From Lysobacter avium (GTDB taxonomy: Bacteria > Pseudomonadota > Gammaproteobacteria > Xanthomonadales > Xanthomonadaceae), in the NCBI RefSeq assembly GCF_015209745.1, contig NZ_CP063657.1, positions 1,488,001 through 1,552,000 on the forward strand: a stretch of 64,000 nucleotides of DNA, in the 5' to 3' direction. A model generated the notes under the pieces. The model made no database searches, was not told where the DNA came from, and saw only the letters and a list, made by a program, of their open reading frames with translations. The position numbers were made by a program, and so were the translations under genes. Of this stretch, positions 1 to 64,000 are shown one piece after another (the first letter of the stretch is position 1; each line of letters opens with the position of its first letter).

Positions 1-1236
1 GGACGCCGAGCTGCCGGTGAGCTTGCGCCGCACTATCGGCACATCCGCCGTTTCCGGCTTCATCTCGTAAAGGGTGATGCCCGCATCCAGCAGCGGTTTG
101 CGGCGTTTGGCGTAGCCGGCGTGGACCGCCGTCACGTCCGTGGCGGCGAGCGAGTTGGTCAGCACCGTCACCTTTACGCCCTCTCCGGCCAGCCCGGCCA
201 GATAGTCGACCCCGAATGCAGTAGGCACGAAGTAGGCCGAGACAATCTGCAATTCCGCGTCGGGGGTCCCGATGACCTGCTGCAGTCGCTCCGAGAGCAG
301 GCTCTCGCGCGGCGCGCGCCCGAGCCCCTTGGCCGGATCATCGCTGAGCAGCTGCACCGGCACCCATTCCAGGCCGAGGTCGCCGCTCGCCAGGGCCTGC
401 AGATAGGGTGAATCATCCAGCGCACGCAGATACGCACGCGCGGCCGGATCGCGCTCCACCACCGACGCCGCGGCAGCGAGCGCATCAAGCGCCCCCGGCG
501 GTGCTGCGGGCACCAGCCCCCGCAGCGGATAGGAGGACTCGCTCGCCCAGTAGAGATCGAAGTCGCGGGATACCTCGTCCACCACCGGTCCCACCGCCAG
601 CACGTCCAGATCGACGAAGAGCACGCCATCGCCGGCATCGAAGTACTCGTCGCCGACATTTCGCCCGCCCATGATCGTGGCCTGGTTGTCTGCGGTGAAG
701 GACTTGTTGTGCATGCGCCGGTTCAGGCGCGCAAAATCGGTGAGGTAATCCAGCCAGCGCCAGTTCCTGTGCGGGAAGGGGTTGAACAGCCGCACTTCGA
801 TCAGCGGGTGGGTATCCAGCGTTGCCAGCAGCGGATCGAGCCCCGGCGTGTTGTTGTCGTCCAGCAGCAGCCGGACCCGGACACCACGGTCCGCGGCCCG
901 GTGCAGTGCCTCCAGCAACAAGGTCCCCGACATGTCGTTGCGCCAGATGTAGTACTGGACATCCAGTGTCCGCTCCGCGCCTTCCGCCAGCGCAACCCGG
1001 GCCGCGAACGCGTCGTCGCCGCGCGACAACGGCAGCACGCCGGAAAGCCCGGGGTTTGCCCGCGCAAATGGCTGGATGCCCTTGCCCAGCAGCGTGTCGG
1101 CGGAGTCGGCAAGCCGCGCAGACTGCGACCGCCCCTCCAGAGAGGGGAGCCGTGAACTAATCGCCAGGGCCACGACCAGCAGCCCCAGCGTGGCGAGGAT
1201 CGTCGGCCACCTGAATACGTGTCTTTTTCCGATCAT
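1..1236 (-). CDS. Phospholipase D-family protein, ClsC-like cardiolipin synthase (3' end outside window)
   Basis: The frame is open for 412 codons from an ATG at 1236 and runs off the left edge, so the C-terminus is missing. A hydrophobic N-terminal anchor (about residues 7-25) is followed by the first PLD catalytic HKD motif, with H176, K178 and D183 inside RMHNKSFTADNQ and then GGRNVGDEYF. This arrangement is typical of ClsC/YmdC-type enzymes, which join phosphatidyl groups to make cardiolipin at the inner membrane. Sequence leading toward a second HKD motif is present (VHAGYAKRR near residue 378). The gene lies 48 bases downstream of the DUF885 gene on the same strand and may be cotranscribed with it. 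A strong Shine-Dalgarno directly before the ATG sits inside a hairpin. The family is clear. The exact substrate is inferred. Confidence 0.85.
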   Translation of the reverse strand, partial: MIGKRHVFRWPTILATLGLLVVALAISSRLPSLEGRSQSARLADSADTLLGKGIQPFARANPGLSGVLPLSRGDDAFAARVALAEGAERTLDVQYYIWRNDMSGTLLLEALHRAADRGVRVRLLLDDNNTPGLDPLLATLDTHPLIEVRLFNPFPHRNWRWLDYLTDFARLNRRMHNKSFTADNQATIMGGRNVGDEYFDAGDGVLFVDLDVLAVGPVVDEVSRDFDLYWASESSYPLRGLVPAAPPGALDALAAAASVVERDPAARAYLRALDDSPYLQALASGDLGLEWVPVQLLSDDPAKGLGRAPRESLLSERLQQVIGTPDAELQIVSAYFVPTAFGVDYLAGLAGEGVKVTVLTNSLAATDVTAVHAGYAKRRKPLLDAGITLYEMKPETADVPIVRRKLTGSSAS

Positions 1237-1257
1237 GACCTCCCATTGTAGGAGGTC
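1237..1257 (-). promoter_or_regulatory. Inverted repeat that pairs the Shine-Dalgarno of the PLD gene
   Basis: On the minus strand GACCTCC, a 7-base loop and GGAGGTC abut the ATG at 1236. The right arm contains the only good ribosome-binding sequence, only about one base from the start codon. In the mRNA the arms would pair and hide it. It could be a translational control hairpin, or simply the end structure of the upstream transcript. Confidence 0.4.
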
Positions 1258-1284
1258 ACGCGGCCCTCGCAGCGATCTGTCGGC

Positions 1285-3069
1285 TTACTCCGCCATCAAT
1301 TGCATGATCGCCGGCACCGGCGCGTTGCCGTAGCTCAGGAAGCGGTTGTGGAAGGTCTTCAGGTCGAAGTCCTCGCCCAGCTGCTGCTTCTGCTGCTCGC
1401 GGAAGTCGTAGATTTCCGCGTAGCCGGTGAAGTACGAGGTCAGCTGGACCTGCGACAGGCGGACGCGGCGCCACTTGTTGACCGCCTCGGTCTCTTCCTG
1501 GAAGGCCTCGCGGCGCAGCAGGTCGAGCGCCTTGGCTTCGCTCAAGCCCTCCACGTGGACCTCGTAGTCCAGGATCGCATTGGTGACCACGCGCAGGTTC
1601 CACTTGCCGTACATCAGCCACATCTCCGGGGCCTGCTCGCCCCAGCCGGCTTCCAGCATCATCCGCTCGGCATAGACCGCCCAGCCTTCGATCATCGCGC
1701 CGTTGCCCACCAGGCTCTTGACCAGGCTCGGGCTCTTGTTGGCATGCAGCAGCTGGGTGTAGTGGCCCGGGATCGCCTCGTGGATGTTGAGGATCTGCAG
1801 GACCCAGTGGTTGTACTCGCGCAGGAAGCTCTCGGCCTGCTCGTCGCTGTAGTCATCCAGCGGGCTGACGTTGTAGTAGGTGTTGGCAGTCGGATTGAAC
1901 GGGCCCGGCGCGCTGACCGAGGCGCCGGCGCCACCGCCGCGCATGTATTCGGGCGTCTCGCGGACCACCAGTGGACGGCTGGTGTCCTGGTCGAGCAGGT
2001 CGTGCTTGCGGACGAACTCTGCCAGCAGCGGGATCTGGCGCTTGATCTCGTCGAAGAACTCATCGCGCGCCACGTGCCGGGCTGAGAGCTTGTCGATCAT
2101 CATCCCGATCCGCTGCAGGCGGTCGTCGGGCATCGCGGTACCGGCGAAGTACTTCGGCCACAGCTCCACGGTGATCTTGTCCATCTGCCCGTGCAGGCGG
2201 TTCTTCTCGTCCACCGCGCGCTGGTGCAATTGGGCGGCGGTGAAGTGCGACTGGATGTCGTAGGCGAACTTGCGCTCGTACTGCTCGGCGCCGATGCGGA
2301 AGGAGCGGGCCTTGCCGGCGGCGACCTGTTGGGCCTGCACGCCTTCCAGCCAGCCGGTCCATTCGCCGATCGCGGCGCGGGCCGTGTCGATGCGCGCGTT
2401 GAACGTGGCCTTTTCGGCGGCATTAAGACCCGAATCGGCGATCTGCTTGCGCAGCGGATCACCGAGCACGCTGAGCGACCCACGACCCTGCACGATCGCG
2501 AGTTCGACGTGCTCCGCGGTCGGGTCGGCGATGTTGGCACGTGCGGCGGCGTAGTACTGCGGGACGTGCTCCAGCCGTGCCATGACGGTGCGCAGGCGCT
2601 CGTCCTCGTCGGCGTACGGAGTGTTGAGAAGCAGGCCGATGGGACCGGCGATGTTGTAGCGCGAGGGATTCCACTGCCAGTCGCGGAAGGTCTCCTGGTA
2701 CCAGATGCTTGCCTCGTAGCGGTTCTTCAGCAGCATGTGGTCGATGCGCTGCGCCGGCGACAGTTGCGCCGGGTCGAACGCGGCCAGCTCCTGCAGCCCT
2801 GCCCTCGCGAACGCCAGGTCGGCGGCGCGCTGCCGGGCGTCTGGAATTGTGAGCGTCGCCGCGTTGTCGTAGCGACCGGCGTAGATCGAAGATTCCGGAC
2901 TGCGCTCCAGGCCGCGCATCAGCAGCGATTCGGCGACCTTTGCAAAATCCGCGTTCACGGTAGCAGCGCTGCTGCCCGCGTTTGCTGGAGATGTCTGGCA
3001 CCCCGTCAGGGCGCCGGCGCCCAGCGCCAGGCTGGCAGCGATGATCAGGGAAAGGCTGGTCTTGCGCAT
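1285..3069 (-). CDS. DUF885 family lipoprotein, putative metallohydrolase
   Basis: The 594-residue protein starts with a lipoprotein signal peptide whose lipobox is LTGC. The start at 3069 was chosen because GGAG lies 7 bases upstream and the signal peptide begins there; an in-frame ATG at 3084 adds only five residues. A zinc-protease-like HEAIPGH motif falls near residues 430-436, with EGWAVYAE about 32 residues later. Both are hallmarks of DUF885 proteins, which are widespread, envelope-located and of mostly undetermined substrate. Length matches the family. The nirK terminator lies upstream, so transcription is probably independent of nirK. Peptidase activity is an inference from the motif. 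Confidence 0.85.
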   Translation of the reverse strand: MRKTSLSLIIAASLALGAGALTGCQTSPANAGSSAATVNADFAKVAESLLMRGLERSPESSIYAGRYDNAATLTIPDARQRAADLAFARAGLQELAAFDPAQLSPAQRIDHMLLKNRYEASIWYQETFRDWQWNPSRYNIAGPIGLLLNTPYADEDERLRTVMARLEHVPQYYAAARANIADPTAEHVELAIVQGRGSLSVLGDPLRKQIADSGLNAAEKATFNARIDTARAAIGEWTGWLEGVQAQQVAAGKARSFRIGAEQYERKFAYDIQSHFTAAQLHQRAVDEKNRLHGQMDKITVELWPKYFAGTAMPDDRLQRIGMMIDKLSARHVARDEFFDEIKRQIPLLAEFVRKHDLLDQDTSRPLVVRETPEYMRGGGAGASVSAPGPFNPTANTYYNVSPLDDYSDEQAESFLREYNHWVLQILNIHEAIPGHYTQLLHANKSPSLVKSLVGNGAMIEGWAVYAERMMLEAGWGEQAPEMWLMYGKWNLRVVTNAILDYEVHVEGLSEAKALDLLRREAFQEETEAVNKWRRVRLSQVQLTSYFTGYAEIYDFREQQKQQLGEDFDLKTFHNRFLSYGNAPVPAIMQLMAE

Positions 3070-3185
3070 ACTGGTGCTCCGCATCGGCGTGCCGTCACCG
3101 GATGGGCAACGGCCAATCCAACATCGTAGCGGCCCCGGCACGCAGCGAACGTGCCGTTGGTCAGGCACGCGGGGCAAACACGCAC

Positions 3186-3213
3186 AAAAAAAGACGGGCC
3201 TCAATGGCCCGCC
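3186..3213 (-). terminator. Rho-independent terminator of nirK
   Basis: On the minus strand GGCGGGCC, loop ATTGA and GGCCCGTC form an 8-base-pair stem with one wobble pair. It is followed by seven T. It lies 18 bases beyond the nirK stop codon. Confidence 0.85.
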
Positions 3214-3231
3214 TTCATTTTATTCCCTGCC

Positions 3232-4605
3232 TCAGTGGCCCGATGCGGGGTCGCTCTTCTCGCGGCTGTCAAAGATCGAGCTGTCCGCTTCACCCTTCAC
3301 ATTCAGGAAGCCGATCAGGCCCTTCTCGGCCCGCGACAGGGCGTGGTCGACGAGCAGGTAGCGGCCCGGATAGTCGACCTTGAACTCCACCATGGTCGCT
3401 CCGCCAGGCGGTACGATCGTGGTCTGGACATCGGTCAGCGGCGGGCTGGTGAAAGACGCCAGGTCGTAGACGCGGTCAAACACTTCACCGATCAGGTGGA
3501 AACTGGAGGTCAGGTTCGGACCGCCGACGCCGAAGAACATGCGCACGGTTTCGCCGACGTTCGCCTGCATGTCGAAGGTCTTGGTCAGCGCGTTCATGCT
3601 GCCGTTGAACATCAGGTGCTCTGGCCGCTCATCGAGCAGTTTCTCCACCGAGAACTCCTGCAGGCCGCTGGAGCCGTGCTTCTGCGCGGTGTAGAGCTCG
3701 CCCTGCATGACGTAGAACTCGCGGTCCACGCTCGGCAATCCGCCCTCGGGCTCGACCAAGATCATCCCGTACATGCCGTTGGAAATGTGCTGGGCGATCA
3801 TCGGCGTGGCGCAGTGGTAGACGAACAGTCCGGGATGCAGCGCCTTGAAGGTAAAGCTCTTGGTCTGCCCCGGCGCGACCTGGGTCACCACCGCGCCACC
3901 GCCCGGACCCGTGACGGCGTGGAAGTCGACCGAGTGGATGTTGATGCTGTCCTCGGCGTTCTTCAGGTTGATGGTGACGGTATCGCCCTTTCTGATCCGC
4001 AGCAGCGGGCCGGGCACCGTGCTGTCAAAGGTCCAGTAGCGGTAGGTGCTGCCGTCCGAAAGCTGGCCTTCGACCTCGGTGGTGAGCAGGTCGTAGGTGA
4101 TGTGCTTGGCCGCGCGGTCGCCGACCGGCTCGCCGACCTGGTACGGGTCCTTGGCCACGTCTACGGCGGTGCTCACGACGTCGGCGACATCGCCCACGGT
4201 CAGCTTGCCGAACATGCCCGCCGCCTTGTGACCGGGGATCGTGCATACATATTCGAACGCGCCCGCCTTGCCGGCGCGGAACACGATGGTGGTCGATGAG
4301 CCTTCACCAACCAGCTGGTCGGAATGGGCATCGAATGCCGGAACGGAGATGTCGTGCATCGCCCCGTCGCCATTGACCACGGTGATCGCGACCACCGCTC
4401 CTTCGGGCACTTTCAGTTCCGGATTCACCTGATCCTTGATCGCGCCAGCGTTGCCGACGAACACCAACTGTCCGTTGTCGATCGCGGTGCGCAACGTAAA
4501 AGTGACGTCCGCCACCGGGGTGACGTCGGCCGAACGTGCGGCGATGGCCTGCGGCACAAACCCGGCAGCTCCGGCCAGGGCGAACAGCAACACCAGCTCT
4601 TTCAT
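3232..4605 (-). CDS. nirK: Copper nitrite reductase with extra N-terminal cupredoxin domain
   Basis: This 457-residue secreted protein (signal peptide about 1-22) reduces nitrite to nitric oxide in the periplasm. Residues about 35-140 form an additional blue-copper domain with ligands H84, C121, H126 and M131. Residues about 165-440 are the two NirK cupredoxin domains: type 1 copper ligands H224, C265, H273 and M278; type 2 ligands H229, H264 and H421; active-site D227 and H370. All ligands for three copper sites are present. The fused N-terminal domain resembles the NirK described from Hyphomicrobium denitrificans, where it carries an extra type 1 copper. The start at 4605 has a GGAAG ribosome site. 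An FNR-type box lies 77 bases upstream and a terminator follows. No nor genes are in view. Confidence 0.95.
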   Translation of the reverse strand: MKELVLLFALAGAAGFVPQAIAARSADVTPVADVTFTLRTAIDNGQLVFVGNAGAIKDQVNPELKVPEGAVVAITVVNGDGAMHDISVPAFDAHSDQLVGEGSSTTIVFRAGKAGAFEYVCTIPGHKAAGMFGKLTVGDVADVVSTAVDVAKDPYQVGEPVGDRAAKHITYDLLTTEVEGQLSDGSTYRYWTFDSTVPGPLLRIRKGDTVTINLKNAEDSINIHSVDFHAVTGPGGGAVVTQVAPGQTKSFTFKALHPGLFVYHCATPMIAQHISNGMYGMILVEPEGGLPSVDREFYVMQGELYTAQKHGSSGLQEFSVEKLLDERPEHLMFNGSMNALTKTFDMQANVGETVRMFFGVGGPNLTSSFHLIGEVFDRVYDLASFTSPPLTDVQTTIVPPGGATMVEFKVDYPGRYLLVDHALSRAEKGLIGFLNVKGEADSSIFDSREKSDPASGH

Positions 4606-4647
4606 TCCAGTCTTCCTTCCAGTCAGCAAAATGCTTCGTTGGCCGGC

Positions 4648-4653
4648 ACGATA
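4648..4653 (-). promoter_or_regulatory. Candidate -10 element of nirK
   Basis: TATCGT (four of six to TATAAT) is centred 32 bases downstream of the FNR-type palindrome centre. This is the spacing of class II FNR promoters, where the activator sits near -41.5. Confidence 0.5.
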
Positions 4654-4675
4654 GACAGTGCGTGACCACCCCTCC

Positions 4676-4689
4676 ATGACGTGGGTCAA
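4676..4689 (-). promoter_or_regulatory. FNR/DNR-type box upstream of nirK
   Basis: Read toward nirK the site is TTGAC-CCAC-GTCAT, close to the Crp/Fnr-family consensus TTGAT-N4-ATCAA (DNR variants allow GTCAA). Its centre is 77.5 bases from the nirK ATG. A near-copy, TGAT-CCAC-GTCA, occurs at the same distance from the ATG at 8666. Confidence 0.7.
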
Positions 4690-4752
4690 GCCAGACCAAA
4701 CGCAACCGTATGTTGGTCTTCACTGCCGTAGGAAAACCGATGCGGCCAACGC

Positions 4753-4776
4753 AAAACCGCCCCGGATCCGGGGCGG
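4753..4776 (-). terminator. Rho-independent terminator after the His-rich lipoprotein gene
   Basis: A perfect 20-base palindrome, CCGCCCCGGATCCGGGGCGG, is followed on the minus strand by TTTT. It lies about 110 bases after the stop codon at 4885 and separates that gene from nirK. Confidence 0.65.
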
Positions 4777-4884
4777 CGGAAAGGAACACGGAGTGTTTTG
4801 CGTGGCCCGGATCAGTCCGCACCCGGGTACAGGCTGTGCGGCGTTCGATTCGTCGTCGCTGAAGCGCCTGATGGCTTCACAGGC

Positions 4885-5421
4885 TCAGTCGTGCGTCAAC
4901 GGCTCCAGGTCTTCGTGGTCAAAGGTGGCCTCGTAGTCGTTCACCACCGAGACCAGGCGGGGTACGCCTTCGGCCGATGCGGGGTCTTCGCGCAGTGCCG
5001 TCGCCGCGCCCATCATCTCCCCGATCATCACGTGCAGCACGGCGTCGGGCTCGGGTTCCAGTTGGCAGTTGGCGATCATGTAGTTCACGTTGTCCTGGAC
5101 GGAGGCGGCCAGCGCTTCGGCGTCCGCCGCTTGCAGGCGGGACTCGTGGTAGGCCGGCAGGTTCTTGGCCACGTCATCGCGGATCCCGCTCATGGCCTTG
5201 CGCAGTGGCGCATCGGTCTCCCAGCGCTGTCCTTCGGCAAGCACCGGCCGCGGGCCGTGCTCGTCATGGGCATCGTGCGCGTCAGCCGCGACCGGCGCCT
5301 CGCTTTGGGTGGTCGGGGGCGTGTCGGCTTGCGCCGGGGGCGCTGGATCGCTTCCGCACGCTGCAACGGCGAGGGCGAGAAGGGCTGAGGCGACGCCGGC
5401 ATATAGAGAGTTGCGTTTCAT
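4885..5421 (-). CDS. Small His-rich lipoprotein of the DnrO type, denitrification-associated
   Basis: The 178-residue protein has a lipoprotein signal peptide with the lipidated cysteine at C22. A low-complexity linker follows, containing the histidine cluster DAHDAHDEHG near residues 48-57, then a helical domain (about 70-175). From memory it resembles the small DnrO/DnrP-annotated lipoproteins of xanthomonads; no function is established that I know of. It sits immediately upstream of nirK on the same strand but has its own terminator. Its own FNR-type box is centred 61 bases before the start. Expression together with nirK, and a metal-binding role for the histidines, are inferences. Confidence 0.6.
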   Translation of the reverse strand: MKRNSLYAGVASALLALAVAACGSDPAPPAQADTPPTTQSEAPVAADAHDAHDEHGPRPVLAEGQRWETDAPLRKAMSGIRDDVAKNLPAYHESRLQAADAEALAASVQDNVNYMIANCQLEPEPDAVLHVMIGEMMGAATALREDPASAEGVPRLVSVVNDYEATFDHEDLEPLTHD

Positions 5422-5448
5422 GAACTGTCTCCTGTAAATGACCTCCCT

Positions 5449-5454
5449 ACCGTA
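5449..5454 (-). promoter_or_regulatory. Candidate -10 element of the His-rich lipoprotein gene
   Basis: TACGGT keeps the three most conserved -10 positions (T1, A2, T6). Its centre is 31 bases from the centre of the FNR-type box at 5476-5489, as expected for class II activation toward the minus-strand gene. Confidence 0.35.
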
Positions 5455-5475
5455 ACGTCTCCCGCGTGCACGGCC

Positions 5476-5489
5476 TTGATCCTTGTCAT
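5476..5489 (-). promoter_or_regulatory. FNR/DNR-type box between the His-rich lipoprotein and CoA-transferase genes
   Basis: The plus strand reads TTGAT-CCTT-GTCAT, with one mismatch from a perfect TTGAT-N4-RTCAA site. It lies 61.5 bases from the lipoprotein start at 5421 and 130 bases from the CoA-transferase start at 5613. The first is the likelier target. Confidence 0.6.
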
Positions 5490-5612
5490 GGCGTTTCGCG
5501 ATGTGTGGTCCCCGAACGCCATGTGTTCAGGGTGAGGCAGTGCGTTCCTGTTGGCTTCCAAGCCTTCGAGTAAAATCGAGGTGACCCCCGAAAGCTTTCC
5601 TCCGAGGCAACC

Positions 5613-7124
5613 GTGACCCAACGCATCCTCCACCCCGGCCTGGCCGACAAGATCATGAGTCCGGCGCAGGCGGCTGAACTGATCCAGCCCGGCATGACCG
5701 TCGCCATGAGCGGATTCACCGGCGCCGGCTACCCCAAGGCGGTTCCGCAGGCGTTGGCCGCCCGTATGGAGACCGCGGCGGCGGCAGGCCATCCCTTCAA
5801 AATCAAGGTCCTCACCGGTGCGTCGACGGCGCCCGAGCTGGACGGCGCGCTGGCGCGGGTGGAAGGCATGGAGTTGCGCCTGCCCTACCAGTCCGACCCG
5901 GCGGTGCGTGAGCGCATCAACGCCGGCAATCTGGAGTACATCGACATCCACCTGAGCCACGTCGCCCAGCACACCTGGTTCGGGTTCTTCGGCAAGATCG
6001 ATGTGGCGGTGGTGGAGGTCTCCGGCATCCGCGAGGACGGCAGCCTGATTCCGTCGTCGTCGGTGGGCAACAACATGACCTGGCTCGAACGGGCAGACAA
6101 GGTCATCCTGGAGGTCAACCGCTGGCAGCCCGAGGCGCTGGCGGGCATGCACGACATCTATTACGGCACTGCCCTGCCCCCGGACCGCAAGCCGATCCCG
6201 CTGCTGCATCCCGATGACCGCATCGGCCAGCCCTGGTTCCGCCTGGACCAGGACAAGGTCATCGCCGTGGTTGAGACCAACGACCCGGACCGCAACTCGC
6301 CATTCAACCCACCCGATGAAGCGTCGCAGCGGATCGCCGGCCACCTGCTGGATTTCCTCGGCCGCGAGGTCAAGCGCGGCCGGCTGACCGACAAGCTGCT
6401 GCCGCTGCAGTCGGGCGTTGGCAACATCGCCAACGCGGTGCTGGCGGGACTGGCGACCGGCGGTTACAACGGACTATCGGCCTACACCGAGGTCATCCAG
6501 GACGGCATGCTGCAGCTGATCAAGGAGGGCGTTCTGCGGATGGCATCGGCCACCTCGTTCTCGCTCAGCCCGGCCGGGATCGAGGAGTTCAACGCCAATG
6601 TCGATTTCTATTCCAGGCGCATCCTGCTGCGTCCGCAGGAGATCTCCAACCACCCGGAGATCATCCGGCGGCTCGGCTGCATCGCCATGAACGGCATGAT
6701 CGAGGCGGACATCTACGGCAACGTCAACTCGACCCACATCGCCGGCAGCCAGATCATGAACGGCATCGGTGGCTCGGGCGACTTCGCGCGCAACAGCTAC
6801 CTGTCGGTTTTCATGGCACCCAGCACGGCCAAGGGCGGCAAGATCTCCGGGATCGTGCCGATGGTCAGCCACGTGGACCACACCGAGCACGACACGATGG
6901 TCGTGGTCACCGACCAGGGCCTCGCGGACCTGCGCGGCCTGGCGCCCAAGCAGCGCGCGCGGGTCATCATCGAGAACTGCGTCCACCCGGACTTCAAGCC
7001 GATGCTGCAGGACTACTTCGACCGCGCCTGCCGCGACAGCTACGCCAAGCACACCCCGCATCTGCTGCCCGAGGCCTTGTCGTGGCACCAGCGCTTTATT
7101 GATACGGGCAGCATGCTGCCCTGA
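5613..7124 (+). CDS. Acetyl-CoA hydrolase/transferase, succinate:acetate CoA-transferase type
   Basis: The 503-residue protein is full length for the AarC/Cat1-type succinyl-CoA:acetate CoA-transferases. These move CoA between succinyl-CoA and acetate and can bypass succinyl-CoA synthetase in the TCA cycle. The expected catalytic glutamate is E293 in YTEVIQDG, and the glycine-rich GVGNIANAVL segment lies just before it. The start is a GTG at 5613 with GAGG six bases upstream. It is divergent from the His-rich lipoprotein gene and convergent with sstT. Succinate:acetate specificity is inferred from overall resemblance; related family members use propionyl-CoA or 4-hydroxybutyrate. Confidence 0.85.
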   Translation: MTQRILHPGLADKIMSPAQAAELIQPGMTVAMSGFTGAGYPKAVPQALAARMETAAAAGHPFKIKVLTGASTAPELDGALARVEGMELRLPYQSDPAVRERINAGNLEYIDIHLSHVAQHTWFGFFGKIDVAVVEVSGIREDGSLIPSSSVGNNMTWLERADKVILEVNRWQPEALAGMHDIYYGTALPPDRKPIPLLHPDDRIGQPWFRLDQDKVIAVVETNDPDRNSPFNPPDEASQRIAGHLLDFLGREVKRGRLTDKLLPLQSGVGNIANAVLAGLATGGYNGLSAYTEVIQDGMLQLIKEGVLRMASATSFSLSPAGIEEFNANVDFYSRRILLRPQEISNHPEIIRRLGCIAMNGMIEADIYGNVNSTHIAGSQIMNGIGGSGDFARNSYLSVFMAPSTAKGGKISGIVPMVSHVDHTEHDTMVVVTDQGLADLRGLAPKQRARVIIENCVHPDFKPMLQDYFDRACRDSYAKHTPHLLPEALSWHQRFIDTGSMLP

Positions 7125-7147
7125 CGGCTGATGCAATTTGACTCGTG

Positions 7148-8422
7148 TCAGCGGCCTGCGCGGGCCTCCGCCCGCTTGCAGGCGGCCGCGGTAAACAGGA
7201 CATCGGTGGAGGAGTTCAGCGCGGTCTCGGCCGAGTCCTGCACCACGCCGACAATGAATCCGATCGCGACGACGCGCATGGCGAGGTCGTCGGATATGCC
7301 GAACAGTCCGGCGGCAAGCGGGATCAGGAGCAGCGAGCCGCCCGGTACACCTGAGGCTCCGCACGCCGCGACCGCGGCGACCACGCTGAGCAGCAGCGCG
7401 GTCGGCATGTCCACCGGGATTCCCAGGGTGTGCACCGCTGCCAGCGTCAGCACGGTGATGGTGATCGCCGCGCCGGCCATGTTGATGGTCGCCCCGATCG
7501 GGATCGAGACCGCATAGGTTTCGCGATGCAGGCCCATCTTCCGGCACAGCTCCATGTTGATCGGAATGTTTGCCGCCGAGCTGCGGGTGAAGAACGCGGT
7601 AATTCCGCTCTCGCGCAGGCAGCGCAGGACCAGAGGATAAGGATTGCTGCGGATGACCAGGGCCACGATCAGTGGGTTGGCTACCAGGGAAACAAACAGC
7701 ATGCATCCCAGCAGCACGGCCAACAGCTGCGCGTAATCAAGCAATGTCGACAGTCCCGTGGCGGCAATCGTCTCGGCGACCAGGCCGAAGATCCCTATTG
7801 GCGCCAGCTGGATGACGGCGCGGACCAGCCGCGTCACTGCATCCGACAGGTCCGCAAGAGCCGTGCGGGTGCTGTCGGCAGAGTAGCGCAGCGCGACGCC
7901 AAGGCCGACGGCCCAGGCCAGGATGCCGATGTAATTGCCCGCCTGCAGCGCGTGGATCGGATTGTCTACGAGCTGCAGCAGGAGGTTGCGCAACACCTCG
8001 CCGATACCGCCCGGAGGGCTCAAATCGCCTGCACCGGCGACGCCCAGGTGCAGCGTTACAGGGAACATGAAGCTGGCTGCCACCGCGACCAACGCGGCAG
8101 CGAGCGTGCCGACCAGGTACAGCACCAGGATGGGACGGATATGGGTCTTCTGGCCCTGGCGGTGGTTGGCGATGGACGCGGCCACCAGCACCAGCACCAG
8201 AATCGGCGCGACCGCTTTGAGTGCCGAGACGAACACGGTGCCCAGCAGGCCGACCGCCATCGCCGCCGAGGGCGCAAGCAGCGCAAGCAGCGTGCCGGCG
8301 ATCAGTCCGATCACGATCCGCAGCACCAGACTGGTTTGGGTCCACCGAGCCAGCAGGCCTTGAGACGCCTTTCCGGGGAGCGACGGTGGCAGACGGTTGT
8401 CGGGAGGGCTGGGTTCGGTCAT
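7148..8422 (-). CDS. sstT: Serine/threonine:Na+ symporter SstT
   Basis: This 424-residue inner-membrane protein belongs to the dicarboxylate/amino acid:cation symporter family (Pfam SDF). Its length, the [15 protein letters not shown] hairpin region and the [16 protein letters not shown] segment match SstT, which imports serine and threonine with sodium. The ATG at 8422 was chosen because the upstream extension to 8485 lacks family character. It is tail-to-tail with the CoA-transferase gene (23 bases). Its promoter region is shared with the divergent lipoate ligase genes. Confidence 0.9.
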
Positions 8423-8580
8423 GGCGTGAGGTCCGGGGGCGGAAGGCGTTCGTACCGGCAACAACAAGCGCCGCGCACGAAGCATCGATTGTCGCCGACC
8501 GCGCCGATGATTTGGCCGTTTGCGGGTAAATCGTGATCACCGTTACACGCAGCACGCGCCCGCACCCCACTCGCAGATCG

Positions 8581-8596
8581 AATGATCCACGTCATT
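8581..8596 (+). promoter_or_regulatory. FNR/DNR-type palindrome upstream of the split lipoate ligase
   Basis: AATGA-TCCACG-TCATT is a palindrome with the core TGAT-CCAC-GTCA, differing by one base from the nirK core TGAC-CCAC-GTCA. Its centre is 77.5 bases before the ATG at 8666, exactly the nirK distance. A weak -10 (GAGGAT, 8618-8623) has class II spacing. It is 166 bases from the sstT start, so the ligase is the likelier target. Confidence 0.6.
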
Positions 8597-8665
8597 GCTC
8601 CCGACGCCCGCGCAGACGAGGATGGTTGCCTCAGCCACGCTTGCGGCGGTTAAAGCGAGGAGTCC

Positions 8666-8962
8666 ATGTCCAAACACGGCGAGTACAAGGAGCCCGGCGG
8701 GAAGCTGGTGGTGGTCGACCTGGCGGTTTCGGACGGATTGCTGACGGAAGTTCGCGTGAGCGGCGACTTCTTCCTGGAGCCCGATTCTGCGCTGGACGTG
8801 ATCAACACCGCCCTGTCCGGCACCCGCGCCGACGCCGGCGTTGATGCCTGGACAACGACCGTCCATACCGCTTTGGGCGATGGCACCTCGCTGTACGGCA
8901 TCAGCCCGAAGGGCGTCGCCATCGCAGTGGATCGCGCGCTCAACGGGGAGCGCACGCCATGA
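8666..8962 (+). CDS. Lipoate-protein ligase accessory subunit (LplB-like, separate C-terminal domain)
   Basis: The 98-residue protein matches the small C-terminal accessory domain of lipoate-protein ligase, here encoded as its own gene. Known two-part ligases (Thermoplasma LplA/LplB, and sLpl(AB) of sulfur oxidizers) need this subunit to form lipoyl-AMP. Visible features are the conserved pattern KLVVVDLAVSDGLLTEVRVSGDFF near the N-terminus followed by a helical region. A GAGGAG ribosome site precedes the ATG. The stop overlaps the start of the next gene by four bases (ATGA), so the two are translationally coupled. An FNR-type palindrome lies upstream. Assignment rests on pattern and context. 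Confidence 0.7.
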   Translation: MSKHGEYKEPGGKLVVVDLAVSDGLLTEVRVSGDFFLEPDSALDVINTALSGTRADAGVDAWTTTVHTALGDGTSLYGISPKGVAIAVDRALNGERTP

Positions 8963-9735
8963 GCCGGACCGAATGGCACGAGCACGACTGGCAACTGATC
9001 CACACCGAAGCACAGTCGCCGGCGATGCACATGGCGCTGGACGAAGTGTTGACCAATGAGGTGTCCGCCGGTCGGCGCCGCCCCACCTTGCGGGTGTGGG
9101 AATGGGCCGATCCCGCGGTCGTCATCGGCCGCTTCCAGTCCCTGCGCAATGAGGTCGACAGCGCCGCGGCTACTGGTCACGGCATCCAGGTGGTGCGGCG
9201 TATCAGCGGCGGCGGCGCGATGTTCATCGAGCCGGGCAACACCATCACCTACTCCATCTGCGGCCCGCTCTCGCTGGTCGAGGGCTTGTCGTTCCAGCAG
9301 TCCTATGAGTTGATGGACCGCTGGGTGATCGAGGCGCTGGGCGAACTAGGCGTAGCGGCGAGCTACCAGCCCCTCAACGACATCACCTCCCCGGCCGGCA
9401 AGATCGCGGGGGCCGCGCAGGCGCGCAAGGGCAACGCCGTGCTCCACCACGTGACCATGGCCTACGACATCGACACCAACAAAATGCTGGAGGTGTTGCG
9501 GATCGGGCGCGAGAAGCTCTCCGACAAGGGCACCGCGAGCGCAGCCAAGAGGGTCGACCCCCTGCGCAGCCAGACCGGATTGCCGCGCGGGGACGTCATC
9601 GAGCGCATGATCTCCACCTTCCGCCGCAACCACGGCCTGCGTGACGACCACCTCACCCCGGATGAACTGGGCCAGGCGATGCAACTGGCAAACGACAAGT
9701 TCCAAACCCCGGAGTGGACCGCGGTGGTTCCCTGA
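8959..9735 (+). CDS. Lipoate-protein ligase catalytic subunit (LplA-like, lacking the C-terminal domain)
   Basis: The 258-residue protein has the biotin/lipoate ligase (BPL_LplA_LipB) fold. RRISGGG at 80-86 and GKIAGAAQ at 147-154 are the nucleotide/lipoate binding motifs, and K148 corresponds to the adenylate-contacting lysine of LplA. The family activates lipoate with ATP and attaches it to lysines of E2 or GcvH proteins. The usual valine-histidine stretch after the RRxSGGG motif is replaced by AMFIEPGN, so specificity could be unusual. No lipoyl-domain protein or LipS1/LipS2 gene is adjacent. A true ligase versus an octanoyltransferase-like role cannot be settled from sequence alone. Confidence 0.8.
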   Translation: MSRTEWHEHDWQLIHTEAQSPAMHMALDEVLTNEVSAGRRRPTLRVWEWADPAVVIGRFQSLRNEVDSAAATGHGIQVVRRISGGGAMFIEPGNTITYSICGPLSLVEGLSFQQSYELMDRWVIEALGELGVAASYQPLNDITSPAGKIAGAAQARKGNAVLHHVTMAYDIDTNKMLEVLRIGREKLSDKGTASAAKRVDPLRSQTGLPRGDVIERMISTFRRNHGLRDDHLTPDELGQAMQLANDKFQTPEWTAVVP

Positions 9736-9808
9736 GCACTGGAATTTTCACGCATTGCAGGGTTTGCCGCTGCTACGGTCGCCACAGGCCAAACGCGAGG
9801 AAACGAGC

Positions 9809-10396
9809 ATGAAAACAGCAACGATGTCCTCATTGTGGTGGCGCGCCCTGATTGGGCTGACGCTTGTTTCCCTGCTTGCCGCCTGCTCGACGGGACCGCG
9901 GATCCGCACCGACGCCGATCCGACCGCCGACTTCTCCCAGTACCGCACCTACGGGTTCTATCAGCCTCTGGCCATGGAGCAATCCGGCTACACCACCTAC
10001 CTGTCGGATCACATCAAGAACGCGGTGCGCCGGGAAATGGACGCGCGGGGATATCGGTTCAGCCCCGACAAGGCCGATCTGCTGGTCAACTTCCAGGGCG
10101 TGATCCGGGAAAAAACGGATGTCTACGACATTCCGCGCTCGGACATCCAGTACTTCTACAGCTACCGGGCCCGTGCCTACTACGCCTATCCGGTCTGGTA
10201 TGACGAGACCCGCGTGAACCAGTACACGGAAGGCACGCTGACCGTGGATCTGGTCGACGCGGCCCGCAACCGGCTGGTATGGAGCGGCGACGCGATCGGT
10301 CGGGTGACCCAGAAGACCCCGCAGGAACGCGTGGCCTCCGCGGATCAGGCGATCAGTGCCATTTTTGCCAAGTATCCGTACCGCGGCGCGCCCTGA
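9809..10396 (+). CDS. DUF4136 domain lipoprotein
   Basis: The 195-residue protein has a lipoprotein signal with lipidated C26 (SLLAACS). A DUF4136 domain follows: the early pattern FSQYRTYGFYQP and later LLVNFQGVIREKTDVY are characteristic. A tyrosine-rich stretch (YFYSYRARAYYAYPVWY) lies about 112-132. These proteins are common envelope lipoproteins of unknown role. The start was placed at 9809 because the longer frame begins inside the ligase gene and the signal peptide starts here. It is convergent with the ubiB-like gene (21 bases). Confidence 0.85.
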   Translation: MKTATMSSLWWRALIGLTLVSLLAACSTGPRIRTDADPTADFSQYRTYGFYQPLAMEQSGYTTYLSDHIKNAVRREMDARGYRFSPDKADLLVNFQGVIREKTDVYDIPRSDIQYFYSYRARAYYAYPVWYDETRVNQYTEGTLTVDLVDAARNRLVWSGDAIGRVTQKTPQERVASADQAISAIFAKYPYRGAP

Positions 10397-10417
10397 GGGA
10401 CACGTCGAAGTTCCGAT

Positions 10418-12100
10418 CTACCTGCCGCCCCCGCTGCGCCAGATTGACACCACCAGCCAGGCGCCGGCAATGGCGGCGCCCACGAAGCCCAGCAGTCCAA
10501 AGGCGGGCAGACCCAGCAGCGTGGGCCCTCCGCCCACCGTCAGCGTTATCGATGATCCGATGATCAGCGCGGCCAATACGACGCCGACCGTCAACCGGTT
10601 CGCCGAGTGGTTCAGTTGCGTGCCGAAGTCCTCCAGATGGTCGATATCCACGTGCAGCTTGATGTTGCCGCGTCGCGCGGAACGCAGCAGCCGGCGGATG
10701 TCGCGTGGCAAAACCGACATGATTTCAGCGGTGTCGGCGAGGGTCCGAATGCCGTCGCGCAGCACGGTCGCCGGACGGTAGCGCTGCAGCATGGCCCGGC
10801 GCAGGAAGGGCGCCGCCTCGCTGGCCATGTCGAAATCCGGATCCAGACTGCGGCCGAGACCTTCCAGGGTCACGAACACCTTGATCATCAGCGCCAGGTC
10901 GGCCGGCAGTGCCAGCCGGTTGGCGCGCAGCAGGACGGTCACGTCGATCAGCATCGTCGCCAGGTTGAGCTGGCCCAGCGCCACGCCGTGGTACTGGTCC
11001 ACCAGCGCGTCCACGTCCAGCGCCATCTGCGACTCGTCCGCGTTGGGCTGGGTCGCCCACTCCAGCATCACGTCGGTGACGCGCGCGGCGTCGCGCATCA
11101 CCAGTGCATCCAGCAGCCCGACCACCTGGTTGCGACGGGCATCCGACAGGCGCCCCACCATGCCGTAGTCAATCAACGCGATGCGATTGCCGGGCAGCAC
11201 AAACACATTCCCCGGGTGAGGGTCGGCGTGGAAAAAGCCGTCCTCGAACATCATCTTCAACACCGCGTTCGCGCCGCGCCGGGCAATCAGCTTACGGTCC
11301 AGCCCGGCTGCATCGACCGCCGCCATGTTCGACAGCGACACGCCGTCGACAAAGTCCTGCACGTTCATGCGCGGACCCGTGTACTGCCAATGCACCGCGG
11401 GAACCACGATTTCATCGGACCCGGCGAAGCTGGCGGCGATGCGCTCGGCGTGACGGCACTCTGCCGCCAGGTCGAGCTCACGGCCCAGCGATACCTTGAA
11501 CTGGCGGACCATCGCGCTGGGCTGGAACTGGCGCAGTTCCTCGAAGCGCGCTTCCATCGCCTGCGCCGCGCGCTGCAACAGGCGCATGTCCGCTTCCACG
11601 ACCGGCTTGATGCCGGGGCGGCGCACCTTGACCACGACTTCCGTGCCGTCGTGCAGGCGCGCGCGATGGACCTGTGCAATCGATGCGGCAGCCAACGGCG
11701 TCCGGTCCAGCCATGCGAACACGGCCTCGGGCGACGCGCCCAGGTCCTCCAGCATCTGCTGGCGGATGAGCTCGTACGGCACTTCCGGTGCCTGGTTCTG
11801 CAGCTTGCCGAACTCGGTGATCCACTCGGGTGGGAACAGGTCCACGCGCGTCGCCAGCACCTGGCCCAGCTTGACGAAGCTCGGCCCCATTTCCTCCAGC
11901 GCCTGGCGCACCCGCACCGGCGTGGGCAGCGCAACCAGTTCCTCCATGTGGCCCAGCGGCAGCACCCGCCCCGCCCTGGCCAGCACGGGAGCCAGTCCGA
12001 GTCGTCCGACCATGTCGCCGAATCCGTAGCGGATCAGTATCGAGGCGATCTCGTACACCCGCCCCAGGTCTCTGGTAGCGCTGAGTCCTTCCCACAACAT
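10418..12100 (-). CDS. ubiB: ABC1/AarF family atypical kinase, UbiB type
   Basis: The 560-residue protein carries the UbiB-family signatures: the KxGQ motif (K77-LGQ), the alanine-rich nucleotide loop [17 protein letters not shown], the catalytic HADPHPGN and the metal-binding IDYG. Two transmembrane helices close the C-terminus. UbiB proteins are ATPases needed for ubiquinone biosynthesis, probably extracting or presenting lipid intermediates at the membrane. GGAG sits 8 bases before the ATG. The gene stands away from ubiE/ubiJ, so this may be a second UbiB-like paralogue rather than the main one. Confidence 0.8.
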
Positions 12101-12137
12101 GCGTCTAACTCCGGTTGTCCGCGGGACGCCGCGGCGC

Positions 12138-12803
12138 TCAGATGATGTGCGCCACTACCGCGATGTAGTGGCACAGGCTGCCTGCGAGGACAAACATGTG
12201 CCATATCGCATGCGAGTATTTCAGCGCCGGCCGGTGGTAGAAAACGGTGCCGGCGGTGTAGAAAATGCCGCCCGCCAGCAGCCAGCCCAGCGTCCAGCCA
12301 TCCAGCGCGCCCCACATCGGTTTGATCGCCACCAGCACCAGCCAGCCCATCGCGATGTAGATCATCGTGGACAGTCGCTTGTAGCGGCCGGTGAGGAACA
12401 GCTTGAACACCACACCCGCTGCTGCCAGGGTCCAGATCACCCCAAAAAGCCACCAGCCCCATGGACCGCGCAGGCCGATCAGAGTGAACGGTGTGTAGGT
12501 GCCGGCGATCAGCAGGTAGATCGCGCAGTGATCGAGCACCTTCAGCCTGGCCTTCGCCACCGGGTGGCGCGCCGCGTGATAAAGGGTCGAGGCGATGTAG
12601 AGGAGCAGCAGGCACGCACCGAACACGATCGCGCTCGCCAGCTGCCATGCATCTCCCCACATCGCAGCCAGGGTGATGAGGACGGCGCCGCCGGCAAGCG
12701 CGGCAGTCGCGCCAAGCCCGTGGGTCAGCGCGTTGGCAAACTCCTCGGATGCCGGCACCGGCGGCGACGTGGAAGAAGAGTCGGTGGGTGAGCTTGCACG
12801 CAT
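12138..12803 (-). CDS. Hemolysin III family (PAQR-type) membrane protein
   Basis: The 221-residue protein has about seven transmembrane helices. It shows the conserved STLYHA (helix 2), DHCAIYLLIAGTYTPF and C-terminal SHAIWHMFVL histidine motifs of the hemolysin III/YqfA/PAQR family, whose histidines resemble a metal site of ceramidase-like hydrolases. The physiological role in bacteria is uncertain, and the haemolysin name is historical. It is followed by the ubiB-like gene 37 bases downstream and may share a transcript. Confidence 0.85.
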   Translation of the reverse strand: MRASSPTDSSSTSPPVPASEEFANALTHGLGATAALAGGAVLITLAAMWGDAWQLASAIVFGACLLLLYIASTLYHAARHPVAKARLKVLDHCAIYLLIAGTYTPFTLIGLRGPWGWWLFGVIWTLAAAGVVFKLFLTGRYKRLSTMIYIAMGWLVLVAIKPMWGALDGWTLGWLLAGGIFYTAGTVFYHRPALKYSHAIWHMFVLAGSLCHYIAVVAHII

Positions 12804-12868
12804 GCCGGCAATGCTAGCGCCCTTTACGCGAAGCGGGGGTCATGCCAGTTACCTTCCGCCGCCACCCA

Positions 12869-13210
12869 TCAGGCCTTTTTGAGGAAGCAGGTCTTCAATA
12901 CCAGTCCCTTGATCTTGTCGGAGTTGCCTTCGATGTTCTCGGCATCGTCCTCCACCAGGCGGATGTTGCGGATCACCGTGCCCTGCTTGAGCGGGATCGA
13001 TGATCCCTTGACCTTCAGGTCCTTGATCACGGTGACGGTATCGCCTTCGTTGAGGATGTTGCCGTTCACGTCCCGCACCACCGTCGCGTCTCCCGCACTG
13101 GCATCGGGACTGATCGGCCACTCATGGCCGCAGTCGGCGCACACGTAATGATCGCCGTCGGGGTAGGTGTTTTCCTTGCCGCACCTGGAACAGGCTGGAA
13201 TATCGGGCAT
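12869..13210 (-). CDS. yjdM: YjdM/PhnA family zinc-ribbon protein
   Basis: The 113-residue protein starts with a zinc ribbon (C7, C10, C24, C27) followed by the small beta-rich PhnA domain (GDTVTVIKDLKVKGSS). Length matches the family. YjdM was named PhnA for its location near phosphonate genes in E. coli but is not the hydrolase; its function is not well established. The ATG at 13210 gives the family-typical start MPDIPACS. An ATG at 13225 has no better ribosome site. Confidence 0.9.
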   Translation of the reverse strand: MPDIPACSRCGKENTYPDGDHYVCADCGHEWPISPDASAGDATVVRDVNGNILNEGDTVTVIKDLKVKGSSIPLKQGTVIRNIRLVEDDAENIEGNSDKIKGLVLKTCFLKKA

Positions 13211-13467
13211 AAAAGCACCGTCCATCGAAGAGTGGGGGCCGGTGAGTATAGGCCACGTATCGAGCCACCCCCCGCAACCCGTTGAATTGACTATGGAAGA
13301 TTCGGTTGCTTGCGCGTGCTCCGTTAGCGACCGTTGACGTTGAATTCCCGGTAGCATGAGCTGGGGCCCGTTGTATGGGTCCATCCTTGCGGACCACTTA
13401 CTGGCAGCAAGCCCGCTCCCGCCATGCGTCCAGCCCTCTCGGGGCGACGTTTTCCAAGGGGGTTTCC

Positions 13468-14139
13468 ATGCCCGGCTATCTCACGCGCCACCAGCGCATC
13501 CGCCTCGGCGAGCTCGACTACACGATCCGCTCGCTCAGCGACAAACAGCAGTTTGCCGACCCCGATGGGCGCGCCGAACGGCTGGGGATCTCATCGGCCC
13601 AATGGTCCTTGTTCGGGCAGGTTTGGCCCGCCGGTCAACTGCTCGCCAACGCGATGGCGACCTTCGATATAGAAGGAAAGCGGATCCTGGAAATCGGTTG
13701 CGGGCTGGGACTCGCCAGCCTGGTTCTGCAGCGTCGCGGTGCGGACGTGATCGCCAGCGACATGCACCCGCTCGCCGAGCCGTTCCTCGCCTACAACAGT
13801 GCACTCAACCACCTTCCCAGCGTGCCGTACCGCAAGCTGCAATGGGGCGTGCCGCTGCCGACACTCGGCCTTTTCGATCTACTGATCGGAGCCGACGTCC
13901 TGTACGAGCGCGAGCACGCCGAACTGATCGCCGCGCTGGTAGACCGCCATGCCCTGCCCGAGGCGGAGTTGCTGTTCTGCGACCCGGGACGGGGCCACAG
14001 CGGGGCTTTCACCCGCGCACTTGCGCTGCAGGGTTTCGAGGTCAGCGAATCACGCGGCGCGCTGGATGAGGACGAGGGCGGGACATTGCGCGGCCGGCTG
14101 CTGCATTTCCGCCGCCGGGCCACATCGGGGGTCCAGTGA
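13468..14139 (+). CDS. Class I SAM-dependent methyltransferase (METTL21/Nnt1-like)
   Basis: The 223-residue protein contains SAM-binding motif I as ILEIGCGLGL (73-82), followed by the acidic loop VIASDMHP and FDLLIGADVLYE. This resembles the lysine methyltransferase-like group that includes METTL21/Nnt1 proteins and EEF-type methyltransferases. The substrate is unknown. The start at 13468 follows a GGGGG ribosome site. The stop overlaps the start of the next gene (GTGA), so the two are coupled. The 257 bases upstream, between this gene and yjdM, contain no recognisable gene. Confidence 0.75.
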   Translation: MPGYLTRHQRIRLGELDYTIRSLSDKQQFADPDGRAERLGISSAQWSLFGQVWPAGQLLANAMATFDIEGKRILEIGCGLGLASLVLQRRGADVIASDMHPLAEPFLAYNSALNHLPSVPYRKLQWGVPLPTLGLFDLLIGADVLYEREHAELIAALVDRHALPEAELLFCDPGRGHSGAFTRALALQGFEVSESRGALDEDEGGTLRGRLLHFRRRATSGVQ

Positions 14140-14474
14140 AGCCGGGTGGCACGGAAGTCGCGGCGCCGGAGATCGATCGTTCCGTCTGCTGCCAGCGCTG
14201 CGATGCGGTGTGCTGCCGCCAGACGGTACTCGTGATGCCGGAGGACACCGAAGTTCCCCGCCACATGATCGCCCACACCGCACACGGCCTGCCGGTAATG
14301 GCACACGACGAGGACGGCTGGTGCGTTGCGGTGGATCCCACCCGGATGAACTGCACCATCTACGCCCAGCGCCCTGGCGTGTGCCGTGCATTCCAGATGG
14401 GCAGCCGCGATTGCCGGGACGTCCGCGAAGCGTATTTCCACCGCTACGACGAGGCGGAACTGCCGCCGGAGTGA
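14136..14474 (+). CDS. YkgJ family cysteine-cluster protein
   Basis: This 112-residue protein begins with a GTG overlapping the methyltransferase stop codon. It has an N-terminal cluster C18, C19, C22, C26, C27 and a C-terminal group in NCTIYAQRPGVCRAF and RDC. This is the pattern of Pfam YkgJ/CxxCxxCC proteins, proposed to bind zinc or iron. Function is unknown. Coupling to a protein-methyltransferase-like gene is the only context. Confidence 0.85.
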   Translation: MKPGGTEVAAPEIDRSVCCQRCDAVCCRQTVLVMPEDTEVPRHMIAHTAHGLPVMAHDEDGWCVAVDPTRMNCTIYAQRPGVCRAFQMGSRDCRDVREAYFHRYDEAELPPE

Positions 14475-14503
14475 TCAGCGGCGTAGCTGGTGGGATCTGG
14501 AAT

Positions 14504-15673
14504 TCACCGCACTTGATCCAGCGCCTGCGCCAGGTCTGCCCACAAGTCATCGACATGCTCGATGCCCGCCGACACCCGCAACAGGCCTGCAGTGATGCCC
14601 GTCGCCTGACGGGTGGCCTCGTCAAGGACACGGTGGGTGAGCCCGGCGGGATGCTGGATGAGGCTGTCCACCGACCCCAGACTGACCGCGGGGGTGAGCA
14701 GGCGCACCGACTTCATCACCGTGGCCGCCGCCGAATGACCGCCGTGCAGATCGAACGCGAGCAGCGCGCCGGGGCCGCGCATCTGGGTTGCAACCAGGTG
14801 ATCGTTCGCGACCGCGCCCATGCCGGGATAGAACACCTTCGCGACGGCCGGATGTTGCGAGAGGCGCTGCGCCAGTACCCCTGCGTTGTGCTGGGCGCGT
14901 TCCACCCGCAACGCCAGCGTCGGCAGACCCCGATGCAGCAGGTACGCAGCCAGCGGGTGAAGGAGCGCCCCGGTAACCGCGCGGACCTGGCGCAGCGGCT
15001 TTGCGTTTTCCTCGCTGCAACACACCACGCCGGCAATCACGTCGCCGTGGCCGCCAAGGAATTTGGTCGCGCTGTGCAACACGTACGTGGCGCCCATGGC
15101 CATGGGATTTTGCAGGACCGGAGTGGCAAACGTGGAATCCACGGCCACCGGCACATGGCCGGCGGCCGCCACCACGGCGCGGATATCGACCAGGTCCAGG
15201 GTCGGGTTGGCCGGGGTTTCGATCATGACCAAGGCTGTATCTCGACGCAGGTGCGAGCCGATCTCGCCCGCGTCGACAAACTCCGCCTCCAGCCCGGCCA
15301 TCCCGCTGGCGAGCAGGTGATCGGACGTCCCGTACAAGGGACGCACCACCAGCACATGTCCGCCCTTCTGGCGGACTGCCATCAGCAGGGCAGTCAACGC
15401 AGCCATGCCCGACCCGAAGGCAACGCAGGCCCCGCTTCCCTCCAGCTGTGCCAACGCGGCTTCCACCCGCGCCACGGTGGGGTTGTGCAGGCGGGCATAG
15501 ATCGGATTGGCGGCGCTGGCGTCTCCGGCCACCAGCGCGTCGAAACTCGCGGTGCCGGCCGCGAGGTCGGGCACCGGATAGGTGGTGGAAAGATCGATGG
15601 GCGGTGCGTGCACGCCCAAGCGGCCGAATTCCTCGCGGCCGGCGTGTACGGAGAGGGTGTCGAGGTGGGGCAT
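14504..15673 (-). CDS. Cys/Met metabolism PLP-dependent lyase (cystathionine gamma-lyase / methionine gamma-lyase family)
   Basis: The 389-residue protein has the family fold and length. The PLP lysine is K204 in SATKFLGGHGD. The catalytic tyrosine is Y114 in RPLYGTSD, and the phosphate-binding GSGM lies at 88-91. Members cleave or condense sulfur amino acids. The divergent Lrp-type gene recalls the mdeR-mdeA arrangement of Pseudomonas putida methionine gamma-lyase. However, the cysteine after YG that marks classical methionine gamma-lyase is a threonine here, so the reaction stays open among MetB, MetC, CGL and MGL types. Confidence 0.8.
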   Translation of the reverse strand: MPHLDTLSVHAGREEFGRLGVHAPPIDLSTTYPVPDLAAGTASFDALVAGDASAANPIYARLHNPTVARVEAALAQLEGSGACVAFGSGMAALTALLMAVRQKGGHVLVVRPLYGTSDHLLASGMAGLEAEFVDAGEIGSHLRRDTALVMIETPANPTLDLVDIRAVVAAAGHVPVAVDSTFATPVLQNPMAMGATYVLHSATKFLGGHGDVIAGVVCCSEENAKPLRQVRAVTGALLHPLAAYLLHRGLPTLALRVERAQHNAGVLAQRLSQHPAVAKVFYPGMGAVANDHLVATQMRGPGALLAFDLHGGHSAAATVMKSVRLLTPAVSLGSVDSLIQHPAGLTHRVLDEATRQATGITAGLLRVSAGIEHVDDLWADLAQALDQVR

Positions 15674-15742
15674 GCCAGCGGGCTCCGTTCGGTATGGAGG
15701 CCCATACTAGAAGCTGGTGCGGGTGTTAATCTCAACGTCGAA

Positions 15743-15750
15743 GAATATTC
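15743..15750. promoter_or_regulatory. AT-rich palindrome in the Lrp/lyase divergent promoter region
   Basis: GAATATTC is an isolated AT-rich palindrome in an 88-base GC-rich divergent intergenic region. Lrp-family operators are typically AT-rich imperfect palindromes next to the regulator gene, so it is a plausible autoregulatory site. Confidence 0.3.
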
Positions 15751-15761
15751 GGGAAATCCCC

Positions 15762-16250
15762 ATGATGATGACGCTGGATCGAATCGACTTCGAGCTGGTG
15801 CAGCTGTTGCGGAAGAACGCGCGGTTGCCCAACAAGGAACTCGCCGAGCGTGCGGGAATCGCACCGTCCACGGCGCTGGAGCGGGTGCGACGCCTGCGGC
15901 AATCCGGAGTGTTGCTGGGCTATCACGCGGAGATCGCTCCGATCGCCATCGGAATAGGACTGCAAGCGATGGTGTCGGTGCGGCTGGCCCGGCACTCACG
16001 GGAGCTGCTGGACAGCTTCCATGCCCATCTGCAGCAACTCCCGGAAGTCCTGGCCTTCTACCACGTCGCAGGCGCGGACGATTTCCTCGTCCACGTCGGC
16101 GTGCGTGACAGCGCGCATCTGCGCGACTTTGCCTTGGCCTCGTTCACCGAGCGCCACGAAGTGGCCCACATCGAGACCAAGCTCATCTTCGAGTTCAGGC
16201 GCAACGTTGAACTGCCAACCGGGCCGTTGGACGCGCCCGGCTTGGCCTAG
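15762..16250 (+). CDS. Lrp/AsnC family transcriptional regulator
   Basis: The 162-residue protein has an N-terminal winged helix-turn-helix (LPNKELAERAGIAPSTALERV at about 23-43) and a C-terminal RAM/AsnC ligand-binding domain. Three consecutive ATG codons (15762, 15765, 15768) could start it; a GGGAAA sequence precedes them. It is divergent from the PLP lyase, and such pairs usually mean amino-acid-responsive control of the neighbour. An effector such as methionine or leucine is a guess. Confidence 0.9.
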   Translation: MMMTLDRIDFELVQLLRKNARLPNKELAERAGIAPSTALERVRRLRQSGVLLGYHAEIAPIAIGIGLQAMVSVRLARHSRELLDSFHAHLQQLPEVLAFYHVAGADDFLVHVGVRDSAHLRDFALASFTERHEVAHIETKLIFEFRRNVELPTGPLDAPGLA

Positions 16251-16259
16251 CGACCCGGC

Positions 16260-17408
16260 CTAGAACCGATAGATGGCCGCGAGTCCGGTCTCGCTGGGCA
16301 TCCGGCCCTTGGGAACCACGACCACCTGGCCGCCGTTGGCGATCACCTTCTCGGCGATGTCGTCCAGCAGATCCTCGCCAATGCCTCCCTCGGCAGCGAA
16401 GTCCACGGCACCGCTCTCGGGGTCCATGGTGCCGTTGACCTGGCGGTCGGCCTCCACCAGCAACGTGGACACGCGGCCGGAAAACGCACTGCGACCGACC
16501 TGGGCGACATCGTCGTTGGCAAGCCAACGTGCGCGCGCCGCGTGGTACATATCGACCAACCCGGCCAGACGCTCCAGGTATTTCGGCTCCATGACGCGCC
16601 ACGCACGCTCGCGCAACTCATCCATGCCCAGTGCATCGGGATGGGTGTCGATGCCCTGAGGCAGGAGGTAGGCGTTGTGGCTCAGCTTGCGAAACACCGC
16701 CTGGTGCTCTGGCAACGCGGCCAGCATCAGCGGCAACCGCGACGGGCGCGAGAACTGCTCGGCTACCGCGCGATCCACCGCACGGAAGAACTGTTCGGTA
16801 TCGGCGTCCACCAACTTGCTGCGCTCGATCTGGCCGTCGTTGACACCGGCGATGGTGGCCGCGGCTCCGCGCGACCACGAGGCCGGACGCTGTCGCAACG
16901 GGTCGTCGCCGAGTACCGATTCCAGGGTGTCGGGAAAGTCGTCGCCGGCGTCGAACGGATCAAGCGCATCGCGGTTGCCGACGAACAAACTGGCGCTGTG
17001 ACGGTTGATCGCGAGAACCTGGTAACGATCCGCGGACTGCACCATCCGCAGCAGCGGCTTGATGTGGAAACTGTCGCCGACATTGACCAGCTCGGGCACG
17101 GCGCGCTGCAGGCGGTAGACGCGGAAAATATCCGGCGAGACCAGCACCGCCAGGCCGTCCAGGGTGTGGTTCCAGAAGTTGCGCTCCTCGCCCAGCTTGC
17201 GCAGGTTGGCCAGCAGCGGCGCCGGATCCTTGTCCGGATAACGTTCCTTCCACGACGCCTCCGCCTTCTTGACCAGGTTGCCGAAACGGATAGGGTCCTG
17301 GCCGTTGTCCGGATGGCTGCGATGGGTCGGCTGATACAGCGAAATGCACGGGCCGACCGGATCCTGGAAAAGGTTTCCGGTGAAGTCGTCGATAAGTGAA
17401 TGCATCAT
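16260..17408 (-). CDS. baeRF family 3 protein (bacterial relative of eukaryotic/archaeal release factor 1)
   Basis: The 382-residue protein matches the bacterial eRF1-like baeRF group 3. The N-terminus has SLIDDFTGNLFQDPVGPCISLYQPTH, and the C-terminal third (GGIGEDLLDDIAEKVIANGGQVVVVP) resembles the eRF1 third domain with its L7Ae-like pattern. Comparative work on the baeRF families proposed ribosome-rescue or translation-quality-control roles, but group 3 has no established function that I know of. No partner gene is obvious: an Lrp regulator lies convergent and a metallopeptidase gene divergent. Confidence 0.75.
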   Translation of the reverse strand: MMHSLIDDFTGNLFQDPVGPCISLYQPTHRSHPDNGQDPIRFGNLVKKAEASWKERYPDKDPAPLLANLRKLGEERNFWNHTLDGLAVLVSPDIFRVYRLQRAVPELVNVGDSFHIKPLLRMVQSADRYQVLAINRHSASLFVGNRDALDPFDAGDDFPDTLESVLGDDPLRQRPASWSRGAAATIAGVNDGQIERSKLVDADTEQFFRAVDRAVAEQFSRPSRLPLMLAALPEHQAVFRKLSHNAYLLPQGIDTHPDALGMDELRERAWRVMEPKYLERLAGLVDMYHAARARWLANDDVAQVGRSAFSGRVSTLLVEADRQVNGTMDPESGAVDFAAEGGIGEDLLDDIAEKVIANGGQVVVVPKGRMPSETGLAAIYRF

Positions 17409-17563
17409 GGCACCTCTGTAAACGTGGAATGGGGCGGAAAACCCCCGGTGTTGCTACCTGGGAGCCAGTCTACCCGGCGCAGTTGAAGGCAGCGTCGTGA
17501 CGGGATGTGGCGCTGTCGCGGCTGCGCGCCGGAAAGACTGCGGGTTTGCCGTATCGTGGCCCC

Positions 17564-18088
17564 ATGCCCGAGCTGAAGTACCTCGCCGGTTACGACGCCC
17601 ATCTGCTGGATCAGGTTCGCGCGATGATTCACTCCGATCGGCTGGGCCCCTGGCTGCGTGAGCGCTACGAGCAGCCTCACGATGTGCGCAACGACGGCGC
17701 CTTGTACCAGTACGTTGTCGGGCTCAAGGATCGGCACATGCGCAAGGCGCCTCCGCTGGACAAGGTGGTGTTCGACAACCGCCTGCAGGTCGTGCGGCAT
17801 GCGCTGGGCACCCACACATCGATCTCACGTGTTCAGGGTGCCCGCCTCAAGGCGAGCCGTGAGATACGGATTGCAGGGGTTTTCCGCGACGCACCCCAGC
17901 CGTTTCTCCGGATGATTGTCGTCCACGAGCTGGCCCACCTGCGGGAGTCGGCGCACAACAGGGCGTTCTACCAGCTCTGCGCGCACATGGAACCGGACTA
18001 CCACCAGTTGGAGTTCGACATGCGGCTGTACTTGACCCAGCTGGAGATCGATCGGCGCAAGCAGTTGCCTCCGATCGCCGATCCGTAG
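17564..18088 (+). CDS. YgjP-like metallopeptidase domain protein
   Basis: The 174-residue protein contains HELAH (121-125) followed by H131 and a family-typical C-terminus. This is the zinc-binding pattern of the YgjP/WLM-related family (DUF45). Members are annotated as putative metallopeptidases or, in E. coli, as UTP pyrophosphatase. The upstream frame to 17507 lacks family resemblance, so the ATG at 17564 was chosen although its ribosome site is weak. The protein is soluble, with no signal peptide seen. Substrate is unknown. Confidence 0.8.
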   Translation: MPELKYLAGYDAHLLDQVRAMIHSDRLGPWLRERYEQPHDVRNDGALYQYVVGLKDRHMRKAPPLDKVVFDNRLQVVRHALGTHTSISRVQGARLKASREIRIAGVFRDAPQPFLRMIVVHELAHLRESAHNRAFYQLCAHMEPDYHQLEFDMRLYLTQLEIDRRKQLPPIADP

Positions 18089-18100
18089 ACCTCCCACGAC

Positions 18101-18364
18101 TCAGCCGCTGCAACCCCCGCAACAGATGGACGGCAACTGCTCGATCGCGTCCGGTGCCACCGGATAGCCCGCGAAACCCAGGACGGTGGCCAGATGCCCG
18201 GAATCCAGCGTCGCTGCGACGCGCAGGCGCCCGGTTGAGGGTGTGAAATCGATGACCGCCGCAGGGTCGACGTCGTAAATTGCATCTTCAATCCGTTCCA
18301 GCGCCTGGGGGTCGATAACTGCGTCGCCTGCCCTGTCGCCCATGTCGACGTGAAACTCGCTCAT
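18101..18364 (-). CDS. Small HMA-like domain protein with C-terminal CCGGC tail
   Basis: The 87-residue protein shows the beta-alpha-beta-beta-alpha-beta pattern of heavy-metal-associated domains: FHVDM at the start, ALERIEDAIYDVDP, AAVIDFTPSTGRLRVAATL, then LGFAGYPV. The usual GMxCxxC metal loop is replaced by cysteine-free MGDRAGD. Instead three cysteines (C81, C82, C85) sit at the C-terminus in ICCGGCSG. AGGAG is 7 bases before the ATG at 18364. A role in metal binding or transfer is inference; the mscS-like gene upstream on the same strand gives no clue. Confidence 0.65.
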   Translation of the reverse strand: MSEFHVDMGDRAGDAVIDPQALERIEDAIYDVDPAAVIDFTPSTGRLRVAATLDSGHLATVLGFAGYPVAPDAIEQLPSICCGGCSG

Positions 18365-18436
18365 GCCGGTGCTCCTGCCTGTGTTCGTCTTGACGGCCAT
18401 GGTGCGCGGGCCCCCGGAGGAACGCCGTGACCACGG

Positions 18437-19105
18437 TCAAGCGTCGGGCAGACCGTAGCGCCGGTTGGCGCTTTGTTCAGCCCCGCTTGCCAGCATGCCC
18501 CCATAAGCGGCTATTCCTGGTGCACGGGTAGATATCGCGGTCGGGTTGGCACCGCCGCGTGCAGGCAGGTGGCGGCGCACCGTGCGTTGGAAGAACAGGT
18601 TGTTGGGCACCTGCAGCACGGACGTGGTCTTGCCGTCGATGCACTCCTGCAGCGTCGTGTAGATCAGGTTGATGTCCACCACCTGGCCCTGGAGCCCCGG
18701 TTTCTCCCCGTTCTCGAGCAATTCGATGTGGTCATTCAGCCGGAACGGCCGCGTGGTGAGGATCAGCGCGGTGCAGAAGATATTGGACAGCACGCTCCAG
18801 GCGGCAAAGAACGCGACCGCGCCGACGGCCGCAAAGCCGGTGAACGCGGTCCACAGGATCGTGCCGGAGACCCCGAAGCGCTCCAGTATCAACAGCAGCG
18901 CCCCGAACGACACCAGGAAACCGAGCAGTCGGCGCCCGCCGACCGCCACCTGCGGCAGCAGGTTGTAGCGCTGGCTGACACGCAGGATCAGGCGCCGCCC
19001 CAGCGCCCGAAGGGCCCACGCCGCAATCAGGATCAGCACGATCTGCCCGGCCGGAACAAGTACGTCAAGCCACTGCTGGCTCCACGGCGGCAACTGGTCT
19101 TTCAT
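18437..19105 (-). CDS. Mechanosensitive ion channel family protein (MscS type, short)
   Basis: The 222-residue protein has about three transmembrane helices (roughly 18-36, 60-78 and 84-108). The MscS pore-lining region and beta domain follow, recognisable from FTGFAAVGAVAFFAAWSVLSN and RPFRLNDHIEL. It is shorter than E. coli MscS, and its C-terminal cytoplasmic cage is reduced. The start codon at 19105 lacks a strong ribosome site; a TTG at 19180 would add 25 residues. Likely an inner-membrane osmotic-release channel. Confidence 0.75.
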   Translation of the reverse strand: MKDQLPPWSQQWLDVLVPAGQIVLILIAAWALRALGRRLILRVSQRYNLLPQVAVGGRRLLGFLVSFGALLLILERFGVSGTILWTAFTGFAAVGAVAFFAAWSVLSNIFCTALILTTRPFRLNDHIELLENGEKPGLQGQVVDINLIYTTLQECIDGKTTSVLQVPNNLFFQRTVRRHLPARGGANPTAISTRAPGIAAYGGMLASGAEQSANRRYGLPDA

Positions 19106-19267
19106 CGGCGATTCGGCGCTCTTGCGGGTGGTTGGATCCGCGTGCGGATCCTTGAGGGAGGCAAGGATACCGCCAGCCAAGGGCGCATGCGGGGGTGGCT
19201 TTTGTCATGGGTGGCCAAGTGGCGCATGGGTTAGTCTGCAACATCCCAACGACGAGGTTCCTGTCCT

Positions 19268-21493
19268 ATGAAGCACCCTCTCGCGCTGGCCCTGGCTGTG
19301 GCGCTGACCACCAGCCTGGCCGCATGCAGCCAGTCCGAAGCCAATCCGGCTGAGCCCAGCCAGTCCGCATCCCAGGACGGCAACACCGTGAACGAATCCA
19401 GCGACAACCCCTTCTTCGCCGAGAGCAGCCTGCCGCTGCACTACCCCGCGTTCGACAAGATCACCGACGCCGATTTCGGCCCCGGTTTTGATCGCGGCAT
19501 GGCCGAGCACCTTAAGGAAGTCGAGGCGATCGCCAACAACAGCGCAGCGCCGACTTTCGAGAACACCATCATCGCGCTGGAGAAGTCCGGCGAGATCCTC
19601 GACCGCACCTCGACCGTGTTCTTCTCGCTGGTCGGTGCCGACACCAACGACACCCGCAAGAAGATCCAGGCCGAGTACGCACCAAAGCTCGCCGCGCATC
19701 GCGACGCCATTGCGCTTAACCCCAAGCTGTTCGAGCGCGTCCAGAAGCTGTACGACACCCGCGACTCGCTGGGCCTGGATGCCGAGGGTGTGCGCCTGGT
19801 TGAGCGCTATCACACCGACCTGGTCCGTTCGGGTGCCAAACTCCCCGAAGCCGACAAGGTGCGTCTGAAGGAAATCAACGGCGAGCTGGCCAATCTCAGC
19901 ACCTCTTTCAACCAGAACGTGCTGGCCGAGGTGAACGCGTCGGCCATCACCGTTGACAGCAAGGACGAGCTGGCTGGCATGACCGACGACCAGATCGCCG
20001 CCGCGGCCGACGCCGCCAAGGCCGCCGGCAAGGAAGGCAAGTACGTCATCGCCCTGCTCAACACCACCGGCCAGCCGCTGCAGTCGCAGCTGGAAAACCG
20101 CGCCCTGCGCGAGCGCCTGCACAAGGCATCGGTCAGCCGCGGCAGCCGCGGCAACGAGTTCGACAACAGCAGGCTGGTGTCGACGATCCTCAAGCTGCGC
20201 GCCGAGAAGGCCGGCATGCTCGGTTATCCGACCTACGCGGCCTACGTGTTGGCCGATGAAACCGCCAAAACCCCCGAGGCGGTCAACGAAATGCTCGGCA
20301 AGCTGGCCCCGCCGGCCGTCGCCAACGCCCGCCGCGAAGGCGCCGCGCTGCAGGCAATGATCGACAAGGAGCAGGCCGCCAAGGGCGAACCCAGCTTCAA
20401 GCTGGAGCCGTGGGACTGGGCGTATTACACCGAGAAGGTCCGCGCCGACAAGTACGACTTTGACGAGTCACAGCTCAAGCCGTATCTGGAAATGAAGAAC
20501 GTGCTCGAGAACGGCGTGTTCTACGCCGCCGGCCAGCTGTACGGCCTGAGCTTCAAGCAGCGCACCGACCTGCCGGTCTACCACCCCGACGTGACCACAT
20601 ACGACGTGTTCGACAAGGACGGCAGCCAGCTGGCGATCTTCGTGTTCGACCCGTTCGCCCGTCCGTCCAAGCGCGGCGGTGCGTGGATGAACTCCTACGT
20701 CTCCCAGTCGGAGCTGACCGGCAACCTGCCGATCGTGGCCAACCACCTCAACATCACCAAGCCGACCAATGGCCCGGCGCTGATGACGTGGGACGAGACC
20801 ACCACGATGTTCCACGAGTTCGGCCATGCGCTGCACGGCATGTTCTCCAACGTGAAGTACCCCTACTTCAGCGGCACCAGCGTGCCGCGCGACTTTGTCG
20901 AGTTCCCGTCCCAGGTCAACGAGATGTGGGCCGACTGGCCCAGCGTGCTGGCCAACTACGCCAAGCACTACAAGACCGGCGAGGCAATGCCGCAGGCGTT
21001 GCTGGACAAGGTTGCGGCAGCTTCCAAGTTCAACCAGGGCTTTGCCACCACCGAGTACCTGGGTTCGGCGATGCTTGACCAGAGCTGGCACCAGGTGAAG
21101 GCCGACAGGATCCCTGACGCCGCCGGCGTAATGGACTTCGAAGCCGCGGCGCTGAAAGCCAACGGGACCGACTACGCGGCCGTGCCGCCGCGTTACCGCA
21201 CGCCGTACTTCAGCCACATCATGGGCGGCTACGCAGCGGGCTACTACGCCTACATCTGGTCGGAAGTGCTCGACGCGAATACGGTCGAGTACATCAAGAA
21301 CAATGGCGGCCTGACCCGCGAGAATGGCGATCGCTTCCGCGACACCCTGCTCTCGCGCGGCGGCAGCAAGGACGCCCTGCAGCTGTTCCGTGACTTCGCC
21401 GGCCACGAGGCGGAAATCACGCCGTTGCTGGTACGCCGAGGACTTGATGGCACGGTCACCGACGACGCCAAGGTGCCGGTCATCAAGGAGTAG
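19268..21493 (+). CDS. dcp: M3 family peptidyl-dipeptidase Dcp, lipoprotein form
   Basis: The 741-residue protein has a lipoprotein signal peptide (LAACS lipobox), then a linker and a full-length M3 metallopeptidase. The zinc motif is HEFGH at 516-520. The overall architecture matches peptidyl-dipeptidase Dcp, which removes C-terminal dipeptides from oligopeptides. The signal peptide places it in the envelope, whereas E. coli Dcp lacks one. A strong terminator follows the stop codon. Confidence 0.9.
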   Translation: MKHPLALALAVALTTSLAACSQSEANPAEPSQSASQDGNTVNESSDNPFFAESSLPLHYPAFDKITDADFGPGFDRGMAEHLKEVEAIANNSAAPTFENTIIALEKSGEILDRTSTVFFSLVGADTNDTRKKIQAEYAPKLAAHRDAIALNPKLFERVQKLYDTRDSLGLDAEGVRLVERYHTDLVRSGAKLPEADKVRLKEINGELANLSTSFNQNVLAEVNASAITVDSKDELAGMTDDQIAAAADAAKAAGKEGKYVIALLNTTGQPLQSQLENRALRERLHKASVSRGSRGNEFDNSRLVSTILKLRAEKAGMLGYPTYAAYVLADETAKTPEAVNEMLGKLAPPAVANARREGAALQAMIDKEQAAKGEPSFKLEPWDWAYYTEKVRADKYDFDESQLKPYLEMKNVLENGVFYAAGQLYGLSFKQRTDLPVYHPDVTTYDVFDKDGSQLAIFVFDPFARPSKRGGAWMNSYVSQSELTGNLPIVANHLNITKPTNGPALMTWDETTTMFHEFGHALHGMFSNVKYPYFSGTSVPRDFVEFPSQVNEMWADWPSVLANYAKHYKTGEAMPQALLDKVAAASKFNQGFATTEYLGSAMLDQSWHQVKADRIPDAAGVMDFEAAALKANGTDYAAVPPRYRTPYFSHIMGGYAAGYYAYIWSEVLDANTVEYIKNNGGLTRENGDRFRDTLLSRGGSKDALQLFRDFAGHEAEITPLLVRRGLDGTVTDDAKVPVIKE

Positions 21494-21514
21494 TCCAGCC
21501 GCGAGGCCTGGATC

Positions 21515-21550
21515 AAAAACGCCGCCGGGTTTGATCCCGGCGGCGTTTTT
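21515..21550. terminator. Bidirectional rho-independent terminator between dcp and the DUF3298 gene
   Basis: AAAAACGCCGCCGGG, loop TTTGAT and CCCGGCGGCGTTTTT form a perfect stem with an A-tract on one side and a T-tract on the other. It can stop transcription from both convergent genes. Confidence 0.95.
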
Positions 21551-21575
21551 GGTGATGAAGGATTTTGTGGACCGA

Positions 21576-22433
21576 TCAGCGCTGGCTGCCACCGTCGAAG
21601 AGCTCGCGGTATTGGGCGGCGAGATGCGGCATCAGGACGCTGGCCGGCACATCAACCGTCTGGACCCCATCCGAGTAGGGTCCGACCTGGTAGGGCGAGA
21701 ACACGAATCGCAGTCCGCGCAGCTTTCCCGCATCCCCTGGCAATGGCTCGAACTGGGCGAACTGCGCCGCCTCGGGCGCGGTTCCATCGTCGATCATCCG
21801 ACCCGCGCTGCGCATCATCCGCGTGCGCTCGGCGGGGTCTATGCGCTCGGCTTCCAGCCGCTGCGAAAGACGCGTATGCAACTGCTCGCGGGCGAAGTCG
21901 GAAATCGCCTTCCAACCGCTGGCGTCGGTCACCAGCTCCTCGGCGGTCAGCATCTTCTTCTGCGCGGGGAGCCAGTTGAAACGCGCGAGCAACGGCATGC
22001 CATGCGCGCCGCCCGTGTAGCTGCTGCCGTCGGCAGCCCAGGACACAAGCTGCGGTGTGCGCAACACCTCGACAAAGCTCAGCGACAGGTCGTACGGAAC
22101 ATTGCTGCCGGCATCCTCACCGCGGGGCCGCGACTGCGCGGCCTGGATCATTTCCTCGCGGGCGCTGTCGGCATAGGCTTTCAACTGCCTCGCCAGCCCC
22201 GGATACGTGGAGGCATCGCCCTGATAGCTGATGCCCACCAGATAATCGCTCGTTCCCTCGACGGTGTCCTCAAGTATCACGGGCCGGTCGTCGGCCACCG
22301 GTTCGGGCAACGCTGAAGGCTGGGTGCTGGCAGGGACTGCCGGCGCGGCCGCGTCGGGCGGCGAACGATCGCAGCCGGCCGCGGTGACCAGCAGTGCGGC
22401 CAGGAGCGCGGCGATGAGTGGCGTGTGACGCAT
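21576..22433 (-). CDS. DUF3298/RsiV-type lipoprotein
   Basis: The 285-residue protein has a lipoprotein signal peptide (LLVTAAGC) and a proline/alanine-rich linker. A DUF4163/DUF3298 domain pair follows, with SWAADGSSYTGGAHG and the C-terminal VFSPYQVGPYSDG segment characteristic of the RsiV-like family. Gram-negative members are uncharacterised envelope proteins; RsiV of Bacillus binds lysozyme. A CGGACG-TGA-CGTCCG inverted repeat at 22474-22488 lies 41 bases upstream and could be an operator. Confidence 0.85.
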   Translation of the reverse strand: MRHTPLIAALLAALLVTAAGCDRSPPDAAAPAVPASTQPSALPEPVADDRPVILEDTVEGTSDYLVGISYQGDASTYPGLARQLKAYADSAREEMIQAAQSRPRGEDAGSNVPYDLSLSFVEVLRTPQLVSWAADGSSYTGGAHGMPLLARFNWLPAQKKMLTAEELVTDASGWKAISDFAREQLHTRLSQRLEAERIDPAERTRMMRSAGRMIDDGTAPEAAQFAQFEPLPGDAGKLRGLRFVFSPYQVGPYSDGVQTVDVPASVLMPHLAAQYRELFDGGSQR

Positions 22434-22560
22434 GGAGGTACCCCCTGGACGAATTACGCGCAGCCTAAATGTGCGGACGTGACGTCCGGATGCACGAAAA
22501 CCCTCTGCAACCAGGTCTGCCGCCCGATGCGGCTCTCCGCCGGTCAGGGGCCGCGGGGGC

Positions 22561-23274
22561 TCACCAATCGGTGCGGTGCGGGATCAGTCTCTGCAGTTCC
22601 TCGTCGGTCAGGTTGCGCCACTGGCCGATCTTCAGCCGACCCAGCTTGACGTTGCCGATACGCACGCGAACCAGGGTCTTGACCCGGAACTTGAAATACG
22701 CGGCCATCAGTCGGATCTGCCGATTGAGTCCCTGCACCAGCACGATGCGAAAGCCGAAACGCCCCAGCTTGGAGGTCTTGCAGGGCAACGTGGTCTGGCC
22801 GTGGATGGGCACTCCCTTGGCCATCGCGCGCAGGAATTCCGGGGTTACGTCGTGGTTGACCGCCACCAGGTACTCCTTCTCCAGCTTGTTTTCGGCGCGC
22901 AGGATCTCGTTGACGATGTCCCCGTTGCTGGTCAGCAGGATCAGCCCTTCCGAATCCTTGTCCAGGCGGCCGATGGGAAAGATTCGCTGCTCATGACCGA
23001 TGAAGTCGACGATGTTCCCGTCCACCGCCGACTCGGTCGTGCAGGTGATCCCGACCGGCTTGTTGAGCATGATGTAGACGTGCTTGCGCTTGCCCTTGGC
23101 CACGGTTCGCACACGCAGCGCCTGGCCATCCACCTTGACTTCGTCGTCTTCGCCGACTTCGGAGCCGACCCGCGCGCGGATTCCGTTGACCGTCACGCGA
23201 CCCTCCGAGATCAGGCGATCGGCTTCGCGACGGGAACAGAACCCGCTTTCGCTGATGTGTTTGTTGAGGCGCAT
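22561..23274 (-). CDS. rluF: 23S rRNA pseudouridine synthase RluF
   Basis: The 237-residue protein has an N-terminal S4 RNA-binding domain (RLNKHISESGFCSRREADRL) and a RsuA/RluB/RluF catalytic domain. The catalytic aspartate is D105 in GRLDKDSEG. Resemblance to E. coli RluF (23S rRNA U2604) is good through the C-terminal QGLNRQIRLMAAYF motif. The start at 23274 is the family start, but no clear Shine-Dalgarno precedes it. A second, divergent member lies at 63157-63885. Confidence 0.9.
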   Translation of the reverse strand: MRLNKHISESGFCSRREADRLISEGRVTVNGIRARVGSEVGEDDEVKVDGQALRVRTVAKGKRKHVYIMLNKPVGITCTTESAVDGNIVDFIGHEQRIFPIGRLDKDSEGLILLTSNGDIVNEILRAENKLEKEYLVAVNHDVTPEFLRAMAKGVPIHGQTTLPCKTSKLGRFGFRIVLVQGLNRQIRLMAAYFKFRVKTLVRVRIGNVKLGRLKIGQWRNLTDEELQRLIPHRTDW

Positions 23275-23385
23275 GGTTGGGCGTTGGCCGGAACGGGGCG
23301 CGTAGGCTGGCACAAGTGCCCGCTAATGGCGAACAGCGGCGAAAAATCCGCCGCTTCACGCTCGCCCAGGCACGTTTGCGTCGGC

Positions 23386-23694
23386 TTACTCGACCAGCGA
23401 AAGGTAGGCGGGATGGCGCTTGGCCCATCCAGCGGCATAGGTGCATTCCGGGCGCACCTTCCACTTCTGCTCGCCAGCGTATTTGAAAGCCGATTCCACA
23501 AGCTGACCGGCGATCCCGCGGCCGCCAATCTCCGAGGGCACGCCGGTGTGGGTAATGACCATGACGCCCCCTTCCTCGTGATAGTCCAGCACCGCATCGG
23601 TGCCGTCCACGGTTAGGGTGAAACGACCGCCGCTGGCGTCGTGGCGCGGTGCCGGGGTTTGCGGTGATGTGTTGTCCGGGGATTGTCCTGCCAT
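23386..23694 (-). CDS. GNAT-type N-acetyltransferase of the NATD1/YidJ family
   Basis: This 102-residue protein is the minimal acetyltransferase form. After a disordered N-terminus comes the acetyl-CoA binding stretch IGGRGIAGQLV (about 56-66) and the C-terminal CTYAAGWAKRHPAY typical of the NATD1 family. Substrate is unknown. It is separated from rluF by 111 bases on the same strand. Confidence 0.85.
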   Translation of the reverse strand: MAGQSPDNTSPQTPAPRHDASGGRFTLTVDGTDAVLDYHEEGGVMVITHTGVPSEIGGRGIAGQLVESAFKYAGEQKWKVRPECTYAAGWAKRHPAYLSLVE

Positions 23695-23860
23695 GGGGAA
23701 GCTCCTGACGGTTGTTGGGATGCCCGCAATCTACTACCGCAGGCATTCACCGCAGATGAGCACCGCGTAGGGGGACACTGCGTGCCTTCTCCCGTCGGGA
23801 CCTGACGCGGTGGGGCAACATGCTGCCGCGCGGGGGGTGTCCCGGCCCGATGTTGGCGAC

Positions 23861-23876
23861 TGGCACGGAACCTGCA
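23861..23876 (+). promoter_or_regulatory. Near-consensus sigma-54 (RpoN) promoter
   Basis: TGGCACG-GAAC-CTGCA matches the -24/-12 consensus TGGCACG-N4-TTGCA with one mismatch and exact GG-N10-GC spacing. The transcription start would be near 23887. A hairpin (CCCGC-ctgct-GCGGG, 23891-23905), a GGAGG ribosome site and the ATG at 23922 follow. Inverted arms GGGACAC (23772-23778) and GTGTCCC (23837-23843) upstream could be activator sites. Confidence 0.6.
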
Positions 23877-23921
23877 GTGATCTGCTTACACCCGCCTGCT
23901 GCGGGCTCGGGGAGGTGAGCA

Positions 23922-24122
23922 ATGTGGGATCAGGACAACTCGCGCGCCGCGCCGTGCGCCGCCTGCGCCGACGACGATGAAGGGGACCTGGTGGCGCGTC
24001 TGTACGAGCTGAGCCAGGACTCGGCCGCCGACGACGCCGAGCTGGAAAGCCTGGACGCTATCGTCTACCAGCGCCTGCTGCAGACTTACGGCGACGAGGT
24101 CACCGTCCCACTGGACGCCTGA
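23922..24122 (+). CDS. Small acidic hypothetical protein, 66 residues
   Basis: I do not recognise this protein. It is strongly acidic, contains the cysteine pair CAAC near residue 13-16 followed by DDDEG, and looks helical through its middle (LVARLYELSQDSAADDAELESLDAIVY). A textbook GGAGGTGA ribosome site five bases before the ATG and a near-consensus sigma-54 promoter upstream argue that it is real. It is convergent with the rhomboid gene (9 bases), so it forms a single-gene transcript. Sigma-54 control suggests a regulated role in nitrogen, motility or pilus biology, but that is only inference. Confidence 0.7.
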   Translation: MWDQDNSRAAPCAACADDDEGDLVARLYELSQDSAADDAELESLDAIVYQRLLQTYGDEVTVPLDA

Positions 24123-24131
24123 GTTTCCGCC

Positions 24132-24737
24132 TCATCCGAACGAGGGGCTCAGCAGCGCACGCACCAAGTGGCTGCCGATGGCCGGGTTGAGCATCAGTAC
24201 GAACAGCACACCGTAGATCGCCCCGGCAAGATGCGCGCTGTGGTTGGTCCGGCCGCCGCCGCTTCGATCCATCCAGAACGAGTAGCCGACGAAGAACACG
24301 CCGTACAGGATCGCCGGCACCGGCAGGAAGAACACGAAGATCAGCGACCACGGCTTGACCAGGATGAAGGCGAACAACACCGCCGATACCGCCCCGGAAG
24401 CGCCCAGGCTGCGGTAGTTACGGTCGCCCTTGTGGCGCAGGTAGGTGGGCATGATCGCCACCACGATTGCCGACAGGTAGAACAGCGCGAAGCCGACGGG
24501 GCCGATCATCTGGGTGATCAGCTCCTCGGCGAAGCGGCCGAAGAAGAACAACGTGATCATGTTGAACAGCAGGTGCTGCCAGTCGGCGTGGATGAAGCCA
24601 TGCGTGATCAGGCGGTCGTACTGCTTCGCGCCGCTGATGGCTGGCGGCCACAGGATCAGGCGCTCCAGCAGGCGCGGATTGCCGAATGCCTGCCAGGAGA
24701 CCAGGACGGTGACGGCGATGATGGCCAGGGTGATCAT
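24132..24737 (-). CDS. Rhomboid family intramembrane serine protease
   Basis: The 201-residue protein has about six transmembrane helices. It carries the rhomboid dyad: S114 in GASGAVSA and H169 in NHSAHLAG. The HxxxN-type pattern in helix 2 (HADWQHLLFN) also fits. Rhomboids cut transmembrane substrates within the membrane. The ATG lies 3 bases after the stop of the peptide transporter gene, so the two are probably cotranscribed. Confidence 0.9.
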   Translation of the reverse strand: MITLAIIAVTVLVSWQAFGNPRLLERLILWPPAISGAKQYDRLITHGFIHADWQHLLFNMITLFFFGRFAEELITQMIGPVGFALFYLSAIVVAIMPTYLRHKGDRNYRSLGASGAVSAVLFAFILVKPWSLIFVFFLPVPAILYGVFFVGYSFWMDRSGGGRTNHSAHLAGAIYGVLFVLMLNPAIGSHLVRALLSPSFG

Positions 24738-24740
24738 GGG

Positions 24741-26309
24741 TCAGACTTTCCGGTAGTGGTCGACGACGCGGTAGCGGCGGGCGTAGAGCCCGAACACCAG
24801 CGCGGCCACCAGTGCGAAGGCGGCAAAAAAGAACATCTGGAATGAGGCGGTGCTGAGCCCGGTGGCGGCAATGTTCCCGGTCACCGCATCGTTGCGGACC
24901 GCGGCGTTGGCCAGCAGCACCCACAGGTTGCCGATCGTGGTGGTCAGGTTCCAGAAGCTCATCACCACGCCCTTCATCGCCAATGGCGCCTGGCTGTAGG
25001 CGAACTCGAGCCCGGTTGCCGAGACCAGCACCTCGCCGAAGGTCAGCAGCGCGTACGGCAGGACCTGCCAGACGATCGACATCGGGTCGCCGTTGTCCAT
25101 GGCCACCTGGATACCGCCGATGGCGATCCAGGCCAGGCCGCTGAAGGCGATGCCCGCGGTCATCCGGCGCAGTGCGGTGGGTTCCCAGCCGAAACGCCGC
25201 AGCGCCGGGTACAGCACCATGTTGTTGAACGGGATCAGGATCATCACCAGCGCCGGGTTCAGCGCCTGCATCTGCGATGAGACAAACCACTCGGGCTTGG
25301 CCATCGCGTTGCCCTGGATGACCCAGGTCGACGCCTTCTGGTCGAACAGCGAGAAGAACGGCGTGGTCAGCGCGAAGATCACCAGCACCCGCAGGACGCT
25401 GCGCACGCCATCGACCGCCATGTCCGGATGCACGCCGCGGGCCCGATCAAGCTGCATATAGGCGCCGCCGCCCACGCCGACCAGCAAAACCACCAGCGCG
25501 ATGCAGAACGCGATCACGAATCCCAGGGTCGGAATCAGTGCGAACGAGGCGGCGGCCACGACCAAGCCCGCCATCGCCATCCACAGGCCCATCCTCCCCT
25601 GCCCCGGCTTCTCGGCCAGCAGCGCGGTGCGGATGACCCGCGAGAAGGAGTCCGGATCCGCCACCGTGGCCGGCGGGACGATCACGTAGTGCTTCCGGCC
25701 CAGCCAGAACACCAGGGTGGCGATGAACATCAGCGCGCCCGGGATGCCGAAGGCCACGCTGGCACCGAAGTGCTTCAGGAACAGCGGCATCATCAGCGAG
25801 GCGAACAGCGAACCGAAGTTGATGATCCAGTAGAAGCCGTCAAAGACGACCTTCGCCAGGTGCTTGTTGGTGCGGTCGAACTGGTCGCCGACAAAGGACG
25901 CCACCAGCGGCTTGATGCCGCCCGCGCCCAGCGCGATCAGGCCCAGGCCGGTGAAGAACCCGGTGCGGCTGTCCTCGAACATCGCCAGGCAGGCATGCCC
26001 GGCGCAGTAGATCAGGCTGAACCACAGGATGGTGTTGTACTTGCCGAAAAACCGGTCCGACAGGTAGCCGCCAAGCAACGGGAAGAAGTACACACCGATC
26101 ATGAAGGTGTGCATCAGGTCCTTCGCCGCCAGCTCGCGCTCGGTGCCTTCCAGGATGTGCTGCAGCAACGTCGAGGTGATCAGGAACTGCACCAGGATGT
26201 TGCGCATGCCATAGAAGCTGAAGCGCTCGCATCCCTCGTTGCCGATGATGTAGCGGATCTGGCGCGGAAACCGGGCCTTGCCGGTGCCCGCGGCGGCGTT
26301 GGTCGTCAT
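24741..26309 (-). CDS. POT/PTR family proton-coupled oligopeptide transporter
   Basis: The 522-residue inner-membrane protein has the POT family N-terminal motif variant GNEGCERFSFYGM (the ExxER proton/substrate site) and the GLGLIALGAGGIKP segment. It would import di- or tripeptides with protons. It lies between a TonB receptor (85 bases upstream) and a rhomboid gene (3 bases downstream), all on one strand, which hints at a peptide-uptake transcript. Confidence 0.9.
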   Translation of the reverse strand: MTTNAAAGTGKARFPRQIRYIIGNEGCERFSFYGMRNILVQFLITSTLLQHILEGTERELAAKDLMHTFMIGVYFFPLLGGYLSDRFFGKYNTILWFSLIYCAGHACLAMFEDSRTGFFTGLGLIALGAGGIKPLVASFVGDQFDRTNKHLAKVVFDGFYWIINFGSLFASLMMPLFLKHFGASVAFGIPGALMFIATLVFWLGRKHYVIVPPATVADPDSFSRVIRTALLAEKPGQGRMGLWMAMAGLVVAAASFALIPTLGFVIAFCIALVVLLVGVGGGAYMQLDRARGVHPDMAVDGVRSVLRVLVIFALTTPFFSLFDQKASTWVIQGNAMAKPEWFVSSQMQALNPALVMILIPFNNMVLYPALRRFGWEPTALRRMTAGIAFSGLAWIAIGGIQVAMDNGDPMSIVWQVLPYALLTFGEVLVSATGLEFAYSQAPLAMKGVVMSFWNLTTTIGNLWVLLANAAVRNDAVTGNIAATGLSTASFQMFFFAAFALVAALVFGLYARRYRVVDHYRKV

Positions 26310-26394
26310 CGTTGGATGGTCCGGAAAAATCGAAACCCGGAGCCTACGCGAAGCCGGTCGCCAACGCCCCTGCCGTTGGCGATCTTCCGCTCAA

Positions 26395-28581
26395 TCAGAA
26401 GCTGCGGCTCGCGGAAACGCCGATCTGCCAGTGACGACCCGGCGCGGGCTCGTAGTAGCGCCCGTTGCCGTCGTTGACGATGACCGAGCCGATGATGTCG
26501 CGGTCAAAGACGTTGTTGAGCCGTGCGAAACCGCGCCATTCCAGCCCGGCGCGCTGGATGCGGTGCTCGGCGGCCAGGTCGAAGCGCGCGGCCGCCGGCG
26601 CGTATTCGGAGTTGGCATCGTCCACGGCGATGCGGTCGGTGAACCGACCTTCCAGCATCACGTCGGTCGAGGCGAGCGGGCTCCAGCGCAGCTCCGACCA
26701 CGCGGTATTGCGGGCCAGCCCCGGGATGCGACGACCTGCCTGGATGATCAGGCTGTCGTCGCCGCAGGGCGGCGTCCCGCACGCGGCGAAATCGGTCAGG
26801 TATTCGGCGTCCAGGAAGGTGTAGGCGCCCGACAGGTGCCACTGGGGCGCAAACTCGACGGTACCGGCCAGTTCCACGCCGCGCCGCCGCGAGACGCCGG
26901 CGTTGCCGTACACGCTGCGACCGCCCTGGTTGGCGATGACCACCAGCTCGTCGCGGGTCCGGCTCTGGAACACTGCTCCGGACCATTCCCAGCCGTCGCG
27001 TCGTGCGCGGACACCGGCTTCGATGTTGCGACTGCGCGCCGGCTCCAGCCCGTCGTTCAGGCCGCTGCGATCGTCATCGCGATAGGCCAGCTCCGACAGG
27101 GTCGGCGTCTCGAATCCAGCGCCCGCGTTGGCGTACACGCTCAGCCACGGGGTCGCGCGGAACAGCACTCCGGCGACCGGCGAGGTGCGCGCGTACTCCA
27201 ACGAACCGCTGTCATCGGGGTTGTCGGCGGTGATGTAATGATCGCGCGAGTTGAAACGCACCTGGCTGCGGCGTGCGCCCAGGTTGATCCGCCAGCGTTC
27301 GGCCGGAGCCCACTCGGCCTGCGCGTAGATATCGCGGGCGGTAACGCGGTCGTCCTGGTCGCGGCGGAGCTTGCCCACCACGCCGATGCGGTCGCCGATG
27401 AAATTCTCGAACCCGCGCCGGCGCTCCTCCGACACCTGGTATTCCAGCCCGGTGGTCAGCGAGAACGGCCGCTCCAGCAGACTGGAGGTCCATTGCCAGC
27501 GCAGGTCGGCGCCGCTGTAGTCGCGATCCAGGTCGATCGCTCCGCCGCCGTGCATGGGGTTCTTGCGCTGGACGATGACGGGGACTGAAAGCATCTGGGT
27601 GGTCTTGCGACTGCCGGCGTGGGCCGTCAGTTGCAGCGTCTGCGATTCGCCCAGCGCCTGCTCGATCCGGGCGCCGGCCTGGCCCTGGCGGACCGTCTTG
27701 CGGGTGTCGAACGCGAGCGCGCCATCGCTGGCAGCGCGACGGTCACCACGCAACTGGCTCGCGGTCAGCCCCTGCGGGTCGTCGGCCTCGAGGTCCAGAC
27801 CGTTGACCAGCACGGTGTAGCGCGTCCCCGTGCCGGCGGCGCCTTTGAGTACCGTCTGGCCGCTGCGCCGGTGCGAGCGGCTGTGGCGGCGATAGCCGTC
27901 GCTGCGCACATCGGCGAAATCGCCAACGAAGCTGCCGTCCTTCCCGTCACCCCAAGGGGTCTGGAACGACAGCGAGGACTGCTGCAAACCGTAGCCGCCC
28001 AGCACAAGGCCGGCGGAGAGCGTCGGTTCGGCGGGTGCCGATGCGGTGAACAGCGAAATCACGCCGCCCGAGGCGTTGCCGTACAGCGCCGAGAACGGGC
28101 CGCGCAGCACTTCGATGCGCTCCGCCGATGCGATCGGAAAATGCGACACCTGCCCCTGCCCGTCCGGCATCGTGGCCGGGATCCCGTCGGTGTAGAGCCG
28201 CACGCCGCGTACGCCAAAGGTTGCCCGCGCGCCGAAGCCACGGATCGAGATCTGCAGGTCCTGCGCGTCGTTCTGGCGATTGCGCGCCACCACGCCGGGT
28301 ACCCGGCCCAGGGACTCGGACAGGTCAATGGCCGGACGCGCCCGATGGATGGCGTCGGCTTCCACCACGTCGATGCCGGCCGGCACCACGAGGGCGTCGG
28401 CGGGGATCCGGGTCGCCGAGACCACGACCGAAGGCAGCTGCACCGCGGACCCTGAGGGGGCATCCGGGCCTTTTGTGGGGTAACGGGTTGACTGGGCGTG
28501 GGCGGGAGCCGACAGCGCCATGACGATGCAACCGTGCAGGAGAATCAGCGACGGCCAGGTGCGTCCAAGGGTATGTCCCAC
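26395..28581 (-). CDS. TonB-dependent outer-membrane receptor
   Basis: The protein of about 728 residues has a signal peptide (ending APAHAQ). A plug domain follows (VVVSATRIPADAL, then ISIRGFGARATFGVRGVRLYTDGIP and GPFSALYGNASGGVI), then a 22-strand-type barrel ending in aromatic F. The GTG at 28581 was chosen because GAGG lies 9 bases before it and it gives a compact signal peptide. An ATG at 28614 adds 11 residues but has no ribosome site. The ligand is unknown: the plug resembles FecA/FepA-like receptors, but the POT transporter downstream suggests peptides or peptide-bound substrates. Confidence 0.85.
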   Translation of the reverse strand: MGHTLGRTWPSLILLHGCIVMALSAPAHAQSTRYPTKGPDAPSGSAVQLPSVVVSATRIPADALVVPAGIDVVEADAIHRARPAIDLSESLGRVPGVVARNRQNDAQDLQISIRGFGARATFGVRGVRLYTDGIPATMPDGQGQVSHFPIASAERIEVLRGPFSALYGNASGGVISLFTASAPAEPTLSAGLVLGGYGLQQSSLSFQTPWGDGKDGSFVGDFADVRSDGYRRHSRSHRRSGQTVLKGAAGTGTRYTVLVNGLDLEADDPQGLTASQLRGDRRAASDGALAFDTRKTVRQGQAGARIEQALGESQTLQLTAHAGSRKTTQMLSVPVIVQRKNPMHGGGAIDLDRDYSGADLRWQWTSSLLERPFSLTTGLEYQVSEERRRGFENFIGDRIGVVGKLRRDQDDRVTARDIYAQAEWAPAERWRINLGARRSQVRFNSRDHYITADNPDDSGSLEYARTSPVAGVLFRATPWLSVYANAGAGFETPTLSELAYRDDDRSGLNDGLEPARSRNIEAGVRARRDGWEWSGAVFQSRTRDELVVIANQGGRSVYGNAGVSRRRGVELAGTVEFAPQWHLSGAYTFLDAEYLTDFAACGTPPCGDDSLIIQAGRRIPGLARNTAWSELRWSPLASTDVMLEGRFTDRIAVDDANSEYAPAAARFDLAAEHRIQRAGLEWRGFARLNNVFDRDIIGSVIVNDGNGRYYEPAPGRHWQIGVSASRSF

Positions 28582-28818
28582 GTTGCAAAACCTCGTATTG
28601 GGCGCGTAGCGCATTCGTGAATGGACGCGCAGCCTAACGCGGTTCGCAGCAGGGGCTTGTGTTCAGGCATTCACAGATCGTCTGGAAGCGCGACATCACC
28701 CGTACGTCAAGTGTCGGCAGCGACAATCACAGCCTCGGCCACTCCGCGTCGCGGAATCCAGATTCCGCTAAAGAACGTATGCAACGAGAACGCCTGTTCA
28801 GGTTTCTGGCGGACTGCG

Positions 28819-28824
28819 TTGACA
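28819..28824 (+). promoter_or_regulatory. -35 element of the RND efflux operon
   Basis: TTGACA is a perfect -35 hexamer. A weak -10 (CATTCT, 28842-28847) sits 17 bases downstream, inside the right arm of the TetR-type operator, so repressor binding would block the polymerase. Confidence 0.6.
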
Positions 28825-28829
28825 ATAAA

Positions 28830-28847
28830 AGAATGATCGTTCATTCT
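28830..28847. promoter_or_regulatory. TetR-type operator at the RND efflux promoter
   Basis: AGAATGA-TCGT-TCATTCT has perfect 7-base inverted arms and starts 5 bases after a TTGACA -35 element. This is the usual size and position of an AcrR/TtgR-like operator. The probable binder is the TetR-family protein encoded as the fourth gene of the operon. Confidence 0.7.
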
Positions 28848-28904
28848 CCCCCGGTCAGAGCGGCCGCCCGCTCTTTTTTTCATTCCATTTTTGAGTCCAG
28901 TCCC

Positions 28905-30191
28905 ATGCCCAGGTCCCCTCGCCACTTGGTTTTCCTGCCGCTGGCGCTAGCCGCCGCCCTCGCCGCGTGCGGTGGTGAGCCAGAAGCCCAGCAACGTCCC
29001 GCGACCCCGGTCACCGTGGTGACGCTTGCTCCGCAAACCACAACGTTGACGCGGGAACTGCCCGGCAGGACCAACGCCTACCAGATTGCCGAGGTCCGCC
29101 CGCAGGTCACCGGGATCGTTGCCAAGCGCCTGTTCCAGGAGGGTGGCAGGGTGAAAGCCGGCCAGCCGCTGTATCAACTGGACAACGCGGCCTACCGGGC
29201 GTCGGCGGCCACCGCACAGGCACAGCTGGCGCGGGCCAAGGCGACCCTGGTCGCAGCCCGCCTGACCGCGGCGCGTTCGGCCGAGCTTGCCCGGATCGAC
29301 GCCGTGAGCAAACAGGACAACGAAAACGCCACCGCCGCCCTGCGCCAGGCCGAAGCGGAAGTCGCCGCCGGCCAGGCCGCTGTGCAGAGCGCGCAGGTGA
29401 CCCTGGGTTTCGCCCAGATCACCGCGCCCATCAGTGGACGGATCGGCAAATCCTCGGTGACACAGGGCGCGCTCGTTACCGCGAACCAGCCAGAGGCATT
29501 GGCCACCGTGCAGCAACTGGATCCCATCTACGTGGACCTGACGCAGTCCGCCAGCGAGCTGCTTGAACTGCGCAAGGGTCTTGCCTCCGGGAGCCTGGAA
29601 GACGGTCGCAGCCTGCCGGTAACGATCCTCCTGGAGGACGGCACCGAGTTCGAGTACAAGGGCGAGCTGGAGTTCTCCGAGGTCAGCGTGGACCCGACCA
29701 CCGGCAGCTACGCGCTGCGGGTCAAGGTCGCCAACCCCGACGACCTGCTGCTGCCGGGCATGTACGTACGCGCGGTGATCGGCGGTGGCGTGCGCCAGAA
29801 CGCCATCCTGGTGCCGCAACAGGGCATCACGCGCGACCCCAAGGGCAACGCGACGGCCATGGTCGTCAATGCCGAGAACAAGGTGGAGGTGCGCCAGGTC
29901 AAGGTCAACCGCACCATTGGCGACAAATGGCTGGTGGATGACGGCCTGGTGGCGGGCGATCGCGTCATCGTCGAGGGCCTGCAGAAGGTGCAGCCCGACG
30001 CCCCGGTACAGCCGACGGAAGCCGGTGATCAGCCCGCGGCACCGGCTCTGCCGGGCGCCGACGGCGGTGCGCCAGCGGGCGCGGCTCCCGCCGCCGCCCC
30101 AACGGGTGCGTCCAACCCCGATGCCGCCGACCCGGCGACCCCCGCCGATGCCGCCCCGCCCGCTGACGAAGCGCCGGCCTCGCAGCAGTAA
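28905..30191 (+). CDS. RND efflux periplasmic adaptor (membrane fusion protein)
   Basis: The 428-residue lipoprotein (lipidated C22 in LAAACGG region) is an AcrA/MexA-type adaptor. The order is a barrel-sandwich lipoyl half ([22 protein letters not shown]), an alpha-helical hairpin (about 95-165), the second lipoyl half ([14 protein letters not shown]) and beta-barrel domains. An unusual Pro/Ala-rich tail runs from about 365 to the end. The adaptor links the inner-membrane pump to the outer-membrane channel. The start at 28905 follows the operator by 57 bases; the pump gene begins 14 bases after the stop. Confidence 0.9.
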
Positions 30192-30205
30192 GCAGAGAAT
30201 TCCCC

Positions 30206-33200
30206 ATGGCCCACTTCTTCATTGACCGCCCGATCTTTGCCTGGGTGATCGCGATCATCGTGATGCTCGCCGGTTCGTTGGCGATCTTCACCCTGCCTAT
30301 TTCCCAGTACCCCACGATCGCGCCGCCCACGGTGTCGATCAATGCCAACTATCCGGGCGCGTCTGCCCGCGTGGTGGAGGACTCGGTGACGCAGATCATC
30401 GAGCAGAACCTGAAAGGCCTCGACGGCCTGCTGTACTTCTCCTCCACCAGCGCGGCCAACGGCAGCGCGTCCATCACCCTGACCTTCGACGAGGGTACCG
30501 ACCCGGATACGGCGCAGGTGCAGGTGCAGAACAAGCTGCAGGCCGCGATGCCCCTGATGCCGCAGGAAGTGCAGCGCCAGGGCGTGAACGTCAGCAAGTC
30601 CTCCAGCGGATTCCTGCAGGTCATCGGCTTCGTGTCCGAAGACGGCAGCATGAAGAAGGACGACATCGCCGACTACATCGGTGCCAACGTCGCCGATCCG
30701 CTCAGCCGGGTGCCAGGCGTCGGCAACATCCAGGTGTTCGGTGCCAAGTACGCCATGCGCATCTGGCTGGACCCCAACAAGCTCGATACCTACGCCTTGA
30801 CGCCGGCCGACATCACGGCGGCGCTGCAGGCGCAGAACGCCCAGGTCGCGGTGGGTACGCTCGGCGGTGCGCCGGCTATTGACGGCCAGCAGATCAACGC
30901 CACCATCACCGCGCAGGATCGGCTGCAGACGCCGGAGCAGTTCCGCGACATCATGCTGCGCAACAACAAGGACGGCTCGGTGCTGCGTCTGGGCGACGTC
31001 GCCCGCGTCGAGCTGGGTGCGGAGAACTACGAGTTCATCACCCGCTACAACGGCCAGACCGCGACCGGTGTGGCGATTTCGCTGGCCACCGGTGCGAACG
31101 CGCTGGACACCGCCGATGGCGTGAAGAAAACCCTCGAGGAGCTGAAGCCGTTCTTCCCACCGGGCCTGGTGGCGGTCACCCCGTTCGACACAACCCCGTT
31201 CGTCCGCGTCGCGATCAAGGGCGTCATCATGACGCTGATCGAGGCGATCGTGCTGGTGTTCCTGGTGATGTACCTGTTCCTGCAGAACTTCCGCGCGACC
31301 CTGATCCCGACCATCGCCGTCCCGGTGGTGCTGCTGGGCACGTTCGGCATCCTGTCGGCGCTGGGCTTCTCGGTGAACATGCTGACCATGTTCGCGATGG
31401 TTCTGGCGATCGGATTGCTGGTCGATGATGCGATCGTCGTGGTGGAGAACGTCGAGCGGCTCATGTCCGAGGAAGGCCTGTCGCCACTGGAGGCCTCGCG
31501 CAAGTCCATGGACCAGATCACCGGCGCCCTGGTCGGCATCGGCGTGGTGCTCTCAGCCGTGTTCATTCCGATGGCATTCCTGGGCGGGTCCACCGGCGTC
31601 ATCTATCGCCAGTTCTCCGCCACCATCGTCTCGGCCATGGCCTTGTCGGTGATGGTGGCGATCGTGCTGACGCCGGCGCTGTGCGCGACCATGCTCAAGC
31701 CGATCAACAACGGCGAGCATGGGAAGACGACCGGGTTCTTTGGCTGGTTCAACCGCCACTTCGACAGCGGCAGCGCCAAGTACCAGCGTGGCGTGCGCTC
31801 GATGATCGGCCGGCGCAAGCGCTACATGGGGGTCTTCGCCCTGATGGTGTTGCTGATGGGCTTCCTGTTCCTGCGCCTGCCCAGCTCGTTCCTGCCTCCC
31901 GAAGACCAGGGCGTCCTGTTCTCCGAGATCGTTGCGCCGGTGGGTGCCACGCAGGAGCGGACCATGGAGTCGATCACCAAGCTGGAGGACTACTTCCTCG
32001 AGAACGAGAAGGATGCCGTTGAGTCGGTGTTCTCCATCCAGGGTTTCAGCTTCAGCGGCACGGGCCAGAACAGCGGCATGGCGTTCATCAAGCTCAAGGA
32101 CTGGAGCGAGCGCAAGGACAAGGACCTGGCCGCCAGCGCCGTGGCCGGTCGGGCGATGATGGGCCTGTCGGGGATCAAGGACGCGTTCGCGTTCGCGTTC
32201 TCGCCGCCGGCGATTCCGGAACTGGGTACGTCCGCAGGCTTCACCCTGTACCTGAAGGACAACGCGGGGATGGGCCATGACGCCCTGGTCAACGCACGCA
32301 ACCAGTTGCTCGGCGCTGCTTCGCAGGACCCGATGCTGGTCAACGTACGCCCGAACGGCAAGGAAGACGCACCCCAGCTGCGCCTGGACATCGACCAGCA
32401 GAAGGCCGCCGCGCTGGGGCTTTCGGCTGCGCAGATCAATGCAACGCTGGCCGCCGCGTGGGGTGGGCAGTACATCGATGACTTCATCGATCGCGGCCGG
32501 GTCAAACGGGTGATGTTGCAGGCCGATGCGCCGTTCCGGATGGTGCCCGATGACTTCAACCGCTGGTCGGTACGCAACAATCAAGGCGAAATGGTGCCGT
32601 TCTCGGCGTTCGGCACCTCGCGCTGGGAGTACGGTTCACCGCGACTTGAGCGCTACAACGGCGTGCCGGCGATGGAGATCAACGGCGAAGCCGCACCGGG
32701 CGAGAGCTCCGGCGCAGCCATGGACCGCGTCGAAGAGCTCGCAGCGCAACTGCCGCAGGGCTTCGAGATCGAGTGGACCGGCCTGTCGTTCCAGGAGCGG
32801 GCGGCCGGCGCGCAGACCCCGCTGCTGTACACCCTCTCGCTGCTGATCGTATTCCTGGCGCTTGCCGCGCTGTACGAAAGCTGGACGATCCCCACGGCGG
32901 TGTTGATGGTCGCCCCACTGGGCATCCTGGGCACCGCCCTGGCGGCATCGCTGCGTGGCATGGAGCGTGACGTGTACTTCCAGGTGGCGATGCTGACCAC
33001 GGTGGGTCTGACCAGCAAGAACGCGATCATGATCATTACCTTTGCCCGCGACCACATGGTCGAGGACGGGATGGATCTCATCCGGGCCACGATGCAGGCG
33101 GTGCACGAACGCCTCCGACCGATCCTGATGACTTCGCTTGCGTTCGGAATGGGCGTTCTCCCACTGGCCATCGCCAGCGGCGCTGGATCGGGCGCACAGC

Positions 33201-33361
33201 GTGCAATCGGCACCGGGGTGCTCGGCGGCATGATCGTAGGGTCGCTGCTGGGTCTGTTCTTCGTACCGCTCTTCTTCGTGGTCATCGAGTTGCTGTTTGA
33301 CCGGGACCTGCGCAAACCCGCTGCCGAAGCGCTCGCAGCAGGAGATGACAGCAATGCATAA
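30206..33361 (+). CDS. RND multidrug efflux inner-membrane pump (HAE1, AcrB/MexB type)
   Basis: The 1051-residue pump has the classical 12-helix RND architecture, starting [17 protein letters not shown]. The proton-relay aspartates D407 and D408 (in [13 protein letters not shown]) fall at the same numbers as in AcrB. Proton-driven trimers of this family capture drugs, detergents and other hydrophobic compounds from the periplasm and inner membrane. The gene sits between its adaptor and its outer-membrane partner; its last 8 bases overlap the latter. Which Stenotrophomonas-type Sme or AcrB pump is closest cannot be decided here. Confidence 0.95.
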
Positions 33362-34793
33362 GCCTCTAGTAACTGCGCTTGCGCTGGCGACCAGCCTGTT
33401 CGTGTCCGGCTGCGCGATGCTCGAGCCGCGAGTGCCGGAAGTGGCCCCGTCGATCCCTGCCGAGTGGCCGTTGCCGCCGACGACGTCGACCGACTCGATG
33501 GCACAGCCGGCGGCCTCCATGGGGCCACAGCTGGATCTGGGCACGACGCCGGTTGCCGACGTCGGTTGGCGGGATTTCTTCCTCGACCCGCGCCTGGAAC
33601 AACTCATCGCGCAGGCCCTGGAGAACAACCGCGACCTGCGCGTTGCGGTGCTGAATGTAGAGCGTGCCCGCTCGCAGTACCGCATCCAGCGTGCCGACCG
33701 GGTGCCCTCACTGGGCGTCAGCGCAGAACTCCAGCGCACCGGCGGTGATGCGCCCGTCACCGAGCTCTACACTGCCGGACTTGGGATCGCGCAGTTCGAA
33801 CTGGACCTGTTCGGACGCGTTCGCAGCCTCAGCCACGCCGCGTTGCAAAGCTACTTCGCAAGCGAGGAGTCGCGCCGCGCCGCGCAACTCTCGCTGGTGG
33901 CGGAGGTCGCCAATACCTACCTGGCGTTGGCGGCCGACCAGGAACTGCTTCGCGTGACCGAGGCCAGGCTGGAGAACCAGCAGGCTGCCTTTGACCTGAC
34001 CGAGAAGCGTTTCGAGCTCGGCGCACTGTCCGCACTGGATCTCAACCAGGCTCGGACCACGGTCGAAGCCGCACGCTCCGACGTCGCCCGGTTCGCCGGC
34101 CAGGTGGCACAGGACATCAACGCATTGACGTTGCTGGTGGGCGACACCATCGACCCTGCGCTGCTGCCGACGCGATTCGAGCCGAGCGTCAGTGGCCTGG
34201 CCGGACTGCCTGCCGCGCTGCCCTCGAGCGTGCTGCTGCGCCGGCCGGACGTGATGTCCGCAGAGCATCGCCTGCTGGCGGCCAATGCCAACATCGGGGC
34301 GGCGCGTGCGGCGTTCTTCCCGTCCATCAGCCTGACAGGTTCGATCGGCTCGGCGAGCGACGAGCTGTCGGGGTTGTTCAAGTCCGGCAGTGGCATGTGG
34401 TCGTTCATGCCGCAGATCAACCTGCCGATTTTCCAGGGTGGCCGGCTGCGCGCCAACCTGGGCATGGCCACGGCGGATCGTGACATCGCGCTGGCCGAGT
34501 ACGAGAAGTCGATCCAGAGTGGCTTCCGCGAGGTCGCCGATGCCCTGGCGCTGAGCAAGACGCTGGCCCAGCAACGTGTGGCGCAGGAAGCGCTGCTGCA
34601 GGCGGCCACCCGTACCAACGAGTTGTCGCAGGCCCGCTACGACGCCGGCCTGGACAGCTATCTCACCCTGCTGATCACCCAGCGCACGCTGTATGACGCC
34701 CAGCAGTCGCTGGTGGCAACGCTGCTTGCCGAGCAGGCCAACCGGGTGACCCTCTACAAGGTGCTTGGCGGAGGCTGGGTCGAAGGCCAATGA
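33354..34793 (+). CDS. RND efflux outer-membrane channel lipoprotein (NodT/OprM family)
   Basis: The 479-residue protein has a lipoprotein signal with lipidated C20 (FVSGC). The two tandem outer-membrane efflux protein repeats follow (one around 80-260 with [21 protein letters not shown], the other around 285-470). It is the TolC/OprM-like exit duct of the pump. The ATG at 33354 has GGAG nine bases upstream; an ATG at 33345 is too close to it. The start lies inside the pump gene's final codons, and the stop overlaps the TetR gene by ATGA. Confidence 0.95.
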
Positions 34794-35407
34794 ACGCGGC
34801 ACCGGACATCCCAGCGGCCAACAAGGCAGAGGCACGTGTAGAGGCGCAACGGGAGCGCATCCTCGTGGCCGCGCAGAAATGTTTCGTTGAACGCGGTTTC
34901 CACGGGGCCAGCATGGCCAATATCGCCGACACGGCGGGTATGAGCGCGGGCCTGATCTACCGCTACTTCGCCGGCAAAAACGAGATCATCCTGGCCATCG
35001 TGGAGCATCAACTGGCGATGCTGCTCAAGGACATGAACCTGAAGCGCAAGGTCGACATCACCGCTGAGCTCATCGCCAGCTTCGATCGTGGTGGTGATGA
35101 CGAGACCCGCGGCATGAATCCCGCGCTGCTGCTGGAGATGTCCGCCGAGGCAACGCGCGACCCGAGCATCGCCGCTTCACTGGACGGTTTTGACCGGGCC
35201 TTGCGCTGCGCGTTGGCCAGTTGGCTGGCGGAGGACGACGAAGACGGTCGCCCGGGCCTGCCGAAACCGCTGGCCCAGCAACGCGCGCTGTTGATGCAGC
35301 TGCTGTTTGAAGGCCTGAAGGTGCGCCAGACCCGCGAGCCGGATCTCGATCGCGACCTGCTTGAGGCGGCGCTGCGGGAGTTCGTGCCGCAATTGCTCGA
35401 GGCCTAG
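34790..35407 (+). CDS. TetR/AcrR family transcriptional regulator of the efflux operon
   Basis: The 205-residue protein has the TetR N-terminal helix-turn-helix (ILVAAQKCFVERGFHGASMANIA, then YRYFAGKNEIILAIVE) and a variable C-terminal ligand domain. It is the last gene of the four-gene operon, coupled through an ATGA overlap. The palindromic operator over the operon promoter (28830-28847) suggests autoregulated repression relieved by pump substrates. Most pump-linked TetR genes are divergent, so the terminal position is less usual. Confidence 0.9.
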   Translation: MNAAPDIPAANKAEARVEAQRERILVAAQKCFVERGFHGASMANIADTAGMSAGLIYRYFAGKNEIILAIVEHQLAMLLKDMNLKRKVDITAELIASFDRGGDDETRGMNPALLLEMSAEATRDPSIAASLDGFDRALRCALASWLAEDDEDGRPGLPKPLAQQRALLMQLLFEGLKVRQTREPDLDRDLLEAALREFVPQLLEA

Positions 35408-35479
35408 CGCTGGCTCGGCGGCAATGTGTTTCCCGATCGGCACCTCGGCACCGCATGCCATAACGCGCGGGCGGGTGCG

Positions 35480-38122
35480 TCAGTCCTGACGATCCGGGAC
35501 TGTCGATCCCTGGATCCCATCGAGCAGGAATGGCGCCGTCCGGCTTGCCGCCGAGCGCGTCACCTCCCGCGGCGTCCCCTGCACCACCACTCGCCCACCC
35601 TCGTCGCCGGCACCCGGTCCGATATCGATGATCCAGTCGCTGGCTGCCGCCACGCGCATGTCGTGCTCGACCACGATGACGGTGTTGCCCGCTTCCACCA
35701 GCCCGTCCAGCTGGCGCATCAGCACGTCCACGTCCGCCGGATGCAGCCCGGTAGTGGGCTCGTCGAGCAGGTAGACCGTGCCGCGCCGCTGCGCACGCTG
35801 CAGTTCGCTGGCCAGCTTGATGCGCTGGGCCTCGCCGCCTGACAGTTCCGTGGCCGGCTGGCCCAGCCGCAGATAGCCCAGCCCGACCTCGCGCAGCACC
35901 TCCAGCGGGCGCAACACTGCCGGGGCGTCGGCAAAGAAGCCGGCCGCCGCATCCACCGTGAGCGCCAACACTCCGGCGATGGTCAGGCCGCTCCAGGTGA
36001 TCTCCAGCGTCTCGGCGTTGTAGCGCGCGCCGTGGCACTGGGGGCACGGGGCATAGACGCTGGGCATGAACAGCAGCTCCACGCTGACGAAGCCCTCGCC
36101 CTCGCAGGTCGGGCAGCGGCCCTTGGCGACGTTGAACGAGAACCGGCCCGCGTCGTAACCCCTGGCGCGCGCTTCCGGCGTGGCGGCGAACAGCTTGCGG
36201 ACCTGGTCGAACAGTCCGGTGTAGGTCGCCAGGTTGGAGCGGGGCGTGCGGCCGATCGGCTTCTGGTCAACCACCACCAGCCGCTTGACCGCGTCGAGTC
36301 CGGCAACGATCCGGCCGCCGCGGGTCACCGGCGCCGGCTCCAGCGGGTCGTCCTCATCACTGTCGCTCCCGGCCGGTTTACCGAGGTGCTCGGACAGCAA
36401 CTCGACCAGCGCCTGGCTGACCAGGCTGGACTTGCCCGAACCGGATACCCCGGTGACCGTGGTGAACACGCCCAGCGGAAAAGCAACGGCCAGGTTGTCG
36501 AGGTTGTTGCGGCTGACGCCCTCCAGCCGCAACCAGTCGGTGGGAACGCGCGGCTTACGTCCCGCCTGACCGATCGGCCCGCCCCGCTCGTCGCTGGACG
36601 CACCCTCATCACCCGCGCCAGGGGATGGGAACAGGTAGCGCGCGGTCTGCGACTCGCTGACCCTGGCCAGCCCGTCCAGCGGACCGCTGTAGACCACCCG
36701 CCCGCCCTGCTCGCCCGCCGCCGGGCCGACATCGACCACCCAGTCGGCGCGGCGGATCACGTCGGTTTCGTGCTCGACCACGAACAGTGAGTTGCCGGCG
36801 CCTTTGAGCTGATCCAGCGCCGCCAGCAGCGCCTGCGTATCGGCCGGATGCAGCCCTGCTGACGGCTCGTCAAGCACATACACGACCCCAAACAGATTGG
36901 AGCGGATCTGCGTGGCCAGCCGCAACCGCTGCAGCTCGCCCGGTGACAGCGTGGGCGTGGTGCGCTCCAGGGTCAGGTAGCCCAGGCCCAGCGCGGCGAT
37001 GACCTCGATCCGAGCCAGCAGGTCGGCGGCAATGCGCTGCGCGACGATCGCCTGCTCCGGATGTTCATGCGCTTGCGGCGAATCTGCAGCCGCGCCGTGC
37101 GCGACCGGCTCCAGCAGCACAGCGAGTTCCTTCAGCGGCAGCCGCGACAACTCGCCGATATCCAGCCCGGCAAACGTGACCAACAGCGCCTCGCGACGCA
37201 GGCGCTTGCCCTCGCACAGCGGGCACATCGCACTGACCATATAGCGCGCAACACGCTTCTTGATCATCGCGCTCCGGGTGGTCGCGAACGTGTGCAGCAC
37301 GTAGCGCTGCGCGCTGGTAAACGTGCCCTTGTAGCTGGGGTTGTCGCCGCGCTCGATCGCCTCGCGGGTCTCTGCAGGGCTCAGGTCGCGGTACACCGGC
37401 ACCACCGGCTGCTCGTCTGTAAACAGGATCCAGTCGCGCTGCTCCTGCGGCAGTTCCCGCCAGGGAATGTCGATGTCGTAGCCCAGCGTGACCAGGATGT
37501 CGCGCTGGTTCTGGCCGTGCCACGCCGGCGGCCAGGCGGCGATCGCGCGCTCGCGGATGGTCAGGGTGTCGTCAGGGACCATCGAGCGTTCGCTGACCTC
37601 ATGCACGCTGCCCAGCCCGTGGCAGCGCGGACACGCGCCCTGAGGCGTGTTGGGCGAAAACCCGTCTGCATAGATGATCGGCTGCCCGGGCGGATAGTCG
37701 CCGGCGCGGGAATAGAGCATGCGCAGCGAGTTGGACACCGTGGTGACGCTGCCCACCGAGGAACGCGTGCTCGGGGAGCCACGCTGCTGCTGCAATGCGA
37801 CCGCCGGTGGCAGGCCATTGATGGCGTCCACGTCCGGCACGCCGGCCTGGTCGATCAGCCTGCGCGCATAGGGCGCGACCGAGTCCAGGTAACGCCGCTG
37901 GGCCTCGGCGTAGAGGGTGCCGAACGCCAGCGAGGACTTGCCCGAGCCGGACACTCCGGTGAACACCACCAGCGCGTCGCGCGGGATGTCGACATCGATG
38001 TCCTGCAGGTTGTGCTCGCGGGCGCCGCGCACCCGGACGAAACCGTCGTCATCGCCGGACGTGGGCGTGCCCAGGCGTGGCGGCTTGCGTGTACGGTTTG
38101 CGCTGACAGGGTGACTCGACAT
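35480..38122 (-). CDS. UvrA paralogue, UvrA2 type (class II excinuclease-like ATPase)
   Basis: This 880-residue protein has two ABC-type ATPase halves, both with [11 protein letters not shown]alker A loops. Zinc-finger cysteine pairs lie at CPRC and CPLC and in the C-terminal CPTCEGEG...CPQCHG finger. It is shorter than UvrA proper (about 940), in line with the UvrA2 group, which often lacks the UvrB-binding region. UvrA2 proteins have been linked to DNA-damage tolerance and antibiotic or crosslink resistance. It is convergent with the efflux operon, and uvrB/uvrC are not in view. A drug-resistance link to the pump is only suggestive. Confidence 0.85.
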
Positions 38123-38226
38123 CGCGTGGCCCGATTCGGATCGACTGGCGAGGATGGCGAAGGCCAGTTGACCGCGTCGTGAACTCCGCCGCTGCGGACT
38201 TGCCTGCAGCCGCCGCAGCGGGCCGG

Positions 38227-40116
38227 TCAGTCCTCGCCTTCCAGCTCCGCCCAGCGCGCGAATGCCTGCTCCAGCTGCACGTGCAGTTGCGCCATCGCCA
38301 CATTGTGGGCAGCGATCGCATCGGCGTCGCGCTGGTAGAAAGCCGGGTCATTCATCTGTGTGGTCATCTCCGCAATGCGCGCGTCCAGGCCCTCGATCAC
38401 GCCCGGCAAGGCCTCCAGCTCGCGGGCTTCCTTGTAGGCCAGCTTGCGCTTGGGCTTGCTCGGCGTCGTTGCGGCGGCGGCGATCGGGGAGACCGGCATC
38501 GAGGCGGATTTTGCCGCCGTCTCCACCCGCTCCGCCGGACGCTGGCGAACCCAGTCGCTGTAGCCGCCCACGTACTCGCCGACCTTGCCATCGCCTTCCA
38601 TCACCAGGGTGGAGGTCACGACGTTGTCGATGAAGTCACGGTCATGGCTGACCAGCAGCAGCGTGCCGGGATAGTCGCCGAGGATCTCCTCCAGCAGCTC
38701 CAGCGTCTCCACGTCCAGATCGTTGGTGGGCTCGTCCATCACCAGCAGGTTGGACGGTTGGGCGAACAGCTTGGCCAGCAGCAGGCGGTTGCGCTCACCG
38801 CCCGACAGGCGGGTGATGGGCGCGCGCGCACGCTCCGGTGTGAACAGGAAGTCCTGCAGGTAGCCGATCACGTGTTTCTGCTTGCCGCCGACCTCGACGA
38901 ACTCGCGGCCTTCGGAGACGTTCTCCAGTGCGTTCCAGTCCTCGCGCAGCGTCGCCCGGTACTGGTCGAAGTAGGCGATCTGCAGGTTGCTGCCGGAGCG
39001 GACCTCGCCGGAAAGGGGCTGCAGTTCGCCCAGCAAGACCTTCAGCAGCGTGGTCTTGCCGCTGCCGTTGGGGCCGATCAGGCCGATGCGGTCGCCGCGG
39101 AAGATCGTCGTGGAGACGTCCTTCAACAGCGGCTTGCCGCCGAAATCGAAGAACACCGACTTGGCTTCGATGACCTTCTTGCCCGAGGACTCGGCCTGGG
39201 CCAGGTCCATGCGCACGTTGCCGACCGCATCGCGGCGCTTCGCGCGCTCGGACCGCATGGCCTCGAGCCGGCGCACACGGCCTTCATCGCGGGTCCGCCG
39301 CGCCTTGATGCCCTGACGGATCCAGATCTCTTCCTGCACCAGCATCTTGTCGAAGCGTGCATTCTCCTGCGCTTCGGCATTGAGCCGCTCTTCGCGGCGA
39401 CGCTCGTAGTTGGCCCAGTCGCCGGGCCAGCTGGTGACCTGGCCGCGGTCGATCTCCACGATCCGGGTCGCCAGCGCGCGCAGGAACCGCCGGTCATGGG
39501 TCACGAACAGCAGCGCGCCTTTCCACGAATTTTTGAGGAAGTCCTCAAGCCAGTCGATCGCCTCGATGTCCAGATGGTTGGTCGGCTCGTCCAGCAGCAG
39601 CAGGTCGGGCGCCGAGACCAGCGATCGGGCCAACAACACACGGCGCTTCATGCCGCCGGACAGGCCGGAAAACTCGGCGTCGCCGTCCAGGCCCAGGCGG
39701 TCCAGGGTCTCCACGACCTTCTGGTCGGCGCCCCAGCCGTCGGCCGCTTCGATCTTGGCCTGCACGTCGGACAGCGCATCACCGTCGAACACGTCGGCGT
39801 GGCTGATCCGGTGGTACTCGGCCAGCCAGGAACCCAGCTCGCCCATGCCGCTGGCGACCACGTTGAACACGGTACCGCCAGCGTCGGGCGGGACCTCCTG
39901 TTCCAAGCGCGCGATACGGCGACCGCTGGCACGGCGGATCTCGCCGTCGTCGGGCTGGATATCGCCCGCCATCAGGCGCATGAGGGTGGACTTGCCGGCG
40001 CCGTTGCGGCCGATCAGGGCGATGCGCTCGCCGGGTTCAATGGACAGCTCGACGTTCTCGAGCAGGAGCGGGCCGCCGACGCTGTAGTCGACGCTATTCA
40101 GGGTGATCAATGACAT
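38227..40116 (-). CDS. uup: ABC-F family ATPase Uup
   Basis: The 629-residue protein has two ABC ATPase domains (Walker A GRNGAGKST at 36-44 and GPNGSGKTT in the second half). Each is followed by an LSGG signature and a DEPTN Walker B (DEPTNHLD, DEPTNDLD). A charged C-terminal helical extension matches Uup. ABC-F proteins act on ribosomes, and Uup is tied to translation stalling and precise transposon excision in E. coli. It is transcribed from a start 109 bases before the small lysine-rich gene on the other strand. Confidence 0.9.
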   Translation of the reverse strand: MSLITLNSVDYSVGGPLLLENVELSIEPGERIALIGRNGAGKSTLMRLMAGDIQPDDGEIRRASGRRIARLEQEVPPDAGGTVFNVVASGMGELGSWLAEYHRISHADVFDGDALSDVQAKIEAADGWGADQKVVETLDRLGLDGDAEFSGLSGGMKRRVLLARSLVSAPDLLLLDEPTNHLDIEAIDWLEDFLKNSWKGALLFVTHDRRFLRALATRIVEIDRGQVTSWPGDWANYERRREERLNAEAQENARFDKMLVQEEIWIRQGIKARRTRDEGRVRRLEAMRSERAKRRDAVGNVRMDLAQAESSGKKVIEAKSVFFDFGGKPLLKDVSTTIFRGDRIGLIGPNGSGKTTLLKVLLGELQPLSGEVRSGSNLQIAYFDQYRATLREDWNALENVSEGREFVEVGGKQKHVIGYLQDFLFTPERARAPITRLSGGERNRLLLAKLFAQPSNLLVMDEPTNDLDVETLELLEEILGDYPGTLLLVSHDRDFIDNVVTSTLVMEGDGKVGEYVGGYSDWVRQRPAERVETAAKSASMPVSPIAAAATTPSKPKRKLAYKEARELEALPGVIEGLDARIAEMTTQMNDPAFYQRDADAIAAHNVAMAQLHVQLEQAFARWAELEGED

Positions 40117-40175
40117 GCCGCTATTCTACGCGGCCCGCGAATCCGGTAGCAGGGAATCGCGCATACTGGGCGGTG

Positions 40176-40192
40176 CGGACCGCAAAGGTCCG
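40176..40192 (+). other. Short hairpin upstream of the lysine-rich small gene
   Basis: CGGACC, loop GCAAA and GGTCCG form a six-base-pair hairpin 33 bases before the ATG at 40226. It would lie in that gene's leader, or near the uup promoter on the other strand. Function is unknown. Confidence 0.3.
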
Positions 40193-40225
40193 TCTGCCCA
40201 CTCAGCGGCGCTACCGGAGATCGAC

Positions 40226-40342
40226 ATGGCAAAGGGCATGGACCAGAAGAAGGACGAGAAGAAAAAGCCGTCCAAGACGATGAAAGAGAAGAAGGCGGAG
40301 AAGCGCGACAAGAAAGCCGGGAAAGCCTTCACTCCGGCCTGA
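40226..40342 (+). CDS. Very small lysine-rich protein, 38 residues
   Basis: The protein is almost entirely lysine, glutamate and aspartate between residues 6 and 34 and ends in KAFTPA. It has no domain I recognise. GGAGA lies 6 bases before the ATG. It is followed by the convergent selO gene (36 bases). Its charge suggests a nucleic-acid or ribosome binder, but this is inference. Similar tiny basic proteins occur in xanthomonads from memory. Confidence 0.6.
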   Translation: MAKGMDQKKDEKKKPSKTMKEKKAEKRDKKAGKAFTPA

Positions 40343-40378
40343 TCGCAGCTGTCCGGTTGATGCCGCGGGACCGGCGCC

Positions 40379-41950
40379 TCAGGAACTGCACGAGAGCATC
40401 GAGCAGCCCGCCTTGTCGCGGGCCCAATCCGGCCTGCGGGCGGCGAATGGCTCCCGGCCGGGTTGATCCTCGTACGGCCGGCGCATTACCTCCAGCAGCT
40501 CGGTGATTCCGTCCATGTCGCCACGGGTGGCCCGATCGATCGCCTGCTGGGCCAGGTAGTTGCGCAGCACATAGCGCGGATTGGCGGCACGCATGATCCG
40601 CCGGCGTTGCTCCGGATCCAGTCCGTCGGCCGCCAGGCGCACCTGATAGAGCTTCATCCAGTCCCGGAATGCGGCCGCTGACGCGACGCGCTTGTCCGCG
40701 TCGTAGAACGCGTGGATAAATGCTGGGCTGTCCATCGCCCCGTCGAGTGCATCCGGGTCGTGGTCCGACAGCGCGCGGAAGAACAGTGTCATGTCGACCT
40801 CGGCCTCAACCAGCAGCTCCTGCAAGGCCTGCATCAACGCGCTGTCGCCCTCGCGGTAAGCGGCCAGACCGAGCTTGCGCACCGTGTTGTCGCGATCAGC
40901 GGCGTTGTAGGCATCCACGTAGGCCTGCAGCCCCGCCTGCAACGGTGCGGGGTCGCCGAACAAGGGCGCCAGCGCGCCGGCCAGTCGCCCCAGGTTCCAG
41001 TACGCCACGGCGGGCTGCTGGCCAAAGCGGTAGCGCTTGCGCCGCGCGTCGGTGGTGTTGGGGGTCCAGCCTGGATCGAAGTTGTCGATCCATCCGTAGG
41101 GGCCGTAATCGATGGTCAGGCCAAGGATCGACATGTTGTCGGTGTTCAGCACGCCGTGCACGAAACCCACACGCATCCAGTGCGCCACCATGACCGCGCT
41201 ACGTCGGCAGATCTCGGCGAACCACGCTGCGTGGAAGGCTTCCCCCTCGCAGTCCAGCTCGGGGAAGTCACGGCGGATGCAGAAATCGACCAGCTGCCGC
41301 AGCAGGACGGTGTCGCCACGCGATGCAGGCAGCTCGAAACTGCCGAAGCGCAGGAAGGACGGCGCCACGCGGCAGACGATCGCGCCGGGCTCCGGCGCGG
41401 CGCGGCCGTCGTAGAACATGTCGCGGACAACCTGCTCGCCGGTGCCGATCAGGCACAACGCTCGGGTAGTCGGCACGCCCAGATGGTGCATCGCCTCGCT
41501 GCACAGGAACTCGCGGATCGAGGAACGCAGCACCGCCCGCCCATCCGCGCTACGCGAATACGGCGTCGGTCCGGCGCCCTTGAGCTGCAGCTCCCAGCGC
41601 TCGCCCGCTTCCGTCACGACTTCGCCCAGGCTGATGGCGCGGCCGTCGCCCAACTGCCCGGCCCACACCCCGAACTGGTGGCCACCGTAATTGGCCGCGT
41701 ACGGCTGCATGCCGGCGAGCAGGGCATTGCCGCTGAACACGTCCGCGAACCGCTGTGTATCGGCCGAAGCCTCAGTCAGCCCCAGGCGCGCGAGCATTTC
41801 CGCCGAGTACGCCAGCACGCGCGGTGCGGGAACCGGTGTGGGCTGCACCGCCGACCATGCTGCGCCCTCGACCTGGCGCACGCCGGCCGAGGGATCCGGA
41901 TCGCCGGGAAGGTCGCGCACGAACGCGTTGTCGAAATTAAGATCAAGCAT
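40379..41950 (-). CDS. selO: Protein adenylyltransferase SelO
   Basis: The 523-residue protein matches SelO/YdiU, a pseudokinase-fold enzyme that transfers AMP to serine, threonine or tyrosine of target proteins under redox stress. Characteristic segments are [23 protein letters not shown] (about 84-106), [18 protein letters not shown] and the C-terminal cysteines CSMLSCSS, which occupy the redox-active tail position that is selenocysteine in some homologues. ATG 41950 was chosen over an upstream TTG at 41953. Confidence 0.9.
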
Positions 41951-42090
41951 CAATTTTCACCGCATTGGACCCGCCGGTTGGCACGGGCCTTCCCATCCTA
42001 AGCGCTTGTCTGCGACGTTCCCGTCGCCGCCCCGGTGCGCACGGAGCGCATGTCCTAGACTGGTGCGAACACACCGAAGGAAAAATGCCG

Positions 42091-42255
42091 ATGGCGAAGC
42101 CGAATTATTCGTTTGAAAAGCGTCAGCGAGAAATCGCCAAGAAGAAAAAGAAAGAAGAAAAGCTCTCGCGCAAGCAGGCCGACAAGCCGGACGACGACGG
42201 CGATGAGCCCGGCGCAGATGACGGAGCTGGAGCGCCCTCGACCCAGCAGGGCTGA
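42091..42255 (+). CDS. Small basic-then-acidic protein, 54 residues
   Basis: The N-terminal half (MAKPNYSFEKRQREIAKKKK) is strongly basic and helical. The C-terminal half is acidic and Gly/Asp-rich. The AAGGA ribosome site fits the ATG at 42091 (nine-base spacing) better than the ATG at 42085 (three). I recall similar small proteins beginning MAKPNYSFEKRQRE in xanthomonads. Function is unknown. It lies between selO (divergent) and deaD (170 bases downstream). Confidence 0.65.
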   Translation: MAKPNYSFEKRQREIAKKKKKEEKLSRKQADKPDDDGDEPGADDGAGAPSTQQG

Positions 42256-42425
42256 AGCTCGGAAAGCGGTTCCGTGCCCGCTGGAGTGCGTTTGTTCGGC
42301 GTCACCTGCTTAGCGGCAGCTGACCCGGACCGCGCCGGATCACAATTCGCGTCGCGCCGACGGGCTGCGGACGTTAAACTGTGCGGTCTACCCGACCGGC
42401 CCAGCCGGCGCTGCCGAGAACTGCG

Positions 42426-44513
42426 ATGAGCGCCGAAACGCCCGCTACCCCCGATTCCCCCCCCGACACTCCGTTGAACTTCGATGGCCTGGCCCTGCCC
42501 GAGACACTGCGGCAGGCCATCAGCGCGCTGGGTTACGAGTCGCCCTCGCCGATCCAGGCCGCCACCATCCCGCCGCTGATGCAGGGCCGCGACGTCATCG
42601 GCCAGGCGCAGACCGGCACCGGCAAGACGGCGGCATTCGCGCTGCCAATCCTGGCGCGCATCGATCCTGCGCAGAAGACCCCGCAGGCGTTGGTGCTGGC
42701 ACCGACCCGCGAACTGGCGATCCAGGTCGCCGAGGCGTTCCAGAGCTACGCCTCGCACATGAAGGGCTTCCACGTGCTGCCGATCTACGGCGGCCAGAGC
42801 TACTACCCGCAGCTGCAGGCGCTCAAGCGCGGCGTGCAGGTCATCGTCGGCACGCCGGGTCGCGTCATCGACCACCTGGACCGCGGCTCGCTGGACATCT
42901 CCGCGCTGCGATTCCTGGTGCTGGACGAGGCCGACGAGATGCTGCGCATGGGCTTCATCGACGACGTCGAGAAGGTCCTCAAGAAGACGCCGGAAACCCG
43001 CCAGGTCGCGCTGTTCTCGGCCACCATGCCGGTGCAGATCCGGCGCATCGCCCAGACCTACCTGAAAGAGCCGGTCGAGATCGCGATCAAGAACAAGACC
43101 AGCACGGCCGACAACATCCGTCAGCGTTACTGGGCCGTCAGCGGCGTGCAGAAGCTCGACGCGCTGACCCGGATCCTGGAGGCCGAGCCGTTCGACGCGA
43201 TGATCGTGTTCGCCCGCACCAAGCTGGGCACCGATGAGCTCGCCTCCAAACTCGCCGCCCGCGGCATTGCCGCCGCGGCCATCAACGGCGACGTTCAGCA
43301 GGCGCAGCGCGAGAAGACCATCCAGAACCTCAAGGACGGCAAGATCGACGTGCTGGTCGCGACCGACGTCGCCGCCCGCGGGCTGGACGTGGACCGCATC
43401 AGCCACGTGCTCAACTACGACATCCCGTACGACACCGAGAGCTATGTCCACCGCATCGGCCGCACCGGGCGCGCCGGGCGCAAGGGCGAGGCGATCCTGT
43501 TCGTAGCCCCGCGCGAGCGCGGCATGCTGCGCGCCATCGAGCGCGCCACGCGCCAGCCGATCCAGCAGATGGAGCTGCCCTCCATCGAGACGGTGAACGA
43601 GCAGCGCGTCTCCAAGTTCCTCGACCGCATCACCGACACCCTGGCCGACAACGACCTGGGCCTGTTCCGCGAGCTGATCGAGCGCTACGAGCGCGAGCAG
43701 AACGTGCCTGCGGTGGAAATCGCCGCCGCACTGGCCAAGCTGTTCCAGGGCGATCACCCGCTGCTGTTGGCGCCTCCACCGCCGCGGGCCAAATACGAGC
43801 CGCGCCCGGACCCGCGTGGAGCCAGCCCGCGCGACGTCGGTCACCGCGGCCAGCCGCCGCGGCCGCCCCGCCAGCAGCGTCCCGAGCGCGACGTCGCACC
43901 GCGGAGCTTCGACGAGCGCCACTCCGCGCCGGCGTCGCAGCATCCGCGTACGTTCGAGGAGGGCCGCCCCAAGCCGCCACGCTCAGCCCCGCAGCCACCC
44001 GCGCGCCCGAGTGGCGCCAACGCCGCAGAAGCCATGTTCGACGACGCCGCACCGGCAGCGCCGTCGCAGCCGGCACGCAGCGCGCCTTCGGCGCCGCCGC
44101 AGCGCAACGCACCGCGCACCGACGAGATCGGCATGGAGACGTTCCGCATCGAAGTCGGGCATGAGCACGGCGTGCAGCCGGGCAACATCGTCGGCGCGAT
44201 CGCGAACGAGGCCGACCTGGAAAGCCGCTACATCGGCCGGATCGACATTCGCGACGACTACAGCCTGGTCGACCTGCCCGAAGGCATGCCGCACGAGTTG
44301 ATGGAACACCTCAAGCGGGTCTATGTGGCCGGCCAGGCCTTGCGCATCCGCCACGCGGACGAGCGCGACAACACCGGCGGGCGCGCCGCCCGACCCAACT
44401 CGCCGCGTCCGCCGCAGGCCCGACCGTCCGGCCCACGTGGACCGCATGCCGGCAAGCCAGCCGGTGGCAAACCGGGCAATTTCGCGCCGCGCAAGCCGTT
44501 CAAGCCGCGCTGA
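42426..44513 (+). CDS. deaD: DEAD-box RNA helicase DeaD/CsdA
   Basis: The 695-residue protein has all helicase motifs: the Q motif FDGLALPETLRQAI, AQTGTGKT, PTRELA, TPGR, DEAD, SAT, ARG.DV and HRIGRTGRAG. The linker from about 445 to 560 is rich in Pro, Arg and Ala. A DbpA-like RNA-binding domain (IGMETFRIEVGHEHGVQPGNIVGAI) follows with a basic Pro/Gly tail. This architecture is that of DeaD, active in ribosome assembly and cold adaptation. The last 14 bases overlap the convergent pseudouridine synthase gene. Confidence 0.92.
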   Translation: MSAETPATPDSPPDTPLNFDGLALPETLRQAISALGYESPSPIQAATIPPLMQGRDVIGQAQTGTGKTAAFALPILARIDPAQKTPQALVLAPTRELAIQVAEAFQSYASHMKGFHVLPIYGGQSYYPQLQALKRGVQVIVGTPGRVIDHLDRGSLDISALRFLVLDEADEMLRMGFIDDVEKVLKKTPETRQVALFSATMPVQIRRIAQTYLKEPVEIAIKNKTSTADNIRQRYWAVSGVQKLDALTRILEAEPFDAMIVFARTKLGTDELASKLAARGIAAAAINGDVQQAQREKTIQNLKDGKIDVLVATDVAARGLDVDRISHVLNYDIPYDTESYVHRIGRTGRAGRKGEAILFVAPRERGMLRAIERATRQPIQQMELPSIETVNEQRVSKFLDRITDTLADNDLGLFRELIERYEREQNVPAVEIAAALAKLFQGDHPLLLAPPPPRAKYEPRPDPRGASPRDVGHRGQPPRPPRQQRPERDVAPRSFDERHSAPASQHPRTFEEGRPKPPRSAPQPPARPSGANAAEAMFDDAAPAAPSQPARSAPSAPPQRNAPRTDEIGMETFRIEVGHEHGVQPGNIVGAIANEADLESRYIGRIDIRDDYSLVDLPEGMPHELMEHLKRVYVAGQALRIRHADERDNTGGRAARPNSPRPPQARPSGPRGPHAGKPAGGKPGNFAPRKPFKPR

Positions 44514-45411
44514 TCGGCTTCGGGAGTTCCAGGGCCAGCGCGCTCCGGAACTCCCGCGCATCCCCGGTCAGCGGGTCCATGAACGCCAGCGACCGCGCCA
44601 GCAGCTTGAGCGGGAACGAGTACCTGTCGGCTGCCTGCTCCTGCAGGTCCGGATAGAAGGCGTCGTTGATGATCGGCGCGCCCAGCGTCGCCATGTGCAC
44701 CCGTAACTGGTGCTTTTTGCCGGTGACCGGTTCAAGCGCGTAGCGCCAGACGTCGCCATCGCGGTCGAGCACGTCGATCCGGCTTTCGCTGTTGGCCTCG
44801 CCGGGTACTTCGCGCATGCGGAAGAACGGCTCGCCGCGCTCCAGGCGGCTGCGGCGGACCAGGGGAAACCGGGTGTTGGGTAGCGCCGGCGCCAGCGCCT
44901 CGTAGTGTTTGCGGATTGCCCGGTCCCGAAACAGCCCCTGATAGGCGTCCCGGGTCGCCGGATTGACTGAGAACATCACCAGCCCGGCGGTACCCCGATC
45001 GATGCGGTGCAACGGGACGATATCCGCGTTTTTCAGGGTTTGCTGCAGCCGGAACAGCAGGCTCTCGCGCACGTACGCGCCCGCTGGCATCACCGGCAGG
45101 AAGTGCGGCTTGTCCACCACCAGCAGGTCGGCATCTTCATGCAGGACCTGTTCGGTGAACGGTATGGCCAGCTCGTCCACCACCTCGCGGTAGTAGTACA
45201 GCGTCATCCCTGCGGTGACCCTTGCGTGCGCGGCAAGCGGGAGCCCCGCGTCATCCAGCACCCGGCCCTGCGCGAACCGGCTGCGCCACGTAGCCTCATC
45301 AATCCGGGGAAACCGTGCACGCAACGCGTCGACCGCGGACGAGGACGATCCCTCCGGCAGCTGCACACGGCTGGCGGGTACGCCATCGATTGGGGCGGGT
45401 CGGGGTTTCAT
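44500..45411 (-). CDS. RluA family pseudouridine synthase
   Basis: The 303-residue protein has the RluA-family catalytic motif PLHRIDRGTAGL containing the active aspartate, followed by KHYEAL and the late KKHQLRVHM motif. An S4-like N-terminus (ALRARFPRIDEATWRSRF) is present. It isomerises uridine in rRNA or tRNA; the target site cannot be told. Its stop lies within the 3' end of deaD on the other strand. The start ATG is at 45411. Confidence 0.85.
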   Translation of the reverse strand: MKPRPAPIDGVPASRVQLPEGSSSSAVDALRARFPRIDEATWRSRFAQGRVLDDAGLPLAAHARVTAGMTLYYYREVVDELAIPFTEQVLHEDADLLVVDKPHFLPVMPAGAYVRESLLFRLQQTLKNADIVPLHRIDRGTAGLVMFSVNPATRDAYQGLFRDRAIRKHYEALAPALPNTRFPLVRRSRLERGEPFFRMREVPGEANSESRIDVLDRDGDVWRYALEPVTGKKHQLRVHMATLGAPIINDAFYPDLQEQAADRYSFPLKLLARSLAFMDPLTGDAREFRSALALELPKPISAA

Positions 45412-45595
45412 CCCGCAAGCGTACGGGAGGCCGGGCGGCGGGACAGACCACGCCGCAAGAAGTTCCCACCATCACCTCGCCTTCACGCGGCATTGCCGCG
45501 CTTGGCCTAGCTTGGTCGTTGCGGGGCCATTCATCCATGGACGGGCCGCGGGCCTTGCGACTCATGCGGCGCGCCACGAACCCGGGAGGAATGAC

Positions 45596-46153
45596 ATGTC
45601 CAGGAGCGCATCCCTTGTCATCGTCGCTTTGACTGTTTTCGCATTCGCGGCCTGCACGCGCGCGCCCATGCCGCCGGACCGCACGACTACAGCCAGTACC
45701 GCGGACACCACCGTGGCCCCGGGGGAAACCGTTGCCCAGCTGATTGCATTTGACCAACAGGCCGTGGCGATGGCCGAGCAGGCACGGCAGCACGAGCAGC
45801 TGGACCAAGGGGTGGCCGACCTGGCCGAGCAGATTTCCATGCACCACCGGCGGAATATGACCCAGACCCGCGCCCTGGGGGACGCCGAAGCTCTGGACGT
45901 GAACGACACGCCCGCCGTCCGCAACCAGCGCGTTGAGGAGGAAAAGCGCCTCAAGGCCTTGGCCGAACTCGACCCGGACGCTTACCAGCGCGGATATCTG
46001 GATGCGGTCATCGAGACCCACGAGCAAGCCCTGGAGTGGATCGGTGAGCGCCTGGAGGCAACAGACAACGACGCGATCCGCAAGCATCTTGAACGCACCC
46101 GCGACAACTACGATGAACACATGAAAGCGGCGATGGCCTTGCGAGACAAGTGA
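45596..46153 (+). CDS. DUF4142-like helical lipoprotein
   Basis: The 185-residue protein has a lipoprotein signal with lipidated C20 (FAFAAC). An all-helical DUF4142/ferritin-like bundle follows (LIAFDQQAVAMAEQARQHEQ, later ISMHHRRNMTQTRAL). GGAGGA precedes the ATG at 45596. DUF4142 proteins are envelope proteins of unknown function, often stress-induced. The 184 bases between this gene and the divergent RluA-type gene hold no further gene. Confidence 0.75.
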   Translation: MSRSASLVIVALTVFAFAACTRAPMPPDRTTTASTADTTVAPGETVAQLIAFDQQAVAMAEQARQHEQLDQGVADLAEQISMHHRRNMTQTRALGDAEALDVNDTPAVRNQRVEEEKRLKALAELDPDAYQRGYLDAVIETHEQALEWIGERLEATDNDAIRKHLERTRDNYDEHMKAAMALRDK

Positions 46154-46273
46154 GCCGGCTGCGCCGGCGCAGCGGCCGCGGATCCAGTCCGCCAATCGTG
46201 TAGTCGCGTTGCGGCTCGCCGGTTGCCGGGTGGACGTCTATCCTGTGCGTCCGGTTCCTGGGCCCCACGATTG

Positions 46274-47314
46274 ATGTCCACCACTCCGACGCACTCCCCT
46301 GGGGCCTCTCCCACGCCCGATGCCGCCCCCACCTCGCTCCTGCCAGGCCTGGCGCTGGCGACGGTGGTCGCCCTGGTGGCGTTGCTGCTCGGCCGCTGGC
46401 TGCCGTTGGTGGGCGGGCCCGTATTCGGGATCGTGCTCGGCGTGCTCATCCGCAACACGGCCGCTCCTCCGGATACGTGCCAGCCGGGCATCCGCTTCGC
46501 CGGCAAGAAGATCCTGCAATGGTCGATCATCGCGCTCGGGTTCGGCCTCAGCCTGACCCAGGTGGCAAGGACGGGGATGGAGTCGCTCACCATCACCGCC
46601 GTGACGATCGTTGCGGCGTTCACGTCGGCCCTGGTGTTGGGCAAGCTGCTCAACATCCCGTCGAAACTGAAGCTGCTGATCGGCGCGGGAACCGCGATCT
46701 GCGGCGGCTCCGCCATTGCCGCCGTCACGCCGATCATCAAGGCCGACGAGCACGACACCGCCTTCGCGATCTCCACGATCTTTCTTTTCAACCTGGTGGC
46801 GGTGCTGGTGTTCCCGGCGCTGGGCCACCTGATGGACCTCAGCCAGCAGGGATTCGGCCTGTGGGCCGGCACCGCGATCAACGACACCTCATCGGTCGTG
46901 GCCGCCGGCTACAGCTATGGCAAGGAGGCCGGCGACCACGCGACCATCGTCAAGCTCACCCGGGCGACTCTTATCATCCCGATGTGCCTGATCCTGGCCG
47001 CGATCGAGGCGTGGAAACACAAGAAAAGTGGCGCCAGCGATTTCCGGCTGTCGGCCATCGTCCCGTGGTTCATCCTGTGGTTCGTGGTCGCCTCTGCCGC
47101 GCGCACGCTCGGGCTGATCCCCGAAGCGGTGCAGCCTGCCATCCATGTCGCCGCCAATTTCCTGATCATCATGGCGCTGACCGCCATCGGCCTGTCGGCC
47201 GACCTGCGGCGGATGGCGGGCACCGGCTTCAAGCCGATCGCGCTGGGGCTGGGCGTGTGGATCGCGGTGGCGGTTTCCAGCTTGGCGGTCCAGTTCGCCA
47301 CCGGACAGGTTTAA
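46274..47314 (+). CDS. YeiH family putative membrane exporter
   Basis: The 346-residue protein has about ten transmembrane helices and the family segments LIGAGTAICGGSAIAAVTPII and GTAINDTSSVVAAGYSYG. YeiH proteins are annotated as putative sulfate exporters, on limited evidence. The start at 46274 lacks a strong ribosome site. A yaeQ gene follows 57 bases downstream on the same strand. Confidence 0.85.
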   Translation: MSTTPTHSPGASPTPDAAPTSLLPGLALATVVALVALLLGRWLPLVGGPVFGIVLGVLIRNTAAPPDTCQPGIRFAGKKILQWSIIALGFGLSLTQVARTGMESLTITAVTIVAAFTSALVLGKLLNIPSKLKLLIGAGTAICGGSAIAAVTPIIKADEHDTAFAISTIFLFNLVAVLVFPALGHLMDLSQQGFGLWAGTAINDTSSVVAAGYSYGKEAGDHATIVKLTRATLIIPMCLILAAIEAWKHKKSGASDFRLSAIVPWFILWFVVASAARTLGLIPEAVQPAIHVAANFLIIMALTAIGLSADLRRMAGTGFKPIALGLGVWIAVAVSSLAVQFATGQV

Positions 47315-47371
47315 ACCGGCACCGCGAGGCCGCACCGCATAGAATGGCGGGCTACCTTCCGCGAGTCCGTC

Positions 47372-47923
47372 ATGGCAGCCAATTCCACCGTCGTCAAAGC
47401 CGAGCTGCAGATCAGCGACATGGACCGGCATTACTACGCCACCCATACGCTGACGCTGGCCCAGCATCCGTCCGAAACCGATGCGCGCCTGATGGTGCGC
47501 CTGCTCGCCTTCGCACTGTATGCCGACGAGCGGCTGGAGTTCGGCCGCGGGATCAGCAACGAGGATGAGCCGGATCTATGGCAGCGCGATTACGTCGGCG
47601 ACATCGGCCTGTGGATCGACCTGGGCCATCCCGACGAGTCGCGGATCAAGAAGTCCTGCGCCAAGGCCGAACAGGTCGTGGTGGTGAACTACGGCGGCAA
47701 CGCCTCGGATATCTGGTGGGACAAGATCGCCAGTTCCGTGTCGCGCCTGAAGAACCTCACCGTTCTCGACATCCCCAGCCACGTGGTCGATGCGTTGCCG
47801 GCGATCGGCGAGCGCGGCATGCGTCTGAACGTGCTGATCCAGGACGGCGAACTGCAGCTGATGGGCGATCGCGGCAGCACATCGCTGCGCCCCACCGTGC
47901 GCATGGCGCCCAGCACCGACTGA
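47372..47923 (+). CDS. yaeQ: YaeQ family protein
   Basis: The 183-residue protein matches YaeQ along its whole length. Typical segments are DRHYYATHTLTLAQHPSETD, RLLAFALYADERLEFGRGI and WIDLGHPDESRIKKSCAKA. YaeQ was isolated as a suppressor of RfaH loss and has a PD-(D/E)XK-like nuclease fold, with no firm biochemical activity. It is followed after only 4 bases by the flavoprotein gene, so the two are likely cotranscribed. Confidence 0.9.
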   Translation: MAANSTVVKAELQISDMDRHYYATHTLTLAQHPSETDARLMVRLLAFALYADERLEFGRGISNEDEPDLWQRDYVGDIGLWIDLGHPDESRIKKSCAKAEQVVVVNYGGNASDIWWDKIASSVSRLKNLTVLDIPSHVVDALPAIGERGMRLNVLIQDGELQLMGDRGSTSLRPTVRMAPSTD

Positions 47924-47927
47924 ACCG

Positions 47928-49181
47928 GTGGCGGCGCCTGATTCCAGTGGTCCTGCGGGCGTCCGCGAAGTAGACGTGATCGTGGTCGGCGGCGGCGCGG
48001 CCGGCCTGATGTGCGCGATCACCGCCGGCCGGCGTGGCAAGCGCGTCGTGGTGGTCGAGCATGCCAACCGGGTCGGCAAGAAGATCCTGATGTCAGGCGG
48101 CGGTCGCTGCAATTTCACCAATACCGGTACCAGTCCGGCCAACTTTCTGTCGGCCAACCCGCACTTCTGCAAGTCCGCCCTCGCCCGCTATACGCCGTGG
48201 CATTTCCTCGACATGGTCGACAGCCATCGCGTCGCCTGGCACGAGAAGGAGCTCGGCCAGCTGTTCTGCGACGAGTCCTCCAAGCTGATCGTGAAGATGC
48301 TGCTGGACGAGTGCAGCGCGGCGGGCGTGCAGGTGCAGACGGGTTGCAGCGTCCGCAAAATCGAGCGACTCCGCGCGCCCGACGACGTCCCGGAGAGTGC
48401 GCACGACGGGTTCGTGGTCGACACGAGCCTGACTCAATTCCGCGCGCCGGCGCTGGTGGTCGCCAGTGGCGGACTGTCCATTCCCAGCATGGGTGCCAGC
48501 GGTTTCGGCTACGAAGTGGCCAAGCAGTTCGGCCACGCCGTCCTTCCACTGCGCGCCGGCCTCGTTCCGCTGACCCTCAGCGGCAAGCACCAGGAGCGCC
48601 TGGCCGATCTGAGCGGCGTCTCGCTGCGTGTTACCGCCACCGCCGGCGGTCAGTCCTTCAGCAATTTCCTGCTGGTCACGCACCGTGGCATCAGTGGCCC
48701 GGCGATCCTCCAGGTCTCGTCGTACTGGCAGCCCTGCGAGGACCTGCAGCTCGACCTGCTGCCCGATACCGATGCTCTGACCACCCTGCAGCACATGCAG
48801 CGCGCGCGGCCCGCGGCCGAGTTGAAAACGTTGCTGGCCGAGCTCTTTCCCAAGCGTTTTGCCCAGCGCCTGTGCGAGACGTGGCTGGGCCATCTGCAGC
48901 CCGCCCGGCCCATACGCCAGTTCAACCCTCCGGAGCTGCAGGAAGTGGCCGCCGTGCTGCACCGTTTGCCGCTGGTGGCCAGCGGCACGGAGGGCTACCG
49001 CACCGCCGAGGTGACCCTGGGCGGCGTCGATACCCATGGTGTGTCATCGACTACGATGGAGTCCCGCCACGTGCCGGGGCTGTATTTCATCGGCGAGGTG
49101 CTGGACGTGACCGGCTGGCTGGGCGGCTACAACTTCCAGTGGGCGTGGGCGTCGGGCCACGCCGCCGGCAGCGCGGTCTAG
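47928..49181 (+). CDS. NAD(P)/FAD-dependent oxidoreductase, HI0933/BaiN family
   Basis: This 417-residue flavoprotein starts at a GTG. The N-terminal dinucleotide-binding GGGAAGL lies at about 22-28, then GKKILMSGGGRCNFTN, and the C-terminal LDVTGWLGGYNFQWAWASG FAD motif. The HI0933-like family includes BaiN-type reductases; substrates are usually unknown. The last four bases overlap the convergent PNPOx-like gene. A second, more divergent member is at 57957-59210. Confidence 0.88.
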   Translation: MAAPDSSGPAGVREVDVIVVGGGAAGLMCAITAGRRGKRVVVVEHANRVGKKILMSGGGRCNFTNTGTSPANFLSANPHFCKSALARYTPWHFLDMVDSHRVAWHEKELGQLFCDESSKLIVKMLLDECSAAGVQVQTGCSVRKIERLRAPDDVPESAHDGFVVDTSLTQFRAPALVVASGGLSIPSMGASGFGYEVAKQFGHAVLPLRAGLVPLTLSGKHQERLADLSGVSLRVTATAGGQSFSNFLLVTHRGISGPAILQVSSYWQPCEDLQLDLLPDTDALTTLQHMQRARPAAELKTLLAELFPKRFAQRLCETWLGHLQPARPIRQFNPPELQEVAAVLHRLPLVASGTEGYRTAEVTLGGVDTHGVSSTTMESRHVPGLYFIGEVLDVTGWLGGYNFQWAWASGHAAGSAV

Positions 49182-49681
49182 AGCTCGAAGCGCTCGTTCT
49201 CCGACAGGCTGGCCGGATCGTTGGTGACTGCCGTCAGGGCGATGTAGAGCGCCTTGCCAAAAATGCTGCCCGGACCGTCCCAGTATTCGGCGCTGTCCAC
49301 TTCGACCCGGATCAGGCACAGGTCGGGATCGTCCTTGCCGCCCGGGAAAAACAGCTTCATCGCTGGCGACCACAACTCCTCGATCTTGGCCCGGTCGCTC
49401 ACAATCGACGCGCGCCCCGCCACGGACAGATAGCTGTTCTTGCTGGTGGACGCGTAGGAGACGTTGACCTGCGGATTGGCGGTGATCTCGGCAACCTTGT
49501 CGCTGTTCCGGCCGGTGGCAAACCAGAGGTCCCCATCGAACTCGACCTCCTGCGTGCCCAGCGGTCGACTGACCAGGCGGCCGTCGCGGGCGATGGTGGT
49601 CATCATCGCCACGTCCACGTCGTGGATCAGTTCGGCCAGGTGCTTGATGTGGGCGGCGCGGTCAATGCTGGGTGTGCTCAT
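49178..49681 (-). CDS. Pyridoxamine 5'-phosphate oxidase-like protein (general stress protein 26 type)
   Basis: The 167-residue protein has the split-barrel flavin-binding fold recognisable from MMTTIARDGRLVSRPLGTQEVEFDGDLWFAT and the C-terminal VDSAEYWDGPGSIFGKALYI. This is the GS26-like group rather than true PdxH. Members bind FMN or F420-like cofactors in stress responses. The ATG at 49681 has GGAG seven bases upstream. It overlaps the end of the flavoprotein gene tail to tail. Confidence 0.88.
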   Translation of the reverse strand: MSTPSIDRAAHIKHLAELIHDVDVAMMTTIARDGRLVSRPLGTQEVEFDGDLWFATGRNSDKVAEITANPQVNVSYASTSKNSYLSVAGRASIVSDRAKIEELWSPAMKLFFPGGKDDPDLCLIRVEVDSAEYWDGPGSIFGKALYIALTAVTNDPASLSENERFEL

Positions 49682-49798
49682 GGAAGACTCCGGAGGCCGC
49701 TCAAGCGGCGGCAAGGCAGCCATCCAATCGCATGTGGCGAAAAGACCCGGTGAATGGTGGTGCCCGGCAACAACGCCGCGCGACCAGTCAAGCCGAAG

Positions 49799-50656
49799 TC
49801 AGTACTCCTCGGCCGCCGCCTCGCGTCCCTGCTGGCGGATCAGCGCTTCCTCGCGCGCGTCACGGATGGCCAGCTGGATGCTGTCCAGGTCCGCGCTGGA
49901 CTCGTCGAACGCGAACTCGCCGGTGAGCACGCTGTCGGGCCGCAGCTCGCCCTTCTCGTACAACGCCCACATCTCTTCGGCGTAGTGGGTCGACAACAGT
50001 TCCGGTGCAATCCGTCCAAGGCTGAGGGTGAGGTTGTTGACGTCACGCTGAAGCATCTTGCGCGCGGCGTTGTTGCCCGATGCGCTGACCACCTGCGGAA
50101 AATCGATCACTACCGGACCGTCCGGCCCGACCAGCACGTTGTACTCGGACAGATCGCCGTGGATCAGGTCGATGCACAGCATCAGCACGACCTGGCGCAC
50201 CAGGAAGGCGTGGTATTCGCGGGCCTGCGCGGCGGTCAGCTCGACCTCGCCCAGGCGCGCGGCGGAATGGCCCTCGGCGTCGGTGACCAGCTCCATCACC
50301 AGCACGCCGTTGTAATAGCCGCGCGGTGCAGGAACCCGCACCCCGGCATCGGCCAGGCGATACAGCGCGTCGACCTCGGTGTTCTTCCAGGCGGCCTCCT
50401 GCTCCTTGCGGCCGAACTTGCTCGCCTTGGTGATCGCGCGCTGCTCGCGGCTGCCGCGGACCTTGCGTCCTTCCTGGTACTGCACGCGCTGCTGGAAGCT
50501 GCGCTGGGCCATGTCCTTGTAGACCTTGGCGCACAGGATCTCGTCACCGGAACGGACCACGTAAACGTCTGCTTCCTTGCCGCTCTTGAGCGGGCGCAGC
50601 ACTTCATCGATCACGCCTTCATCGATCAACGGCTGCAAGCCGGCGGGGGTCTTCAT
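49799..50656 (-). CDS. RIO-type serine protein kinase
   Basis: The 285-residue protein carries RIO kinase motifs: a glycine-rich loop SGKEADVYVV (25-34), the ATP lysine K44 in CAKVYKD, the catalytic HGDLSEYN and the metal-binding DFPQ. RIO kinases act in ribosome maturation in archaea and eukaryotes; the bacterial homologues are poorly studied. It is a single gene, divergent from the FKBP gene. Phosphorylation targets cannot be inferred. Confidence 0.88.
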   Translation of the reverse strand: MKTPAGLQPLIDEGVIDEVLRPLKSGKEADVYVVRSGDEILCAKVYKDMAQRSFQQRVQYQEGRKVRGSREQRAITKASKFGRKEQEAAWKNTEVDALYRLADAGVRVPAPRGYYNGVLVMELVTDAEGHSAARLGEVELTAAQAREYHAFLVRQVVLMLCIDLIHGDLSEYNVLVGPDGPVVIDFPQVVSASGNNAARKMLQRDVNNLTLSLGRIAPELLSTHYAEEMWALYEKGELRPDSVLTGEFAFDESSADLDSIQLAIRDAREEALIRQQGREAAAEEY

Positions 50657-50784
50657 GTTTGACGTTCGGCCTTGGACGGCCGGCCAGTATGGTCGATTGG
50701 CCGCGATCTGGCCCGGATCGCGCTGAACGCGTCCCCGATGGGCGGTATCGTTGGCCTCCCGAAGCCGCCAGCGAAGCCGTTACC

Positions 50785-51267
50785 TTGAAGTCCTTTTCGA
50801 CCCGCAAACCCGCGCGCGCCGCATCCACTTTTCTGCTGGCTCTCGCCCTCGCCGGCACCATGCTGGCCGGATGCTCGCCATCCACTCCGCCTGCGCCGCC
50901 CAACGGCAGCGTGGCCGAACTGCAGCGCATCGATCTGGTCGACGGCACCGGCGCGGTGGCGGCCGCGGGCGATGAGGTCAGCGTCCACTACACCGGCTGG
51001 GTGTACGACCAGGACGCGCCGGAAAACCGAGGCGCGCAATTCGACAGCTCGCGCGAGCGCGGCACGCCGATCGAGTTCGTGCTGGGCGCCGGCCGGGTGA
51101 TCCGCGGCTGGGATGACGGCGTCGCCGGCATGCGGGTCGGCGGCAAGCGCGTGCTGCTGATACCCGCCGCGCTGGGCTACGGGAGCCGGGGCGCCGGCGG
51201 CGTGATTCCGCCGGACGCCTCGCTGGTGTTCGAGGTCGAACTGATGGACGTCAGCAAGAAGCACTGA
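50785..51267 (+). CDS. FKBP-type peptidyl-prolyl cis-trans isomerase, lipoprotein
   Basis: The 160-residue protein is a single FKBP domain (DEVSVHYTGWVYD, then VIRGWDDGVAGM and GYGSRGAGGVIPPDASLVFEVEL) behind a lipoprotein signal peptide ending LAGC. The start is uncertain. A TTG at 50785 gives a perfect lipoprotein signal (KSFSTRKPARAAS before the hydrophobic core). An ATG at 50689 would add about 32 unrelated residues and leave little room for a promoter beside the divergent RIO kinase gene. It probably assists folding of envelope proteins. Confidence 0.85.
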   Translation: MKSFSTRKPARAASTFLLALALAGTMLAGCSPSTPPAPPNGSVAELQRIDLVDGTGAVAAAGDEVSVHYTGWVYDQDAPENRGAQFDSSRERGTPIEFVLGAGRVIRGWDDGVAGMRVGGKRVLLIPAALGYGSRGAGGVIPPDASLVFEVELMDVSKKH

Positions 51268-51293
51268 GCCGGCGCCCGGCCGCGGATCGAGCG

Positions 51294-52279
<986 letters not shown>

Positions 52280-52376
52280 GGGGAACACTCGCGGGGGATG
52301 GTCCAGTGCCCTTTACATGGGGCCGCCGTGACGGTTTTGCCAACCTGCCTGCCGATACTTCCGCCGCCGGTTCGTA

Positions 52377-52395
52377 GATAATAGCGATTCTCATT
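52377..52395. promoter_or_regulatory. Fur-like box upstream of the ferric iron transporter
   Basis: GATAATAGCGATTCTCATT matches 11 of 19 positions of the Fur consensus GATAATGATAATCATTATC, including the whole first hexamer. It is in an AT-rich patch 22 bases before the GTG of the binding-protein gene and could repress it when iron is plentiful. Confidence 0.6.
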
Positions 52396-52417
52396 TGTAC
52401 CCAGCCGAGGTGCCTCC

Positions 52418-53467
52418 GTGCGACTGCTCCCCCTGACCGCTGTCATCCTGGCCGCGCTTGCCGCCTGCTCCGCCGACAAACCGCCTTCCAGCGATGCCGG
52501 CACCGACGCCCCGTCCAGCGATGCCGCGACCGAACTGGTGGTCTATACCTCGCGCAACGAGCAGCTGCTCAAGCCCCTGTTCGACCGTTACACCGAGGAG
52601 ACCGGAGTCAAGATCACCTACCTGACCGACAAGGCGCCGCCCCTGATGGAGAGGCTCAAGGCCGAAGGCAGCCGCAGCAAGGCGGACGTGTTCATCACCG
52701 TGGACGCCGGCAACCTGTGGCAGGCCACCAACATGGACCTGCTGCAGCCGGTGGACTCCCAGCGCCTGCGCGACAACATCCCGGAAAACCTGCGCGACCC
52801 GGAGAACCGCTGGTTCGGCCTCTCGGTGCGCGCACGCACGATCATCCACGATCCGGCCGAGGCCCCCGCGGACACGCTGTCGACGTATGAAGACCTCGCC
52901 GACCCGAAATGGAAGGGCAAGCTGTGCCTGCGCACCAGCAACTCGGTCTACAACCAGAGCCTGATCGCCACGATGATGGCCAGCCTGGGCGCGGAGAAGA
53001 CCGAAGAGGTCGTGCGCGGCTGGGTGGCCAATCTGGCGGCGCCACCGATGGCCAGCGACAACGAGGTGATCGACGCGATCGCTGCCGGCCGCTGCGCCGT
53101 GGGCATCAGCAACACCTATTACCTGGGTCGCGCGTTGCGCAAGGACGAGGCGCTGCCGGTCACCGTTTTCTGGCCCAACCAGGCCGAGGGCGAGCGCGGC
53201 GTGCACGTCAACGTATCGGGCGCAGGCGTCACCCGCCATGCACCGCATCCGCAGGCGGCACGCGAGTTCATCGAGTGGCTTTCCGACGGTGACGCGCAGG
53301 AGCTGTTCGCCGGCGAAAACCTGGAATATCCCGCCAACCCGAAGATTGCCACCGATCCGCTGATCAAGGCCTGGGGCGATTACCGCCAGGACCTGATCAA
53401 CGTCTCCCAGGCCGGGGCGATGCAGGCCGACGCCGTCAAGCTCATGGACCGTGCCGGCTATCGCTGA
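52418..53467 (+). CDS. Ferric iron ABC transporter substrate-binding lipoprotein (FbpA/FutA type)
   Basis: The 349-residue protein has a lipoprotein signal (lipidated C17, LAAC) and the class II binding-protein fold. The start of the mature domain is [19 protein letters not shown]. The paired ferric-binding tyrosines Y234 and Y235 lie in SNTYYLGR. It captures Fe3+ for the permease encoded next. The start is a GTG at 52418 with a GAGG ribosome site. The stop overlaps the permease start by 17 bases. A Fur-like box is immediately upstream. Confidence 0.88.
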
Positions 53468-55103
53468 GCCGTTCACCGCTTCACCGGCAGCGGCAGCGTC
53501 CGGCGGCGCGCGCCACGCGCGTGCGCTGCCGGTTCCGCGCGGATGGACGTGGCTCGCGGTCGCGCTGACGCTCCCCAGCCTGATACCGCTGGGGGCGACC
53601 CTGGCGGCGCTCGCGCGACCTGAGAGCGAGACGCTGCAGCACCTGTGGCAGTACGTACTGCCGCAGGTCGCCGGCAATACCGCGTGGCTGCTGCTGGGTG
53701 TGGGCGCGGGAAGCGCGATCCTGGGTACTGCGCTGGCGGCGCTGGTGGCGCTGTGCGAATTCCCCGGCCGGCGCTGGTTTGCCTGGCTGCTGGTGTTGCC
53801 GTTGGCGATGCCCGGCTACGTGCTCGCGGTCGCCTTCATCGGTCTGTTCGACTACGGCGCGCCGTTCACCGCCTGGCTGCGTGAGCACGCCGCATGGCAA
53901 CTGCCGGATATCCGCTCGCGCGCCGGCCTGATCGCGGTCATGACGCTGGCGCTGTACCCGTACGTGTACCTGGTCGCCCGCGAGGCGTTTGCCAGCCAGG
54001 GCGCACGCGCACTGGAGGCGGCGCGCGCGCTGGGAATGGGTCCGTGGCGCGCTTTTTTCCGCGCCAGCCTGCCCATGGCACGGCCGTGGATCGCCGGCGG
54101 CACGCTGCTGGTGATGATGGAGACCCTGGCCGACTTCGGCGCGGTGTCCGCGTTCAATTACGACACGTTCACCACCGCGATCTACAAAGCGTGGTTTGCG
54201 TTGTTCTCGACCGATACGGCCCTGCAGATCGCCGCGGTTCTGCTCGTCGCGGTGCTGGTGCTGGTCGGCCTGGAAACCGCGTCGCGGCGACGCCAGTCAT
54301 TTGTCTCCGTCGGTCACGCCAAGGCGCCACGTCTGCAGACGGGACGCAGGGGTTGGTGGGCAACCACCCTGTGCGCGTTGGTGTTGGTCGTCGCGCTCGG
54401 CTTGCCGCTCTCGCAGCTCGGCTGGCAGGCGTTGGCGCATCTGGACGACCTGGATCCGCGCTATTTCGCGAGCCTGCGCAACGCGCTGTCGTTGTCGGCC
54501 ATGGCCGCGGCGCTGACCACCGCAGCGGCCTTCGTCATCGCCCTGGCCGCGCGCGAGCAACCCGGCATGCTCACCACCACTGCCACCCGCATCTCCACCC
54601 TGGGCTACGGACTTCCCGGCGCACTGCTGGCCATCGGCTTGTACGTGCCGGTCGCCCGCTTCTCCACCTGGCTCGCCGAGACCCGGGGCTGGGACGTCCC
54701 GCTGGAAGGTGGGCTCGTGCTGTTGCTGGTGGCCTACGGCATCCGCTTCCTCGCGGTGGCGCATGCGCCGGTTGCTGGCGGGCTGTTGCGGGTCCGGCCC
54801 CGGTTGCTGGAGGCCAGCCGCAGCATGGGCGTCACCGGCGCCCGCCAGTTGCGCGTCGTGCACTGGCCGCTGCTGCGCGGCAGCTTCGCCACCGCCGGCC
54901 TGCTGGTGCTGGTCGACACGATGAAGGAAATGCCGATCACCCTCATGATGCGCCCGTTCGGCTGGGACACCCTGGCCACCCGCGTGTTCGAGCTGACCAA
55001 TGAAGGCGAGTACGCCCGCGCCGCCCTGCCCTCGCTGGCCATCGCGCTGGCGGGGCTGATTCCCGTGATTGCCCTGACCCGTCGAGGACGCGATGCGGCT
55101 TGA
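53451..55103 (+). CDS. Ferric iron ABC transporter permease (FbpB type, fused two-domain)
   Basis: The 550-residue protein has about 12 transmembrane helices in two homologous permease halves. Each has an EAA-type cytoplasmic loop: EAARALGMGPWRAFFRASLPM and EASRSMGVTGARQLRVVHWPL. This fused layout is typical of FbpB/SfuB-type iron permeases. It starts at a GTG inside the binding-protein gene and ends 11 bases inside the ATPase gene, so all three genes are translationally coupled. Confidence 0.9.
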   Translation: MPAIAEPFTASPAAAASGGARHARALPVPRGWTWLAVALTLPSLIPLGATLAALARPESETLQHLWQYVLPQVAGNTAWLLLGVGAGSAILGTALAALVALCEFPGRRWFAWLLVLPLAMPGYVLAVAFIGLFDYGAPFTAWLREHAAWQLPDIRSRAGLIAVMTLALYPYVYLVAREAFASQGARALEAARALGMGPWRAFFRASLPMARPWIAGGTLLVMMETLADFGAVSAFNYDTFTTAIYKAWFALFSTDTALQIAAVLLVAVLVLVGLETASRRRQSFVSVGHAKAPRLQTGRRGWWATTLCALVLVVALGLPLSQLGWQALAHLDDLDPRYFASLRNALSLSAMAAALTTAAAFVIALAAREQPGMLTTTATRISTLGYGLPGALLAIGLYVPVARFSTWLAETRGWDVPLEGGLVLLLVAYGIRFLAVAHAPVAGGLLRVRPRLLEASRSMGVTGARQLRVVHWPLLRGSFATAGLLVLVDTMKEMPITLMMRPFGWDTLATRVFELTNEGEYARAALPSLAIALAGLIPVIALTRRGRDAA

Positions 55104-56151
55104 GATCGACAATGCCGCGGTCGGCTACGACGGCCGCGTGGTGCTTTCCGGAGCCAGCCTGGAGCTGGCCGACGGCCAGATCGGTTGCCTGATCGGGCCC
55201 TCGGGCGCGGGCAAGACCACGTTGCTGCGTGCGGTCGCCGGGTTCGAGCCGCTTGCCGCCGGCTGCATCCGCGCCGACGGCGAAGTGCTGGTCGGCAACG
55301 GCGTGCACCTGGCGCCGGAAAAACGCCAGATGGGCATGGTGTTCCAGGATCACGCCCTGTTGCCCCACCTCAGCGTGATCGACAACGTCCGCTTCGGCCT
55401 GTTCCGCTGGCCGCGTGCGAAGGCGAAATCGCGCGCGGAAGCGATGCTCGACCTGGTGGGTCTGGCCGATTACGCCAGACGCCCACCGCACCAGCTGTCC
55501 GGGGGCCAGCAGCAACGTGTCGCCCTGGCCCGGGCGCTGGCGCCGGAGCCACGCATGGTGCTGCTGGACGAGCCGTTTTCCAGCCTCGATCCCGAGCTGC
55601 GCGAACGTCTGGCGATCCAGGTCCGCGCCGCGCTGAAGGCGACCGGGATCGGCGCCCTGATGGTCACCCACTCGCAGGCGGAGGCCTTTGCCATGGCCGA
55701 CCTGGTCGGCGTGATCGGCGAAGGCCGCCTGCAGCAGTGGACCACCGCCTACGATCTTTATCACCGCCCGGCCAACCCGTTCGTGGCCGGCTTCGTCGGC
55801 GAAGGCGTGCTGCTGCCGGCGCGCGTGGTGGATGACATGCACGTCGGAACCGGGTTTGGCGTACTCACGTCCGACCACCGGCTGCTCAGCGCGCCCGGCT
55901 CACAGGTGCAGATGCTGCTGCGCCCCGATGACGTCATCCACGACGACGACGCCCCGATGCAGGCGCGGATCGTGCGGCGCCATTTCCGCGGCGCCGATTT
56001 CCTCTACACCCTGCAGGTGGATGACGGCGAGCAGGTGCAGGCGCTGGTGCCATCCCACCACGACCACGCGGTCGGGCAGGACATCGGCATCCGCCTCGAC
56101 CTGGAGCACGTGGTCGTGTTCGAGCCGGAGGCCCCGGCCGGCACGCCCTAG
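55093..56151 (+). CDS. Ferric iron ABC transporter ATP-binding protein (FbpC type)
   Basis: The 352-residue protein has Walker A GPSGAGKTT, the Q-loop FQDHALLP, the signature LSGGQQQR and Walker B DEPFSSLD in the first 230 residues. A C-terminal TOBE-like regulatory domain (LLRPDDVIHDDDAPMQARIV) completes it. It powers the preceding permease. It overlaps the permease gene by 11 bases and is convergent with the serine hydrolase gene. Confidence 0.92.
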   Translation: MRLEIDNAAVGYDGRVVLSGASLELADGQIGCLIGPSGAGKTTLLRAVAGFEPLAAGCIRADGEVLVGNGVHLAPEKRQMGMVFQDHALLPHLSVIDNVRFGLFRWPRAKAKSRAEAMLDLVGLADYARRPPHQLSGGQQQRVALARALAPEPRMVLLDEPFSSLDPELRERLAIQVRAALKATGIGALMVTHSQAEAFAMADLVGVIGEGRLQQWTTAYDLYHRPANPFVAGFVGEGVLLPARVVDDMHVGTGFGVLTSDHRLLSAPGSQVQMLLRPDDVIHDDDAPMQARIVRRHFRGADFLYTLQVDDGEQVQALVPSHHDHAVGQDIGIRLDLEHVVVFEPEAPAGTP

Positions 56152-56163
56152 CGAATCGGCACG

Positions 56164-57867
56164 CTACTCCGCGTCCGGCTTGAGCGGCACCAGCCGCAGG
56201 TCGTGGAAGTCGAAGCTGAAGTCGGTCAGCGGCGAGATCGCCTGCATGCGCGCCTCGCGCACCGCCCCGTCGGGCTCAAGCGCGAACGTCAGGAAGGCGT
56301 CGGCGTTGAGCCAGCGCTCGTCCCAGCGCACCACGAAGGTGTCGTGCTGCCAGTGGCTGAGCGTGCCGACCAGGTCGGGCGTCTTGTCGAAGCGGATCCG
56401 CAGCTTCTCGCCGCTTCGTTCGATGATGATGTCGCCATACCAGGGGTCGCGGTAGGTGGCCGCGTAGCCACTCAGCGGCAGAGACGGAATGGAGCGCAGG
56501 TCGCGCTTGGCGATATGCTCCTGCCAGGACTTGTCGGCCTTTTCCTGCGCACTGCCGCGCGCCGACAGATAGGCGCTGGTCCAGTCGGTACGCGACCCGC
56601 CCAGGTACGCATCCAGTACGCGCATCGTCGCCGCCTGGAACGCCCCGCCCTGCTCGGCGCTGGTCAGCACGATGATGCCCAGATCGTGTTCGGGCACCAG
56701 GGTGATGCGGGAGACGAAACCCGGCCAGCCACCGGTGTGCCAGACCAGCTTGCTGCCGCGGTAGTCCGACAGCGACCAGCCTTCGCCGTAGCCGGCGTAG
56801 TTGGGAGTGGCGGCGGCCAGCGCCGGCACCGACGGCTTTGGTACCGGGATCGGGGTGATCATCGACCACATCTCGCGCTGGCGCTTCTCGCTGAACAGGC
56901 GCCGGGCACTGTCGCCTTCGCCGGAAATCACCCCGCCATCGAGCTGCACACGTACCCAGTGGGTCAGGTCGTGGACGCTGGAATAGATGCCGCCGGCGCC
57001 GGAGACATTGCCCCAGCTCACGCGCGGCGCCGCCACCAGCCTGGTGAAATCGGCCTGCGCGTAGCCCGTCGCGACGTTGTCGCTTGGCTGCAGGTAGTCG
57101 CTGTTGAAGCGGGTGTCGTCCATGCCCAGCGGACGGAAGATCCGGCTCTGCAGGAACTCCCGGAATGGCTGGCCGCTGGCCGACTCGACCACCAGCTGGG
57201 CGACGCCGAACAGGATGTTGTCGTAGGCGTAGCGGTCGCGGAAGCCGCCCTTGAGCGGGACATCCTTCAGCCGGCGCGCCACTTCCTCGGTGGTGTATCT
57301 GGAGCCCGGCCAGTACAGCAGGTCCCCCGCGCCCAGGCCGAGCCCGCTGCGGTGGGCGAGCAGGTCGCGGATGCGCATCTCGCCGGTGACGTAGGCGTCC
57401 GACATGCGGAACCACGGCAGGTGGTCGACCACGCGGTCGTCCATTTTCAGCTTGCCCTCGTCGGCCAGCATCGACAGCGAGGCGGCGGTGAACGCCTTCG
57501 TATTGGAGGCGATGGCGAACAGGGTGTGCTCGTCCACCGGGACCTTGCTGTCCAGATCGCGCGTGCCGTAGCCGCGTTCCAATACGACGCGCCCGTCCTT
57601 GACGATCGCCACCGCCATCGCCGGCACCTCGAAGCGCTCGCGGATGTCCTCGATGTAGGCATCGAAGTCGGCGAGCTGGGCGGGCAATCCCGCCGGTGCG
57701 TCGACGAAAACAGCGAGGTCGGGGCGCGCCTTAGCTTCGGGTGCCGTCGTCTCCGTCGCGACATCCTGCGCGTGTGCGGCGGGGACCAGCGCAAGTGCAG
57801 CGGTCAGCGCGACGGCAAGGGCGAGGCATTTTCCGGTACCAAGCCGGCTGCGGTTGGTGATAGGCAT
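56164..57867 (-). CDS. Serine hydrolase of the class C beta-lactamase / penicillin-binding fold
   Basis: The 567-residue exported protein (signal peptide ending AAHAQ near residue 34) has the serine beta-lactamase-like fold: nucleophile S121 with K124 (SNTK), the YAYDN tyrosine motif near 217, and a C-terminal DUF3471-like domain after about 460. Such proteins include D-aminopeptidases, esterases and PBP4*-type enzymes; classical beta-lactamase activity is unlikely but untested. The ATG at 57867 begins the signal peptide. Confidence 0.85.
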   Translation of the reverse strand: MPITNRSRLGTGKCLALAVALTAALALVPAAHAQDVATETTAPEAKARPDLAVFVDAPAGLPAQLADFDAYIEDIRERFEVPAMAVAIVKDGRVVLERGYGTRDLDSKVPVDEHTLFAIASNTKAFTAASLSMLADEGKLKMDDRVVDHLPWFRMSDAYVTGEMRIRDLLAHRSGLGLGAGDLLYWPGSRYTTEEVARRLKDVPLKGGFRDRYAYDNILFGVAQLVVESASGQPFREFLQSRIFRPLGMDDTRFNSDYLQPSDNVATGYAQADFTRLVAAPRVSWGNVSGAGGIYSSVHDLTHWVRVQLDGGVISGEGDSARRLFSEKRQREMWSMITPIPVPKPSVPALAAATPNYAGYGEGWSLSDYRGSKLVWHTGGWPGFVSRITLVPEHDLGIIVLTSAEQGGAFQAATMRVLDAYLGGSRTDWTSAYLSARGSAQEKADKSWQEHIAKRDLRSIPSLPLSGYAATYRDPWYGDIIIERSGEKLRIRFDKTPDLVGTLSHWQHDTFVVRWDERWLNADAFLTFALEPDGAVREARMQAISPLTDFSFDFHDLRLVPLKPDAE

Positions 57868-57956
57868 CTGTGTCCGTGTCCCCTCAAATCCGAAGGGCTG
57901 AAGATACCCCAGCACGGCATAATGCAGCGCCCCGCTGCGCCGCCCGGAGCCGTTTC

Positions 57957-59210
57957 ATGTCAGACCCCACCGCCCTGCCCGGCGTGGCCGTCATCGGCGG
58001 GGGCCCGGCCGGCCTGATGGCCGCCGAAACCGCCCGCGCGGCAGGCATCGAGGTCGACCTCTACGAGGCCAAGGGCTCGGTCGGGCGCAAGTTCCTGATT
58101 GCCGGCAAGGGCGGCTTGAACCTCACCCACGGCGAGGACCGCCCGGGGTTCGACCGGCGATACCGGGAGCGCAGCGAGGCGGTCGGCGCGTGGCTGGACG
58201 ACTTCGATGCCGCTGCGTTGCGCGAGTGGGCGCGCGGCTTGGGAGTGGAGACCTACGTCGGCAGTTCCGGCCGGGTCTTCCCGCTGGATCGCAAGGCGGC
58301 GCCGCTGCTGCGCGGCTGGGTGCGGCGGCTGCGCGATCAGGGCGTGAGTTTCCATGTGCAGCACCGTTGGGAGGGCTGGGACAGTGACGGCGCGCTCCGA
58401 TTCTCGACGCCTACGGGCGAACTAGCGGCGCGTCATCGCGCCATTGTGCTTGCCCTGGGCGGCGCCAGCTGGCCCCAGCTCGGCTCGGACGGCGCCTGGC
58501 AACCCTGGCTGGCTGCGCGCGGCGTGGACACGGCGCCTCTGGTCCCCGCCAACTGCGGTTTCGACATCGACTGGAGCGCGCACTTCGTCCAGCGCCATGC
58601 CGGCGCACCGCTGAAGCCGGTCATCGCACACTGGCGCGAGGACGGCGCGGACCATGCGCTGCAGGGCGAGTGCGTGGTGACCGCCAACGGCATCGAAGGC
58701 AGCCTGGTCTACGCGATCTCCGCCCCGCTGCGCGACGCGATCGCGCACGACGGCCGCGCCATGCTGACGCTGGATCTCGCGCCCGGTCGCGATCTCGACC
58801 GCCTGCGTGCCGACCTCGCCAAACCGCGCAACGGGCGCAGCATGAGCGACCACCTGCGCCGGCAAGCCGGACTCAACGGCGTCAAAACCGCGCTGCTTTA
58901 TGAGGTGCTGGGCAAGAACGGACTGGCTGATGCGGACCGGGTCGCCCGCACGATCAAACGCCTGCCCTTGACACTGCTGCGTCCGCGCCCCGTCTACGAG
59001 GTGATCAGCAGCGCCGGCGGCGTCCGGCTGGAGGCGATGAACGAGGCCCTCATGCTCAACGCCCTGCCCGGCGTGTTCTGCGCCGGCGAGATGCTGGACT
59101 GGGAGGCGCCGACCGGCGGCTACCTGCTCAACGCCAGCTTCGCCAGCGGTCGCCGCGCCGGGTTGGGCGCGGTGGACTGGCTGGCGCGCTCCACCGACAT
59201 CCGGGGCTGA
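57957..59210 (+). CDS. TIGR03862-type flavoprotein, HI0933 family
   Basis: The 417-residue FAD protein has GGGPAGLMAAETARA at the N-terminus, GRKFLIAGKGGLNLTH and the C-terminal GEMLDWEAPTGGYLLNASFASG motif. It belongs to the HI0933-like oxidoreductases but is clearly distinct from the 47928-49181 copy. GGAG lies 8 bases before the ATG. Substrate is unknown. It is convergent with the copper ATPase gene and divergent from the serine hydrolase. Confidence 0.88.
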   Translation: MSDPTALPGVAVIGGGPAGLMAAETARAAGIEVDLYEAKGSVGRKFLIAGKGGLNLTHGEDRPGFDRRYRERSEAVGAWLDDFDAAALREWARGLGVETYVGSSGRVFPLDRKAAPLLRGWVRRLRDQGVSFHVQHRWEGWDSDGALRFSTPTGELAARHRAIVLALGGASWPQLGSDGAWQPWLAARGVDTAPLVPANCGFDIDWSAHFVQRHAGAPLKPVIAHWREDGADHALQGECVVTANGIEGSLVYAISAPLRDAIAHDGRAMLTLDLAPGRDLDRLRADLAKPRNGRSMSDHLRRQAGLNGVKTALLYEVLGKNGLADADRVARTIKRLPLTLLRPRPVYEVISSAGGVRLEAMNEALMLNALPGVFCAGEMLDWEAPTGGYLLNASFASGRRAGLGAVDWLARSTDIRG

Positions 59211-59226
59211 GCGCTCGCAGCGAGCG

Positions 59227-61638
59227 TCACTCCGTTGCGGGCTGACTCGCCGACTGCGGTTTCCAGCGTCGCAGCAGCAGCGTATTGGAAACCACGCTGA
59301 CGCTGGAGAAGGCCATGGCGGCGCCGGCGACCACCGGATCGAGCAATCCAGCGGCAGCCAGCGGAATGCCGATCACGTTGTAGATGAACGCCCAGAACAG
59401 GTTCTGCCGGATCTTGGCGCTGGTGCGGCGGGAGATGGCGATCGCGTCCGATACCAGACGCGGATCGGAACGCATCAGGGTGATCCCCGCCGCGTGCATC
59501 GCGACGTCACTGCCACCGCCCATCGCGATGCCCACATCTGCGGCTGTCAGTGCGGGCGCATCGTTGATGCCGTCGCCGACCATCGCCACCGGCCCCGCGG
59601 CTTTCAGGTCATTCACCGCCTCGGCCTTGTCACCGGGCAGCACCTCGGCGCGTACATCGTCGATGCCGAGCGCATCGGCCACGGCCCGAGCCGCACCGAG
59701 GTTGTCCCCCGAAATCATCGCCGTGCGCAGGCCTTGCGCGTGCAGGGTCCGGATGGCGTCGCGGGCCTCGGGTCGCGGCTCGTCGCGGAACGCGAGCAGG
59801 CCCAGCAAACGCACCCTGTCGGGCAGACGCTCGGCCAACCACGAGACGCTGTGACCGTGCGCGGCCAATTCCCCGCCCTGCGATTCCATGGAAGTGAGAT
59901 CGACCCCGCTTTCCTGCATCAGCCGCGAGCTTCCGAGCAGCAGGTCGCGACCCTCGACCTCGCCGTCCAGCCCGCGGCCTGCCAGGGCCCGCACGTTGGC
60001 AGCGCGTGGAACGTCGATATCACTGGCGGCCTGCAGCACCGCGCTGGCCAGGGGATGCTCGCTGCCGGCCTGCAACGCAGCCGCCAGGCGCAGCACCGCC
60101 GCGTCATCGCCGTCCGCGCCGATGTGCTGCGCCAGCGTTGGTCGGCCAACGGTCAGGGTGCCGGTCTTGTCGAAGGCGATGATCTTCAGCGAGCGGGCGG
60201 TCTCCAGCACCTCGGCGTCCTTGATCAGGATGCCCGCGCGCGCCGCGACGCCGGTCCCGGCCATGATCGCGGTCGGTGTCGCCAGTCCCAGCGCGCAGGG
60301 ACAGGCAATCACCAGCACCGCGACCGCGTTGAGGATCGCCACGTTCCAGTCGCCCCCAATCAACCCCCAGCCGAGCAGCGTCAGCACTCCGATCCCCACC
60401 ACCACGGGCACGAACACCGCGCTGACCTTGTCGACCATGCGCTGGATCGGCGCCTTCTTCGCCTGCGCGTCCTCGACCAGGCGGATGATCCGCGCCAGCG
60501 CGGTTTCAGCGCCGATCGCGACCGTGCGCAGGCGCAGGCGGCCTTCGCCGTTGACCGCACCGCCGGTGACGCGATCACCCGGCTCCTTGGCCACCGGCAG
60601 CGACTCACCGGTAATCAGCGACTCATCGGCGTGGCTGCGGCCCTCGATGATCTGCGCATCCACCGGAATGCGCTCGCCCGGCAGCACCACCACCTCGTCA
60701 TCGACCCGCACCTCTTCCAGCGGCAGCTCGCGCTCCACGCCATCGCGCACCACGCGCGCCGTGTCGGGACGCAAGGCCTGCAGCGCGCGGATCGCCTCTG
60801 TGGTCTGTCGTTTGGCCCGCGCCTCCAGCCACTTGCCGAGCAGGACCAGGGTGATCACGACCGCGGAGGCCTCGAAGTACAGGTGCGCGCCGCCCGGCCC
60901 GGCATCCGCAAACAGGTGGTACACGCTCAATCCGTAGCCCGCACTGGTGCCCAGCGCCACCAGCAGGTCCATATTGCCGGCGCCGGCCTTCAGCGCGCCC
61001 CACCCGGCGCGGTAAAAACGCGCGCCGAGCCAGAACTGCACCGGCGTGGCCAGCGCGAACTGCACCCAGCCCGGCAGCATCCAGTCGCGGCCGAACGGCA
61101 TCGCCAGCATCGGCAGCATCAGTGGCGCCGACAAGGCGATGGCGATCAGCAGGTGGCGCAATTCACGCGAGTGGCGGCTGTCGCGTGGCGGGCGCCCGGT
61201 GGTACCCGGGCCCCCGTCGGTGGCCGCACCGGTCGCGGGGATACTCGCCCCGTATCCGGCGCCCTTCACCGCATCGACCAGCGCCGAAGCGTCAGATCCC
61301 GCAAGCATGCGCACGCGGGCCTGCTCGGTCGCCAGGTTGACGTTGACCTCCAGCACGCCGGGAACCGCGGCCAGCGCCTTCTCGACCCGCCCCGAACACG
61401 ACCCACAGGTCATGCCCTCAATCGCAAGGTCGATCGACTCGTCGCGGACCGCGTAGCCGCCCGCTGTCACCGCATCGACCAGGGTTGACAGCGAGACATC
61501 GTCGCCGGCGTCCACCTCGGCCATTTCGGTGGCGAGGTTCACGCTGACTGCGCGCACCCCGGCAACCTTCGACAAGGCCGTCTCGACCCGGCCCACGCAG
61601 GACGCGCAGGACATTCCTTCCACACCCAGCCGCAACAC
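59227..61638 (-). CDS. copA: Cu+-exporting P1B-type ATPase
   Basis: The protein of about 803 residues starts with two heavy-metal-associated domains (GMSCASC with C11 and C14; GMTCGSC with C78 and C81). Eight transmembrane helices follow, with the [10 protein letters not shown] metal site, phosphorylation motif DKTGTLT, HP motif SEHPLA and [10 protein letters not shown] hinge. The YN (FIYNVIGIP) and MxxSS (AMAFSSVSV) motifs in the last helices mark Cu+ specificity. The start is a GTG at 61638 after GGAGA; upstream in-frame codons are not family-like. It exports Cu+ to the periplasm, relevant beside a copper nitrite reductase. Confidence 0.92.
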
Positions 61639-61726
61639 AGTCGTGATTTCTCCGCTTGAGCGAGCCCTTTTCGCCAGACTCCCAGCACCCGATATGGGGA
61701 CGATGGCGCCGGTTGCCACGTCGCGC

Positions 61727-62488
61727 TCAAGCAGCCGGCTGGAGTGGATCCCCGTCCACGAGTGGCTGCAGCGACGGATCCAGCGCCACCCGCTCATCGA
61801 AGACGAAGCAGCGGCCTTCATAACCGGCGCCGCCCACCTGCTCGAAATAGCCGAGGATGCCGCCGTCCAGCTGGAGGACGTTGTCCATGCCGTCCGCCCG
61901 CAGCGTCAGCGCGGCTTTCTCGCAGCGGATGCCGCCGGTGCAGAAGCTCACCACCGTCGCACCGGCAAGCGCCTCGCGGTGCGGCGCCAGCGCCGCCACC
62001 AGATCGGTGAAGTTGTCGATCGGCAGGGTCAGCGCGTCGCGGAAGCTGCCGTAGGCGACTTCCTCGCGATTGCGCGTGTCAAGCAGCACCAGCGGGCGAC
62101 CATCGTCATCGACGCCGCACTCGATCCAGCGCGCCAGATCCACCGGCGCCACCGTCGGGGCTCGCGGATGGTCGAGCGGCGCCCCATCGGCCCGCCGCCA
62201 GGCGATGATTTCCGGCTTGACCTTCACCTTCAGCCGGGCAAACGGCTGGTCGTGGCTGCGGCTGGTCTTGACCGGCATGCCCGCAAAGCGCGGATCGTCC
62301 CGCAGAGGCGACAGGAAGGCGTCGATGCCTTCCTGCGCGCCGGCCAGGAAGATATTGAGACCTTCCGGCGCCACCAGCACGGTACCGCGCAGGCCAGCCT
62401 CGACCGCACGGCTGTGCAGACGCTCGGCGATCGCGTCAGGGTCGGCGATGTGGGTGAAGTGGTAGGCGGCGATATTGATGACCTTCAT
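61727..62488 (-). CDS. trhO: tRNA uridine(34) hydroxylase TrhO (rhodanese-type)
   Basis: The 253-residue protein matches TrhO/YceA: an N-terminal acylphosphatase-like domain ([18 protein letters not shown]) and a rhodanese domain with the active cysteine C183 in [12 protein letters not shown]. It makes 5-hydroxyuridine at position 34 of some tRNAs in an oxygen-dependent way. It is followed 88 bases later by the copper ATPase gene on the same strand. Confidence 0.93.
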
Positions 62489-62662
62489 CCGCCGATTTTA
62501 CCGGTGCGACTGGCTGTGTGCCGGCCGCCGCGGGCGGCGCGGAGGGAACTTCGGCGGCCGCCCCGGCGTCCAAGGCCCGTTGTCACCCGGTCAACATGCA
62601 ATGGACTATTGTTGCCTGTGACCCGGCGACAACGCCGACCCCACCGACGGAGATACGTCTGA

Positions 62663-63058
62663 ATGAAGATCCAGCTCAACACCGACAGAAACATCCAGGG
62701 CGACGAATCGGTCGCGGCCCACGTCGACAAGGTCGTCAACAACGTGCTGTCGCGCTTCGCCAGCCAGATCACCCGGATCGAGGTGCACCTGAGCGACCTG
62801 AACGCGGACAAGTCCGGCCAGAATGACAAGCGCTGCCTGATGGAAGCGCGCCTGGCGTCTCGCGACCCGGTCGCCGTCACCGCCGAGGCCGCCACCGTGC
62901 AGGAGTCGATCAACGGCGCCGCGCAGAAGCTCAAGAGCAAGCTGGAGAGCTCGCTGGGCAAGCTGGCCGCCGATGAGCGCAAGCCGCACCACGTCGCGCC
63001 CGGCGCGGATGCGCCGGTGCTGGACCAGGCCATCAAGGACATCGCCGACGCTTCCTGA
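62663..63058 (+). CDS. hpf: HPF/RaiA family ribosome hibernation factor
   Basis: The 131-residue protein has the short HPF/RaiA domain (MKIQLNTDRNIQGDESVAAHV, ITRIEVHLSDLN, MEARLASRDPVAVTAEA) that occupies the ribosomal tRNA sites during stasis. It lacks the long C-terminal domain of dimerising HPFs. The gene is not in the usual rpoN cluster here, suggesting a second HPF-like copy. GGAGA lies 11 bases before the ATG. Confidence 0.85.
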   Translation: MKIQLNTDRNIQGDESVAAHVDKVVNNVLSRFASQITRIEVHLSDLNADKSGQNDKRCLMEARLASRDPVAVTAEAATVQESINGAAQKLKSKLESSLGKLAADERKPHHVAPGADAPVLDQAIKDIADAS

Positions 63059-63097
63059 CACGAGCCGCGCCGCCTGCAACGGGCGGCAGCACGAACG

Positions 63098-63122
63098 CGA
63101 CCCGGCCTTTATGGCCGGGTCG
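63098..63122 (+). terminator. Strong hairpin between hpf and the pseudouridine synthase gene
   Basis: CGACCCGGCC, loop TTTAT and GGCCGGGTCG form a perfect ten-base-pair stem 40 bases after the hpf stop. No T-tract follows, so termination would be partial or need other factors. It could also be a processing signal. Confidence 0.45.
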
Positions 63123-63156
63123 ATCTACACTGGTCGGCCGTACCCAGGTGCCGCCG

Positions 63157-63885
63157 ATGTCCGATCACCCCGCCCCATCCCCTGAGCGACTCTCCCGCAA
63201 GGTATCCGACCTGGCGGCGTGCTCGCGCGCGCAGGCCGAACAGTACATCGAAGGGGGCTGGGTCAAGGTCGACGGCGAAGTGGTCGAGTCGCCGCAATTC
63301 ATGGTCGATGCGCAGTGCGTGGAGCTCGACCCGGACGCGCGCCTGGAAGCCAGCGAACCGGCGACCATGTTGCTGCACAAGCCGGCCGCCCTGGCCTTTC
63401 CCGATTCGGCGTCGTTGATCACCGAGGCGAACCGCATCGAAGGCGACGAGCGTCGCGGCATCCGCACGCTGCAGCGCCATTTTTCCCACCTGCAACCGCT
63501 GATGCCGCTGGATGACGATGCCAGCGGGCTGGTCGTGGTCAGCCAAGACCCCCGCACCGCCCGGCGCCTGAAAGAGGACGGGGCGAAACTGGAGCAGGAG
63601 TACCTGGTCGAGATCGACGGCCAGGCAGGTCCCTACACCTTGAGCCGTCTTGCGCGCGGACTGAGCTACGAAGGTCGCACGCTACCGACGTGCAAGGTCA
63701 GCTGGCAGAACGAGATCCGCCTGCGCTTTGCGATCAAGGATGTCCGGCCCGGCCAGTTGCGCGACATGTGCGCGCAGGTGGGACTGCGGGTGGTGGCAAT
63801 CCGGCGCCTGCGCATTGGCCGTATGGGCCTGAACAAGATGCCCGTCGGACAGTGGCGCTACATGCCGGCCAGCGAACGGTTCTAG
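63157..63885 (+). CDS. RsuA/RluF-family pseudouridine synthase, divergent
   Basis: The 242-residue protein has an S4-type N-terminus (KVSDLAACSRAQAEQYIEGGWVKVDG) and the family catalytic domain with D119 in PLDDDASGL. The usual arginine two residues before the aspartate (GRLD in RluF) is a proline here. The late IRRLRIGRM segment is typical of the group. The ATG at 63157 has AGGTG as ribosome site; the GTG at 63148 would add three residues. It modifies rRNA or tRNA uridines; the target is unknown. The 115 bases after its stop to the window end hold nothing recognisable. Confidence 0.85.
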   Translation: MSDHPAPSPERLSRKVSDLAACSRAQAEQYIEGGWVKVDGEVVESPQFMVDAQCVELDPDARLEASEPATMLLHKPAALAFPDSASLITEANRIEGDERRGIRTLQRHFSHLQPLMPLDDDASGLVVVSQDPRTARRLKEDGAKLEQEYLVEIDGQAGPYTLSRLARGLSYEGRTLPTCKVSWQNEIRLRFAIKDVRPGQLRDMCAQVGLRVVAIRRLRIGRMGLNKMPVGQWRYMPASERF

Positions 63886-64000
63886 GCACCGGGAACCATC
63901 CAGCAACGCGTGCGGGTGCGTGGGTGTTGCCGATGCGTGCCAGTACTGCTGTGACCCGAGTGGCTGTGCGAAGCGAGCCTACGCGCGTTACAGCGAACCG

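Follow-up and report, generated by a model that had tools for sequence, protein, structure and literature searches.

The closest described systems are the FNR/ANR regulons of gammaproteobacteria, which share with the locus studied here a dyad with a 4-base spacer, a class II distance to the -10 element and four-cysteine regulators, as well as several targets (hemN, the ccb3 oxidase and denitrification genes). As outlined by Rodionov et al. (2005, PMC1274295), an FNR-like box, CTTGATnnnnATCAAG, is also found upstream of nirK, norB and nosZ in the DNR regulon of Pseudomonas and betaproteobacteria, while the NnrR regulon of alphaproteobacteria includes targets that recur here (nirK, nor and nnrS) under a motif, ctTTGcgnnnncgCAAag, of a different sequence. 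Split lipoate-protein ligases made of LplA and LplB are represented by the NCBIfam LplB and LplAB families. Among the matches listed from the open-licence literature, nothing relevant linked FNR with lipoate ligase, no FNR regulon of Lysobacteraceae was among the literature matches listed, and a search for DnrO together with denitrification returned nothing.

We analysed a 64,000-nucleotide stretch of Lysobacter avium DNA (the window), in which a sequence-only reading had pointed to three boxes of the Crp/Fnr family. The features concerned are the following.

3232..4605, minus strand: nirK, copper nitrite reductase that carries a cupredoxin domain at its N terminus (TIGR02376, 339 bits against a cut-off of 296)
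4648..4653, minus strand: -10-like TATCGT of nirK, centre 32.0 bases from the box centre
4677..4688, minus strand: FNR-type box of nirK, TGACCCACGTCA, centre 77.5 bases from the ATG at 4605
4885..5421, minus strand: His-rich lipoprotein gene, predicted four-helix domain at 71-166
5449..5454, minus strand: -10-like TACGGT of the lipoprotein gene, centre 31.0 bases from the box centre
5477..5488, minus strand: FNR-type box upstream of the His-rich lipoprotein gene, its centre 61.5 bases from the ATG at 5421
5613..7124, plus strand: scpC, succinate CoA-transferase, a neighbour (TIGR03458, NF053853)
7148..8422, minus strand: sstT, serine/threonine transporter, a neighbour (NF010151)
8583..8594, plus strand: FNR-type box upstream of the split lipoate ligase operon (TGATCCACGTCA), its centre 77.5 bases from the ATG at 8666
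8618..8623, plus strand: -10-like GAGGAT of lplBA, centre 32.0 bases from the box centre
8666..8962, plus strand: lplB, small subunit of lipoate-protein ligase (NF053749, 92.4 bits against a cut-off of 65)
8959..9735, plus strand: lplA, large subunit of lipoate-protein ligase, overlapping lplB by 4 bases

The cupredoxin domains of NirK lie at about 63-137. The His-rich lipoprotein had no Pfam or NCBIfam match, and a fold search with its model gave nothing at E 0.001 or better, the model resembling four-helix bundles (cytochrome b562, for example) only weakly; its relatives carry the name 'DnrO protein' in NCBI/UniRef. LplB is above its family cut-off, as in known split ligases, and LplA aligns to the remainder of LplAB; the differences are that LplA scores below the cut-off of that family (418.9 bits against 550) and that the operon carries an FNR box. 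A phage similarity search gave a single partial match (74.9%), which was uninformative.

When re-read in the sequence, the cores of all three boxes and the distances given for them were as first reported. The inner TGAY-N4-RTCA is present in each of them. The nirK and lipoprotein boxes carry the outer T/A of a TTGAY-N4-RTCAA-type dyad on a single side; the lplB box carries it on neither side and lacks the outer T/A of TTGAT-ATCAA. All three promoters have a NANNNT -10 element at 31-32 bases from the centre of the box: those of nirK and of the lipoprotein gene had already been proposed, but the GAGGAT of the ligase operon had been overlooked.

Conservation was assessed in relatives. Every one of the 12 nirK loci, 10 from genus members and two from other genera, retains its box; the lipoprotein box is kept in all four close orthologue loci, and a strict lplB box in seven of the 10 genus loci. 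In relatives, the lipoprotein has a paralogue (L291, L292, L293) that likewise has a box at its start. NANNNT is found at 32.0 in all 12 nirK loci and in all seven lplB loci with a strict box, so that hexamer positions 2 and 6 (A and T) are invariant, against an average identity of 0.60 and 0.61 in the flanks. Dyads with other spacers (TGAY-Nk-RTCA, k from 1 to 10, up to 150 bases upstream) were seen once in 26 loci (k = 9, at one nirK locus). Outside the genus, the two lplB loci showed no credible box (none in G055; one at 101.5 without a -10 in G052), and within it the closest relatives keep the whole lplB upstream region and are not independent tests of that box. In contrast to the fixed -10 spacing, the distance from box to ATG varies between 76.5 and 84.5 in the 12 nirK loci and between 58.5 and 113.5 in the seven genus lplB loci with a strict box, which makes the 77.5 bases shared by nirK and the ligase in the window a coincidence. 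The presence of three boxes within 4 kb likewise carries no weight: nirK and lplB are about 3-4.5 kb apart in five of 10 genus members (G000, G001, G002, G007 and G008), lie on different contigs in G003, G004, G005 and G009, and are more than 1 Mb apart in G006. The idea of a three-gene cluster acting as a unit was rejected on this ground.

The spacing was then considered on an unselected set covering 834,519 distinct genome bases. NANNNT at 31 or 32 was found for 18 of 37 intergenic box-gene pairs, versus nine of 190 strand tests inside genes; outside the window, the score was 15 of 32 pairs, the other 17 being without a -10, some of them pairing a box with the non-target gene of two divergent ones. 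Our conclusions rest on this set and not on an earlier count (12 of 15 hand-picked promoters) that had left out two opposite-direction readings of the same boxes, namely that toward ferredoxin (GACAAT at 33) and one of those at the 1797059 box (none). In a GC-rich genome, the combination of a box with a fixed -10 distance sets true FNR sites apart from many look-alikes. Taken together, conservation in relatives and fixed spacing make the reality of the three boxes safe; the original statement that they are unlikely to be due to chance was under-argued, the core alone being weak evidence.

The alternative which keeps the most credit, though we give it only a small share, is precisely that the core matches, at least that of lplB, are fortuitous and the promoters there unrelated. 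The core TGAYNNNNRTCA occurs 11 times in the window (mean of 2.37 in 100 shuffles), but six of these copies sit in coding sequence. In an evenly spaced 400-kb genome sample, most copies are also in genes (39 of 47, with six at most 200 bases upstream and two elsewhere), although by density the motif is not as frequent inside genes as upstream of them (10.8 coding, 25.8 upstream and 13.9 elsewhere per 100 kb). For the narrower motif TGAYCCNNRTCA, 53 of 72 places genome-wide are in genes and 19 are intergenic, versus about seven expected if the places followed the non-coding fraction seen in the sample (9.4%). Since the core is common inside genes, counting it was dropped as a proof. Scored with a matrix built from 12 further sites in this genome, the nirK box reached 14.1 (second in the window), the lipoprotein box 12.3 (eighth) and the ligase box 8.2 (outside the top 14); in the 400-kb sample, 20 positions reached at least 13, 31 at least 12 and 196 at least 8, so that the scan is weak as a proof for lplB. 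The three genus loci without a strict lplB box also speak for chance. Against it, the 4-base gap and the -10 position at lplB are unchanged in G003, G006 and G007 despite altered flanks and ATG distance, and two of the three genomes without a strict box have, by eye, one-mismatch dyads followed by CATCAT at 32 (G004) or TAGCAT at 33 (G009).

Less probable still is that the boxes act on the divergent scpC and sstT, with which the lipoprotein gene and the ligase operon share their intergenic regions (boxes 130.5 and 166.5 bases from the respective starts). G001 keeps a lipoprotein-type box though the gene caller gave no lipoprotein there; the gene was, however, present by another search. Toward scpC or sstT there is no NANNNT at 31 or 32, and in G006 lplBA retains its box, at 58.5, while sstT lies elsewhere. 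Both genes were rejected as candidates for want of a -10 at class II spacing and are probably not targets.

As to the regulator, three cNMP-domain proteins were found in the genome: one CRP (NF008732, 312 bits) and two proteins of the FNR type, with C-x2-C-x5-C plus a fourth cysteine, so that the genome does not lack an FNR/DNR-type protein. Both align to a solved FNR-type regulator over the four cluster cysteines and the E..SR recognition helix; their scores, 203.5 and 227.1 bits, fall slightly short of the cut-off for NCBIfam Fnr (228). That the boxes serve an NO sensor of the DNR/NnrR type is very unlikely. NirK and NO reductase are among the targets and DNR does use an FNR-like box (PMC1274295), but no DNR/NnrR-type protein, i.e. 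a Crp/Fnr protein without cysteine cluster, is found among the three, and the sole Rrf2 protein that turned up is the SUF regulator. A further difference from the DNR regulon is that nosZ has no box here. Of the regulator and signal first suggested, the FNR type and oxygen are thus supported, and DNR and NO sensing are not. FNR clusters can be affected by NO too, so that NO may have a secondary effect. Binding by the CRP-family protein that the genome encodes can practically be set aside: the half-sites are TTGA/ATGA rather than the GTGA, spaced by 6 bases, of a CRP site, and the boxes do not match the CRP/Clp consensus, TGTGA-N6-TCACA.

The same box is found at the promoters of hemN, norZ, nnrS, a second nirK, ccoN, azurin, fabA and a universal stress protein. 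The 'small regulon' first proposed is hence too narrow: judged by their promoters, nirK, the lipoprotein gene and lplBA form part of a low-oxygen/denitrification regulon that extends across the genome and are not a unit of their own. The expectation that denitrification genes share the motif held for nor and the ccb3 oxidase (and hemN) but not for nosZ, for which neither the gene nor the gene start before it has a strict box; narG was not found. Boxes, spacing, conservation, the cysteines and recognition helix of the regulators and these other targets are all read from the sequence.

We conclude that the three sites are very probably class II FNR promoters, the sequence-only reading being upheld on this point. 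The assignment is nearly certain for nirK as a predicted FNR target, highly probable for the His-rich lipoprotein gene and likely for lplBA. When oxygen drops, an FNR-type regulator would build its [4Fe-4S] cluster and dimerise; the dimer would sit on the TGAY-N4-RTCA dyad near -41.5, adjoining RNA polymerase at the -10 located 31-32 bases downstream, and would switch on nirK, the periplasmic His-rich four-helix lipoprotein and the lplB-lplA operon. What we infer here are binding, activation, oxygen as the signal and the FNR protein, of the two, that is active at a given site. Such a mechanism would be ordinary. Differences from the FNR/ANR regulons are the lipoate ligase operon and the DnrO-like lipoprotein as predicted targets, the two FNR paralogues and several starts placed directly at the predicted transcription start; a lipoate ligase under FNR would be the sole unexpected item, and a mildly surprising one.

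The role of the ligase is probably lipoate salvage in microaerobic or denitrifying growth. A tentative idea, which we regard as rather unlikely, goes further and makes FNR-driven salvage of lipoate an integral element of the denitrification programme of the genus. It is suggested by the retention of the lplBA box and its -10 in seven of 10 genus members, even where lplBA is far from nirK, while lipA-lipB, for de novo lipoate, has no box. In the experiments reported in PMC9576991, NO inactivated two radical-SAM enzymes in vitro, HemN and viperin (an effect shown there for these two and not for lipoyl synthase itself), and excess copper impaired radical-SAM pathways in E. coli. On this idea NirK, which makes NO and needs copper, would put the radical-SAM lipoyl synthase at risk, and the ATP-dependent ligase LplAB would be induced to re-attach free lipoate. 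A cAMP-dependent control of lipoic acid synthesis is described for Shewanella in PMC4398509. To conclude, the analysis yields an FNR regulon that can be put to the test in a group of partial denitrifiers that has received little study and, if true, the lipoate ligase target would tie nitrite respiration to the repair of the cofactor of the 2-oxoacid dehydrogenases.

The three FNR-type boxes (TGAY-N4-RTCA) upstream of nirK, the His-rich lipoprotein gene and the split lipoate ligase operon lplBA were read again from the sequence, and the dyads and ATG distances reported by the sequence-only reading were found to be exact:

4677-4688, nirK box, centre 77.5 bases from the ATG at 4605
5477-5488, His-rich lipoprotein box, centre 61.5 bases from the ATG at 5421
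8583-8594, split lipoate ligase box, centre 77.5 bases from the ATG at 8666

Family searches placed the nirK product among the copper nitrite reductases, with a cupredoxin domain at its N-terminus, and recognised the ligase genes as coding for LplB and the LplA part. Neither Pfam nor NCBIfam matched the lipoprotein; its relatives bear the name 'DnrO protein'.

The core by itself is a poor guide. The window contains 11 cores, 6 of them within genes, and a 400-kb evenly spaced genome sample gave 47 (39 in genes, 6 at most 200 bases upstream of one and 2 elsewhere). On a matrix built from 12 other sites of the same genome, the nirK, lipoprotein and ligase boxes scored 14.1, 12.3 and 8.2, and the same sample held 31 positions scoring at least 12 and 196 scoring at least 8. 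The earlier claim that the three sites were unlikely by chance is thus not convincing on core matches, but becomes so on comparative evidence, which carries the case for their being real sites.

Among 60 relatives searched, the nirK box was kept in all 12 full-length nirK loci (the window's own included), the lipoprotein box in 4 of 4 close loci, and a strict lplB box in 7 of the 10 lplB loci of the genus. The lplB box is not strict in G004, G005 and G009 (genus members): by eye, G004 has a one-mismatch dyad with a -10-like hexamer at 32, G009 one with the hexamer at 33, and G005 has none. Outside the genus, one of two lplB loci had no box and the other a core without -10. When alternative spacers of 1-10 were screened, none recurred, the single match being an N9 spacer at one nirK locus.

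The position of the putative -10 is also conserved. In 12/12 nirK loci and 7/7 boxed lplB loci a NANNNT hexamer has its centre 32.0 bases away from that of the box; for the lipoprotein the distance is 31 or 32 in 4/4 loci. The ligase candidate in the window, GAGGAT, was absent from the earlier list. In an unselected test over 834,519 distinct genome bases, NANNNT was found at 31/32 for 18 of the 37 box-gene pairs lying between genes, or 15 of 32 when those of the window are set aside, versus 9 of 190 strand tests on in-gene boxes. In the window all three target genes have it, and it is missing in the directions of scpC and sstT, the two neighbours transcribed divergently. In class II promoters FNR is centred at -41.5, and the spacing of box and putative -10 seen here is this arrangement.

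Using a home-made gene caller, all 72 distinct genome places matching TGAYCCNNRTCA were sorted into 53 in genes and 19 intergenic. Besides the three window sites, intergenic ones lie near hemN, norZ, nnrS, ccoN, azurin and two further genes:

G000 (own genome) 2418539-2420062 (L116 2539-4062), second nirK, its product ending in a cytochrome c domain
L263 (own genome) 3000-3521, DUF2946-type small gene by Pfam; its counterpart in G006, a genus member, is L275 4230-4679, assigned by eye

The second nirK has two boxes, plus an additional TGACTGCGGTCA whose nearest gene is fabA; wider-pattern boxes further include a universal stress protein gene and a DUF2249 gene. The norZ box was kept in all 11 relatives' loci that aligned, out of 12 examined. 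Other denitrification genes thus carry the motif (norZ, ccoN, second nirK), but the nitrous-oxide reductase gene does not: neither it nor the gene start preceding it has a strict box, the lipA-lipB cluster has no box, and narG was not found in the genome, all of which counts against the reading. Rather than forming a small regulon of three, as first proposed, the window's promoters are, judging from the boxed genes across the genome, outliers of a larger predicted regulon with its core near 2.41-2.43 Mb.

Searches of the genome for cNMP domains and for Crp helices each returned the same three proteins. One is CRP; the other two are FNR-type, the first adjoining hemN and norZ, the second located where the ccb3 oxidase cluster ends. 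Both align with a solved FNR-type regulator (C-x2-C-x5-C, fourth cysteine, E..SR recognition helix) and reach 203.5 and 227.1 bits with the Fnr model of NCBIfam, slightly below its cut-off of 228. Of the proposed FNR/DNR regulators, FNR-type proteins are therefore present; these searches found no DNR- or NnrR-type protein, and NsrR was not found, the sole Rrf2 protein detected being the SUF regulator. When paralogues are counted, 51 of 60 genomes hold a match to the hemN-linked FNR with an E-value of at most 1e-10; in G002 the match is only partial.

Several other boxed genes deserve mention. The hemN start lies exactly 42.5 bases from the centre of its box and so coincides with the predicted transcription start (L115 9956-10004, own genome; L296-L306, relatives), so that its mRNA may be leaderless. 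Among 11 assessable loci, 8 show 42.5 directly, 1 shows 41.5, and by eye 2 would show 42.5 if an ATG 3 or 6 bases upstream were used. The same spacing occurs at nnrS (own genome, L289 and L294) and the DUF2946 gene (L263). At fabA, which a ketoacyl synthase gene follows, there is a box 64.5 bases ahead of the gene (L116 2257-2268), accompanied by the -10 CAGAAT; boxes near the fabA start recur in relatives (L289, L290, L292, L294), which suggests that FNR governs the oxygen-independent route to unsaturated fatty acids. Relatives also have a box separating a DnrO-like paralogue from a gene of the U32 family (L292 7048-7059; L293 6373-6384); the latter, U32 by Pfam, resembles ubiU by eye, a hint that ubiquinone synthesis without oxygen may be under FNR control. 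The second nirK adjoins a SUMF1-like gene and the ccb3 cluster; given its cytochrome c domain, the genome encodes two structurally different NirK proteins. The DUF2946-type gene carries an FNR box in the own genome; in G006 it and nirK diverge, with a box of its own in front of it, which suggests that it assists NirK in a copper-related way.

The nirK-lplB separation is about 3-4.5 kb in five of ten genus members, and the genes are apart in the remaining five. Since G003 and G006 keep the boxes despite separated genes, co-location is no part of the mechanism. A fourth core, TGACTCGTGTCA (7139-7150), sits where the ends of scpC and sstT converge, with no gene start after it; G002 has the identical core and G001 a variant of it.

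On this evidence the three predicted promoters are real, conserved and ordinary in mechanism: at low oxygen FNR would become active, bind beside the polymerase and switch on nitrite reductase, lipoprotein and lipoate ligase. In the lipoprotein, residues 71-166 are modelled confidently as a four-helix domain (pLDDT mostly >90), preceded by an N-terminus that is disordered and rich in His; with C119, H130 and H169 invariant in 25 aligned sequences, this suggests a periplasmic role in handling metal or haem. The ligase may serve lipoate salvage while NO or copper stresses the radical-SAM route; PMC9576991 shows that NO inactivates HemN and viperin, but not that it inactivates lipoyl synthase. Every functional statement here is a prediction from sequence, and the new detail that it brings is the addition of lplBA and the DnrO-like lipoprotein as predicted FNR targets.
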